Shown piece after piece: positions 1 to 64,000 of a stretch of DNA of 64,000 bases. The notes under the pieces are model-generated. The model made no database searches. It saw nothing but the letters and a program-made list of their open reading frames with translations, and was not told the origin of the DNA. The first letter of the stretch is position 1. Each line of letters starts with the position of its first letter. Position numbers and translations under genes: made by a program. The DNA comes from Auxenochlorella pyrenoidosa (lineage: Eukaryota; Chlorophyta; Trebouxiophyceae; Chlorellales; Chlorellaceae): NCBI GenBank assembly GCA_001430745.1, contig KQ481937.1:8177-72176 (forward strand), written 5' to 3'.

Positions 1-3000
1 GCCGGTGCCGTACCGCACCAGGCCCGCCACCTCGGCAGCCTGCACACAGGGTGCACGCGGCCCCCCCATCCCGTCCCCGCCCCCGCGGGCCTGCCTGGCC
101 GCGTGGCAGCGTGGCGTGCGTGTGCGGGTCCACCACCCGAGCCTCCAGGTGCGGCTGTATGTGCCCCACGGTGTGCACCCGGCGGTCAACGGGGTCTGCG
201 GGGTCGGGGGTGGGGTGGGGGTGGGAGGAGGTGGGGGGGGGGGGCACGGGGGGGGGCATGGGCCAGGATGTAAGGTTCACCCTTTTGGAGGCCCTGCAGC
301 TCCCACTGCCAGTGGCATGCAGGTACGTGGCAGCAGCAGCCAGCCGGGGGGAGGAGGGTGGGGTGGGGGACCCGGGGCCTGCCTGCTCCCCCAGGCGGGT
401 GGCTCTAGCCCGCCGCTCCCCCAGGCGGCGGCTGCAGCCCACCCACCCTCGGTGCTTGTCTGGAAGGAGACAGGGGAGGTCTCGGTCATGCCGTAGGCAA
501 TGGTCACCCCCTCCATGTGCATGTCTGCCAGGCGGGGAGGGAGCAGGAGCAGGGGCTGTGGGCGCCGCACAGCCCAGGCAAACCAGCTAGCCCACGTGCG
601 GCCAGGCCACGGCCATGAGCAGGGGGGGCAACTCGAGGGGCAGCGCTGGCGCTTCTCTTGTGCATGGGCCTCTTCATTGCGCACCAGCTCGCCACCCGGC
701 CCCCAAGGCTTGCCTGTGCGGACCCGCTGCATCAGCGCTGTGGGGCAGGGGCTCCCCGCCATGATGCCGGTGCGCAGGCTACTTAGGTCCAGGCGCTGGA
801 ACCTGCGCGAGGCAGCCGTGGCGGAGGCGATGCGAAGGCGGCAGGGCATGTGTGGCTGGCTGGATGCATCTGGGGGCGGCGCACAGCCGGGGCAACAAGG
901 CAGCACAGGCGTGGCTGCATGCACCAGGCTCAGCTTTTAGCAGGGGGCCAGGGGGATGCTGTGATGTTCGCAGGGTCCGCAGCTGCTCACTCGGGCTGCT
1001 CCAGCTCCATTGCAAACATGGTGGGCACTCCGAAGAGCGAGGTGCACCGCTCCTGCTGCACAGCGCGCAGCGTGGCGCCTGCGTCGAAGCAGTCTGCAAA
1101 GGGGGTGGGGCGGCGCAGCAGGCCCCGCCTGGGCGCTGCAGGGTTGCCACCCGCGAGCGGTGATGCACAGAGCAGCTGACGAGAATGTACATGGCAGGCC
1201 GGGGCACTGCATCTGGCTGGCTGAGGATGAACCGAGCCGCCGCAGCCGCGGCCTGCCCTCCGGCCCTGGCCCATGGCACCCACCCGAGGGATAGACAACG
1301 GTGGCGCCGTGCGCGCAGGCGGCCAGGTTGCCCATTACTGAGCCAAAGCAGTGGAAGAGCGGCACAGGCACGCACACCCTGCGGGGAGGGCAGCGGGCAG
1401 GAGACGGTGAGCATGCCCGACTGTGTGCCCGCTATGTAGCTAACGCACCCGGATACGATGGATGTGTGCTCTCGTACCCCAGCTGCAGAGCGCGCACAGT
1501 TTGTGGTGCTGGGCTCAACAGCCAGCGCCCTGGCCGCCGCACCTGTCCCCCTCGCCATGCCCGCAGGCCGCCCCCACTGCTGCGCCGTTGTTGACGATGT
1601 TACGGTGAGTGAGCGTTGCCGCCTTGGGCAGCCCGGTAGTGCCTGCAAGGCCGAGCGCGGATGCAAAAGCGGATGCGTGCCGCTGGGCGTGAGGCAGGTG
1701 TGGGCAACGGTGTGGGCAGCCAGCAGGCAGGCAGGGCCTAGGTGCAGATGAGAGAGGTGATGTGATGCAGCCGGCTGACCAGCAGCGGCCTGGCCGGCCT
1801 GCTGGCCTCCCAAAGCGCTGCTCCAGCCAGCAGGGGTGGTCGCCCGAAACCGGAAGAGAGAGCGCGAGAATCCTCGCGTGGCCCAGCCCACAGCCCACCC
1901 ACCTGAGGTGAACTGAATGTTGGCGGGCTCCCCCGGGCGCAGGCCCAGCTGACGGTGGCGCAGCTCCCCTGCAAGGCTGGAGCCCCCGCCCGCCCTCAGC
2001 AGATTATACCTGCAGGCAGCGCGCAGCAGGGGCCTTTGCGCCGCTCTCCGCCCATGGCCTAGGCCCCCGGCGGCGCGCTTCCCCGGCGGAGAACAGGCAG
2101 CGTAGCGGGAGGCATGCATGCCCGCCAGCACTTGGTTTTCGCAGCACATGCTGCAGCGCCCGCACCAGCTGAGGCAGCCCTCTGGGGCGTCTGGGCCCAG
2201 CACAATGCGGTGCCGCAGCTGGGGCGTCTGGTGCCTGCACGGCAGGGGCAAGGTAGCGCTAAGAGTGTGTGCTCTGTACTGCAGAGGAATAGGGGCTGTC
2301 AGGTGCAGACATGCATCGGTTCTAGTGTTTAGGGCGCGCCAGCTGCGGCTCCCTGCCCTGCGCAGCAGCCGCGCCCTCCCCGCCTGCCGGCCCTCACCGT
2401 ATGCTCTCCAGCAGGTCCACAAAGGAGGTGCCCCTCAGCTCTGGGGCCAGCACCAGAGTCGTGACGCCCACCCTGTTCAGCGCGTAGCTCAGCTCTGCAG
2501 CAGGGAAAGCAGAGGGGGGCGGTCCACCTGGTCACGCCCTCTGGAGGCGCAGCAGCAGATCCAGGCTGGGGCGCATGCAGCAGGGTGGTGCCGGCGCGGC
2601 TGGCAGGCGGCTGCCTCGAGGCCAGGAGCGCAAGGCACCTTACAGGGCGTGGCAGCAGGAGGGCCGCCAGAGTGCATGGCCGGACAGTCGGGCCGGGCCG
2701 CTTACGCATCCTTGATCCTTGCAACCGACACGACACGAGTCCTCGTTCAGCCAGCCTCCTGCAAGGGCGGGGCTGCATTGCCACACTGGCCCGGCCCACC
2801 TGCTGCCTTGAGCGAGGGGTTCAGGTTGACAAGCACAGCGCCCGCCTGCAGGGCAGCAGGCAACGCTGCATGTCAGCGCACACAACAGGGCGGATTCAGA
2901 CAAGCGCCTGCTCCACCGCATGCAGTTGGTGTCCGCCTGCCACTGCAAGCTCCCTCCAGCCCCCCAGCGCCTCTCACTCGAGCCGCCGCATACTGCAGCA

Positions 3001-3823
3001 CTGCCCACTCCACGCTGTTGGGTGCCCAAATGCCGACGCGGTCCCTCCGCTGCAGCAGCAGGGGGGATGCAGGAGGCATGGGCAGATGCGTAGCGGCAAG
3101 GAGGGGCAGCCTTGTGCTGCAGGCCCCCTTGGGGGCAGCCCCCAGCCAGGGCACCTGCACTCCTGGCATCCCCAAGCGTTCTAGCACCTGTGCAGCGTCG
3201 CCTTGCTCCGCGCGGCCGCAGCTGCTGGCCGGACTCCCTTTCCCGCAGCCCTTGCCTGCACCCCCAGCGCCAGCAGGCCTCGCGCCGCGGCGTCTGCCTG
3301 GCGCAGCAGCTCTGCGTAGGTGAGCCGTGCCCCCTGGTGCAGGCTGACCACGGCCTCCTGGGTGGGGTGGGTGGCGGCGGCACGCTCCAGCAGGGTGCCT
3401 GCAGGGCAGCGCACACAAGCGGCGGGGCGCGGTGTTTGGCTGGGGTATGGCAAGGTGAGATGGACCTCAATGCTGCGCAGTCCTCCGGGCTGACACTCTA
3501 GGCCACAAGGGAACGGAAGCCAGAGAGCAAGCGCTAGGTCCCCTGCAACAGGGCAGTCAGGGGCCATGCCCGCACCGATGGTGATGTTGAGGAGGGGCCT
3601 GTCGGTGCGGCCCCGCACGTACGACAGCCAAGAGGCCGGCTGCTCCCGAGGGATGATGATGCTGGGCATGAGGACTGCGGCAGAGAGGGCAGAATAGGTA
3701 ACGCACAGACGGCAGCTTGAAGTTATGCAACTGGTTTCGGAGCGCTGGCAGCGGGACCGCCGGTGTGGCCTGTGGGGCGTGTCCGACACGCAGCCGGGCA
3801 CGCCATCTCACTGTTCTGGCCAT
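1..3823 (-). CDS. Acyl-CoA synthetase, ACSF2-like (AMP-binding family), 3' end outside window
   Basis: Predicted ligase that activates a fatty acid to acyl-adenylate and then acyl-CoA. ATG at 3823 opens an Arg-rich N-terminus that could be an organellar (mitochondrial) presequence. Successive minus-strand exons give family landmarks in order: [17 protein letters not shown] (about 3630-3576), [10 protein letters not shown] and [18 protein letters not shown] (about 3400-3260), [19 protein letters not shown] (about 3050-2990), [15 protein letters not shown] (about 2840-2800), [11 protein letters not shown] then [15 protein letters not shown] (about 1920-1600; the P-loop and A3 core of adenylate-forming enzymes), [19 protein letters not shown] (about 1360-1300), and the A5 motif [13 protein letters not shown] (about 500-465). 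After that comes [15 protein letters not shown] (about 180-140). The C-terminal lid domain with its catalytic Lys lies beyond position 1. Order and motifs match the ACSF2 medium-chain subgroup; substrate chain length cannot be read from sequence. Family call is secure; some internal exon limits were not resolved. Confidence 0.88.
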
Positions 3824-4758
3824 GATCAGCAGTCCGAGCAGCCGCCAGCGTCGCTTGCCCTCTCTGCGCTAAGCAGGCAGCGGCGGCAGGCCATAGGGCA
3901 CGAGAGGCCCCTGACAACGCCGCTAGCAGCATTTTATTGATTTAAGTCATGCTGCAACGTTTGTGGGACGCAGACAACGCTTCCCGGCGAGGCCAAGGAT
4001 GGCCTCCACTCAGCGCCGGCGCCACGGTTTGGCGCAGCGCACCACTGGCATGCTCATGCCTCACGTTTGCGCACCTTGGTCTGTGCATGCGCAAAGACGC
4101 CGAGGATCAGTGCAAATAATCATTCTTGTGTGTCACCGATTCTCCTCTGACCAGCATATGAGCCTCACAACCTGGTCCTTCCTGCATGTGCTCGTGCTAG
4201 GAGGGGGCAAGGGAGACCTGGCTGGTCTCCTTGCCTGCAGGTCGGTTGTTGCCAACAGGAAACAGAGAAGCTGAACAGAGCTCGGGACCTTGTTGTGTGG
4301 CATCCAGAAACTGCCGCTGCGCCCCGCTGGGGCCATGTTGCGCTGACGCAGTTGAGTCGCCTCTTTTAAGGGGCTGTCCGTCCTTGATCACCCACGCCCT
4401 GGCTAGCTCGGCACATGCCAGCTCGCCAACAGGTCAGACGCGTACACGAGGCAAGTCATCTGGTCATCTACTTCTTGAAAGCGAGCGGCACGTGTTACAC
4501 TGAGCGCTGCACCAGCTGCTTTCGTACAGCCCGACATATCCGAGGCTCGTGAAGGGGAAGTGCATAGGAAGTGTGAGATACAGGAACAGAGGCGCAGGCG
4601 CACAGCAGGCTCACAATGAGCCTGTTCTTACGATGCACTCCAGGTGAGGGACGAATCACGAATCGTGGTTTCAAGTGTGGAATGCGAAGCTGGAGGATAC
4701 ATTTCAGGTGGCAAGGGACGGCGGCGGGCAGCGAGGGCGTGCTGCCGCCGCTCCCTGA
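3824..4758. other. Intergenic: 5' flank of acyl-CoA synthetase and 3' flank of protease
   Basis: No supportable gene. Both neighbours are on the minus strand, so the right part is the 3' UTR of the protease ending at 4759 and the left part is the upstream region of the synthetase starting at 3823. Base composition is more AT-rich than the flanking exons, especially around 3920-4280. A TGTAA (minus strand) at 4495-4499 is the likely poly(A) signal of the protease. Confidence 0.6.
4495..4499 (-). terminator. Candidate TGTAA poly(A) signal of the 4759-7185 protease gene
   Basis: TTACA on the plus strand reads TGTAA on the minus strand, about 260 nt past the stop codon at 4759. TGTAA is the standard poly(A) signal of green algae. 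The call rests only on motif and distance. Confidence 0.45.
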
Positions 4759-7185
4759 CTATAAGCTCTGCCACTCGCGTATTTGTGGCAAGTACTGGCG
4801 CACATCGGTCTGCAAGCAGGGGGCCGAGTTGCATCAGCATGGCACTGCTTGACAACAGTTGTGCGGCAGGGAGCCGTCCGGTGCAGGCAACCACAACAGC
4901 AGTGGGCTGCGACAGCAGCTGGGCGTGCCCCCCACCCCCCAAGAATCCGGCCCCTGGCCCCCACTCACAAAGCGCGTGAAAGGCAGGTCTGCGGTGCAGT
5001 TGGTGGGGCTGAAGGCCACAACCCCCACTACCGTGGCCACGCCCGTCGCGTTGTGCCGCAGCACCAGCGGGCCGCCTGCGCAGGGGCGGGAAGCGTGGGC
5101 GCGACAGCGGCTGGGTGGCGGCGCGCAGGCCCCGAGCACGTCGGGACCACACGTGACTCTGAACGCCTGCGCATTCCTGCAGCCACCCCCACTGTGACCT
5201 CCCCCCCCCCCCCGGGCAGACCACCGCCCCCACCTGAGTCGCCCCGGCAGGTGCGCGCCCCGGTCAGCTCGTTCCCGGCGCAGATGGTATCCTTGTAGGG
5301 CACGATGGGGCAGTCTGCCACGCTGGCGAGGTAGTTCAACTCTGCAAACCTGCAGGGCGAGGCAGCAGCAGGGCGGCGGCGGCTGTTTCTGCCTGTGCTC
5401 ACGGCTGCCGCAGGCAGGGGGGAGGGGCAGGCGAAGCAATAGCTGCTGCGTATGCTTGCACGTGGTGGGCAGCACAAGTCAGGGCAGCACGCGGGCACAA
5501 GGGCGCGGTCTCAGGACTGCTCTTGCACCAACAAAGGCAGGGGCCCAGCCACGGTGGCGGCTCACAGCAGGGCCTGGCTCTCGTTGCCGGCCTCGCTGGT
5601 CTTGCCCCAGCCTGCCACCTGCGCGCAGGGCAACACTGGCAGGGAGACAGTCGGCCGAGGCTTGCAGGCTGGTGTCTTTGACAGCCCTCCATTCCGCAAG
5701 AGGAGTGTGACCAAGGCCCCCACACGTGAACGCCACCAGCCGGGGGACGCATGTACCCCCCACCCACCCCACCCCGCGCACCCCCACCCCCCACCCCCAC
5801 CCCACCCGCCCACACACACGCTGGCCACTCGCCTCGAGCGGCTGGCCATCCCTGAGGCGCAGCCTGCGCCGCGGCAGCGCCACTGTGTCTGCCCCCTCCA
5901 CCGGCAGGGCCAGCTTGATGACGGCGATGTCGTGCAGGCCGCCCTGGATGACGCCATCCTGCTCGTCGTCCTCCAGGGTGGTGGGCTTGTAGTCTGGGAG
6001 GGCGAAGGGAGGGCGCAGGAGCAGGGGGGCGAGGCGTGGGCCTTTGCTGCCCTAGCGCACGGCACGGCCTGAGGGCTTCACAGCCACCGCCTGCGGTGCA
6101 GGCAACTGACTACAGCCTGCAAGGGCGCAGCGCGTGCAGCCTGCCGGTGGCCAAGCCAGCCGGGCATGCAGCGGCCGGCTCTGCGACAGCCGGCCAGCCG
6201 CAGGGTGCGCAGCCACGCGCTCGCCAAACAAATGCTCGTTTGCTGCGCCCGCGCCTGCAGGATCCCAGTGCAGGCAGAGCCAGGCAGCACTGCCGGTCAC
6301 GCACAGGGAGTCGTTTGACCGGGCGCCACGCACCTGGGTGTGGAAGGATGAGCATTGGCGGGTATCGCACCCCCTGCACCTCTGCCCAGATGCTCAGAGG
6401 GTAGATGGGGTAGCCCGTCTGCTCGTCCACCACGCAGTGCGCGGCTGCAGCAGGCGCGGAGAGGGTCACGTGGCAGTCAGCTGCTGTTCAGCTCAACCAA
6501 GCAATGTGCTTGGGCATGCAGGGTGGCCAACTGCATAGGGGCGGGGTAGTGTGGAGGCGTGCGGGCGCCGCAGGGCATGTATTGCGCCTGGGCAGCTGCA
6601 AGCGACGCCCCCCAGCTGTGGCACCTGTAAGCACGGTCATGTTGTCCAGCAGCGCGCCGCCACAGAGCACGGTGCTGTTGTCGACCCGGCTGACGAGCGC
6701 GACCATGAAGCCCCACTCAGACTCAGGGGCCGGTTCCCCGTCGAGGATGCGGGCCTCCACCTCCTGGTCCGCTCCCTGCAGCACTGCACGAGGCCCCTGC
6801 CCAAGCCAGCCGCCGCCGCCGCCGCCGTCGCCGTCCCTGCCGCTGGGCAGCACCAGTGCCGGCGGTGGCGGTGGGCCGCCAGGCATGTCGGCAAGAGCTG
6901 CTGCTGCAGACACCCCTCTCAGCAGGCGCTGCAGCACGGCCGCCGGCATGTCGAGCAGGATGCGACCTGCAAGGGCAGGCAGCAGAGGGCGGCAGACATG
7001 AGGCGGTGAAAGGCCCGCTGCCAGTGGGCAGGCAGCAGCGGCGGCAGCGGCGCCGGCGAGCTCGCTACAGGGGGGGACGTGGTACCTTGCCTGCACGCCT
7101 CACCTGATGCGTGTTGGGCCAGTGCCGCGAGCAGCACTAGCTGCAGCAGGGCAGTCCAAGAGCAGCCCCGGCCCATGTGGGCCAT
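4759..7185 (-). CDS. Secreted chymotrypsin-fold (S1 family) serine protease
   Basis: ATG at 7185 starts a signal peptide (MAHMGRGCSWTALLQLVLLA... ending near ASG). Further exons give an Ala/Gly/Pro-rich propeptide, the activation site region ARILDGEPAPESEWGFMVAL with Arg before Ile (about 6750-6700), LCGGALLDNMTVLT, and AHCVVDEQTG with the catalytic His (about 6450). GLHDIAVIKLALPVEG carries the catalytic Asp (about 5930-5890), VAGWGKTSEAGNESQALL follows at about 5620-5565, and CRGDSG + GPLVLRH carries the catalytic Ser (about 5240 and 5075). Exon 4759-4809 gives TDVRQYLPQIREWQSL and the TAG stop; I chose this ending because it matches the final helix of S1 proteases and the last exon of the neighbouring paralogue. 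The residue six before the catalytic Ser (D189 in trypsin) is not Asp, so classical trypsin Lys/Arg specificity is not expected. The triad is intact. It lies head-to-head with a related protease at 7425. Confidence 0.85.
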
Positions 7186-7424
7186 GGTGTGGCCGCGCGG
7201 CGGCCTTCAGCCTACAGAACCCCTGGATCACGGTTTGCAGCCGCGGAACCGTAATTCCGTGCGTGCCTTAAGGCCCTGCTGTGCATGCTCGGGAGAGCCC
7301 CCGCGGCCCCTGTGATTAAAAGGCCGCGCTTGTGTTGCTGCCTGTATTTGTTCAAGAATTGTGATCTACTGACGTTTCCAACAGTACTCTGAGCATCAGC
7401 AAGCGGAACACTAGCGTGCAAGCC
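7186..7424. promoter_or_regulatory. Shared bidirectional upstream region of two protease genes
   Basis: The start codons at 7185 (minus) and 7425 (plus) are 239 bp apart and face away from each other, so both promoters and 5' UTRs must lie here. No clear TATA box is seen; TTAAAAGG occurs near 7316. Co-regulation is an inference from geometry. Confidence 0.5.
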
Positions 7425-9745
7425 ATGTCCCGGCCGCCGCGGCCCTCCTCCCTAGCCTTGCTCATGCTCCTGGCTCTCCATGCAGCTTCAGGTGCGTCAC
7501 ACACACCACCAATTGATAGGCAGATAGGCAGAACGACTGGGGGGCCAGCGCTGGGCCCAGCGCTGGCACCTGCCTCTTGGCTGCCACCCCACGTGCACGC
7601 GTGTCCCTTGCCTGCCTCTTGCTCGCTGGCAGCCTTGCGACCGGGCTCCCTCCCACCCGGCATGCCCACAGGCCGGGTACTGCATCACGCTGCTGGCAAG
7701 GCCAAGTCAGAAGCAGTCCCTGCCGGCTCGGGCGACGTCTCCGCCGACATCTTTCGCGGCAGCGTGGCGCCGCCCGGCGTCTTTGACTGGATGGTCAACA
7801 TGAAGGCCTACCTGCAGGACAGCTCCACCGGCGAGGTGTTTGAGCAGCACATGTGCGGCGGCGCCCTGATCGCGCCGGATGCTGTGCTCACTGGTGAGGG
7901 GCGTGCTCACAGGGCCGGCGGTTGGGCGGTTGGTGGGGCAGGCGTCTTGTGGAGCAGGGCGTGCAGGCAGCCGGGTGATGCCCTCCTGCTGGTCTGTCCA
8001 GCTTCGGTGATTTAGAGCATGGACACAGCTTGACGTCTCCTGCTGCCGCCATCCTAGGCACCTGCCATGGATGCGCCTGTGCTCTTTTCTCGGCAACCAC
8101 CGCTGGCAACCGCCCGGCTACTCCAATTCTCTGCCCGGGACCATCCCCGCCGGGGCAACCGCTGAGCAACCGCCCAACTGCTCTGCTGCCCCGCTCCTAT
8201 GGCAACTGCTCGCAGCCGCCCACTGTGTGGTCATGGAAGATGGGTCCGCCGTTCCCCTGGAGGCAGTCGTGCTGGAAATTGGAGGCCAGGCATACCGCCC
8301 CTCCGCCCTGAATGTGCACCCAGGCAAGCCGCTGCCGCCGCCGTGCGCCAGCCTGGCGAGCCGCCCTCTGCTTGCTGGCAGCTGGTACAAGAGGGGGCCC
8401 ACAACGCTGCAGCCCGCCTGCTCACCGCTTGGGCGCAGGTCCAGCCCATGCCCTGCCCTGTGCTGTGTGCTTGCCTCTGCATGCCATCCTGCCTGCCTCA
8501 CCGGCAGCCCCTCCCACTCCCCAGGACCCTTCTGCAGAGTACGACCATGCTGCCCTGACCCGCCAAAATGCCGACTACTCTGATGGAGTGGTGAACAGCC
8601 CGCCGCAGCCGATGCACGACCTGGCAGTGTGGCGGCTGGCCAGCGCAGCAGACGGGGCCCCCCTGGTGCAGCTCCCGCCGGCCGACCTCGAGCTGTCCCC
8701 TGGCACGCCCGTGGAGGTGGCGGGCTGGGGCCGCACCGGCAGCGACGAGAGCCTGCCCGCCAGCGACACCCTGCTGTGAGCTCCGCATGGGCTGCTCTCC
8801 ATGGGTGCATGGGCAGGCAGGGGGGGTGCCCTGTTTGCTTGGACCCGGTCAGGGGTGTGTTGCCGCTGCTTGGAACCGCCTTGTGCATCCGTTCTCTGCA
8901 CGCGCCAAACCCCTTTTGTACCCCTGCCTCCCAACCCCAACGCTTGCAGATACGCGCAGCTGCAGCTGGCGGCGCCCTTTGACTGGAACGACCAGGGCGC
9001 GCCGGGCACCTGCCCCATGCCCTCCTTCACCGACACGCTGTGCGCTGTGAACATGCTGACCGGGTCAAATGCCTGTGCAGGCGACTCGGGTGAGGCGGAG
9101 CAGCGGGGCCGCCTTGGGTGCATGGCATCGGCTGGCGGGCTGGCCGCCGCTCTGCCTGCCCTGCCCCGTCACTCATGCGCCGCTGCTGCCGCGCAGCCCT
9201 CGACCACCCAGCCGTGCCGGGGAGCCCGACGCAGCAACAGCTTGCCTGCCTGGTGCCCAGGGCGTGGCAATCTCAATCTGCAAACAGCCTCGCCCCGCTT
9301 CCACGCCCCCACCTGTGCACCTGCAGGCGGCCCCCTTATCCTGCGCGACTATGTCACTGGGTCTGCACAGGTGGTGGGCATAGTGAGCCACGGCCCGCCA
9401 TGCGACCGCGCCGGATATGGTGAGGGAATGCGCTGTGCCGGAGGCCCCCAGCTGCCGGGGGCCTCCAGCTGCCGGTTTGCCAGGGTTGCAGCAGGCAGAG
9501 CCACCTCAGCAGGCGCATGGCAGGCTGAGCGTATGCTGCAGACCACGGAAGGCACTCAGAGCCGATGCTCGGCGGGCAGAGCTCCAGCGGCGTGCACACA
9601 GCAAGCGCCCCAGGTGCCGCATGGGGCGCTGTCTTGCAGCAGGCTGACGGCTGCCTCAAGCCGCTGCGCCCTGCCCTCCCCTCCTCCAGGGATCTACACC
9701 GATGTGCGGAGCTATATCGACGTCATCACGGAATGGATGGCGTGA
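7425..9745 (+). CDS. Secreted chymotrypsin-fold (S1 family) serine protease, paralogue
   Basis: ATG at 7425 begins a signal peptide (MSRPPRPSSLALLMLLALHA, then ASG). Approximate exons: 7425-7491, 7672-7892, 8217-8322, 8524-8777, 8950-9089, 9327-9419, 9690-9745 (stop TGA). Landmarks are VFDWMVNMKAYL and MCGGALIAPDAVLT, AAHCVVMEDGS (catalytic His), MHDLAVWRLAS (catalytic Asp), VEVAGWGRTGSDESLPASD, NACAGDSG + GPLILRDYVTG (catalytic Ser) and the terminal helix YTDVRSYIDVITEWMA. The triad is complete. The position equivalent to trypsin D189 is Asn, so trypsin-like specificity is doubtful. The usual Arg-(I/V)-V-G-G activation site is replaced by ADIFRGSVAPPG, in which the residue before the would-be new N-terminal Ile is Asp. 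Same exon logic as the divergent neighbour, suggesting an inverted duplication. The secreted or vacuolar substrate is unknown. Confidence 0.87.
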
Positions 9746-10465
9746 TCCCCAGCTGGGCAGTTCTGTGCCCGCGTCGTGACAATCTGCTATCATCCCCCAA
9801 GTTGTATATGCAGCCTGCCATTGGGGCCCAGCACAGAGTCTCCTACACCCTTCCCCACTCCTCATCAAAACAACAAATGCATCCGAGATGAGCCGCCGCG
9901 CTCGCACGTCTACCCAAGCGTCCTTCACTGACAAACTCAAGCACATCTCCTTGTTTATCTGCATTCAAACAGCCTGGCAGCTGCCCCAACGTGACCACTG
10001 TTCACACCAGTTGCCATCGCACCAGTTCCCTCCACACGCTCGTCTTCTTTGCAAGGCAAATATTTATGCATGCTGCTCTCTTTGCCCTGATGCGGCGCTG
10101 CCATTCCAGACGCCATGCTTTTCACTCATCTCCTTTCCATCCTGCGCCGCTGACCCTGCTCGGCTGATCATTTTTCAAAGCCTCCCTCCTGAGTTTGCAA
10201 CGAATTTGTGAAAAGAGAATTGGGAAAACAAGACTCATTCACGCATGCAGTATGAAAGGATAGATCCTGGTCACATTCACCTTTCTCAACATGCAAGGAA
10301 CATTGGCTGACAGTGGGTCGCGTGGCATGCAGTTTGCGAATTGCCCATTCCCTGCTCGCAGTCCTGCTGCAACAACCAAGGGGAGGTGCCCCTTAAGCTG
10401 GCATGTGGTTCTGTGGCCGGCCGGCGCCGCAGCGGCTCGACAAATGATTGGGGTCCGCCGAGCGC
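9746..10465. other. Intergenic between convergent genes (3' flanks)
   Basis: The protease ends at 9745 on the plus strand and the glyoxalase-family gene ends at 10466 on the minus strand, so this 720 bp is two 3' UTRs back to back. It is conspicuously AT-richer than its surroundings (about 9840-10290). No coding region or RNA gene is recognised. Confidence 0.6.
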
Positions 10466-13079
10466 TCACAGCCAGGCGCTCTCCTCCCCGTGCTCTCGCA
10501 GGAAGCGCCAGGTGTCCTCATACGTCCCCACCTCCACGCCATTGCCCTCAGGGTCGTAGAAGAACAGCTGGCGCATGTTGGCCTCTGCAGGTGAGGGTGC
10601 GGGCCCAGGGAGGCGCTGCAGTCACGGCCTGGCTGGCATGGCGCCCAGCCCGACATGGTCTTGCCGGTTGTTGGCAACACAGCCGCCCTGGGCCATAACA
10701 GCGCAAGCAAGCCCCCGTGGGACAGCGCAGCGCAGCCCCCACTGTTTGCGCCTCCAGCCCTCCGCCTCTCCCAACCCCACGAGTGGGCGCGTGCTGTTGA
10801 CATCACCTGGCAGCACGTGGCGCGAGTACTCCACGCCATGCCGGCGCAGCAGCCGCTCCGCCTCCTCAAAGTCCTCCACCTCCAGGGCCTACCTGGGGGA
10901 GAAGCAGAGCTGTCGCCCTGAAAGCCTTGGTCATGGCCACGGAAAGGAGGCGCAGCTGTCGCGCCGGGAAAGTCTGGCAACAGAGCGCACCCTGCCCATC
11001 CAAGCCCTGCAAATGCAAGCGGCCAAGAAGGTGCATGCAGCCCGGAGCCGGCCTGGCCGGGTGGATACCCAGAGATCCATGGCCAGCGCTGAGCAGGTTG
11101 AAACGAGCAGGGCCTCCCTTGAAGCACAGCTTTGCGCGCCCCACCAGGTGGCACCCTCGCCGGATGAACCAAGCCTCCGGCTCGCTGGCATATCCGTCCT
11201 GTGTGGATGGGGGGTGGGGGGCCAACCTAGACAGAGGCGGGCTGCTGTGCTCGGCAGCGCAGGGTGCCAAACCCTAGCGCCGACAGGAGAGGGTGTCAGC
11301 CCGTGAGCATCGCCCCCTGAAGGAACTGCTGGCAGTGGCCGCTGGCGCCCCTTGGAGAGAGAAGGAGCGCACATTCTCTGGGCTGATCAGAGCTGAAAGT
11401 TCAAGGCAGGCGCGGCAGCGCAATGCCATCACGGCGGCGCATGCAAGTGCAAGCTTCCAGGGCCGCACCTTCCAGTTGGTGAGCGTCCGGGGCACCGTGG
11501 GGTCGTTGTGGATCACATGAATCATGACGCCGCAGCCCTTGAGCCAGTGCCCTGCTCGCATGCGGCGGGGGAGGGCGGCGCAGGTGGCAGCTCAAGAGCT
11601 GGGACTGTCTGGCAGTTGACTGATGCGATGGATGCATGGCCATGAAGGGTGCCGATGTTGGAACCTAAGCCCAGGCTGCAGTCGGGCTTGCAGATGGGGT
11701 GGAGTTCAAAGTAGCTTCGGGCCTTATCCAGAGCCGCCCTGCCGCCCAGGCTGGCGCCCGCCAACCTGGGAAGCCAATGTCGGGGCGGGGGATGGCTCGG
11801 AAGCCCAGCACCTTTGTGTAGAACCTGCGCCCATGGACGGGGCTGTGAGCGTCCCTGGAAACCAAGCTGGGCCAGGGGCAATGGAATTGTGGCCAATGAT
11901 GGGGCTCAAGCGTTCCTGAGAGACCCGACTGGGCGGGGGACAATGGAAGTTGTGGCACAAAATGAGCCTTGCAAATTTTATCTGCAGCCGGCGAGGAATT
12001 GAGAGGCTCGACAGTCCCGAAGGGCAGCAGCGGAGATGTCCACACCAGGGTATTCGCATGCAGACTCTGTGTACCTGGCGAGCCCGCCCTCTGCCTGGCA
12101 ACTACCGCAGGCGACCGTCACATCACGAACACTCGGCGCCCCAACCTGCGATGCTGATGCTACAGCTGGCCTTGGACAATGCCACAACGCTGGCAGCGCT
12201 GGGCGCGAAGCGCCCACCTGGCGATGGCATCCACATCATTGGCGCCAATGGCCACATGATTGACTGCCTTTGGCTGGATGGGTGGGCCCCAAGTCTCATC
12301 CGCCTCGGTGAACTGCACGGGCAGGGCTGGTGTTGGGTTGAGCATTGGGCGGGGCCGGAGGGAGGGGATGGGAGGGAGGCCTTCGGAGGAACTCACGGCA
12401 GATTGGGTGGGGCAGGTATTGGCAGGCGCGGCTGCGATTTGGTGCCGCCCAGGAATGGTGGGGTGCATTTGGCGGCATCCCACGCTCGTGCTTGGAGAAT
12501 CGTGCCAGGCAAGCGGCCCGCTTCTTAGCAGGAAGCAGGGCAGCAGCAGCAGCAGCAGGAAGATTCTGGGCCAGCTTATGAAACTTTTGGCTGTCCCTGC
12601 TCTCCCTCCGCACTGCAAGGCCTGCGCTGGCTCTTGCAAATTGCTCCCCTTGGCGCCCTCCCACTCACGCTCGGGTTGTTCACCCCCGCCAGCTTCAGCA
12701 GCGGCTTGCACTTGGTGAATGCCTGCAGGCAGACAGCAGGGACAGACTCGGCTCTTGCTGGGCACCCACAGGCCGGCAACAATTTCCGTGTGCCCAGCAC
12801 CTCTGCACAGCAGGCGCGCAGCTGAGCCGGTCCCCCTGGGGCGGCAAGGGTTACCTGACCCTGGAAGTCTCGGCCCTCCTCCTCGACATACTCTGGGCCG
12901 CAGTCCCTCGCCCGCTGCACCACCGCCCCAGCCGCCACCTCGGCCGAGGCCGGTGGCGGCGCAGCAGCGCCGTTGCTGCTGCCATTCTGGGCAGGCTTGT
13001 CCAAACCGCTGCTGTTTGCTGCGGTGTCAGCAGTGGCAGCAGAGCCAGTGCTGCACTCGGTGCTGCACCCGTTCGACAT
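10466..13079 (-). CDS. Glyoxalase/bleomycin-resistance (VOC) family protein, lactoylglutathione-lyase-like
   Basis: ATG at 13079 opens a Ser/Ala-rich leader, possibly an organelle-targeting or disordered N-terminus. Exons resolved from splice phase: 12855-13079, 12669-12722 (ending AGVNNPS), 12218-12312 (KAVNHVAIGANDVDAIAR), 11766-11824 (FYTKVLGFRAIPRPDIGFP), 11469-11551 (HWLKGCGVMIHVIHNDP), about 10807-10885 (VEDFEEAERLLRRHGVEYS) and 10466-10584 (MRQLFFYDPEGNGVEVGTYE, stop TGA). One exon between 10886 and 11468 was not found. The paired beta-alpha-beta-beta-beta signature is clear: VNHVAI with a metal-ligand His, FYTKVLGF, and the C-terminal YDPEGNGVEV with the Glu ligand. This resembles the plant glyoxalase-I-like group with a single VOC unit. 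Probable role is methylglyoxal detoxification or a related vicinal-oxygen-chelate reaction; substrate not determinable. Confidence 0.82.
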
Positions 13080-13277
13080 TGGATGCCTGTAAATAGCTGC
13101 TGGGGCGCAGCAGGGACTGGAAGCGTGATTGGGAGACGAGCAGGGAGGACTTCAGGCAAACCAGCTGCATCCTGCCTGCCTTCCGCGCTGCCACCCGCTG
13201 GCGGTGGCATGGTGGAGGGCTCTGCAGTATTTCACCCTTCCTCTTTCACGTTCTGATCGCACACAGACGCTGCCAGA
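13080..13277. promoter_or_regulatory. Divergent upstream region between VOC gene and unknown gene
   Basis: 198 bp separate the start codons at 13079 (minus) and 13278 (plus); both 5' UTRs and promoters must fit here. No canonical core element is evident. Confidence 0.4.
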
Positions 13278-15775
13278 ATGCAGGAAATGGCTCGAGAGCA
13301 ATCTCGGAGCGGCAGCGCGGGGGCCCGCTCAGAGGATACCTACCCATTCTCCACGCTCGCCGTCTGGAGAAGAAAGCTGACGGAGGATATTGCAGCGGAG
13401 GGCGTGGGCGAGCCGGCCGGGCACTACCGCCTGCGGCTGCTGCTCGAGCAGGCAAGGCCGGGCAGGGCGGCACGGACAGCGGGCGGTTCCGTTGCTCTCC
13501 CACCCATCATCGCTCACGCGCCCTCACCCACCGCCTCCATCCCCTTCACAAGCAGGGCAAGGATGTGGAGCAGGCGGTGCTGGGCTGCCTGAAGGATGCC
13601 CTGTTTGACCTTCATGAGGGGGTGGCCTGGGGCCTCCTGTCACCGGCCTTCGAGGAGCAGCAGCGGCAGGTGGGCGGGACGGGACGCTGCGCCGTGCAGC
13701 ATGCATGCCTCTGCCCTGCATGCCCATGCTGGAAAGTGCGCTTTCCTGCCGTCAGGCCCCAGAAGGCAGCCGGAAGCCTTGCTGGCATGCCTGCCTGGCC
13801 GGTGGCCGATGGGCGCCTCTCTGCTGGCAGCCATGACTTGGCCCCGAAGGACCCTGGAACTGTTCTGCTTGGCATCCAGGCATTCAGGGTGCTCAATTAT
13901 TCCCAAGGCCCCGTTTTTGAAGCAGCAGACCTGCATCCACTGCCTGATGACCAGCCCCCTCCCCTCGCTTCCTGCCCCTTTGGCAGCTGCTGGTGAATGC
14001 CGCCGCCAATGAGCTGCACAATGACAAGCAGCTGTGCATCCAGCTGGCACGGGAGCACGGCCTGCTGGAAGCATACGCCTCCGCACTCAAGGTGGGCAGC
14101 TGGCAACTTGCAACTGCTGCCGTTCTCGGAATGCGGCAGTGGCTGCCGCGGCGTTGCATTGGGAAGGGACGATCAGCTGCCTGCCTCCAGCCCCTTGAAG
14201 CCACTTGATGCCGCCATGTGCGGCGCAAGCCCCGCTTTCTCCATGCCCAGCAGCCTTGCCAGGGCGGCCTGGACCCCCCGCGACAGCGCACCGCTGCTCC
14301 CTGGGCCCCTGCCTGCCCTTGCACTGCAGGGGGGCGGGCGCCGCGGCGCCGTGGCCGATTACGAGCGGGCGGGGGAGCTCAAGTTTGGGCTGCTGGTGTG
14401 GCGCGCCAACCTGCGGCGCGACGCCTCACTGGCAGAGGACCCGCAGGCAGGGAGCCACCGGGGGCATCCGTGCACGGGCCAGCTTGGAGGGGGCTGTGCG
14501 CGAGCACTGTGCAGAGCGCCACCAGGGGCTTCTGCCTCAGCTGCTTCAGCTGCCTGTGCTGGCGGTGTGGTGCCTTCAGCTGTGCCTACGATCCATGCTG
14601 CAGCTGCTTCGTAAGACCTTGGAGCCCCTTGTCGCGGCCACATCAACCACTGCACCGGAAAGCACGTCACGAATGCCCGCTGTGTCGCTGTGCCTGCTGT
14701 GCAGGAGCTGGAAGCGCTGTGCCATGACGCATACCTGGATGCGCTCAGGTGGGCTTAAATGTAGTGGCAACCAGCATTTGGCAGCGCGCAGATTGCTGTC
14801 GCAGCTAGCTGCAGGCTGACAGGCTGGGAAGGCATGAATGCGAACGGATCTTTCAGGCAGCGCTGCGCTGCAGTCCTCCAACTGCCACTTGATCTGCTCC
14901 GCTGCCTGGCAACCGACAGGCTGATCCGGCGCTGTGGCAGCCGCAGCCTGGCCTACTGGTCGGCGCAGCAGGCCAGCGGGGCACCCACCGGCGAGACCAA
15001 GCGCCGACTGTACAGCATGGCTGTGCAGGTGCGGGGGTGCGGCTGGTGGGGGTAGGTGGGTTGATGGTCAAAGCCGAGGTTGATGGTCAAAGCCGGCCAA
15101 GCGGCTGACACTGTGAAGGAGAGGTGGCGCTCGGTGCGCCCATTGGGTATTTGCATGCATGTTTTGCGCCCCGGCCGCGGGACTGGTGCTACCAGGTGGG
15201 GGCGCACCCCCGTGCTGCCTCTTCCCTGTGCAAAAGCTTTCCACTGTGCGCCTCCAATGCCCGCCTGGCTGCCTGCTGGGCAGAGGGTGCAGAACGCGCT
15301 GCGGGAGCTTGGCGAGACGCGCGGCCTGGGCTCGGCTGCCCTGGATGCCATCTTTGGAGAGGTGGGCTGCTGGTTGGGAGCGCAGCACTGGGGAGGCGTG
15401 GCCGCCCTGGGCCGTACGTTCCAGGAGGGTAGGTGCCGGTTTGCGGTGGGAACGTCAGGAGACAGTATTCAGAAGCAGCGGGGCAGTGCGCACTGCATGC
15501 CCTTTGAAGAGCCTGCTCACGGCCCAGGGCATCCCATTTTTTTGCTTTACCCAGCGAAAACTAAAAGATTCCACTCCCCATCCCCACTCGTCGCTATGAT
15601 TCGCGTTGTGCATGTGTCGGACCCCGAGGCTGTGGAGGAGCTGGAGGAGCCGGAGGAGCAGGCAGAGGCGCAGGAGGGGCAGGCCCGCGAGGAGGGACCC
15701 AGCACCGAGGGCCTGTTTCGTGGCGGCGGCCGCGGCGGCAGCGACGAGAGCGAGACGAGCGCGCTGGGGCTGTAG
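13278..15775 (+). CDS. Unrecognised protein with helical body and acidic C-terminal tail
   Basis: I do not recognise a family. ATG at 13278. Exon 1 (13278-13451) ends with a GC donor (GCAAGG) and joins in frame to exon 2 (13556-13669: GKDVEQAVLGCLKDALFDLH...). Next come 13987-14092 (LLVNAAANELHNDKQLCIQL...), about 14330-14620, 14702-14747 (ELEALCHDAYLDALR), 14855-15028 (LDLLRCLATDRLIRRCGSR...), 15285-15361 (NALRELGETRGLGSAALDA...) and a last exon ending with TAG at 15773-15775. The predicted protein is soluble, Leu/Ala-rich and alpha-helical, with no signal peptide or transmembrane segment, and ends in a Glu-rich tail followed by GGGRGGSDESETSALGL. Within the fourth coding segment the convincing frame shifts by one base near the G-run 14460-14464, either a sequence error or an unrecognised intron. 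The join to the last exon is unresolved. A TGTAA lies 148 nt past the stop. Confidence 0.6.
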
Positions 15776-16474
15776 GCTGCCGGTGCGTGGCCCGGCTGGA
15801 AACGAGCCCCTCCCAAATGCCGGCGGCGGCGTGGCGGCATGCGGCAGGTGAGCGTGATGCTTGCCTTGCTGTTTTGGACAGCTCATCTCAGTACATCACT
15901 GCAGTTTGCATGCATGCACTTCTGTAACAGGGAAAGAGCTGGCAGAGATTTGGTACTGTGTGCGGTGGGGGCGCCGCAGCAGCACCTGCTGCAGCGCCGC
16001 ACAGCGCGCAGCTGGCAGAGGGGAATAAGTCGTGTCGACGAGCCCACGCGCTTTCGGAAGCGAGATCACCATTCTTGCACATCCGAGGGCAGCTTGCGAA
16101 GCACCAGAAACTCCTGTTATCGGGCGCCTTGCTGCAGGGCCCGAATTGCGCCTGTGTCTGGCGATCGCTAACAGATCGACAAGCGCGAGCCATGATCGCA
16201 GCCGCTGCTTACCAGGCTTGCGGTCTAGCGGGCCAGAGCCATCGCTGGCCAGCTCAGGCTCTTCACCCAGCCATCCCAGCGCGGCTGCAATGCCGTTTGA
16301 CCTGTGCAGCATCCATGCAGCCAGGTGCGCGCGCTGGATCGCACAAGCGCCACCCTGCTCCCGCTGCTCCCGCCTGCTGCAGGCAGCACTTGGCAGCGAG
16401 GGAGGATCATGCAGTTGCTCGACCGCAGGACCAGGGCAGGGATTCAAGACTGATGGCAAGCTCCGTGGTGTTGA
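15776..16474. other. Intergenic / unresolved 5' end of the phosphomutase gene
   Basis: The left part is the 3' UTR of the unknown gene. The right part (about 16190-16474) probably holds the first exon and transit-peptide start of the phosphomutase. Candidate ATGs at 16289 and 16453 both read Ala/Ser/Arg-rich peptides, but neither joins in phase to the first secure exon without an assumed intron. Confidence 0.4.
15923..15927 (+). terminator. Candidate TGTAA poly(A) signal of the 13278-15775 gene
   Basis: TGTAA on the coding strand, 148 nt past the TAG stop, fits the position and sequence of green-algal poly(A) signals. Confidence 0.5.
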
Positions 16475-19400
16475 CATGCAGGGCAGCGGCGTACAGTGCG
16501 CCTCCGCACGGCACGCGAGCAGCAGCTGCGGGCAGCGGACGCGCCGCGGCACGTTGCTGCCGCCGCTGGCGTGTCGTCGCTGCCGGCATCTAGTGCAGAC
16601 AAGGAGGCGTTGGCTGCTTACCTCAAGGTGCAGAATGGCAGCGACGTGCGCGGCGTGGCCATTGACACCAAACCGTCAGGTAAGGTGCCGCGCTTGTGTC
16701 TGCTGGCTGCTGTTCGTGTTGCCTGCTGGCATTTCTGGCCGAGGCTGCACCCGCCCCGGCCGGCAGGGGGATCCTCGGCTTATGCAGGCTCAACCTGCTG
16801 CGACGTGGTGACAGGACGAAGTTGCGCGCTCTCGTACCCATGCCAGCCCTGTTGCCGCTCCAACCTGCAGAGCCTGTCACCCTCACCCCTAGCATGATGT
16901 TCTTCATCGGCCAGGCCTTTGCCGGTGGGTTGTGGGGCTGATGTTGTGTTGCTTGGGGCTGTATGAGCGAGCTGGTTGGAGTTATTGGTTGGGCTAAGGC
17001 TGCGGTGGTGCTGCGGTTGTGTGGCTGCTGCAGGAGAGCCCATATGCTGCCTTGCCTGACTGCCGTTCTCAACCCTGCACCCTCACCTGTTTTTCACTCC
17101 ACACCCTGCTCCCCCCGCCCACCGCCCCACCGCCCGACACACAGAGTGGCTAGCCGAACGCAAGGGCAAGCCGCCCAGCGCGCTGCGGGTGTCCATCGGG
17201 CGCGACCCCCGCCTGTCCTCGCCGCTCATGGCCGCCAGCCTGGCGGCGGGGCTGGCCGCGGCGGGGGTGGCCGTCGGCCGCTTTGGCGCCTGCACCACGC
17301 CCGCCATGTTTATGAGCTGCATCCTGCCAGGTGGATGGGGATCGGGCGCGGCACAAGCTAACTGGGCTTGGGGTGCGAGCAAGGTGCACGTTGGCAGGAC
17401 CCCAGGGTGCTGCCTGCTCAGTGGTGCACCTTGCGAGGTGCGTTTGGTGTACGTATCGCGATCCAAATGGGACGACACAGCCCCTGCATCACTTCTGCTG
17501 CTGCCCTGCTGTCCTGTACCCCACTGTGGCTGCTGCCCTGCAGGCCACCTGTACGACGGCGCCGTGATGATCACCGCCAGCCACCTGCCAGTCAACCGCA
17601 ACGGCGCCAAGTTCTGCACAGCAGACGTGCGCGCCCTGGCTTTTGGGCCCTCCCTTTTGTGCGCCGCATGCCCGATCCCGGCACCTGCTTCTGAGTTTAC
17701 AGCAACTGGTGCCGGGATTGGCCTCTCAGGGCTTGCCAGGATTCATGGCTGCCTGTCCATCACGGCCCTGCGCAACTGTTTGAACCCGGCGTTGAGCAGG
17801 CGCGCAGCTGTCACGGTATTCCTCGTGTTGCTTCACAGAGGCGCCACGGCCGGGCCGCTTGCCCTGCAGGGCGGCCTGGAGAAGAAGGAAATCACGTCGC
17901 TGCTGGTGCGCGCGGCTGAGCTGGCAACCGAGGCGGGGCAGCTGCCGGCCGACCGCTTCAACGACCATGCATTCGTGATCACGGCGGCGCTGGAGGTGTG
18001 TTTGTGTGTGTGTGTGTGTGGTGGGGGTGGGGGGGGNNNNNNNNNNNNNNNNNNNNNNNNNNNNNNNNNNNNNNNNNNNNNNNNNNNNNNNNNNNNNNNN
18101 NNNNNNNNNNNNNNNNNNNNNNNNNNNNNNNNNNNNNNNNNNNNNNNNNNNNNNNNNNNNNNNNNNNNNNNNNNNNNNNNNNNNNNNNNNNNNNNNNNNN
18201 NNNNNNNNNNNNNNNNNNNNNNNNNNNNNNNNNNNNNNNNNNNNNNNNNNNNNNNNNNNNNNNNNNNNNNNNNNNNNNNNNNNNNNNNNNNNNNNNNNNN
18301 NNNNNNNNNNNNNNNNNNNNNNNNNNNNNNNNNNNNNNNNNNNNNNNNNNNNNNNNNNNNNNNNNNNNNNNNNNNNNNNNNNNNNNNNNNNNNNNNNNNN
18401 NNNNNNNNNNNNNNNNNNNNNNNNNNNNNNNNNNNNNNNNNNNNNNNNNNNNNNNNNNNNNNNNNNNNNNNNNNNNNNNNNNNNNNNNNNNNNNNNNNNN
18501 NNNNNNNNNNNNNNNNNNNNNNNNNNNNNNNNNNNNNNNNNNNNNNNNNNNNNNNNNNNNNNNNNNNNNNNNNNNNNNNNNNNNNNNNNNNNNNNNNNNN
18601 NNNNNNNNNNNNNNNNNNNNNNNNNNNNNNNNNNNNNNNNNNNNNNNNNNNNNNNNNNNNNNNNNNNNNNNNNNNNNNNNNNNNNNNNNNNNNNNNNNNN
18701 NNNNNNNNNNNNNNNNNNGTGTGTGTGTGTGTGTGTGTGTGTGTGGGGGGGGGGGGGCGATGGATGCTGCTTGGGCAAGGGGCCCATCGCGGCGCGTTGC
18801 GGGGGTGGGCCTGCAGGGACTCCCCAGCCTGCTGGCCCAAGTGCAGCAGGGGCACAGGTGGGGCCTGTGCTGGCGGCGCGGGAACTTGCATGCTGCCGCT
18901 TTTTCCAGGGCGTCTGCCTGGCTGGGTTCAACGGCAGGCCACCAGCCGCCTACAAACCATCCCGAGTGCTTACAAGTCAGTTACAAGACACTCGCCTGCG
19001 GTGCCTGCAGGCCAGCAACGAGCTGGCGCGGGTTGTGGACTTCTTGCCGGTGAGGCTCTGGACTGGCTGCGGCTCCTCGCTTGTATTTGGCACCCAGCTG
19101 GCGCCAGGGGGGAGAGGGGGCGAGCAGCTGTTGACGTCACCACCCACAGCACCCAGCTCCTCTGAATGCCTGGGGCCCCCTGGCGCCCCGCCACCCCCTG
19201 CAGGAGTATGCGGCCTACCTGCGGGAGCTGATGAAGGAGAGCATCGCGCACCCGCAGCACCCAGACGCGCCGTTGACCGGCCTCAAAATCGTGGTCAACC
19301 CCGGCAACGGCGGCGGCGCCTTCATCGCGGACCAGGTGGGTGGGTCTAGTCTGGTCTAGTCTTACAACTTAACGCCACCCTAGAGAGGCCCCAAGGCGGG

Positions 19401-22400
19401 TGGGTGAGGCAGAGCGAGCGGGCAGGGGCGGGGCCGGGGTCGAGCGTGGGGCAGCAGCAAGCTCGCCACGGCAGTCGGGACCGCGTAAAGACCAAGGGAA
19501 CGGTGGCCATTTTGACGACGCTGAGACTGGCAGTGGCGGCGCAGGCGTCGCCCGCCCGCGCAGCGTGCGCGGCATGCTGCCTGCCCCGTCCCATGCCCTG
19601 CCCACCCACCCGCCCTTGTGCTGTGCAGGTGCTGGGCCCGCTGGGCGCTGACGTGTCTGCCAGCATCCACCTCGAACCAGGTGGGCACGCCAGCTCAGCA
19701 TGGCACACGCAGCCGCGCCACCGGTCGCGGCAGGCAGCATGCGCTGGCAGGCACCCCCGGTTGCAGTCTCCAGGCATGGCAGTGCAGGCAGCCGTCCTGG
19801 TTGGGCGCCCCCCCCCTCCTGCCCCCTCGCGCGCACTTCATCCCCCTTTGCGCTATCCCCCCTCGCTCCATCCTGCCTTGCTCCATCCCGCCTTGCTCCA
19901 CCCCCCTCGCTCCATCCCCCCTCGCTCCCGCCCCCGCAGACGGCAGCTTCCCCAACCACACCCCCAACCCGGAGGACAAGGCAGCCGTGGCGGCCACCCG
20001 CAAGGCCGTGCTCGACTCGGGGGCAGACCTTGGCATCATGCTGGACACAGATGTGGACCGCTCGGGGGTGGTGGACCGCGCCGGCACAGGTGTGTGTGTG
20101 TGCCTGTGCCAGGTTTGGGGGGAGGGCGCGGGGCGAGGCGCACCTGTGGGGCCTCGCCTCCCTGAGGCATTTTGTTGGCCACTGGGCAGCTGCCCTCTCA
20201 GGTCGCGGCCCTGCTGCAGCTGGGGCATACCGCAAAGGGTGCGCCCACCCGTCGGTGGCTGGCAAGGCTCCCCAAAGGGCCTCACGCTGCCCCCGCCTGC
20301 CCTCTCCCTGGTCATTCATCGCGGGGGCCGCACACCTGGGCCCCGGGCTCACCCTGCGCGCCCTGCCATGACAGCTCTTAGGCCCCCTGTATTCCCCACC
20401 CCTCGCCTCCCTGCCTCCCGCCCCCTGCCGGCCGCCAGGCATCAACCGCAACCGGTACATCGCCCTCATGGCGGCCATCACGCTCAGGGAGAACCCCGGG
20501 GAGACGATTGTCACCGACTCGTGCACCTCCAACGGCCTGGCCACCTTCATCCAGCAGCTGGGGGGGCGGCACTTCCGGTGGGTGGGGGGCAGATGCTCCT
20601 TGGGACGAGGAAGGTGTTTGTGGTGTGTGTGTGTTTGGTGGGCGGGGCTTGAGAGAGGCGCCAACCCGTGCACCTCAAGCCTGCGGCGGCTGGCGACAGC
20701 TGCGCCAGGCGCAGCCCAGGCTGGCACTCCCCGCTGCCTGCACACCTCGTTGCGGCCATGTATGATGGCCGCACAGTGACACCGCCGGCAGCAGCAACCC
20801 AGCGTTCCTCGCTGCCACGCCCGTTGCCCGTCACCGTCGCCCTAACCCCCGTTCCTGCGCCCGCCTGCAGGTACAAGAAGGGCTACAAGAACATCATCAA
20901 CAAGGGGGTGGAGCTGAACCAGGCGGGGGTGCCCTGCCCCCTGATGATGGAGACGAGCGGGCACGGCGCCATGCGGGTGCGTGCCGCGCCCACGTCGGCG
21001 GGGCAGGCTGTGGCTGGGACCTCGCAGCCGAGGCCAACGCTTCTGATGCCGCGCGGGGGGAGGCAGCGAGCCCTGAAGCCTGTGGCCACTTGCCGGCACG
21101 CGCATGAGGGAGGGCCTTCGAGCCCAACCCGGCCAAAAGCGGGCGCCTGAGTCCCACTGCGCAGCGCGCTTCCCGCCCCCGCCCCCCACCCCCCACCCGC
21201 ACACACACACGCACACACACACACACGCACACAAACGCACACAAACGTGACCGGGCGGGGGGTGGGCCCTGCTCTTCACACACACACACACACACTCACA
21301 CGCGCGCACACAAACGTGACTGGGCGGGGGGGGGCGTGCTCTTCACACACACACACACACACACACACACCACCCCACCCCCTTCAGGAGAACTACTACC
21401 TGGATGACGGCGCCTATGGCGCGCTCAAGATTGTGATCGAGGCGGTGCGGCGGCGGCTGGAGGGCAAGGGCGACATCTCGGAGCTGCTGGCAGAGCTGCG
21501 GTGGGTGCCCTGGGCAGGCGCTGACCAAGCGGCGTGTGCACCCGAGTGTGTGCACCCGAGTGTGGGCGGGCTGGACCTTGGGCTGGCATGGAGAGGCGCC
21601 CTGCAGGGCGAGGCGCCTGCCCGCCTCGAGCCTGCCGTGCTTGGGCTGGCAGGGCGGCACGGTCGAAACCCCTGGCGCATTGCCAGCCTGCCACCCGGTG
21701 GTGGGAAGTCTGTGCGCGGCCCTCCGGGCTGCTGGCAGAGCTGTCTTTGGTGGAGGGGGCCTCCTCTGCCCCCCTCCGCATCCCCCGCTGCTGCCCTCCC
21801 CCTCATGTCCCTCAGGGAGGCGGCAGCAGCCGCAGGGACTCAAGTGGTCACCTTGGCCGAATCCCTGTGCGCGGCACCTGTCACCTGCTGTGTTGACACA
21901 CACACACACACACCGCTGCTGCCGCTCCCCCTCCTGCCGTTGTGCAGGGAGCCAGTGGAGGCGATGGAGATCCGGGTGGCCATCAGGGCTGCCGATGTGC
22001 GGGCAGAAGGGGAGCGGGTGACCGCCGCCTTCAAGGAGTGGGTGGACGCAGGTGGGCTGGGTCAGGCGGCGGGCAGGGCCAGGTTGGTGCGTGGCAGGGA
22101 GGAAGGGACGGTGCAACGGCCCGCAACAGGAGCGGCTGCAGCCCTGGCTCAAAACCATGGTGCCCCTCTGCAGCAGCGGCGCCTGTGCACGCTTGGCGGC
22201 TGTCTGGCCGGCCGTGCCTGCACTGCGTGCGATCTTGTTTTGCGGTGTGCGCCATGCCATGCAGGGTGCGGCGGCGCCACGCACTGGCGGCTGGAGGACG
22301 AGAATTACGAGGGCTGGCGGCTGAAGGTAGGGCGGCGCCGCTGCCCTCATGCACTCCGTGTATCGACCTTCCCAGCCCTGCGCTCAGCTTGCAGGGGCCG

Positions 22401-23089
22401 GTTTGGCACTTTGACGGCTGTGGGGCTGGGGGCGCAGGTAGACTTGAAACCTGGAAATAGAGGGAGTGGCCCAGCTCGCATGGTGGAACAGGCCGCTCTG
22501 CCGCAGTAACAAAGCCGCACGCATTGCTGGCTCGCATCTCGCCAACATCTCAGCGTGCCGCTGCCACAGGTGGCGGAGGAGGGCGGCAAGGAGGGCTGGA
22601 TCCTGCTGCGCCCCTCGCTGCACGACCCGGGTGGGTGGGCCGGGCTGAGGGGGGCGGGCTGCGGGGCACCTGCAGTGCTGGTGCTGCAGGGCAGGGCAGC
22701 GCGGAGGGGTAGAAGCAGCATCCCCTTGCCATGCCGCCGTCGCCAGAAGTGTACCTGCCGCCCCCCCACTGCAGACATTGTGCTCAACGTGGAGAGCGAG
22801 CATGAGGGCGGCATGCGCGCCATTCTGCAGCACCTGCTCGAGTTCTTCAGGGAGCACCCAGGTGTGGACAAGGCCGGGGGGTGGGGGGCGACGGAGCACA
22901 GGCGCATTGCGCGAGGGGCGGGCCACAGCGCCAGGTACCTGGCCATGCTCGGTTTAGATGGGTGAAGACAGCCTTGGGGCAGGGCACAGCGCCGAGCAGG
23001 CCGCCCGCTCCCCTCCCACCCGTTATGCAGAGTTTGAGGTGTGCACCGGCAAGGTGGAGGACTATGTGTACGCCCCACAGGCGGCCTGA
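16475..23089 (+). CDS. Phosphoglucomutase/phosphomannomutase family protein (alpha-D-phosphohexomutase), plastid-type
   Basis: Secure coding starts by about 16496; the true start is upstream or at a short exon. Successive exons carry [32 protein letters not shown], and [20 protein letters not shown] followed by [35 protein letters not shown] is the catalytic phosphoserine loop, with Ser in TASH (about 17560-17615). [16 protein letters not shown] is the DxDxDR metal-binding loop (about 20028-20075). [10 protein letters not shown] + [14 protein letters not shown] is the sugar-binding loop (about 20946-21430), and RPSLHDP + [13 protein letters not shown] is the phosphate-binding domain 4 (about 22608-22815). 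The last exon 23030-23089 ends [10 protein letters not shown], stop TGA. All four domains and the three key loops are present, so the enzyme should be active. TASHLP rather than TASHNP, and the domain-4 loop lacking the usual GTEP, match plant phosphoglucomutase-like plastid proteins. At least one exon may be hidden by the N gap at 18037-18718. Confidence 0.85.
18037..18718. other. Assembly gap (682 N) inside a (GT)n intron tract
   Basis: Unknown bases flanked left by (TG)n followed by G-runs (17998-18036) and right by (GT)n followed by G-runs (18719-18758). The same repeat on both sides suggests an unassembled simple repeat in a phosphomutase intron rather than missing unique sequence, but a short exon could be inside. 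Confidence 0.9.
19858..19932. repeat. Short C-rich tandem repeat in phosphomutase intron
   Basis: Four to five imperfect copies of a unit of about 17-20 bp built on CTCGCTCCATCC, directly upstream of the acceptor of the exon that starts near 19940. Confidence 0.6.
21178..21375. repeat. (CA)n microsatellite with duplicated GTGAC-G-run unit in phosphomutase intron
   Basis: (CA)n blocks alternate with two copies of a unit containing AACGTGAC(C/T)GGGCGGGG followed by CTCTTCACACAC, an imperfect tandem duplication of about 65-70 bp lying just before the acceptor at about 21388. Confidence 0.7.
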
Positions 23090-23970
23090 GGATGCCGCCC
23101 GGCAGGGCCGTCACCCGCCAGTGCTGGGCAGCAGGGTTCTCGGTTACATGTGCCGCTGCTTGCTCATTCCTGTTACGCAACCCTGGTGCCAGGGAAAGCG
23201 CACAGAGTGCGGTTAATGCGGCTGTGCAGTTGCAGGCTAGCACGGGCTTAATCGTCCACCTCGCACCACTCCCCTCATTTCCCGCTCCTCGGTGTGGGCG
23301 TGCGTCCAGTTACAGGGCAAGTCTTGGAAAAATGGGGTTGCGACCGTAGGGGGCAGGCGACGACTGATAGGGAAACTGATCAAGGTTGCTGAAAAAGGCA
23401 AGACGCGCGAGGAAGAGAGGGGGCTTGGGGCAGCTCGTTGGTTGCTGGGGCGGGGCTTGTGTATATAAGGCTTTCAGGGGGACCAGAGATGCAGACAAGC
23501 AGGAGGGAAGAATGGACAGGCTATAAGATAGCAGCATCATCGCGCGCAAGGGGTGAGTGCGTGGTTGCCGAGGGAGAGCGGGGCAGATGGGCGGCGTTGC
23601 ACGGAAGGTGGTTTCAGGGTGGCGGGTGCTGGGGGGCAGAAACGGTGCACGTTTTGGCGCACTCAAGGTGGCAGGAGTACAGGGTGAGGGAGGGAGCGTG
23701 CAAGCAACTAAAGGGGGCAAGCAGAAGGGCTGAGGGCCACGCAGGCAAGCCGCGGGCCCTGGCACAGACAGCAGGGTGGGGTGTCCCTGGGGCGGCGGCT
23801 GCAGCGGCAGCGGGCCGCCCACTTCTCCTAAGGACGTATGAAATGGTCAGCATCAGCATCGCACACAGGCATGCGCCACAAACAAGGGGCACAGGCACTT
23901 CCTCGGCTGTCGGGAGCTGGTGACAGAGCCCTAAAAGCGGGCAGCCGCCAGCGCAGCGGCGAAAGGGGCC
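23090..23970. other. Intergenic between convergent genes; contains an isolated TATATAAG
   Basis: The phosphomutase (plus) ends at 23089 and the RRM gene (minus) ends at 23971, so this is two 3' flanks. A TTACA at 23308 (TGTAA on minus) may serve the RRM gene. A good TATA-like sequence (TATATAAG, 23462-23469, plus strand) is not followed by a convincing reading frame. Confidence 0.5.
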
Positions 23971-26060
23971 TCAGTTGGCCAGCCCAGCGGCGGGCATCGC
24001 GGCCAGGCCGGCGGCGCTGGCGGGCCAGCCGGCCGGGGCGGGGGCGCCCTCGCCCGCCAGCAGCTCGCTCTGCAGGTGCCACATTGCCAGGCGGTTGGCG
24101 GCGGCAGCGTCGAGGTCGGGCGAGGCAGAGCCGCAGCTGCTGCTGCGCGTGGCGGGGGCCGGGCGCACCAGCGGGAGCGCGGCCGACAGGGGCAGGTCGC
24201 CGCGGGGCGGGCTACTGCCGGCAGAGGGGTGCTGGGCCTCCAGCGGGCTGTAGGGGCTCCTCGCGCCCGCGGGCAGCTGCCAGTCGGCGGCTGGCAGGCG
24301 GCACTCGGCCGGCCCGCTCAGCGCGGCTGCCAGTGCAGAGGCGCTGGGGGGCGGGAAGGCGGGTGCCATGGGTGCGGCGAAGGCGGGCGCGGCTGCGGGC
24401 ATGCCCAGCCCGGCGGCGGGCTGGGCGGCGGTCAGCGTCGCCTGGCTGAAGCCGGGCAGGTTGGCAAAGGGGGGCAGGGAGGCGGGGGGGTAGCTGGTCA
24501 TCGGCTGGCCCGCGGGGTAGGGCTGCTGCAGGGGCGGGGGTGGGGGATGAGCGGGGGGTGTGTCGTGAGCGCGGCGCATGGCAGAGGCCAAGCTGCTGCT
24601 TGGCAGCCAGGGCAGCAAATGCCACAGTGCAGCACAATCTGCCCAGCAGCAAGCTGTGGCCCCGTCGGGGCGCGCCAGCCCCACGCCAGCTGCCTGCTCC
24701 ACCTTCAACAAAGCAGCCTGACCTGCGGCCGTGCGCCCAGCTGTGCGCCAGCGTTCTCCAGGCTGAGCAGGGCGGCCAGGTTGGACAGGTCGAGCGCGGC
24801 GGCGGGGGCGGGGGCCTGGGGCGCCAGCGGCGCGGGCGGCGCGCTCGCGCCGTCACCCAGCAGCGCCAGCGTCTGCAGCGCCTGCACCAGCGCGCTCTGG
24901 GCGGCTGCGCACAGACACGGACAGATAGGCGAGGCGGGTGAGACGGGGACGGCGCGGCGCGGCGCAGCACGCATCTCTCCGGGGGCCCACAATGCAGCGC
25001 CGGCCTAATTTCCTCGGCGCAGCAGGCGCCAGAAGGGCACGGGCCTCTGCCAGCACCCAGGCACACCCAAGCGCAGCCAGCCGGCAGGTGCTCACCCTGG
25101 TGGCGGTGCTTGTAGTAGTCGGCGCGGTCCTCCACCAGGTTGAGCTGCTTGATGGGGATGCCGCAGATGTTCATGGGGCTCTCGGCCAGCGCGCGCTGCG
25201 CGTCCTCCAGCCGGGCAAAGGTCACAAAGCAGAAGGGTCGGCGGCGGAAGGTGTCCTTGCGCTTGGGGAAGTACACGTCTGCAGGAGGCGGGGTGGGGGG
25301 TGGGGGTGGGGTGGAGGGGTGTCACGAAGGGGGCGGTAGCGCGAATAGGCACAAGGGGGGCATTAGTCAGATGGCGCGAGGGCGCGGTATCTTTCCTGCG
25401 GACCTCGCTGGCCGTGGCATGGAAGTTCGGGCGGCAGCAGGGCGGCCCTACTCCCCACAAGCAGGCCCCAAGGATGCACGGGAAGTACACACGGGCAGAC
25501 ACCGGAGGGCAGGGCGGCGCTCCCGCCCAAGGGTACAGCGACAGGCTTACCCAGGACATGGCCCCACTGCGAGAAGTGCGCCCGCACCAGCTCCTCGGTG
25601 CACTCTGGCTGCACAAGGCGGATTGTGGGAGCGGGGGAGATGTCGGCGAGCCTGCCAGGGTGGCTCAGGGCCCCCAGGAGCTTGGGGGGACCTGCACGGC
25701 AGCAGCGGCGGGGCCGGCGGCACCGCGCGCGGCGCTGCCGGCCACAAGTTCATCACAGGGCTATCGGGCGCTGTGACCGCGGCTCAGCGATCCAGGGATG
25801 GCCTGACGAGGCCCTGGAGCGAAAGGAGCCGCCCAGAGAACTGGCCCTCTTCCTATGACCGATTATGCAAGAGACAACGGAGATGGCGGTTCGCGGGCCC
25901 TGGTCAGCTTCGAAGGAGCCCTGAGACTCACAGGAACGTGACCGCAGAAGATGCGGGGGCCGCTGCCTCGGGAGGCTGCGTGCACAAGAGGGTCGCCACA
26001 CAGGGGCGCTCCGTTCAGCTGCAGCTGCTCCTGCAGGCGCTGCTGGAGGCGCTCCAGCAC
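23971..26060 (-). CDS. Single-RRM RNA-binding protein with Ala/Pro-rich tail, 5' exon unresolved
   Basis: The RRM is assembled from three exons. 25934-26060 (LERLQQRLQEQLQLNG..., then PRIFCGHVP = RNP2) is joined to about 25557-25609 (ECTEELVRAHFSQWGHVL). That is joined to about 25095-25279 (DVYFPKRKDTF, RRPFCFVTF = RNP1, NICGIPIKQLNLVEDRADYY). Together this is one complete beta-alpha-beta-beta-alpha-beta fold of the hnRNP/Musashi/DAZAP1-like type. A Gln/Leu helix precedes it. The C-terminal part (about 24907-23971, TGA stop) is Ala/Pro/Ser-rich, low complexity and probably disordered, with LDLSNLAALLSLENAGAQLG and FANLPGFSQATLTAAQ. Likely role is mRNA binding or post-transcriptional regulation in nucleus or cytoplasm. 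The exon at 26060 starts after a CAG acceptor and has no Met, so at least one more exon lies upstream in 26061-27892. Confidence 0.78.
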
Positions 26061-27892
26061 CTGCGGGTAGAGAGGGGAGGCGGGAGGACGTGAAGCCTCG
26101 ACTGCAGCGCCAAGCAGCAAGAATTCGGGTAGCGACAAAGCGGCTGCTCGTGACGCACCAGGCTGTCGTTTTGCACTTGGGTAGGTCGGCACATGGTCGG
26201 GGGCTTCAGAGAATTGATGCGGGTATGCGCAGAAGCAGGGACAAGAGGGCACAGCGAGTACAGCGACGTGCCCGCAGCAGCCGCAGCAGGCGTGAGCGTC
26301 ACACTTTACAAACGTGGTCCGAAACGTGCTTTCTTGCATGCATCTAGCGATCGGCGGAATGCGGGGCCGACCCCGCCTCCCCTCTCGGTGCCTCCCTGTT
26401 ACAGTCTGAAGCCTAGAATTCCGGCAGCATTGCGGGGGTTAGGGACCCAATGTTCGTGTTTTGAGAGATCTTAAGACGAATTGGAGGCACCAGGGCGCCG
26501 CAGCCGCGCGAGGGCACAAGCCCAGTTGCCAGAGCCTGGCTCTCACTTTACAGCCCCCTCTCCCCTGCTCCTGTCCGAGTGGCTTCGTGCAACCCTGGTT
26601 CTCCTTCTGAGTCATGGAGCGGGCGAAAGGGGACGAGCAGGGCCGTGGAGTGCCAGAGGGGCCAGAGTGCCGTTAGGCCGGTACGCCGCCTCCCGCGCTG
26701 GCTGGGAACCTGGAGCTGTGCCGCATGCGCTCATTGCAGGCCTGCACCACACGACCAGGCAGGCATGTGTGGAGGTCGGCCAACACCACACCGGCAGAGT
26801 GGCGGGTGCATCCCCACCACGCCCAGGACACCAGGGCTGTCAGCTACCGCCGGGACCTTGCTTGCGTGGTGCGCCGCTGGAGGCGTCGCATGACGCCCAG
26901 CCTCTCTCACACACAGCATCAACTTGATGTTCCTCGCGAGAATGCCGCAAAATCAATTTGCACTACGTTTTTGCGTGCCTGGGCCATTCAAGGCATTGAC
27001 GGGCAGATTGTTGGCCGTTTTTATTGCAGAGCACTAGTTCGCAAGATGGGCTGCCTTCTTGGCTCCACAAGGCGCGCTTGCATGCGTGGGTGCTGTTTGG
27101 TCCATGCTGCTGGTCGGGATGACTGGCGCTGTGATCAGCTGCATGGTCACTCCATTAGAGGGCTTTGGTGACGCGGCATGCATGCAAGGCTGCTGGTTGG
27201 CGAGCAGGCGAGGGGGCCCTCTGTGATTGCTCGTGCTAATCATGTCGGCATCAGGCTCAGCATGCTAGCTTTCTTCACAGTCGCAGCCAGCTGCACATAG
27301 GATTCTTATTTTTGGTCTTGGCAATCACATTGAGCCTTCACGCAGTGCGTGAACACGGAAGGCAGGGGGGCCAGGTGGTGTGGAGCCTAACCACCTGCGG
27401 TTGGCGCGACGAGCTTGGGAGGCATGCCTAGCACCCTGGGTGGCGGCACCTAGACCACGGTACGCTGACATTGCTGCATTACTCCGATTGCATTCTCTGC
27501 TCCCGTTTCCTTGCCCCGCGTCCCGCGCTTGCTGGGTCCTTCCTTGCGCTCCACCGTCCAAGCTGCCTTGCAAATAAAAAATCACAGCGAGCACATTATC
27601 GTTTACTAGCTTCAAGTCTGCCGGGCAGGCAGCCTCTGCCGTTCTCCTCAAGCCGCTCCGGCGCCGGCTCACTCCCTTGGGCTGCTGCCATCGGTTTGGT
27701 GCTCATTGCCTGTCAAACCTAGCCAGATTAGCCAGCAGCGGAGTGCACGCCCCAGCCTCAGTCTGGCGGCCTCGCCGCTGCTGCCGCCGCCTCCGCCGCA
27801 GCAGGCAGCTGAGGCAGAGCCCCCTACAGCGGCGACCACCTAGCATCAGCACGTGAACAGCCTGCAGAGCAGCAGCCAGTCAGAGCGAGGGC
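26061..27892. other. Divergent intergenic region holding the RRM gene 5' exon(s)
   Basis: The RRM gene (minus) and the five-TM membrane gene (plus, ATG 27893) diverge here. The start of the RRM gene must be inside but was not identified. The frame of exon 25934-26060 stays open leftward to an ATG at 26339, which could be the start if the apparent acceptor at 26061 is not used. Otherwise I see no gene. Confidence 0.45.
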
Positions 27893-30800
27893 ATGGTCAA
27901 CATCACGATTGCCGAGGGCGGCGGCGTCGTGGCCGACGGCGTGGTGTCGCTCCTGCCGCAGTGCGCGTCGGTCTCTTACGGGTCGCTCAGCCTTCGGGAT
28001 GCTGAGCAGTATGACATAACCAGCTCCTCCTACTTTGTGGTAAGGCACGGGTATGGAGGCTTAATAGGGGGGCACGAGAGCTGGCAGCGCTGCTGCGTGA
28101 GAGCTGCGTGGCATTCCGGGCGGGGCGCATGCGCGGCTAGACAAGACGGCCTCGGTTGCTGCTTTTGTGCGGCCGTGTCTGTGCCCGCCGGCCTGCTGCA
28201 GCCAATGCTCACAGCAGCAGCTGTAGGTGTGGATTACAGCCGCGGTTGTGCCTGCCATGCTTGTCGCGACGTCCTGGCGCCTGATGCACCCCCGAAACCA
28301 GCCCGCCTGTGCCTGCCCTCCACTCCTGGCCCACCCAGACCGTCCTCCCAACCATTGTCCCCGGCCTCGTGTTTGGCATCCTGAGCGTGCTGGGATTCAT
28401 CTTCTTCAGCTTGTGGCTGTGCACCCAGTGCTGCGGCAGGCGGCGCAGGGTGCGCGCCTCGCCGGACAAGGCTCAGCTCATGGCCTCTGCTGAGCAGCAG
28501 GTGCGTCGGTCGGGCGGCAAGGCCGGCCTGGTGTCGCTGCCAGACAGCAGGTGCTCTGGCCTTGTGGACATGCAATCCTTGGCGGCACCAGCGCACCCGA
28601 AGCCTCCCCGCCTGCCTGCCTGGCCGCGCGCCTTGGCAACCATTGATGCCTGCAGAGCGACGGCTACGCGGCGCCGGCACAGAAGGGCTGGCGGCACCGC
28701 CGCTGGGCGCGGCCCCCCTTCCTCCTGAAGCTGCTGCTCACTGCGACGGCGCTGGCGGTGGTTGGCATCAGTGCCTGGGGGATGGTCAGCAGCATCAACG
28801 CCACCGATGACACTTTCTCCAGCCTGTGAGCGGCCCCGCTCCCGCTGCCCGGCCTGCACGCGGGGCTGCAGCCGCTCGGCGCCCCGGCGCTTCTGTGCTG
28901 GGCCACCCCTGGCGCGTGCAAGCGCTCGTGCCTTTCCCCGCCCGCATGCCTGCTCACATGCCCCTGCTGCCGCCTGTTTGAGGGCCCAACCCCCACCTTC
29001 CCCACCCCACCCCCCACCCTCCCTTTATGCTGCATGCCTGGCAGGTGGGACCTCGTGCGAGATGTGGAGAATCGGGTGGGCACTGCCAAGGGGAGAGGGG
29101 CCGCCGGCTCGCTCTGCCGCCTGATGAGCCCAGCTGGATGCAGAGCCCTCGTACGCCAGCTGGGCCCCATGCCCTGCCCGGCCAGCCGCCGCTCCCTCCC
29201 TGCCGCTGGGCAGCACAGCCGTGATGCCTGCCACAGCATGCTCCCGCCCATGTGCCGCGCCCACCCTGCCGTGCGATGCGCATGCTGTGCGCCTGCCCGG
29301 CGATGCCCCGCGCAGGTGGGCAACGCGACCAACACCATGCAGCAGCTGAGTGGCGAGCTGCAGCAGCTGAATGGCAACGTGACGCAGCTTGGCAACGAGA
29401 CAATTGGTGATTGAGCAGGGCGGCGTGTGGGGCACGGGGCACAGAGGGCCAAGGCCTCGCTGCCCTGCCTCCGTCCAGGCCTCATTCCCCGGAGCGCCTG
29501 GTTGTTGTCGCCACAACAGCCGCTTGGTGCACCCTTCTGTCGGTGTCGGCTTGTGCAGCTGACCGTCTGCGCAAGCGCCGCGCTGCCACCGACCCCGCAG
29601 GCCTGCTGAGCTTTGCGGAGGCAGCCGTGCAGAAGCTGGTGGCCCAGGGGTACTGGAACACCAGCTGGACGGATGCTGCGCAAGTGAAGGAGGAGGTGGG
29701 TCCAGGCTGGCTGGCTGGGTCGGCTCCCCCGCTCGCCAGGCCAGGCCTGCCGGCCCAGCACTGCACATGGTCTTGCCCACCCACAGCTAAGGGCAGCAGG
29801 CATGGGGGCTGTGCCGGGCGCAGGCTGCTCTGGGTGCGGCGTGCCTGCACGTGCGCCTGTGCGCACGCAAATGCCCCTGCTCCGCACAACAGGCCGGCAA
29901 TGGGCTGGCCGTTGCATCGCGGGGGTGGACTGAGTTTGGCCTCGACTTGCTGAGGCCCCCCCTGCCCTTGCTCCTGCCGGCAGATCACCGACAAGCTCAC
30001 CGCGCTGCTGGCGCTGCCAGACAGCATCGCCGACGTGCAGCAAGGCATCGAGGCGGGGTTCAACACCCTGCAGGACAGCATAGAGCAGGTGGCCCTCGGG
30101 GGAGCGAGCCACTGGGCAAAGTTGGGGCGGGGCCGAGGGCCAAGCGCGGGACCTGCCCCTGGGCGCCTTGGTTTGCCGCGTGTGTGGAGTTGGCCCGGCA
30201 CGCCTGCGCTGCTTCTTGTGCTTCTGGACAACCGCCGTGCTGGCGCCCGCCCTGCTCCCTGCTGTGCAGTCGCTGGTCAACGTCCAGGACGACTGGGAGG
30301 CCCCCACGCTGGCTGTGGAGGAGCGCTGGCGCTTCATCCCCATTGCAGGTGGGCCCGGGGTGGCTGGCAGGCTGATGGCTGTCACAGCAAGCTGGGCCGC
30401 GGCACAGCGCCACACCCCCCCCCTATGGCGCCGCGGCATGCATGCAGCCAGCAACCAGCTTATGCCATGCCTTGGGCTGCACTGCCGGGATGGGCATCGG
30501 TCTTGGAAGATGGTCGCGGCCAGGCTTCTCTGACCCTAAGTGCCCAGGCACGCTCCCAACCCGCCCGCCGTGCCCGGCTGCCCCGCAGTCGTGTTTGGCC
30601 TCACGGGGGGCGCCTCCCTGCTGTGCGCGCTGCTCTTCTGGCGGCTGCGCTGGTACCGCACCGCCACGTGGGCGGCCGCGGTGCTCTGGCTAGGCGTGGC
30701 GCTGCTCATGCTGCTGGGCGTGGGTGAGGACCGGGGGGGGGGGGGCCGGCTGCCGCCTGGCGGGGTGCTGCTTCCGATCTTGCGATGCTCCCCCCGACTT

Positions 30801-33068
30801 GTGCGCTGGGCGCAAGCCTAGGGGGCTGGTTGGGCCTCTAACACACACACACTCACACATGCGCGCGCACGAGCGCCATCAGCACGCCGTGTCGTTGCAC
30901 GTCTGCCAGCGTGCACACGTCTTGATGGGCCGCACACCTGGCCTGAGGTGCCGGGTCCCGCCCCCACATTCGTTATGCTGCAGGCCTCTTCAACGGGGTG
31001 GTCACCGTCAGCACAGACTCTTGCCAGTATGCAGAGTTCCTGCTGCTGCAGCTGGTCTCGCGCAAAGTGAAGGATGCCGAGTCGCAGCGGCTGGTGGGTG
31101 CAGGGCGGCAGGGCCGGGCGGCGGCTGCTTGAGCAGGGGAGGAGCGGTTGCCGGCTGCACTGGTCCGCTCACAGCTTCAAGCTCAGAAGCAGTGCACTTG
31201 AAGACTGGAGGCAGGGGCAGCGCGTGCTTGACAGAGGAGGCTGCATGCGGTGCAGGACAAGGCACGAGTTGGGCCGACGTGGTTGCTGCCCTGCCCTGGT
31301 GGGAACCAGGCCGGAGCAGACCGGCACACGCCCCCCCCCCCACACCCACCCACCCACCACCACCACCAACACACACACACACACACACACACACCTGCCG
31401 GCCCCCCTCCTGCCCTCCTGCGTAGCTGCTCAACGGCTTCTCCTACTACTTTGGGCTGACTGTCATCCCCGACGACATGGTCACCAGCGAGCTGCTCGAC
31501 ATCCCCACCTACCTGCTGCGACAGTTTGTCACGGTGGGCTGCGCCCGGGGGTTCCCGCTGCCTGCGAAAACGCGCCCGCTCCTGGCTGCCGCCTGGGCCT
31601 GGCGTGCTTGCCCTGCTCTTTGCGCACGTGTGCGTGCAGGGCCCGCCTGCCTGCTGCGCCAGCCGGCGCTGCCGCCGCTTGGCTGGCTTGCCGGCTCGGC
31701 GCAGCAGCCCAAGGCGCTGGGCTCCAATGCCGCAACTCTTCACCAGTGGCGGCCCGCCTGTTTGGTGCCCCTCTGCAGACCCCGGTGGTTGAGCTGTCCA
31801 CCAACCTGACCATGAATTTGTCTCCTACGGAGGTGCGCCGAGAAGTGCCTGGCAGTGTGGCTAGCCACACTTGCTCAAGTATCGTGTGCCTGCGGGGCAG
31901 GGCAAGCGCTGCCCCAGGCATGCAGCGTTTGCACGCCCACCACGCCCGGCTCTCCCTGATTTCATCCGGTGCCAGCAGCTCTCAAGCGCCGCGGCGCCGC
32001 GCGCACCCTGCCCGCAGGTCAGGGCGCTGTCTGCGGCTTCGGGCGTGCCCTTTGATGCCATGACCAGCGCTTTCCTGCTCATCCCCAACATCTCCAGCAC
32101 ACGTGAGCGCGCAGCGCGTGCTGCCCGTCGGCAGCCCGCCTGCCGCCCTGCCTGCGGGCATGCATGACCGCGTGCGCGCCACACGCGTGCCCGCGCTGCG
32201 GGCCCCTGCCCACCACGCCCAACATCCAACGGTGCCATGCCTCTGCCGCACACCGCCGCGAGCGCCCGCGGCACCCAGCCCGCGCGCCCCCGCCCCCTGC
32301 ACCCCCGTGCCCCCTGCAGTGTGGTACCTGGAATCCCAGGTGCTGCGCAGCAGCATCGACCCGCTGTACCGCTCAGTCAAGGAGTACCTGTGCTGCACGC
32401 TGTCCCGCGAAATGGGCGACCTGTTTGCCGCGTGGACGGCGGCCGGGGCGCTGGGCTTCGTGCTGGCCGTGCTGTGCTCCGCCCGCCTGGCGCAGCACGC
32501 CCTCTCCCTGCGCAAGCAGCAGGTGCGGGGCGGTGGGGGGCGGCACGAAAGCTCGCCTGGGTGGCCGCAGCTGCGGCCTCCCGGGAGAAACGGGAAACAT
32601 GCAGCGAGGGCAGCATGGTGTCTATGTCGAGCGCGGCGGCTGTTGGAAACGCCTGCCTGCTGCCAGAGTGCCCTGGGTCTTGCCAACATGCCTCGTGCTC
32701 TTCATGCCGTGCGTCCTCCCAACTTATGCTGCCTTCTTCACCCCTGGCGTTCTCCCTGTGCCATGCAGCGTCGCGCCATGGCGGCAGCAGCAGCAGCCTC
32801 TGCAGCGCACTGGCAGGATCCTGACTGCCCCCCGCTGCATTACAGCGGAACGGGCATGGCAGCAGGCAACGGAGCAGCGGCAGCGGGCAATGGGACCATG
32901 GCAGGCAAAGCGGCAAGCTCGCCAGGACTTGGGCTGCCCCAGCTGCCACTGGCTGATGGGCAGCAGCGCAAGGACGAGCCGCAGTCCAAGGGCTTCTCTC
33001 TGCAGGCCTCTTCAGATGAGGAGGCGGGGCCGCCCACGCCGCCGCCACCGGCGGGCGGGCAGGACTGA
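27893..33068 (+). CDS. Five-transmembrane glycoprotein, tweety/prominin-like topology (copy 1)
   Basis: ATG at 27893 (MVNITIAEGGGVVADG). Order of parts: short N-terminal ectodomain; TM1 IVPGLVFGILSVLGFIFFSL followed by a Cys/Arg stretch (CTQCCGRRRR), about 28355-28450; TM2 LLKLLLTATALAVVGISAWG (about 28720-28785). A large first loop with many N-x-S/T sites (SINATDD, GNATNTM, NGNVTQL, NTSWTD) and coiled-coil-like runs spans about 28786-30590. TM3 VFGLTGGASLLCALLFWRL and TM4 ATWAAAVLWLGVALLMLLGV follow (about 30590-30725). A second large loop (SRKVKDAESQR, SYYFGLTVIPDDMVTSELL, LSTNLTMNLS, VLRSSIDPLYRSVKEYLCC) precedes TM5 AAGALGFVLAVLCSARL (about 32440-32495). The cytoplasmic tail ends DEEAGPPTPPPPAGGQD, stop 33068. 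Five TM with two large glycosylated loops is the architecture of tweety-homologue and prominin families. Sequence-level homology is not proven, so function (membrane organisation, lipid or anion transport) remains open. A tandem paralogue follows. Confidence 0.72.
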
Positions 33069-33352
33069 GCCTGGCATGCAACGCTCCTTGCTGGCATCCA
33101 CTGCAATGCATCAATTGAAAAACAGAACAAAGATTCAGAGCAATCCTGGGGAGAGGAGGCGGAAGGCATGGGAGGGTCGGCACGCGTGGCTGGCTGTGCT
33201 GAGCGGGCGTGCACGCTGCTCGCCAGCTAGGCAGCGCGAATGCTTCTTTGACTGGCTCCTCTTGCCTGCACTGCAGCAAAGCACCTACTAGTAACTCAAC
33301 GGCAGCCGAGCGATCAGCCAGCCCTGCTCACTCTTGTCCGCACCCGGCCGCC

Positions 33353-36300
33353 ATGCTGTTCGTGGACGAGACAAACGTCACTGGTGGTGCCACTGTGCAC
33401 CAGGGCATTTTGACATGGCTGCCCTCTTGCTCCCGCACGACAGAGAGCGACATCCACGTTGGCTCTGCGCAGAACTTCGATTTGACGACGACTTCTTACA
33501 TCACAGACGTGCGCACACGTCTGCAGGGCAGCTGTGCTGGGTGGGAGCTGGGCCAGGAGCACGACTGGCCCTGTTGGCACCGGCGCTGGCGCTCTGGTGG
33601 CGGTGCATGCAGCTGGCTGCGCCTCAGGCAACTTTCGATGTGACTGAGCACATGCTTTTCCAAACCTGCCAAACTGTAGCACCATGTGCCTACAATGATA
33701 CCAGGTAGGGGTTGCCTGATCAAAAGTCGCGTCAAAGGTCGCGCTCTGCCTCCCAAAGCCGTGCCTGCTCGTCTCCTCCCCTGATGCCACCCTGCCTCCC
33801 ACTCCGCCACCCACCCAGGAATGGTGTTTGGTGGGCTTGCCCTGCTAGGATTCCTGGTCACCCTCCTGTGGCTACTTGTCGGATGCTGCCGCCGCTGCTG
33901 CCGTGCACAAGGGAAGGTGCAGGCACAACCAGGCCAGAGCCCGCCCAGCCAGGCCCAGTTCTTGGTGGCTGGCAGCGTGGTGCCACCACCACCGTGGCAG
34001 CCTGAAGGCCAGGTGAGATGGTCAGTTAAAGACCTTTTGTAACTTATGGCACATCTGCTGTCTGGCGCGAGCTGCGCGGTGGGTACCTCACAGCCTTGGC
34101 CTTGAGCGGGACCCAGGGTGAACGCACCTCCTGCATGCAGCAGCCAGCCTCAGAAAGCTCCTTGAGATCCGCTCAATACCATGACAGGCTTCCAACTGTG
34201 CTGTAATCGTGCATTTCTGCCCGCCTTTTACCAGCAGACGTGGCCCAGCGGGCCCCCCGATAGGCCGCGCAGCCGGCGCCCCACCTTCTGGCAGCTTGTG
34301 CTGCTCGCGCTCAAGCTCGCGGCTGCGGGGGTGTGCGCCTGGGGCCTTGCTGAGAGCGTTCTCTCAACCAACAGCACGGTCTCAGACTTCTGGTGAGGGT
34401 CGGGGTCGTAGGAGAATTCTTGTCCCGGCGTCGCAGCCTCAGAGTGGTTGGCCAGCAGTACTTTGCCACTGCTGCGTGCCAAACCATCCACCACATCATG
34501 CGGGTTCAATTTTAAAACGCCAGCACAGCGCATGCCTGCCGGAGCCGAGCTGGTTACAATCTCAGCTGCGAATAACTTCTCCTGACTTGGCCACGCCTCG
34601 CCAGACATGCTGCCCCTCCCCCCTGGCTGACCCGCAGGTCCTTGGTCGACCAAGTGGAGGGCAAGGTGGGCTTGGCTCCGGGCCACATGCAGACAGGGAG
34701 GGCCCAGCATACCTGCACATGCGGCGCGGACAATGACGCACTCGCGGGTTCTGGCTCAGTCTCGCTGGTCTGCCAGCTTGCTGTTATCTGTACCAAACTG
34801 TCTGGATGGACTGGATGTCTGTCCACCTGCCCTGCCGTCGTGACCGCCGTGCTGTCGACGGGCTAGGGTGCATGCGCGCTGAGAGAGCTCTCGACACCAC
34901 GTTAATATCCTGCACAGGTTGCCAACGCCACCTCAGACCTACAGCAGCTGCAGGGGGAGGCCACTCAGCTGAGTGGCAGCGTCACTGTTCTCACACAAAG
35001 GGCATCACGTGAGGCACAGCGCCCATGTATGCCTGCCGCGCTGCGTGCTGGCGCGCTGCCGCAGCCCCCAGGGCGTCCAGGCTGCTTCGCTTCGTGCAGC
35101 CAAGAGCCGTGCAGACCATATATTGCTGAGCAGACCAAACCAGCACAGCTGTGCTTGCTTGCCCGTAAGCCAAGCAAGCGTCCCCTGCTTGCTCTGTGGG
35201 ATCACACTGCTGCCCCGCCCTGCTGCCTATCCTGCAGTGCTGGCTGCTGCTCTGCGGCGCACTGGCTTGAATGGCAGCGCCGCCGACCAGGCCGTGGCCG
35301 CCCTGCAGGCGCTGCCCGCGGCACTTGGCAGCGTGGCATCATTGGTGCAGGGCGGCATTGACGTGCTGAATGACACAGTCCAGCAGGCAAGCCCACCTGG
35401 GCAGCCTGACAGAGGAGGAGCCCTGGTGGTGGGAGGATTGGTTGGTTGGGGGTGGGGTGGGGGGTTTGGGATGGGGGTGGGGGGCAGCAGAGCAGGAGAC
35501 GCATGCGTTCCGCCCAGGCAAGGCCTCCAGCACTGGCTGTCCTCCCAGCTGTCTTTGAAGTACTGCCATCCCAGCTGTCCTCGAAACACCTTCCCACCCC
35601 GCCCTGCTGGAACCCTGCGGAACCCTGCAGACCGTGGGCGAGATTCGTGCCGACTGGGAGGACACAACCATGTCCATCCAGGACACCTGGCGCTTCAACC
35701 CGATTGCAGGCCAGCCCCCTGGCTGCATCTCATCACACGGGCCTGAACAACATTGATCAATCCAGGCCTTTCGCTCTGCGCAGGGGCTGACCTTAGCCCC
35801 TGGGAAGGCCGGGCAAGGGGCCCGAGTTGGACAGAGAGCTGGGGAGGCTGCCCCCCCTGCGCAGCTGACATGTCAGCCTCGCTGCCTGGCATGTGCGTGC
35901 CCCCCGCTCCTGCAGTGCTGTTTGGGTTGGCCATCCTGATTGGCGCGGCCTGCTGCCTGCTGTGCTGGCGCGTGCCTCGCCCCGGCGCTGCCAAGCTGCT
36001 GACCACGCTGCTCTGGCTGGACACCGCGCTGCTCATGCTGCTGGGGGCAGGTGCGCTTGCAGCGGTACCTCGGGCAGTGGTACCTCAGGCAGCAGCAGTA
36101 CAGCTTGGGCCAGGTTCAGGAGCCCCGCTCAGCCGTGTCGCAAAGACCAGTGGGGGCCAAGCGCAGCCCCCGCTTGTTACAGAGAGCACCAGCCGCTGCT
36201 GGTTAATAATTATCAGGCCCTCCAGGACAACCCGCACCCGCCCCCCCTTGCTCTGCACTGCTTCCTCCCTGGACTGTCCTCCCGCACCCCAGGCCTGATG

Positions 36301-38095
36301 AGGGGCGTGTACGTTGGTAGCACCGACACCTGCCACACTATGTGGAGTCCCTGGCTCTCGACCTGGCGCACCGCAGGATCTCCGACCCCGCGCAGCGCGC
36401 AAAGCTGCCGGCGGCTGCAAGGCCGTGGGGCACAACACTGGGCCAGCAGCCAGCGGCAGCGGTACCGGTGCAGCAGCAGAGTGGCGCCCACCCGTCCAGG
36501 GAACTGCAGTAACTTGTGCACACAGGTGTACTCCAAACGCCGCCCATTCTGCCCCCGGCAGGTTGTCCGAGCCCTGGAATGCTACCTTGGCATCACCTAC
36601 ATACCAGACTCCCGGGTGGTTGACCAGCTGCTCGGGGTGCCCACCCACCTTCTGCACCAAGCGGTGGAGGTGCTGCGCAGGGGGGGGGGGGCAGGCTTGC
36701 AGGGCCGGAGTCCCAAGGAGGGCTGCCACCACTCATCAGCATGGCGTGGGAGACACCTTGCCTGATCTGGGCACACGCCGCACAAGCTGTGCCCTCCTCC
36801 TGCTGCTTCCGGGCCATGCTGTTGCAGGGCCCTGCCGGCGCCCTGCTGCTGCCCCTGCTGGCCAACCCTGCGGTGAGGAGACCGCTGTGCTGAGCCTGGC
36901 ACAGCCTGCGGCGAGCGCCTGGCTGCCGGGGCATTCTCTCAAGTCGGACGGCGCCCGGCGCCCAGAGTGTCCATTGGATTGAAGGCAGTTAGACGCTTTG
37001 CCTCTTGTTGAGGCATGCATTGAAGCGTCCTGCATCGCCGCGGTACACACCACTGCGTTGCACACTGCTGCGGCCTCGGCCCCCCCCTCCCGTGTAGCTG
37101 GCGAGTGCAATTAGGGCGGTGGGCCTGTCGGCGGCAGCAGCAACAGCCCTCCAGAATGTCAGCACCCTCATCCCTGCAGCCTCGGTCACAGGTGCGCTGC
37201 GGGCATGGGGCAGCTGACACCAGCTTGGTGCCATGTGCTCCTCCAGCTTTGCGCATGGCCATGCCACAGAGGGAAGGCGGCACCCACGGCCTGCCCGACG
37301 GGCATGAAGGAAGCAAAGGCTGGAGGAAGAGTAGCTTGTTGGCGGCTACGTTGCAGTCCCATAAGCGCCACACTCCCAGATGCTGCAACCGGATGAGCTG
37401 CGTGTTCCTGCTGTTGGCCGTTCGCCTCCCCCCCCCCCCCAAACAAAAAACCAATCATCCCGATACCGCAGTTGCGCAACTGGAGGACCAGGCGCTGAAG
37501 AGCAGCATAGACCCTCTGTACCACGATGCCAAGATCTACATGCAAGGCCCCGCCCGATCCTGGCCTGCCACTCTCCCGCCAGCCTCCATCCGCCTGCCCG
37601 GACCCCGCCCACCAGTGCCACGCTCCCTCCTTGTTAACCCTTGCCTGCCTGCCCGCCCGCCTGCCTGCAGCTGTTGCACCCTCTCAAACGAAAGCTACGA
37701 TGTCTGGGTGGCCTGGACCGTGGCGGGCGTGCTGTGCTTTGTGCTGGCGCTGTTCTGCAGCCTGCGCATAGCCTGGCTCCCACGAGCCAGACGCAGGCAT
37801 CAGGCAAGCCATCTGGTGCTTGCTGGCAGCCAGTGTGGCCATGCCGGCATTGCTTTGTCCGCTGACCCAATTTGCGGCAGTCTACATGCAGTCAGCATGC
37901 TTGCATCTGGCCTCATCCCAAGCCAGCTGTTTCGGCAACCCATGTAGATGCCCCGCTGGCATCCCTGCATGCAGCAGCACGCTGCAGCGCTTGCAGGGCT
38001 GCGCGCAAGCGGCGCTGGTCTATCGCCCGGCTTGGACTCGCCCGCACCCTTCACAAGTGCTGCTCAAGGGCAGCCACCGACTGTCGCTTTCATAG
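33353..38095 (+). CDS. Five-transmembrane glycoprotein, tweety/prominin-like topology (copy 2)
   Basis: ATG at 33353 (MLFVDETNVTGGATVHQG), 284 bp after the stop of copy 1. Same plan: TM1 MVFGGLALLGFLVTLLWLL + VGCCRRCCR (about 33822-33900); TM2 FWQLVLLALKLAAAGVCAWG (about 34285-34345); glycosylated loop with VANATSDLQQLQGEATQLSG and LQALPAALGSVASLVQGGID; TM3 VLFGLAILIGAACCLLCWRV and TM4 LTTLLWLDTALLMLLGAG (about 35917-36050). The second loop contains YLGITYIPDSRVVDQLLGVP and LKSSIDPLYHDAKIY. CCTLSNESYDVWVAWTVAG then VLCFVLALFCSLR is TM5 (about 37675-37770). Shared signatures with copy 1 (DTWRF/EERWRF before TM3, SSIDPLY, CCTLS) establish a tandem duplication. The last exon after RRRHQ is uncertain; it probably begins near 37999 and stops at 38093-38095. 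That intron appears to use a GC donor at 37804. Exons in the second loop (36300-36560) were not fully resolved. Confidence 0.68.
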
Positions 38096-39101
38096 TGCCG
38101 CCGATGGCTACCGAGCCGCCCGGGGAGCCTTGAGCTTCTTGAGCAGCTTGAGCTGCTGGAAAATGGAAGCCTATTGCCTTTATAAAGCCCACCACGGGTG
38201 CGCTCTCTTGTGCGTGCCTGCTTTGCCCTGCACTTATGCCTGCCTTTTGCCTGCCTCTTCCTGAATCTCAATTGATGTGGGAACCTTACAGTCCATTTGC
38301 CAGTACAAAGGGGAGGCCAGGTGCAGCCAGGTGCAACACAGGAGGCCGGCTGAGCAGCTGTGCGGCCACGGGTGGGGGGCAGGGGGCACAAGGCTGCAAC
38401 CAATTTGCAACGGGCGGTGTAGCTGCGGCTGCCGAGGAAGAGGGACGGGAGCCATTGGGGGCAAGGGCAGTATGGTGGGATGGGCAGGGAGAGAGGAACG
38501 ATCGGAGACGCGCCCGGCCCAGGCGCGCACGCGTGCTGCAGCAGCGGCACATGGCGGGCCCCCAGGGGCGGGGCGCCCTGCCGGGCGGGCTCGGCAAACC
38601 TGGCTGAGAAAAGCAGGAAAATGCAGCGGCAACGTTGGAACGAACAGACTTGTGTAGGGCATGGTGATGGGAGAGGGCGGGTGAGGGAGGGGAGGGGCCT
38701 TGGGGAGGGCGGCAGCCTCTGCGGGTGAGACCAGAGCTTGCGCTTCGCGGGAGGGGGCCGGCGGGGGGTGGGTGACTGGCAGGGTGGGCTTTTCGCGATC
38801 AGCATTCAATACGGGTCAAAGAATACCAAGCAGGGGAGGCCCGCAGAGGCTGGGGAGGGGTGGCTGGGCCCAAGGCGCCACAAAAGGGCAAGGTGCATAC
38901 AGGCGCTCGCCTGCCGGCGGCCACGTATGGCGCATAGCCGGCACTGCTGCAAGAGCCGGCGGTGGGCAGCGAGGGCGAGGACAGCAGACAGGGAAAGAGG
39001 GCGGGGTGTTGTACAGGCGGGGTCAGCGGGCCGTCGTGCGCGCATGCTGCAGCATGCGCGCAAGCAGTCAGCGTCATTCGTTGCTATGCCAGAGAGCCGC
39101 T
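38096..39101. other. Intergenic between convergent genes
   Basis: 3' flank of the second five-TM gene (plus) and of the PP2C gene (minus, stop at 39102). A TTACA at 38285-38289 (TGTAA on minus) is far (about 815 nt) from the PP2C stop but could be its poly(A) signal. No gene seen. Confidence 0.5.
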
Positions 39102-42100
39102 CTAGCGTCCGTCGCGGCTGCCGCTCTGCTGCGCAGGCGGCTGCCCGGGCGCCGCCGCCGCTGCCGCTGCTGCTGCGACGCTGCTGGCATGCTGCTGCAC
39201 ATCAAAGTCAAGCCCCACCGGCAGGGCGCCGCTGCTGAAGGGGCTCACAAGCGCAGCAGCGGGGGGGCGGGACGCGCTCCTGACGCCTCCCGTGGCCTCG
39301 CCGCCCTGGGCCGGGCCGCTCTCTGCGGCCGGCGCCTGCTCGGCGAAGGGCGACGGCGCCTTGGCGGGCGCGGCGGACGTGCCCACTGGCATTGGCAGGG
39401 CGGCGCTGGCGGCAAAGGGGGAGGCCTGCACCGGCGGCGGCGGCGGGTGCGACAAGCTGGCCGCGGCTTCTCGGCTGGACCGCACAGCCACGGCCGACGG
39501 CGGCTGTGCAGGGCGCTGCTGCCGCTGCGCAGACGTGTCGGGCACCGTCTCAGAGCGCTGCAGGACAAGGGGGCGTGCAGGGAGCACAGCCTTGGTCAGC
39601 AGGCAGGCGTCTGTGGCAAACACTGCAGGCGTGCAACCTTCATTACGCCCTAGAAAAGCTGCAGAATGAGGCGCGCAGGCCGCAGCGCGAGGTGCTTTTC
39701 CAGCGCCATTAAATGTGCTGCAACGAACCGGCTGCAGCCGCGCTCCTGCCCTGCATGGCCCTTGCGCCGCCCTGCCGGCCCTGCCCATCTGTGCATGCCA
39801 TGCCAGTCCAGAGGGGGGGCTGCCCAACCCATAGACCGACAGACGTGGGCGCCGTCACCAGTCCAGGGCCCCTCAGCGGGTGCGCGCTGCTCGCCCGTAC
39901 ANNNNNNNNNNNNNNNNNNNNNNNNNNNNNNNNNNNNNNNNNNNNNNNNNNNNNNNNNNNNNNNNNNNNNNNNNNNNNNNNNNNNNNNNNNNNNNNNNNN
40001 NNNNNNNNNNNNNNNNNNNNNNNNNNNNNNNNNNNNNNNNNNNNNNNNNNNNNNNNNNNNNNNNNNNNNNNNNNNNNNNNNNNNNNNNNNNNNNNNNNNN
40101 NNNNNNNNNNNNNNNNNNNNNNNNNNNNNNNNNNNNNNNNNNNNNNNNNNNNNNNNNNNNNNNNNNNNNNNNNNNNNNNNNNNNNNNNNNNNNNNNNNNN
40201 NNNNNNNNNNNNNNNNNNNNNNNNNNNNNNNNNNNNNNNNNNNNNNNNNNNNNNNNNNNNNNNNNNNNNNNNNNNNNNNNNNNNNNNNNNNNNNNNNNNN
40301 NNNNNNNNNNNNNNNNNNNNNNNNNNNNNNNNNNNNNNNNNNNNNNNNNNNNNNNNNNNNNNNNNNNNNNNNNNNNNNNNNNNNNNNNNNNNNNNNNNNN
40401 NNNNNNNNNNNNNNNNNNNNNNNNNNNNNNNNNNNNNNNNNNNNNNNNNNNNNNNNNNNNNNNNNNNNNNNNNNNNNNNNNNNNNNNNNNNNNNNNNNNN
40501 NNNNNNNNNNNNNNNNNNNNNNNNNNNNNNNNNNNNNNNNNNNNNNNNNNNNNNNCTCGGTTTCCTTGCCTTGGTTTGAACTGTGCTAATGCGCTGCGCA
40601 TCAAGAGGCACACACGTGCCGACGCTGCTGCACAACTTCTTGGCCAGCGTGACCGCCTCCTGGTTGGACATGACGTCCCACAGCCCGTCGCTGGCCATGA
40701 CCAGCACCTCGTCGCTGGGGTGCCGCGCAATGATGGTGACCTGCGGGGGGGGCGGGGGGCGGGCGCGGCGGGGAGGGCGCGGTGGGAAGCGGGCCGGCCG
40801 GGAGCAGCAGCGCGGGCGGCTGCAGCGAGGGCGGGGCTGCCATTCCGGGCTTCGCCACGCAATGGCGCCCCGCAAGGTGATGCAGCACCCGACAGAGAGC
40901 AGGACACATTGCAGCCGCAGAACCGGCTGGGCGTGCTCACAAGCTGTGGCAGCACATGCCCGCCCGCCCACCAGCCGCCCACGACAGCGCTCACCTCGGG
41001 CTCCGCGATGACGTATGGGCGCAGCGAGTGGTCGCCAATGGCCCGCGACACAGCCAGCAGGCCCATCACGCGCACGCCGTTCCAGAACAGGATCTGCCCG
41101 CCCGCCGCCTCCACGCGCGCCTGCAGGGGGGGAGGCCAAAGCAGGAGGAGAGGAGTGGGCGGGCAGGACAGCACGGGCTGGTGCGCCGCCATGCAGGCGC
41201 CCCTCACGCCCACCACCAGCGTCGCTGTGCTGCTGCTTGTGCTCAGCGCGGCATCCGCACAGTGGCGCTGCGGCGACCAGTGCGTTATCACATCAGCAGC
41301 GAAACAGGCTGCGCCTCGCTCGCGGTCCATGTGGCCTGGGTACCAGGGAGCTCGCTGCAGAGGTGCCAACCGGCCCACGACTCATGCAGCCCCGCAACCG
41401 CCTGGCTCCCGGCCTGCCCTGTTGCGCTGGCGCCCCCAGCAGAGGACCCGGCCTTGGCACGATCCAGCACCCCGGCCTCCCTGGCGCCCTCTGATCCCAA
41501 AGCCCGGCAGCCCCGCCTGGGCGCGCGCCTTATTCCCCTCCCCCCACCCCCCACCCCACCCCACCCCCGCGCGCACCGTCTCGTCCTCCCGCGCCGCCTT
41601 GTGGTCGTCTGTGAGCGGCAGCGCGCCGCCGGAGCGGCACAGCACCGCGCGCGAGTCGCCGCAGTTGGCCACGTAGATCATGCGGGAGCCCACCAGCGCG
41701 ACCACCGCGGTGGTGCCCACCAGCGCCAGGTGCTCGTACCCGCCCATGTTGCCAAACTCCTCGTCTGCAGGTGGTGGGGGGGCAGGAGGGGGGGCCAGGT
41801 CAGAGGGAGGGGGAGGTCGGGGAGGGAACTGGTGCTGAGGTGCGCTAGGTGCACTGCCTACACATGCAGCCACCTAGTTTATTTCCCAGCTGCCCTGCCA
41901 GCAGGCCTGGGCTCACTGCACACCACGATTGCGACGCCCCACGCTGCCGGCACGCACCTGTAATGTGGAAGGCTTTTGTAAGGGCCGCTTCTATTGTCTC
42001 AGCAGTACAGGACACGCCCTGGACGCTGTTGGTGGGGTCCTCATCAAAGTCGGCATCTAGGTAGCTGCCGGCGCTGCTGCTGGAGTTCAGTTCGCCTGCA

Positions 42101-43939
42101 GCAGCAAAGCACGGTGGGGTGTGCGGCGTCAACACGTCAAGTCATGAAACGCAGGCAGGCGCAGGCTGGGCAGGGATGCCAGGATAGCGAGGAGTTGGCA
42201 CGGCTTGCAGCTGCGGAGAGGGCGGCGATCCGCCTTGCATCGTGCATTAACAGCCGCGTGCACAGCTCGTGCGCAGGGAAGCCGGTGCTGGCCACATTTT
42301 CCCATTCCAGCGGCCCTGCCCGACCTGCCCAGCACTTGCCTGCCTCCGCGGCGTCCTGATACTCTGTGCCGCTGGCGCTGACTGCCCCCTGGGGCCGAGA
42401 GGAGGGCGCGTCGTCGTGCCCGCTGCTGCTGCTGCTGGCCTGCTGCTGCCCGGTGCCGCTGCTGCTGGAGGCCTGCGGAGCATCGGCCGCTCTGCCCCCC
42501 GCCCTGGGCGACCCGGCCGCCGCGGATGCGCCAGGCCCGCTGCCGCCGCCCTCTTTCGAGCGCAGCGTGAGCAGGTCTGGGCCCACTGCGCAGGCAGACA
42601 GCACTTCTCGCACGCGCTCGTGCAGCGATTTGGCACAGTGCAGCGCTGCATCCGCCCCGCCGTGCCCGTCAAACACACCAAAGAAGTGCAGCGTCTCGGT
42701 GGCGTTGCCCCCAAGGTGCTGGCTGCTGCTGGGCACGTGGTCGACGACCATGGCGCTGGTCAACGACCCGCTGCTGATGCCGGCGCTGCCGCTGCTGGTG
42801 CCGGGCGCGCTGGCGCCCGACGTGGCTGCCACGGCGGCCATGGCGCTGGCAGTCGTCTGCTCGGAGGCGCCCGACCCGGCGCTGGTGCTGCGCAGCTGCG
42901 GCGCGATGCGCGGCGGCAGCAACTCGTCCATGCCGGCGCGGCTGACGGGCACCTCGACGAGGAAGGGCACAGCCACGCAGGCGTCCTCCATTTTGGCGCG
43001 CCGCCCGATCACCGACTTGCTGCCAAACGGCGGGCAGGCATGCGCCACCGAGGGGTGCGTCGGCGAGCCCGGCTGCGCCGTCCGCGGGGGCTGCCCTTGC
43101 TGCTGCGCCTGCGACCGTGGCGACTGGCTCTGCTGCTCCCGCCGCAGCTGGTGCAGGGGCGGCGGCTCGCCAGCTGCCTGCCGCCGCAGCAAGGCCGCCG
43201 CCGCTGCTGCCGCCGGCGAGGATGCCGAGGGCTCAGCCGCACCAGCTGTCTCGTCCATCGGCTGCGCGCCGCCCCGTGGAGGTCCTATCGCCGGGTCATC
43301 TGCTGGAGGGAGTAGGGGGGAGGGAGGGTAGTTCAGGTCAGCACTGGATAAACGTGGAGAGGTGGCGGCCAGGCAGCTGCGCCGCCCGGCCTACCATGCA
43401 GGCTGCAACAGCTTTGCGGCCCCTGCTGCTGCATGCTTGCGCGCTGCATAACGCGCTGACAAGCCGGCGCGATGCCAGCGAGCAAGCACAGCCCCAAGCG
43501 CTGGCCGCTGGCGCCTGCGGCGGGCGGGCACGCCCCGACGCCCCGACGTCGCACCGGTGCCCATAGAGTTCTGGCGCTTGAGTGGCTGCTCGTCCACGCC
43601 ACCCTCTGACTTGGGCGAGTCAGAACGGAGGCGCCGACCCGTCAGGTGCGTCCTCGTGGTGGCGGGCTGCGCGTGGGGGCCCCCTGCGGCCGCAGGGGGG
43701 TCCGCCTTGAAGGCTGTGCTGTCGGTGCTGGAGCTGCTGGCGGCCTCTGCCTTTGGCCGCGCCTCGGCCGGCTTGATCGGTCTGCAGGCGGGACAAGCTT
43801 GGGGGATGGGCGCCCGCTTCGCGCCTGTGGCCTCCCCGGGGCCCTTGGGCCGCCGAAACCCGCGGCGGGACGCCCCCCTGTCCAGCCCAGGCCCAGCCAG
43901 CAGACGCACCTGCGCAGCAATCTGCTCAGGCAGCCGCAC
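39102..43939 (-). CDS. PP2C protein phosphatase, clade-A (ABI/HAB)-like, with long low-complexity inserts
   Basis: Mg/Mn-dependent Ser/Thr phosphatase. Exons from splice phase: 43555-43939, 42340-43299, 41958-42095, 41577-41764, 40995-41120, about 40616-40740, hidden sequence in the N gap, and about 39105-39560 with the TAG stop at 39102. Motifs in order: [17 protein letters not shown] (metal-binding Glu/Asp), [74 protein letters not shown] and [19 protein letters not shown]. These match plant clade A best, including the Trp in FWNGVRV, which is the position of the ABA-receptor lock residue of ABI1/HAB1. Exon 2 carries two Ala/Ser/Gln-rich inserts, one between the MEDA and DGHGG motifs and one after [11 protein letters not shown]. 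The C-terminal tail is Ala/Pro-rich. Intron 2 has a GC donor (GCAAGT at 42339). All catalytic metal ligands visible outside the gap are conserved. Confidence 0.88.
39902..40555. other. Assembly gap (654 N) inside the PP2C gene
   Basis: Unknown bases between the exon encoding [14 protein letters not shown] (ending about 40616) and the exon starting about 39560. The last conserved PP2C motif (Asp near the C-terminus of the catalytic core) is expected here. Confidence 0.9.
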
Positions 43940-45471
43940 CGCTGTGGACTGCCCCTAGTCTCGGTCTCAGACATCAGAGAGGCGCATCCCAACGCTCGCT
44001 GTGGCGGGCCAGCGGGAGGGAGGGAGAGCCAAGAACCCTGCTGTGAATAGCTCGCTGCAGCATTTCACGGGGGCACTGGTTAGCACTTTGGGACGGCCCT
44101 GATCCTGCCCCGATCATCTCATCGCCCCTCCAAGGTCCCAGAACGCAGCCCCGAGCCGCCTGTGCCGGTCCCAGCGACCCGAAGGACGTCCTCAGCCAGC
44201 CCACTTCAGGTTTCGGCAGTTTCCGGGTCGTTGCACGCCTCTCTTGGCACGATCTCAGAACTTCAGGGCGCTGGACGAGCCACTGGCTGTCCAGCCCGCG
44301 CCAAGCCCAGTTCACAGGCACCACAAACTGGCTGTCGCACTGGAGCTCTGTCCAGTCCCATCCTGTTTCTTGGCCAAAGCCCGTATCCCGAGCTGGGTGG
44401 CGCGCGCAGCACCTTGCCTGCCAGCGCGGCGGGGTAAGCGGGAAGGCGGCGAGATGCTGCCCTCTCGCTGCCCACCACCCAGCTTTGCCGCACATTCGTT
44501 GACCAGCAGCATGTGGATGTGCCCCAGGCAAAGTGGAAGCAGCTCGTTCAAATGCCGTGTTCTGCAGAAACGAGTCGCTTGGGCCCACCAGAAAGGCGAC
44601 GAGCTGGTGCCCAAGGTGAAAAAAGGCGCCCGCTTGCAGCGACGCTCTGAGTGGCGAATTTTGGGCTGCTCCTTGAGGGAACTCGCCTGGCCCTGCAAGT
44701 GCGTCCTATGGGCACAAGAGCGATGTAAAGTGTTGCGTGGTTGGGCAGTTCATGGATGCTGCCTAGGATGCACAGCCGTGTTGAGCCTGCAGCTGCAGTA
44801 ACTGCCGCTGATATTAAGCATCTCTTGACGAGTGGCCTGGCATGCAAAGAGCAGGATAGAGTGCCATGCGGTGGACAGCAGACACATGGCGCAGGCACTG
44901 TTGGTTGGAGTGCCACATGGAGCAGAACTGGAGTGCCACATGGAGCAGAACAGTGGAGGATGTGGCATTCCTGTGTGCACGGTCGCAGGCTCCTCAGCAC
45001 AATCCAGGTGTATGCTCTATGCGCGCAGTTCTGTACAATGTTTCCTGTATGTGTCCCTTGCAGCGAGCCCCCAGTGAGCGCCCAACAAACAAGCACCTGA
45101 TAGGGTGCCCCTGCCTGAGCGTCAGCTGTCAGCCGCCTCAGCGTAGCGGCAGCGCGCGCCCCAAACCCAGCTGCCTGCCGACCTTCCAAGCACCTCGTCC
45201 ACGATCAAACCACCCAGCCTCAAGCCTTCGCGTCCCACCCTCGCCAGCAGCAGCAAAGAGTGCAGAGACGGCGTTATTTTATTTGTCGCTGCAGCGGGCA
45301 GCGCCTGCTGATTAACTGCCCCGAAGACGAGACATTGCTGTGTAGCGATAGGACAGGCAGCAGGGGGGACAGCTCGCAAGGCAGCCTGAGGACCAAGTGC
45401 TCGGGCTGCTTGCTGAGCCTCAGCCTCGACTCCCCGCGTTCAAGCAGCCTGCGAATTCGATCTGGTAGCAA
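43940..45471. other. Divergent intergenic region between PP2C and CLASP genes
   Basis: Upstream regions of PP2C (minus, ATG 43939) and CLASP (plus, ATG 45472). No reading frame with recognisable content. A 23-bp direct repeat lies at 44907-44952. Confidence 0.5.
44907..44952. repeat. Two tandem copies of a 23-bp unit
   Basis: GGAGTGCCACATGGAGCAGA(AC) occurs at 44907-44929 and 44930-44952, identical but for the last base. It is in the PP2C-CLASP intergenic region; no function is evident. Confidence 0.85.
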
Positions 45472-48400
45472 ATGAGGAGGAGGGGAGGGTTTGGCGACGC
45501 AGGTGAGCAGCTGCTCTGTCGCACCGCCCGCTCGCCTTGGTGTTCAAACCTCACTGCCCCATGAGAGGCCACCTTGGTCCCAGCCATGCAGAATCTGCTC
45601 ACCCAAAAGCATGCCTTTACTCTCCACTTCACCCTTTTCAGGTGGGATTGCCGGCGGAGGCACGCTGCCGCCGGCAGCGCCACAGGTGGTGGGCAGCGAG
45701 GCGGAGCTGCGAGGCGAGCTGGAGCGTGCGGCCGCACAGCTGGCGCCCACGGTGGAGTGGACCGCCCGCGTGGATGCCCTGCTCCGGGTGGAAGGCCTGG
45801 TCAAGGGCGGGGCGGCCAGCTGGCCTGCCTTCCCAGACCTGCTGGCGGCGCTGCTGCGTGACCCGCTGGCTGCCCAGGTGGGTGCTGCCCCCAAGGTGCT
45901 GCCCTGCCCTGCCAAAGCCTGTTGCTGTTGGTTGTACGTCGTCCGTTCAGGATGCCTTGGATGCCATCCCTGTCTTGGACCGCCACTCTGGCGCTGCCCC
46001 GCTCAGCCTGGCAGCATCCCCGCCCGACCCTGCAGCTGCAAGAGCGGCGTTCGGCAGTGTCCAGGCAGGCATGCCACGCCGTGAGCGCTCTGGCGCAGGC
46101 CTGCGGCAGCGCCTTTGAGCCCCTGGCCTTGCATCTGCTGCCGGCCCTTTTCAAGACGCTGGCCATGGGCATTCACGTGGGTGGTCAGCAGTGGAGTTGA
46201 TGGGGCAAGCTGCAAGGAAGGCAGGGCTTCCTGGGCTTGTTCAGCGGGCGCCTTGGCCTTTGGCATGCAAGCGTGCAGCCTGGGAACCCTTGCGAAATGT
46301 GTGCGTTACGGTGGTCGGCCACACCAGGCACTCTGCTTTCTGCTGGCTTCCTGGCTGGTCGCAGGGCAGCCCCGGCTGGGCCCCGCTTTTTCAAAGTAAC
46401 GCTGCTGCTCGCCCCCCCGGGCCTCCTGCCCCCTTGCAGGTGGTGTCCGAGGCGGCAGATGCCTGCGCCTGCGCCATGCTGGCGGCCTGCCCAAGCCAGC
46501 GCCTGCTGCCCAAGCTGCTGACCACGCTGGCGGCCGACAAGAATGGCCGGCTGCGGCAGGCGGCCGCCGAGTGGCTGCTGGTGGCCCTGGAGCGCTGGGA
46601 GCCGGCAGAGTGGGAACGGCAGCTGGAGGCTGTTGAGAGGTCGGTCCTGGCAGCGGCTTCGGATGCGCAGGGGGAGACGCGAGCCACGGCGCGCGCGCTG
46701 TTTGCCGCGTACGCCCGCGCCGCGCCGGCAGCCGCGGCTGCAGCCCTTGCCCGCCTGGGGAACCGTGACAGGGCACTACAGGAGAAGCTGGCTGCGGCTG
46801 TTGCAGCGGCAGGGGAGTGCAGGCCAGGTGGGTGCCTGCCAGGTGGCGTGGGCCTGGCCAGCTGGCACGGCAGCTGCTTGGTGTGCAGGCAACCCTGGGC
46901 TGTGCTGCGCAAGCTGGTTTGGGTTGAGCATGCAAACAACGGTGTCGGCTGCAAGCATGAAACCCAACGCAATGCACTGGAGGCTTACCCACGCTTCCTG
47001 GCTGCGGGTTGTGCCTTGTTGTGCCACCTGCTATGCTATGCCTTGCTATGCCACCTGCAGGCGCGCTGTCTGAGGGCCCCAGCCGGCGCTCCTCCCTGGG
47101 GAACAGTGGGGCAGCCACCCCCCGCGGCCTGTCCCGGACCTCGTCGCTGCAGGCAGCGGACGCTGCCTGCAGCCAACAAGGCAGCAGCCACGCGGCAGTG
47201 CGCATGGCGCCAGCTGTGCCCAAGCTGGCGCTGGGCATGCTGAGCAGCAGCGCAGCAGGCAGCGCTCGTGGCAGCCCCTCCCACCCCAGCAGCGCTCGCT
47301 CGGCGTCCAGCGGCAGCCTGGCGCAGGCGGCGGCATGGCAGCCGGCCACGGCTCGGGAGAACCAGCCAGAGAACAGGGGCACAGGGGCGGCAGTGCAGGC
47401 CACCCCGCGATCCATGTTCCCAAAGACCTTTGCTCGGCGCGAGGCTGCCGCAGCGGCTGAGGGCGAGGCAGAGGCCGGCGAGGCCAGCAGGCCGCCGCCG
47501 CCAGCGGCAGGCAGGGAGCGGCCGGGCCTGCGCCGCTCCCTGGGGGGCGCCGCGCTGCGGATGAGCATCGCTGCGTTCAGGGTGAGAGCATGTGGTGCGA
47601 GAGCACTGAGTGCATTGCACGACTGCCGGCCAGTCCGGGAGGCGTACTGGGCTCGGCTTGTCTCTGTGTGAGCGTACGCTGGGTGGTACCCTGCTCTCTG
47701 CCTGCATCATCTTGAGTGGCCAGTCCTGAATCTCAAGCATGGGCGGGCACTCCCTGCACTTCCTTGCAGTCTGCCGAGGCTGGAGAAGAGCTGGGCCTGG
47801 CAGCAGCGGCACCTGCCCGCACCGCTACGGCGCATCGAGGCGCGCTGCGGGCCCCGCTGCCGCCCCTGCAGCTCTCCCAGTTACCGGCAGAGGGCATGCC
47901 GCAGAAGGAGGCGCAGGAGCAGGCCGGCGGGCAGGCGGGCAGGCCGCTCACCGCCCGGCGGCTGGGAGCGGGCGAGCGGCAGGCGACCAGCATTCCAGAG
48001 GGCTCGGGTGAGGGCCGGCGTGGGTGGGGAGGGGTGGAGCGAGGAACTTAGTGGCTGCTACGGAATAAGGTGGGAGTTGAAAGTTCGGGGCAGTTGCAGC
48101 TGGGACGCGGCAAGAGTTTGGGGCCGGCCCGCGTGCACCTTGCCTCATGTGGACCCTGCCTGCCTGCCCCGGCCTGCCACCATACGATGTGCAGAGGTGG
48201 GCAGCCTGTCGAGCGGGTGGGACGAGGGCGGCGGCGCGCCGGCCGCCAGCCTGGCGTCGCTGCTGGGCGCGCTGTGCAAGCCGGCCGTGGCCTGGTCGGA
48301 TAAGGTTTCCCTCTTCCAGCAGGTGCAGGCCGCCCTGCAGCAGGCGGGGTCCGCCCCCCACCTGGCCGCAGACTGCGCCTCCAACGCCGACAGGCTGGTG

Positions 48401-50827
48401 GCTGCCCTGCTGGAGGGCAGCGGCGACGCGCACTTCCGCGTGGCGGCGGCCGCGCTGGCGGCGCTGGCGGCGGGGCTGGCCGGCCCTTGCAGCCGCCTGT
48501 TTGAGCCGCAGCTGGACCGAGTCATGACCTCGCTGTTTGCCAGGTGGGGGGCGCGGGCCGCCGGCCAGCCGCCGCGGGATTGCAGCAGGCGGTGGTGTGG
48601 AGATTGGTAGGCGGGAGGTGCCCCGCTCTTCCGGCCGCCTCTGGCCTCCTTCTACCTCGTCGTCGTCCCCTCCTGAATGACCCGCCTGTCCACCTACCTC
48701 TGCCGCTTCCGCTCAACTCATAAGTGCTCTCTCTGTGGGTCCGGCTCAACTCAACCCTGCCCTCGCCGTGTGTCCTGCCCAACTCAACCCTGCTCTCACC
48801 CATGTGCCCCGCCCAACTTAACCCTGCCCTCGCCGTGCATCCCGCAGGGTGGTGGACCCCAAAGAGCAGATCCGGCAGCTGGTCAACGCCGCCCTGTCGG
48901 CGGTGCTGCAGCAGCAGAGCGCCGACGCCACCGTGGCGGCGCTGGCCCGCTCCCTGGCAGCCAACCGGGCACCCAGGGTGAAGTGCGCTGTCCTGGACTT
49001 CTTCTCTGCAGCCGCAGGCGGCGACTGCAGCGGCAAGGAGGCGGAGCAGCAGCAGGCGCCGCTGTTGGCCCAGCTCACCGGCTCGGCGGCGCTGCCCGGC
49101 CTGCTGCGCAGCCTGCTGCAGCTGTCGACAGACAAGAACCCCGACATCCGGCGGGCAGCAGCCGAGGCGGTTGCGGCGGCGTATCACGCCGGCGCGGCGC
49201 AGGCGGTGCTGGCGTGTGTGCATGCTCTGCCGCCCGTGGATGTGCTGGCTGTGCAGCGCGCCATTGGTCCCGCCATCCAGAGGCGCAGCGCCAGCGGCGA
49301 TGCCATGGCCAGCATGCCTGCGGAGGATGCAGCAGCGCTGGCACCAACGCACCGCAGCAGCAAACCTTCCAGCGCTCAGCCATCTGCTCCCCACAGCCGG
49401 CGGCAGAGTGGGGAGGGCCTGAAGCAGCAGCAGCAGCATGCCTTGCAGCGCACAGAGAGCAGCACCGGGAGCCTGACTGCTTGCAGCCGGCAGGGCAGTC
49501 AGCAATCGGCGGCAGCGCCAGCTGCGCTTCCTGCCCAGCAGCAGCAGGCGGCAGAGCACACCCCAGAACCGCCGTCGCCCTTCCCGTGGCAAGCAACTCC
49601 GCCGCCACGTGGCGCGGCTGCGGAGGCTGCAGCCGAGGCTCAGCATGCCGTGGCAGCGCAGTACCCAGCTGAGGCCCCGGCTGTGGCTGAGGGCCCCCGA
49701 ACAGCCCTGCTCTCGTCCGACCTGGCGCCATTTGATGACGTCATGGCCAGCCAGCTGCAGCGCCTGCTGGCTCAGCTGGACGCCGGCCCGGGCTCAGAGG
49801 CGCTGCAGGGGCTGTCCCGCCTGGCGCACGTGCTGCCGGCGTCTGCCTGGCCGCCCTGCTTTGAGCAGGTGGGGAGGGGAGGAGGGGCGGCGGCAGGAGG
49901 TGCTTCTGTCGGGACGCGGGGGGCCCGTGCCTCCCATGCCGCTTCAGCGCCGCACTCCCCTCCCTAGCCTGCCAGTTGCTCGGTCTGGCGGCAATGCTGA
50001 ACATTGCCATGGCGTCACTGCCAACTATCTGTCCTGCACGCTGGCCTGCGCTCTGTGCGCTCCATGCTGTGCAGATCATGGACGCGCTGTGCGCTGCCCT
50101 GGATGGCGGCAGCCCCGCGCAGCGCGATGCCGCGCTCATGCTGGCTCGCGATCTGGCAGCGGCAGCCCAGCCCTCGCTCTTCCTGCCCAGCCTGCCCGCG
50201 CTGCTGCCGCGGCTGCTGAACTGCGCGGCAGAGCAGGGCGCGCGGGAGGTGGCGGTTGCAGCAGACGAGGCGCTGGAGCAGCTGCTGGCGCGCCTGCCGC
50301 CGCAGAGCTGCCTCGGCCTGCTAGCCCCGTGCCTGCCTGCCCCTGGCTCCCAGCTGGGCACAGACCGGCAGGCGGGGGCGCAGCTGCATGCCGCCATGCG
50401 CAGCCTGCAGCGAGTGGTGTGCCGCATGCAGCCTGCCGGGCTGGCGGCGCACCTGCAGCCGCTGCTGCTGCCGGGGCTGTGCGCTGCCTACTCCTCTCCC
50501 CTCGCGGACGTGCGCAAGGCCACGGTGGACTGCCTTGTGGCAATCTGGCTGGTGAGGCTTTCTCGGGCCCAGCCGTCTTTGTCTGGGCAGGCATGCTGCT
50601 GAGCACTGGGTGACCGCCTGATGGCAGCCCTGAGTTCTGTCATCTGCCCCTCCCCCTTCCTCGTCTACTGCTCAGTGCCTGCACCTGCTTTCCCTTCGGC
50701 TGCTCAGGTCGTTGGTGACGCGCTCAAGCCCCACCTGGAGCCGCTGTCCGCCTCCCAGATGAAGCTGCTGACCATCTACCTGGACAAAGCACGCAGGGCA
50801 GGGCAGCCCAACCATCGGCTGGCATAG
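45472..50827 (+). CDS. CLASP: CLASP-family microtubule plus-end/lattice-binding protein (TOG/HEAT repeats)
   Basis: Exons: 45472-45502 (MRRRGGFGDA), 45642-45876, 46036-46176, 46440-46826, about 47060-47579, 47769-48004, 48194-48540, 48846-49867, 50074-50550, 50708-50827 (stop TAG). Exon 1 was chosen because its phase-1 donor joins in frame to GIAGGGTLPPAAPQVVGSE. The N-terminal CLASP/TOG domain contains RSAVSRQACHAVSALAQACG, VVSEAADACACAMLAACPSQ and LAADKNGRLRQAAAEWLL. Then comes a Ser/Arg-rich disordered linker (RRSSLGNSGAATPRGLSRTS), a second TOG-like region (48194-49250: LLGALCKPAVAWSDKVSLFQ, KNPDIRRAAAEAVAAAYH), a Gln/Ser/Pro-rich linker, and the C-terminal CLASP domain (IMDALCAALDGGSPAQRDAA, SSPLADVRKATVDCLVAIW, LKPHLEPLSASQMKLLTIYL). 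CLASPs promote microtubule rescue and organise cortical and spindle arrays. The motif QATSIPEGS at about 47980-48000 is a candidate EB1-binding S/TxIP site. Confidence 0.88.
48753..48846. repeat. Minisatellite in CLASP intron, unit about 34 bp, 2.7 copies
   Basis: CAACTCAACCCTGCCCTCG-type units repeat with period about 34 bp immediately before the acceptor of the exon starting at 48846. Confidence 0.75.
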
Positions 50828-51151
50828 CCTCACTCCTCTACCACTCTTCAGTCGCACTTTTGCTGCATGCCTTGCACTCTTGCTCCACACTAATCCTTTG
50901 CTCGCCTCTCCCTGACTTTCCCCAAGCAGCTCCCTGTGCTGCCCCCCATGATACGCAGCAGGCCAGTGCTTGCAGGTACTGCTCTCCCTTCTGCTCAGTG
51001 ATGCACTGAGTACTCCGCTTCAGCAGCTGTAAACGTCGTGCACCAAAGGCTTGGTCCAAAACCAAGGCGGCAGCAATCGATGACAGTGAAGTAATGTGTA
51101 AGTCGGGGCTAAGGCCGGAGGCTAGGGCGTGGCGGGCGCCGCCATCGACCC
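50828..51151. other. Short convergent intergenic region (CLASP and channel 3' ends)
   Basis: 324 bp between the CLASP stop (50827, plus) and the channel stop (51152, minus); the two 3' UTRs probably overlap. It holds TGTAA on the plus strand at 51028. Confidence 0.6.
51028..51032 (+). terminator. Candidate TGTAA poly(A) signal of CLASP
   Basis: TGTAA on the coding strand about 200 nt past the CLASP stop; standard green-algal poly(A) motif. Confidence 0.5.
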
Positions 51152-54100
51152 TCACCTCCTGCCGCTCCGCTGCGCCAACTGGTGCAGGGGCAGGGGGGGC
51201 ACCACAGGCCGCGCAGCCTCCCGCTCCGCCTTGCGGCGGGCCACGGTGGCGCGCCAGTGCCGCTGTATCCGCATCACAGTGATGGCCACCTGCTCGTGTT
51301 GGGCAGGGGGTGAAAAAAATGTTGCGCTGCACGCAGCAAGGGGATGCAGGGGCAGCTCTTGAGAACAGAGTTGGTGGGCTTGTCAAGCCATGCCGCGCCT
51401 TGCCTGCATGTTCATGTGCTCCTTCTCCCCGTTCTTGGGCGCGTGGCGGTTGAGGAAGCGGCGGATCATGCGGTCCAGCCGACGCTTCAGCTCGCCCTCT
51501 GCGGCTCGTGGCGGGGGAGATGGAGGCAGACACCGAGCAATGAAAGCTTTCCCTGAAAGCCCAAAGATCTACTGCTGAACGTGGGACTGAGGGACGAGCA
51601 GGCACGCCCGCATAGCAAGGCCTGCTGCCGTGCTACATAGGCGCACCCGGGATCTCAGTGCCCGTGCAGCGCATCACCAGCTCATAGGCGGTGCGGTGGA
51701 AGGGCGCAAACCCGCGGTCGTCCAGGGGAATGTCCAACCTGGCGCACAGGTGTGTGGGGGGGTGGGGGTGGGGGTGGGGGGGGGCAGCAGCGCGCTGGAA
51801 CATGAGGAAAGCAGCTTGAACCCGAGCCATGTCACGGCATGCCAGCCACCCAAGAGTGCCGGGCGCTCTGCCCCCTCACCCGAAGACAAAGCGCATAACG
51901 TCGCTGTCGGTGGCCTTGGGTCCCAGCCCCATGGGCGACGGCAGGCGGCGCAGCAGCTGCTCCATGTCTTTCGGGTCGATACTGTTGCTGCCGTCGTCGT
52001 ATTCTGCTGGGCAGCGCAGGCTTGGCAGGGGCGGGAACTGAGGGCACTGCAAGACTTGATGTAACAGCAGCACAACTGCCCAGTCAGACCAAGCAACATG
52101 GCATCGACGGTTGAGAGCTCGGGCACTCCTTTGAGACGAGAAAAGCAGCAGAGAAGACAGCTGACCGCAGCGTCAACTTCCACTTCCTATCGCCGCTCAC
52201 ACCACGTGGCCGCCAGCGCTCACCTGCCCACAGCTCCACGAAATCCTGCAGCAAGGGCAGCGATGAAGGCAATTTGCAAGCATGCTAGAGCGCGCTGCTG
52301 AGCATAAGGCAGGCCAAAAGGCAGCAGCCTGCAGCCTCCCATTCCTTTCCCTGTGAGGCTTCAGGCAGCGTGCCTCTAGATGCTGTGGCGTCAAAGTCCA
52401 GTTGGCGGTGTCCTGAATCTTCTCGAAAGTCTGCAGGGCTTTTGTGCGTCGCACGCTTGGAAAACAGAGGTGGCAGCTGCCCTGCCTGGGCGACCTGCTT
52501 GGCAGGACCTGCGCAGCAATGCGCAGCAGTGCGCGGACCTGGCCCCTGGCCACAGCCTGCGCCCACCTCCAGCTGCACCGTGACCAGCAGGTTGAGTGCA
52601 ATCATGGCCCCCGCCAGGTAGAAAGCAAAGAAGTAGGCGGGGGCCCAGGCGTGGCCGCAAGTGCCGGCCGCGGGGTCGCAGCTCGGCGGCTGCGCCATGC
52701 AGTCCTGCAGCAGCACCGCCCAGTTGTCGCCGGTGGCCACGCGGAAGAGCAGCATCAGGGCGCGCGGGAAGGAGGTGAAGTTGGCGTGCTCGTTCAGGTC
52801 CTCCTGCCAGACCACCTGCCCAAACAGCTGCACACCTGCGGGGCAGGAAGCAGGGGGGGAGGTGTGCCCAGGTGGCAAATGCAGGGGTCTGCCCAGAAAA
52901 CAGACTGCACGAGGCACACTGCGCAATGCATGATTCCTTTCTGCATGCCTGCCCGCCTGCATGCCAGCCTGCTTGTCCGCCGCCCTGCTGCTCTGATCGA
53001 GACGCCCAGCCACTCACCCATGTAGGCAAACACGAAGAACAGCAGGAAGAGCAGGGCGCCGACGTTGATGATGGCCGGCAGCGAGATGACCAGCGTGCTG
53101 AGCAGCATCTGGATGCCCTGCAGCAAGCCAGGCGAGGTGAGGCAGCACACGGTTGGGTACGCGCGGCCCCAACCCAAAGATCTGCGCGAGCCCAGCGGCA
53201 GCGCGGCCCACCTTGGAGTGGCGCAGCAGGCGGAACATGCGCAGCACGCGGGCCAGCATCATGATCTTCTTAAACGCGCCGAGGTCTACCACGGTGCCTG
53301 CCGCTGCATTGGCAACCTGGGTTGCGAGGTCGGCAGCTGCCGCCAGAGAAAGCGCGACATCCTGCAGGCAGGTAAATTGCGGCGGCAGAGCGTCGGGGCT
53401 GGCCAAGCACATGGCGCACCCAAAGAACCCACTCAATCAATCAATCAATTACATTTATTGTCCCACTGCACGAGTGTCTCCCTCGTTTGACTGTCTTTCC
53501 CTTGCTGCGACACACAGGCGTCTCCACCTTACTCTCACCAGCTTGTTCCAGTTGGAGCGCCAGTAGAGCCGCGGCCCCATGGCTGTCAGCTTGATTGCAA
53601 GCTCCAGAATGACCAGCGCAGAGAAGGCGGTGTTGAGCACCTCTTGCGCTGCAGGTGCACGTGCACAGAAGGCAGGCATGACCTTGACTGGGGACTTCTG
53701 TCCTGGATGCCCTGCAGTGCACCCTCTGGGCTGGCGCAGACGGCGGGGCGCTGCCTTCCCCTCACCATGCGCAAGTCCCGCTGGCTCGCCGTAGAAAGTG
53801 GTGGCGGTCAGCAGAATGTTCAACTGCAGGGCACGGGCACAAGCATGAGCATGAGCACAGTCAAAGCACTCTGCCGCCAAGGGGTGGAGCCGATGGCACC
53901 TATCAGGAGGCCGCATGCTTCGCCTGCTGCTCAGCGGCTCCTCACAATGATGGTGCACAGCATGAAGCGGTCAAACCAGGGATTGTACGCCAGGAGGAAG
54001 AACGAGCGACGCAGCCGGCTCTCGGGCATCGGAGCAACATCAAGCGGCTTGAGCCTGCAGCATGGAGAGCATTTATGAAGCTGGCGGCAGGCCCACAGCA

Positions 54101-57100
54101 GGCGTCTAGAGTCTCGTCTGCAGCTGCTGGCAAGCATAGGCGAAGACACGCATCTCTCAAGCACTGCACCTGAACACTGCCCGCAGCATTTCCACATGGC
54201 CCTGCAAGGTGGTTGCGACGGGCGTGTCAGCAGCAAGGGCCGTATGCTGTGCTTGCCACACGATGAGGTGACGCAGCGTGGCCAGCATGGCAGCGTTGAG
54301 GCGTACCGTCTGGCTGGCGGTCAGCAGTGTGCTTCCCGTCTCGCTGAGGGATTTCAGCCTGCACACGGGCAAAGTTGCACTTGCTGCTCACAAGAGGAGC
54401 CCGCCTGAAGCAAGGGAAGCCTTCTGGGCAGTTGCTGCAACTCAAGTGCCACGGGTCCCAGCCAGCCACCCACTCACCGCCCATACTGGAAGAACACCAC
54501 TCCAATGTACAGGTTGAGCACGAAGAAGGAGCAGAGGGTGATGAAGGCAAACCAGAATAGGAAGGCAGCCGGGTTGCTGCCAGGCTGGGGCTGCTGCCCC
54601 TCTGTGGCTCTGCTGCGGCATTGGGCACCGGTGGACATGAAGGGAACCGCCTCGGCTTGGGAGCCAAGACAGCGGCCGCACAGCTTGCCTTGCATTGGTG
54701 CACTCGTGCAGGCCCCTTGACGCAGCCAGTCTTGCTCAGGTCCCACTGGACAGCCCCCACCCACCTGGTTGCCATGCTCATGTACATGGTTGGTGTGTAG
54801 CCTGCATGACAGAGCGAGAGGAGAGGGTTGAAAGCGACGAACAAGTAAGGTCAGGTGTTGATGCCGCGCGACCACCAGTACTGCGCACCGCTGTCACAAG
54901 CTCTCTCCGCGAGGTGCTTCCTCCTCTTGGCGCAAGTTCTCATGGCATGCAGCCCGCCCAGCCAAGCTTGCAAGGCTCACCATCCAGCGTGGAGGTGATG
55001 AACAGAGTGAGCAGCGCATTGCCAATCTGCATGGCGGCCAGGCAACAAAAGCTCCCATGCATGAATCGGGGGCCGACTTTGCACAGATCATCTGCGTCAG
55101 AGTGCTGTGCAGGCTCTGCAATTCCACAGGGGCACCCATCAGCATGCTCAAGTGCAGCTCACATTGTCAAAGTTGAGCCACATGTTGGTCCACTCGCGCT
55201 GCTGCAGGTCGCCGGTGCTGGGGTCCAGGTAGGACCCCACGCAGTCACTCTGCAACGTGGGGCCGCATGCCGCAGGGAAAAGGCGCGTCGAAAACCTTGA
55301 CCTGGCCAGTCCCCGCCCTGGCAGCACGTGGTTAACAAGCCCGCCTGCCTGCGCGCACCTTGCCCGCCACGCTGGCGTCATTGCAGCTCCACAGCAGCCC
55401 CGCAAACAGCTGCACGCCAAGGATGGCGAAGATGAGGAAGACCATGCCGGCCAGCACTGCAATGGCAGCCAAGAGCGGGTGGGCAGGTGACGCAGACAAG
55501 CACAGACGAGAGTGAGCAGGGCAGGATATTCAGCGCGATGGGCGGCCAACACATTTCAACGGGGAGCTAATACCCTGCCCTGCCGCCGAGGATCACCCGT
55601 GACGTTGCCCATTGCGGCGAGGGAGCGCACAAGGGTGTGGAACACCATGAGCATGCTCTGGCTGCGGGTCAGCATGCGCAGCGGGCGCACAGCACGCAGC
55701 ACACGCAGCACGCGCAAGACCTGGGCCTGCGGGACCGCGGCCTGCACCACGAGCACTACAGACGATACCACCAGCACCCCCAGGTCCAGCTGGAGAAGGG
55801 GGGTGGGGTGGGGGGTGGGGGGCGCTGCTCTGAGGCAGGGAGAGACAAGCTTGGAGCACAAGGATGTTGCTCTGCTGCACAGTGCCCGAACCCACGCTGC
55901 CCCCACCTTATTGGTATTGAACGACAGGTAGGGCCGGAAGCCAAAGGCCACAATCTTCAGTGCCGCCTCCACACCAAACGTGGCTGTGGTGCCCACGTCG
56001 ATCCAGTGCAGCACGTGCGTGCGGTGCGCAGCAGGGTCCATGGCAGGCGTCTCCAGCGCCATCTGCAGGCAGTCCAGAACCAGGGCCAGGGCGGCAAACG
56101 CTTGAGAAGCCTTTTGCAGAGTGTTCGACCTCCAATGCTGGCAGTGCCCCGGCCCAGCGTGCTTTCTACCGGCAAGCCTTTGTGCCGGAAATACTGACGC
56201 ACCTCCACACACGACAGCAGCACCACAAGTGTGAGCAGGTAGTCGATGGCCTCCTTGGTGACAAGGCTGTAGAGCCAGCCGCGCACGGGGTTGTCCACCT
56301 GCATTGCAGGAGGGGCAACACCCGACGCAAGGTTGCTAGGGTGATGGTTAAGAAAGATCTGGCTCTGCTGCTGCTGCTGCCAGCCTGCCTCTACAGAGCA
56401 CTTCCCGCAGGGCTTTACAGCCACGTGGTGCACGCGCCCACCTTGAAAATAAAGAGCGATGTCCCCCGCAGTGGTGGGTAGTCCTTGCGGCGGCTCCTCC
56501 GCCCCGCTCGGTTGGCCAGGCGACTGAAGTGGCTGCTCACTGCTGGAAGGGAGCAGCATACGGCAGCGGCACGTGACAGAGCGCATTGTCAACGAAGAGC
56601 CGACGCTGATATCATAGCATCAATCCTGCATGGATCCATGGCTGGCAGGCACGTGCACAGTCAACGCCAGGTGAATTCCCCGCTTGATGGTCCTGGCTGC
56701 TGCTCTGGGCCACCGCCACACCTGAGGAGGCCCCGCTGATGCCGCTGAACTGCGAGTCAGAGGCTGCATCGTGCAACTCAGATGCCAGGGATTGGTCAGA
56801 GCCTCTTCGCTGCAGGGATGCCTTCCCGCATTGCTGCTGCTGTGCACTGCTGCTGCTTGCTGGGGCCCCAGCGCTTGGCAGCGCGTTTGGCTTGCCAGTG
56901 CAGTCAGGTGATGGGCCGCGGCTGTCAACCATGGAAAACGGCGTGGGGCTGCGGCTGCCGGCAACAGGAAAGGGCGTGGGGCTGCGCAGACTGCAAGGGC
57001 CTGGTGTGTCCCCACTGTATGGGGCCCCTGGGCTGGCCACGCCCTCCCCATCATCATTCTCATCTGGTACATCGAATCGCGCCCGCCTGATGGGCACCCT

Positions 57101-60100
57101 GATGGCAGGGTGGTGAGTGGTGGAGGCCTTTAGGCACGAGCCCGCCCTTTTGCTGGTGCCACACGGCGAGCCAAGCACCACGTCCTCATGCCGCTCTTCC
57201 AAGCTGTGGTTGCGCTGCGCTGTCACTGCCAACGCCCCTGGTGCTGCCCCTGACTGCATGCCCTCGAAGCGCTCCACCATGCTGCTCACGTGGCCCAGCT
57301 GTGTCGGCCCCCCTGACAGCCTTGTGCTGCTCCTGCTGCTGCTACCAGCCGCGCTGCCAGCTGCTTCCTTGGCCTCTTGCGCAGGCGCTGCCTTAATGAG
57401 CTCGCTGCCGGCACATGCATCTGACATTGCGGCAGCAGGTGCGCATGCGCGGCATGCCCCCGCTGGGCTGCAGGCCCTGACGGATGCACCTTCCAAGCCA
57501 CTGGCCCTGGCAGAAACGGCATCTCGCACTGGGCTTGCCGCTCCAGCCAGCTTTGCGGACAAGACAGCTGACAGAGTGGCTGCTGCCTGGGCGGCAGCGG
57601 CATCATTCAGAGGCGGGGGCGCGCCATCCTGGGATGCTGAGCCTTTGGTCGCCGCTGCCTCCTTTGCCGTGGCTGCCTGCTGCCACAGCTCTGGCCGGCC
57701 AACGACGCTTGCCGGCTCCAGGCTGCTTTTGACTGGCCGCCGCTGGCAGAGGCCACAGCATGAGACCAGCAGGCCTCGCAGGCTTGCCAGTGTGCTGAGT
57801 GCCCTTGTGATGGTGCCTGTACGGCACAAAGACCGTGCACCTGGTGCTCAGAATACAGGGCATGTCTGAGCATTCAGGATGGCATGTGGGGATACACAGC
57901 TGCCAGCTCCCCAACTTCCAACCTCCCCAACCTGGACAGCACCTCCAGTGGTCGTGCGAGTGACCGTGGCATAAGACTGCTCAAATGCCGCCAGGGTGAT
58001 GGACAGAAAAAGCGTTAGGATGATCCACTTGCCCACTGTCACCCAGAACACAAAGAATAGCACAGAGGGCCAGCCTGCAGCAACCGAGGGCACAGGGGAG
58101 TGGCTGGCCTTGCCGCTCTCCTCATTTGCACGGGGGCATGGTGCGCTGTTGGTCCCGGCCCTGGCCCGAGCTGCCCACCTGCAGCCGCCTGCACCTTGAA
58201 CATGATGTCCGGCCAATTCTCGAGGGTGAGAACCTGGAATACGAGACTGCATGCATTGTGCAGGGTTGGGGGTGCAAAGGGACCGAGGGATATGCCGCAG
58301 GCAATCATGGATTGGCCCCAGAGCACCTTGTTCTGCCCTGCTGCTGCAGCTGGCCACCGCCAGCCTCCCTTGCCACGCAAGCATGCAGCCATCTCACATG
58401 AAGCTGTTCCACAGGCCCAGGAAGCTGGGCAGCGGTGGGTCAAACTCCAGGGACTGCCGGCCAAACACCTGGAGGCCGATGAGCGCAAAGACAAAGATGA
58501 AGAGGACCTGCACCAGGGAAGCAGAAGCAGGGGTGGTTCTTCCTCAGCCCCCAAGGCTCCTTATCCTGGCACTGCCCTCTCATCAGCTCTGACTTGTTGC
58601 ACAGTACTGCGCCAGCAGATGCTCCATCCCTGAGCCTGGGCTGCGCCCTGCCCTCCCACCATCAGCAACGCCACTGCGAGGAACTGCCCCATGCTGCCCA
58701 TCATCACTTCCGAGATGACGCGCAGGCTGTCCAGGTAGCGAAAGATCTGCCGCAGCAGGGGACGGCGGGGCAGGGGCTAGGGCACTGCCTGCGCATTGCA
58801 GAGCTTGCAAGGCGCGGCAAGCCTGGGCGTCCCTGCGCCAGCTCACCTTGAGCACGCGCAGCACGCGAAAGGAGCGCAGGATGCGCAGGGTGCGGAACGA
58901 GCGCAGCGCATTGCCATTGGCGCCCAGCTGCAGCAGGGGTGACAGAAATGCGCGGGCGTGAACAGTGGGCTGCATGACAGGCAGGCACAGCATGTCCAGG
59001 GGTAGGCCTCTGCAGGCCGGGGCAGGGAAATGGCAGGCTGAGTAAAGGGGGTCGAGCAGCTGGGGGGCCACGCACCGTCAGAGCCATCTCTAGCAGCCCC
59101 AGCGCGACCACAAGCAGGTCAAAGGCATTGAAGGCGTCCGAGAAGTAGCCCCACACGCCGAGGCCCAGCAGCTTGAGGGCCACCTCGGCGACAAACAGCC
59201 AGGTCAGCGCCGTGGAGGCGCAGTCCAGGCCGCGCGAATAGCCGGCGCTCATGCCTGCAGCAGGGGCCAGAGGGGCAGGGTGCTGCAGCGCCAGGTGCAA
59301 CTCACCGAAGCAAACAGGTCCACCAGCGAGAGCGCAACCACGACGCCGTCAAACACGTTCATGCCGTCCTCGCAGAAGCCGGCGGCGCCGTAGCCCAGCA
59401 GCTTCAGGCAGCACTCTGCAAGGAAGACGTAGGTGAACGCCTTGCTGGCGGCATCCAGCCGGCCCCTCTTGGTGTCAGACATACCTGCGCAGGAAAAGCG
59501 AGCATCAAGGCATGTCGCCCTGTCGGTCTGGCACAGGCTGGGACTGACGTGCCCTCCACTAGAGCACTGGCAGGCCAAGCTACCGAGAGAAGCCCCACAA
59601 CCAGCAGATTCCAGGGCTGTGCATGCCAGTGAAGCAGCTGGACAAGAGTCTCTCCCCACCTGCTGTGGTCATGGCCAGAAGTACAGTGTTTCCAATGATG
59701 AGCAGCATGAAGAGCCACGTGAAAGCTGGGTGGTCAACCACCTGCAAACAAGACCAGCGTGTCGAGCCATCTTGCGGAAAGCACACAGGAGACTCTTGCC
59801 AAACGGGACTGCAGTAGCAGCTGGCTCGAATGCCAGCTTGCCACTAGTTCACGCGCCCTTCTCCCAGGAAGCTCACCTGCCTGACCCGCCACCGGAACTC
59901 AAACCAGTAGTACCCCAGCTTCCCCCTGACGCCACTGGGCGGGCCCTCTACCAGCAGTGCAGGGAGGCTGCTGCTGCTGCCCGCTGTGCCTGCCAGCAAC
60001 ATCGGGCTGACGGCCCCCGCCTGCAGAACAGAGGGGAAGAGGTCTCTGAGAGAAGCACCGTTGTCGCCAGCATGCAGATATGGCCAAAGCAAGCAGTGGT

Positions 60101-63100
60101 AGCCAGCTCGTCAGTTTGACCCATGACGACCTCCCATGCGGGAGCCACACTCGAGCCCGCATACCCTGCTCGAGGCGCGGGAGCTGGCGCGGGAGCTGCG
60201 CTGGGACATGCGCTCCTCAAACGCGCTGTGCTGGGTGTCCATGTGGCGTCGCAGCGCCGCGCGCAGGGCCTGCCAGGCAAGCACCAGGGTGCTGCGCGGC
60301 CGGCCGTGGTCGGTCACCGCCTTGGAGTACAGCGTGGTCGCGGTGGCAAACCGATGCTTCAGCACAGCCAGAAAAAGGTTGACCTGTGTGCGGATGAGCC
60401 AGGGCCGAGGCGACCAACAGCGCTGCTCAGCCGGTGCTCCATAAACACGCCCAACAGGCGCGACGAAACGCGTGGTGCCAGCTCTGCACAAGCTTGCCGA
60501 CAGCCTCTGCCCGAACTGGGCCCTGGCCCCTGGACAGCAGCCCACCACAAAGTAGCACTGCAGCAGGATGTAGAGCACGTAGAAGACGACTGGGGCCGGG
60601 CCGGAGCGGTCAATGACCAGGTAGAGCTGGTAGAAGACGTCTGTCAGCGTCGTCTGCAGGGAGGGTGGGGCAGGCGGCAGCAGGACTGTGCGCATGCCAG
60701 GCCCACCAGGCTCATGTGCAGGCGGGCACGGAGCATCTGCAAAGTGCCACACACAAGACAGCCAGCAGCAGTGAGATGCCTGGGTGGCAGGCTGGAAGGG
60801 AGGCACTCACCGCCTGGAACATGGACAGCAGGGAGAGCCCAATGTTGCCAAAGCCCGCAGTTTGCAGTGGGGGCACCAAGTGCTGCTCCTGCACATCAGT
60901 TGTGGGCGCAGGGGAGGCATCAACCAACTGCGGCAAACCCAAAGCGGTGGGAGTAAAGAGCATGCTTTCTGTGCTCCGAGAGATATTGCTTGCACGACCC
61001 TTGTACAGCGGTGCCAGCAGCACACCTTGCAGCTCATGCCCACGGGGCAGTGGTGCGCATGCGCGCCGCAGCCCCACATCTCCCCGCCAGCAGCCTCCAC
61101 CAGCCCCTCTCCAGAAAGCTCGTCCACACATCCAAAGTAGGCAGCGTCCAGGAAGAGAACTGGAGGCACATGACATTCAATGGGTTGGCTTGCAGTCTGG
61201 ACAACTAGAAGCAGGCGCCAGGTCAGCCCCCCCCCTCCCCCCAGGGATCAAATCAATTCCAAATCAGAGGCAGCGCTGGCAATGCCACGCCCTACCTGTG
61301 GCTGCGATTGCAAATAGCAGCATGAAGAAGTACAGGAGCCCAACCACGCTGATGAGCATGGGCATAGCCTGCAGGCGACAGCCAGGGAGAGGCAGGGCCG
61401 CTCCCAGTTTGTTCTGTGCAGCTGGCAGCAGCAAAAAAGCCAGCAAACCGATGATTATCAAGCACAGCACAGCCACTTGCCCACGCTGCCGTGCGCCCAC
61501 CTCGAGGAAGCAGACCACGATGGAACGCAGCGCCTCAAAGCGGGTGATTGTGCGCAGGGGGCGGAGGGCGCGCAGCGCCCGCACAGCGCGCACAGCAGCG
61601 GCGCCAGAGGCGGCGCTGGAGGTGCCCGCTGGGATGAAGGTGGTGTAGCCTGCCAGCACCATCAGGAAGTCGAACGCATTCCAGGGGCCTCTGCAGGGGC
61701 AGGATAGGGCACCGCAGCTTGCTTTCGTGCGCTGGGCTGGCAGCACAGAAGGCAGAACCAGACGAACGTCATGCCCGGCCCCACCCGCCACCCATGCCTC
61801 GCACCGCAGGTACTCGACAGGGCCTCCCGCAGCCACCACCATCAGGAGCATCTCCAGAGTGAAGAGCACATTGATTGCAATGTCTGGAGTGCAGGAGTCC
61901 AGGGCAGGGGCAGCCAGAGGATCAGTGTGGAGCGCCGAAGGCACAGCAGGCGGCCACCAGGCACGGGGGAAGGGCACGAGTTAGAGGACATTCACAACCT
62001 TCCCCGAGCCTGCATAGCAGGCATGCTGAGCCGGGGCCTAAGCCGACGACAAGTACACCTTCAACCCTGCGCGGCGCCTTCATCTGTCAACCACACACCA
62101 AGATCCTTGAGCGTCCTGTTCCAGTGGCTGTCTTCAGCCAGGGCTGGGCGATACAGGGCCAGCACTGCAGGCAATGAGAGTGGGTCAGTCAGCAGTCTGC
62201 TGCTCTTCACATCACAAGTAAGACAGAGGCCACGCTCCAAGCCCTGGCCCGTGCTTAGCTAGCTGGGTGTAAGCGGTGACCCATAGGCGTACCTATGCAA
62301 TTGAAAAGGATGACCAGGAAGACTGCCACCTGGAAGTCAGGGTGGGTGCTGAGCCGCTGCGCTGCCAGCTGCACCCGCGGCCACCAGGAAAAGCAGCGCG
62401 GCTGTGCCTCCGCCTGCTCCTCGGCAGCCGCAAGTGCGCCCGCCTGAGATCCCTGGCTGGCCTCCCCCCCACCCAGCAGCCGGCGCGCACTCCCGCCGGC
62501 GGGGGTGGACAGCCGGGAGCGCCCGCTGTCGGTGCCACCCTGCCGCCCTGTGACCAGGCGCACCAGGCCACGCGGCACCTCCACCTTGTCACCGGCCACC
62601 CGCCTCTTGATGCGCTCCAGCATCTGCTCGTCCTGCTGCCGCCGCCGGAGCTCCATGCGCCGCTCCTGTGGGGGGTAGGACCGGCGAGCACGCAGCCCGT
62701 CATGCCCTGGCATGCCTTCAAGGCCTGCAAGTTGCAGGACCCTGCCGTGCTGTTTGGCTGGCAACCATGGGCATTTGGCCACTCGGGCCCTTGGCGTCAG
62801 CACCATCCCTGCCGCGCATCCCACCCCCTCCACCTGCAGCTCCTCTGCATCCCCCTCCCAGTAGGCCTCTGCTGCCTCCAGCTCTTCCTGCAGCTCCGCG
62901 GGCTGCAGAGTCTTCAGCCGCTCATACAGTGACTGAGGGGGCATGGGGGCACGCGTGGGCAGTCTGCTGCTCATTGGAGCAGAGTCATGCTGGGCGCAGC
63001 ACTGTTCGCTCGGGGACGGCTGCTGGGGAGCGGCGGGCGGTGCTCCCTGCCTGCCAGCCACCAGCTCTTCTCCTGCAGCTGCCACCAATGGTGCAGGCAC

Positions 63101-63771
63101 CGCTGCAGGGAGTGCGGGCCGGGGGGTGTCTGGTCGTGGCCCACTGGCAGCTGCAGCTGTTGGCAGTGTGAGTCCTGCCTGTGGCACAATCTCAGCGCCC
63201 TCTGCTGCTGGAGCTGCAGCCGCTGCATTGGCCACCTGCCTGTCATCCAGCTCTGGCAGTAAATCTTCCATCTCCTGCCAGAGTTGCTGGGGCAAGCCTG
63301 CTGGCTGTTGTTCCAGCTGTGGCTCTTTACGTGGCGATGGGCTGCGTGGGCGCTGCATGTGGCGCGTCACTGGCCTGCTTGCTGCTCCCACTGTCGCAAA
63401 CATCTCCTGCGCCAGCGCTGCAGCCACGGCAGCTGCATCTGGGCGTATGCTGCCACGCGGTGGGACGCGGAGCCCATCGCCAGTCAACACCACTGGTGCC
63501 CCTGCCGCAGCCGGCCGCTCCCCCTGCACCCATGTTTGAGAAGTTTGAGCTGGTTTGTGGCATCCTGCCTGATGCGGTGGGCAGCCTGGCGGCACAGCTT
63601 TGACAGGCAGTCAGGCAGACAGGTAGCGGCCGCGGCAGCGGTTGCACCCACCTGCTCGGGCTCCGGAGCGATACGTGCGCCTCTCCCGTGGCTCAGGCTG
63701 CCGATCCCGGATCGGCCGCGGGCCAGCTTGACGGCCTGCGGGCCGTAAGCCCGTCCGGGCGAAGGCGGCAT
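51152..63771 (-). CDS. Four-domain voltage-gated cation channel (CaV/NaV superfamily), complete, with duplicated exon 14
   Basis: 42 coding exon positions resolved by splice phase; their lengths sum to 6,573 nt = 2,190 aa + stop. ATG 63771 (MPPSPGRAYGPQAVK). Domain I: S1 FQVAVFLVILFNCI, S2 AINVLFTLEMLLMVVA, S4 RAVRALRALRPLRTITRF (exon 61501-61690), pore exons 60811-60927 and 60546-60653. Domain II: S1 exon 59660-59741, S2-S3 exon 14A or 14B, S4 LRSFRTLRILRSFRVLRVLK (58847-58927), pore LVFQVLTLENWPDIMF, S6 exon 57943-58074. A 365-residue Ser/Pro-rich II-III linker is exon 56722-57816. Domain III: GTSLFIFK, S4 VLRVLRVLRAVRPLRMLTR, pore ALLTLFITSTLDGYTPTMY. Domain IV: S4 FKKIMMLARVLRMFRLLRHS, pore MLLFRVATGDNWAVLLQ. 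C-terminus has the CaV-type EF-hand-like segment (LTPQHLEDFVELWAEYDD) and an IQ motif RIQRHWRATVARRK. Plasma or flagellar/endomembrane Ca2+ (or Na+) entry is likely. The last exon could alternatively splice at an AG|GTGAGG near the stop. Confidence 0.93.
52224..52245 (-). other. Channel 22-nt microexon (DFVELWA)
   Basis: Between acceptor GCTGCAG at 52246-52252 and donor GTGAGC at 52223. It supplies DFVELWA plus one base, joining LTPQHLE (exon 52374-52430) to EYDDGSNSIDPKD (exon 51880-52003) and completing the conserved CaV post-IVS6 EF-hand-like segment. The upstream intron needs a non-canonical GC donor at 52373. Confidence 0.75.
59076..59254 (-). other. Channel exon 14B: domain II S2-S3, alternative version B
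   Basis: 179 nt; acceptor TGCTGCAG..CTGCAG|GC, donor GACG|GTGCGT; phase 1 in, phase 0 out. It encodes MSAGYSRGLDCASTALTWLF through FNAFDLLVVALGLLEMALT. It keeps the F-x2-E (LFVAE) and NAFD residues. Its YF-x2-AFNAFD pattern looks closer to generic CaV domain II than exon A. Read directly after exon A (phase 0) it gives GCA TGA, a stop at the second codon. Confidence 0.88.
59306..59484 (-). other. Channel exon 14A: domain II S2-S3, alternative version A
   Basis: 179 nt; acceptor TGCGCAG|GT, donor TTCG|GTGAGT; phase 1 in, phase 0 out. It encodes 59 codons after a split Gly: MSDTKRGRLDAASKAFTYVF through MNVFDGVVVALSLVDLFAS. It contains the S2 gating-charge-transfer residues (F-x2-E in VFLAE) and the S3 Asp (NVFD). 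27 of 59 residues are identical to exon 14B. The preceding S1 exon (59660-59741) ends in phase 1 and the following S4 exon (58847-58927) starts in phase 0, so it fits on its own. Confidence 0.88.
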
Positions 63772-64000
63772 TTCTGGTGCTTGGACCCAGCGGTTCAAGC
63801 GCCAGCGAGAAGGAGCTGACAGCACGAAGGTCTGAAGGGAAGTCCAAGGCTGCTTGCAATCGCTGTGCTGTGCGCGCTGGCACCGCTGCCGCTCACCCCT
63901 CGCTGCTGTTGTCCTCAACAGGCAGGCTAATGCTTCCTCCAGCACGGTTGGAACCGTTACCAGTGGCGTCCAATCACATCAGCCATCTTCCTGCCCCTCT
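63772..64000. other. 5' flank of channel gene
   Basis: The reading frame stays open upstream of the chosen ATG as far as a GTG at 63945, so a start further upstream in another exon is possible. Nothing else is seen to the window end. Confidence 0.4.

What the first reader, a model, noticed from the sequence alone, without database searches (positions are those of the whole stretch)
59076..59484. Mutually exclusive exon pair encoding domain II S2-S3 of an algal voltage-gated channel
Two adjacent exons, 59306-59484 (A) and 59076-59254 (B), are each exactly 179 nt, enter in phase 1 and leave in phase 0. They encode alternative S2-S3 segments with 27/59 identical residues, including the charge-transfer F-x2-E and the S3 Asp. 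Because 179 is not a multiple of 3, including both puts TGA at the second codon of B and skipping both frameshifts; either alone gives a 2,190-aa protein. Animal CaV1.2 (exons 21/22 in IIIS2, 31/32 in IVS3-S4) and NaV (DI S3-S4) use the same strategy. An independent origin in a green alga would let one gene make two voltage sensors with different gating, and I know of no report of it.
Basis: partly seen in the sequence, partly recalled or inferred. Interest (0 to 1): 0.92.

Follow-up and report, generated by a model that had tools for sequence, protein, structure and literature searches.

The report
Swappable voltage-sensor exons in green alga
A single-celled green alga's calcium-channel-like gene carries two alternative versions of one exon, built so that only one at a time fits the protein's reading frame, which would let one gene make two channels with different voltage sensors; animals use this trick repeatedly, and I saw no report of it in an algal channel.

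Summary
Exons A (59484-59306) and B (59254-59076, minus strand) are each 179 nt, enter in phase 1, leave in phase 0, and encode homologous S2-S3 segments of domain II (28 of 60 residues identical) of a four-domain, CaV-like channel gene; no second copy was found. A alone or B alone gives 2,165 aa in my model; A+B stops at B's second codon; skipping both frameshifts. The A-B intron is 51 nt, against 94-220 nt for the gene's 42 other introns. In a scan of about 160 kb, only pairs from one Cys-rich repeat region outscored this pair.

Both exon types recur in a Micractinium conductrix protein record (A 70%, B 60% identical). AU tests reject separate duplication in either species, so the pair predates their split. 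C. sorokiniana, M. tetrahymenae and one P. kessleri model show a B-like segment only.

Best explanation: mutually exclusive splicing, probably enforced by the too-short intron and backed by frame failure. There is no RNA evidence, and the M. conductrix record joins A and B in frame, which I read as an annotation artefact. Mutually exclusive exons are known in Volvox and in animal CaV channels; this is a new, apparently independent case.

The parts
59306..59484 (-). exon A (13A): end of domain II S1-S2 loop, S2, S2-S3 linker, S3; 179 nt, phase 1 in, 0 out
   Evidence: Ion_trans 1.6e-9 alone
59076..59254 (-). exon B (13B): alternative S2-S3 segment; 179 nt, same phases
   Evidence: Ion_trans 7.5e-9 alone
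59255..59305 (-). 51-nt intron between A and B, shorter than the gene's other 42 introns (94-220 nt)
59660..59741 (-). shared exon 12, domain II S1; leaves in phase 1
58847..58927 (-). shared exon 14, domain II S4 (LRSFRTLRILRSFRVLRVLK); enters in phase 0
51152..63771 (-). whole channel gene: four Ion_trans domains plus a borderline GPHH match; 2,165 aa with either A or B

Best explanation
[quoted passage not shown] SHOWN from sequence: both encode an intact domain II S2-S3 with the charge-transfer F-x2-E and the S3 Asp. Each can join exon 12 (S1) and exon 14 (S4) in frame. A+B or neither, with these splice sites, breaks the frame. The duplication is older than the split from Micractinium conductrix, and both types are still present and distinct in both species. 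INFERRED: the 51-nt A-B intron is too short for the spliceosome to use, because donor and branch point would sit too close together, so either A's donor pairs with exon 14 or exon 12's donor pairs with B. Mis-spliced A+B or skipped RNAs are frame-broken and wasted. The cell therefore makes two channels that differ only in the domain II voltage sensor, probably with different voltage dependence or kinetics, perhaps by condition or life stage.
For: Gene model and the four splice outcomes. A-B intron 51 nt against 42 others of 94-220 nt, log-length z -4.95. 36 intron lengths estimated from neighbouring Pfam rows in TCP-1 and kinesin genes of the same genome are 100-589 nt, raw gaps 88-568 (using 32 of 34 and 49 of 56 rows; the 9 rows left out give no pair that meets the criterion). 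The one smaller raw gap among them, 47 nt in a kinesin gene, is best read as the match running into a 137-nt intron. Contig pair scan. No other copy found: all 8 of 8 scored candidates lie in this gene. M. conductrix P0001 holds both types: A 39/56 and B 35/58 identical, within the 57-95% of the other exons among E3-E18 and E20-E41, and above E1 (18%), E2 (42%) and E19 (43%). Trees: the two A rows group at 97/96; AU rejects winA+winB (p 0.0095) and McA+McB (p 0.0024). The M. tetrahymenae model P0003 starts at exon B's own ATG, as if the annotator could not join an upstream exon to B (my reading). Human and fly CaV genes have ten independent such events (PMC9741552 section 16).
Against: No transcript data were available. 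The annotated M. conductrix protein contains both segments joined in frame at SLVDM|APAYAA, and the window allows a corresponding in-frame join with a 68-nt intron. Exon A is seen in only two species; C. sorokiniana, M. tetrahymenae and P. kessleri P0004 models show only a B-like segment, and their DNA could not be read. Searches did not bring up an M. tetrahymenae model holding an A exon. The trees rest on 60 columns with few well-supported forks (1 of 10 starred). dN and dS between A and B are both about 0.6 and do not by themselves show constraint.
Confidence: 0.85

Rival explanations
1. Only B is used. A is a surviving duplicate that is spliced rarely or never.
For: C. sorokiniana P0002 and P. 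kessleri P0004 models contain only a B-like segment.
Against: A keeps frame, phase, length and splice sites in the window, and its protein sequence is 39/56 identical to the A segment of M. conductrix against 42-43% for the long linker exons E2 and E19. Duplication within either species is rejected.
Confidence: 0.05
2. Both exons are included in one protein through alternative in-frame sites, giving a domain II with an extra S2-S3 pair, as the M. conductrix model is written.
For: P0001 reads S1-A-B-S4 continuously. In the window 18 GT/GC-AG combinations give open in-frame A-B joins; one (donor 10 nt before A's end, acceptor 7 nt into B, 68-nt intron) lies at the place matching the M. conductrix join.
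Against: That join uses a weak-looking donor (GTTTGC) and an AG inside B while passing over two good sites. All 18 implied introns (32-92 nt) are below the 94-nt minimum of the gene's other introns. P0001 looks like an automatic model: RRM domains fused at its N-terminus and a GAGVVVVVWWGG stretch in domain IV that resembles retained intron (my reading). I know of no channel with such a domain.
Confidence: 0.05
3. The pair mainly serves as an off-switch: inclusion of both or neither breaks the frame and lowers channel level by RNA decay, one exon acting as a poison exon.
For: A+B and skip products are frame-broken.
Against: A poison exon need not keep a protein-level S2-S3 sequence; both keep it.
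Confidence: 0.05

Closest known systems
Tandem duplicated exon substitution events of animal CaV channels (human CACNA1C/D and others; fly cacophony, Ca-alpha1D, Ca-alpha1T; PMC9741552 section 16; cac IS4 exons, PMC11828482 passages)
   Same: Adjacent homologous exons swap one segment of a four-domain channel. cac IS4A/B (99 bp each, 13 of 33 residues differ) swap a voltage-sensor segment and differ in activation.
   Different: Different kingdom, so an independent origin is inferred. Here the swapped segment is domain II S2-S3. The section read says all ten human and fly events affect different exons but does not list their positions in the text, so I could not check whether IIS2-S3 is among them.
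Volvox carteri cyn23 mutually exclusive exons 4/5 (PMC4378016, section 10 read)
   Same: Green alga; two exons of equal length (106 nt), not divisible by 3; both isoforms confirmed by RT-PCR.
   Different: A cyclophilin with 13 residue changes, not a channel; the section read says nothing on conservation of the pair in other species.
CaV channels by sequence (CaV2.2, PDB 7mix, whole-sequence E 3.6e-69 with the B form of domain II)
   Same: Four Ion_trans domains, GPHH match, domain II aligns best to domain II of CaV2.2.
   Different: Filter reads T/E/D/D rather than E/E/E/E.

Membership tests
Mutually exclusive tandem-duplicated exons | Adjacent exons homologous to each other | tested here: met
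   28/60 residues identical; both match the same Ion_trans stretch
Mutually exclusive tandem-duplicated exons | Same length and phase, either one fits the flanking exons | tested here: met
   179/179 nt, phase 1 to 0
Mutually exclusive tandem-duplicated exons | Both or neither is not productive | tested here: met
   first stop at codon 860 with both, 877 with neither; 18 in-frame escapes exist with other splice sites
Mutually exclusive tandem-duplicated exons | A physical bar to joining the two (here a short intron) | tested here: inconclusive
   51 nt against 94-220 nt; whether this alga's spliceosome can use 51 nt is not known
Mutually exclusive tandem-duplicated exons | Transcripts hold one or the other | not testable with these tools
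   no RNA data
Mutually exclusive tandem-duplicated exons | Both exons conserved in relatives | tested here: met
   M. conductrix P0001 has both; duplication older than the split; one other species only, by protein record
Four-domain voltage-gated cation channel (CaV/NaV type) | Four Ion_trans domains, S4 arginines | tested here: met
   S4 of domain II
CaV proper | Acidic E/E/E/E selectivity filter | tested here: not met
   T/E/D/D; domain I position not acidic. I call it CaV-like, not a CaV
CaV proper | Post-IVS6 GPHH/IQ region | tested here: met
   GPHH 26.9 bits against a cut-off of 26.8, so borderline; the IQ-like stretch was seen by eye only

The most novel reading that the evidence does not exclude
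The pair is an ancient voltage-sensor switch of the Chlorellales: it predates the split from Parachlorella, where the two types now sit in two near-adjacent genes (006719 A-like, 006721 B-like), so that the same choice is made by splicing in one lineage and by gene duplication in the other.
Probability: 0.2. Interest if true: 0.85.

Novelty: new variant of a known kind. Interest (0 to 1): 0.7.

Why it matters
[quoted passage not shown]). A conserved case in a single-celled green alga would show that the pressure to tune voltage sensors by splicing does not need tissues, and would give a channel whose two sensors can be compared directly in one small organism.

Tried and rejected
Assembly or allele artefact: rejected, since A and B differ at 32 of 60 residues and both recur in M. 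conductrix. Recent duplication in this genome: rejected by AU. Other copies in the genome: none among the 8 scored candidates. Searches for the locus in prokaryote genome contigs (none; six bacterial or archaeal loci at 26-32% identity) and viral contigs (none) did not help. Protein searches: 86 hits, 1,992 candidates; 19 hits; 30 hits; in the last two only the 7,995 and 7,997 candidates sharing most words were scored. I hoped these would show an A-bearing M. tetrahymenae model and more Chlorella models; they did not. P0132, an unnamed 532-aa record of a near relative, covers only the end of domain II and the linker. No branch-point motif could be recognised in the introns. A 47-nt gap between two kinesin rows looked like a short intron but is best explained by a 137-nt one. 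No structure prediction was run.

Rows chosen: the S2-S3 tree used 13 rows: window A and B, P0001 A and B, P0002, P0003, P0004, P0093, P0007, P0087, P0088, P0092, P0006. The other hits (ciliates, animals, unnamed records, P0005) were left out. One search printed comparisons for the first 12 of the 86 hits only. One search used the gene model (2,256 aa), in which E2 and E29 still held an intron each; one search corrected this. One search's first model had two one-base errors, corrected.

Full report
WHAT IS THERE. The minus strand from 63771 to 51152 encodes a four-domain channel. Domains I to IV each match Ion_trans (6.6e-42, 1.8e-47 with A or 3.2e-45 with B, 2.4e-48, 1.2e-50), with a GPHH match behind domain IV just over its cut-off. 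I built the exon model by eye from splice sites and frames and refined it against M. conductrix: 2,165 aa with exon A or with exon B. No other copy was found in the genome (51.6 Mb, 65 contigs): all eight scored matches to domain II lie in this gene, as do the six Ion_trans matches. Only the best candidates are scored there, so remoter kin could be missed.

THE PAIR. A is 59484-59306 and B is 59254-59076. Both are 179 nt, both start by completing a Gly codon begun in exon 12 and end on a codon boundary before S4 exon 14. Translated: GMSDTKRGRLDAASKAFTYVFLAECCLKLLGYGAAGFCEDGMNVFDGVVVALSLVDLFAS and GMSAGYSRGLDCASTALTWLFVAEVALKLLGLGVWGYFSDAFNAFDLLVVALGLLEMALT, 28 of 60 identical, with F-x2-E in S2 and the S3 Asp in both. 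A+B stops at codon 860, the second codon of B; skipping both stops at 877.

IS IT MORE THAN CHANCE. I listed pairs of stretches on both strands of contig C1 (160,374 non-N bases of 210,298) that start after AG, end before GT, have equal length (75-330 nt) and phase, are open, and lie 30-500 nt apart, scored by BLOSUM62. The exact pair scored 118 (27/59), and a variant with both ends 4 nt further scored 122. Five clusters scored more (213, 203, 183, 127, 124), all in one Cys-rich repeat region at C1 118-120 kb; 78, 75 and 53 lay in or at the edge of that region, and everything else was 50 or less. Openness alone is weak: 290 of 824 intron-derived stretches are open too.

THE SHORT INTRON. The intron between A and B is 51 nt. 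The other 42 introns of the gene are 94-220 nt, mean 140. From gaps between neighbouring Pfam rows I estimated 36 introns in TCP-1 and kinesin genes of the genome at 100-589 nt (32 of 34 and 49 of 56 rows used, the other 9 giving no qualifying pair). A 47-nt raw gap in one kinesin gene proved to be a match running into what reads best as a 137-nt intron, although a 41-nt open join can also be drawn there. An intron too short for donor and branch point to be used together is a classic steric way to make exons mutually exclusive (recalled from animal alpha-tropomyosin; not checked in a paper here). I found no recognisable branch-point motif, so this step stays inferred.

RELATIVES. The best hits are Chlorellales: P0001 M. 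conductrix, P0002 C. sorokiniana, P0003 M. tetrahymenae, P0004 P. kessleri. P0001 carries both types one after the other: A-like 39/56 and B-like 35/58 identical to the window's, against 57-95% for the other exons among E3-E18 and E20-E41, 42-43% for E2 and E19, and 18% for E1. P0002 and P0004 carry one segment, closer to B (68% and 50% to B; 52% and 40% to A). P0003 begins at exon B's ATG and is 88% identical to B. The tree of 13 S2-S3 rows joins the two A rows (97/96), its only starred fork of 10. AU tests reject a duplication private to the window species (p 0.0095) or to M. conductrix (p 0.0024). One clade of all Chlorella-clade A and B rows is not rejected (p 0.21), and neither is a B + P0004 clade (p 0.42). 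So the pair arose before those two species parted and both members were kept in both.

AGAINST. The M. conductrix record joins A and B in one reading frame (SLVDM|APAYAA). Taken literally, this would be a domain with two S2-S3 pairs. The window permits a matching join with a GTTTGC donor and an AG inside B (68 nt), one of 18 open in-frame joins when any GT or GC donor is allowed. I read the record as an automatic model forced to keep frame, because it also carries RRM domains at its N-terminus and a stretch in domain IV that looks like retained intron, but I could not see its evidence. The record is called 'isoform A', which hints at other isoforms; I could not retrieve them. Exon A is known from two species only.

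A LEAD. P. kessleri has a second gene model, 006719 (P0093), two numbers from 006721 (P0004). Its S2-S3 shares GMN.FD and SLVD with A and groups with A at 83/81 (not starred), though plain identity is 45% to A, 43% to B and 48% to P0004. Matches of P0093 to P0004 against matches to the window (B form), segment by segment: N-terminus 43/62 v 32/62; domain I pieces 36/54 v 33/54, 18/28 v 18/28, 36/54 v 23/54; S1 25/41 v 26/41; S2-S3 29/60 v 26/60; S4 23/29 v 24/29; pore 23/31 v 15/31. So most of the gene looks like a Parachlorella duplicate, while its domain II sensor is as far from P0004 as the window's is. This fits, without proving, an ancient exon pair later shared out between duplicated genes, an outcome described for animal CACNA1F/CACNA1S (PMC9741552 section 12).

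WHAT IS KNOWN. Volvox cyn23 has RT-PCR-proven mutually exclusive exons of 106 nt each (PMC4378016 section 10). Human and fly CaV genes have ten independent tandem-exon events, all in different exons (PMC9741552 section 16), and the cac IS4 pair differs in activation (PMC11828482, passages). Searches for mutually exclusive exons with green alga (19 papers, 18 listed), with Chlorella (6 papers), with ion channel and Chlamydomonas (none), and for three of four terms mutually exclusive / alternative splicing / Chlorella / voltage-gated calcium channel (136 papers, 20 listed) showed no algal channel case in titles or abstract starts. Of these I saw passages of PMC12702839, PMC7534427 and PMC12862383, none of which showed a channel case. 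Microalgal splicing surveys in the listings (Haematococcus PMC6330051, Dunaliella PMC5322580) were not opened. Seven further searches failed, and the library holds open-licence papers only.

VERDICT. A real, structurally complete exon pair with the marks of mutual exclusion in the domain II voltage sensor of an algal CaV-like channel, conserved in a second species; mutually exclusive splicing at 0.85. The step from anatomy to either-or splicing and to different gating awaits RNA and electrophysiology.

Noticed in passing
window 51152-63771, pore exons: The selectivity filter reads T/E/D/D over domains I-IV. The domain I position that is Glu in the animal CaV rows is Thr, Ser or Ala in the window and in 7 of 7 relatives P0001, P0004, P0006, P0007, P0087, P0088, P0092; the more distant P0005 has Glu; P0002 and P0003 do not cover it.
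   Followed up: partly
P0093 and P0004 (Parachlorella kessleri 006719 and 006721): Two near-adjacent paralogues of the channel; the S2-S3 of P0093 groups weakly with exon A, that of P0004 is closer to exon B.
   Followed up: partly
own contig C1 118-120 kb (outside the window): Tandem Cys-rich units of about 40 aa (YKPCKGGCIPEGTCCTDP...), several bounded by AG and GT with equal length.
   Followed up: no
window 18001-20000 and 40001-42000: Two stretches with GC 0.457 and 0.507; the other 2-kb blocks of the window are 0.622-0.727.
   Followed up: no
window 52374 and 51404 (ends of exons 36 and 40): Two introns of the channel gene appear to use GC rather than GT donors (GAG|GCACGC, CAG|GCAAGG).
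   Followed up: no
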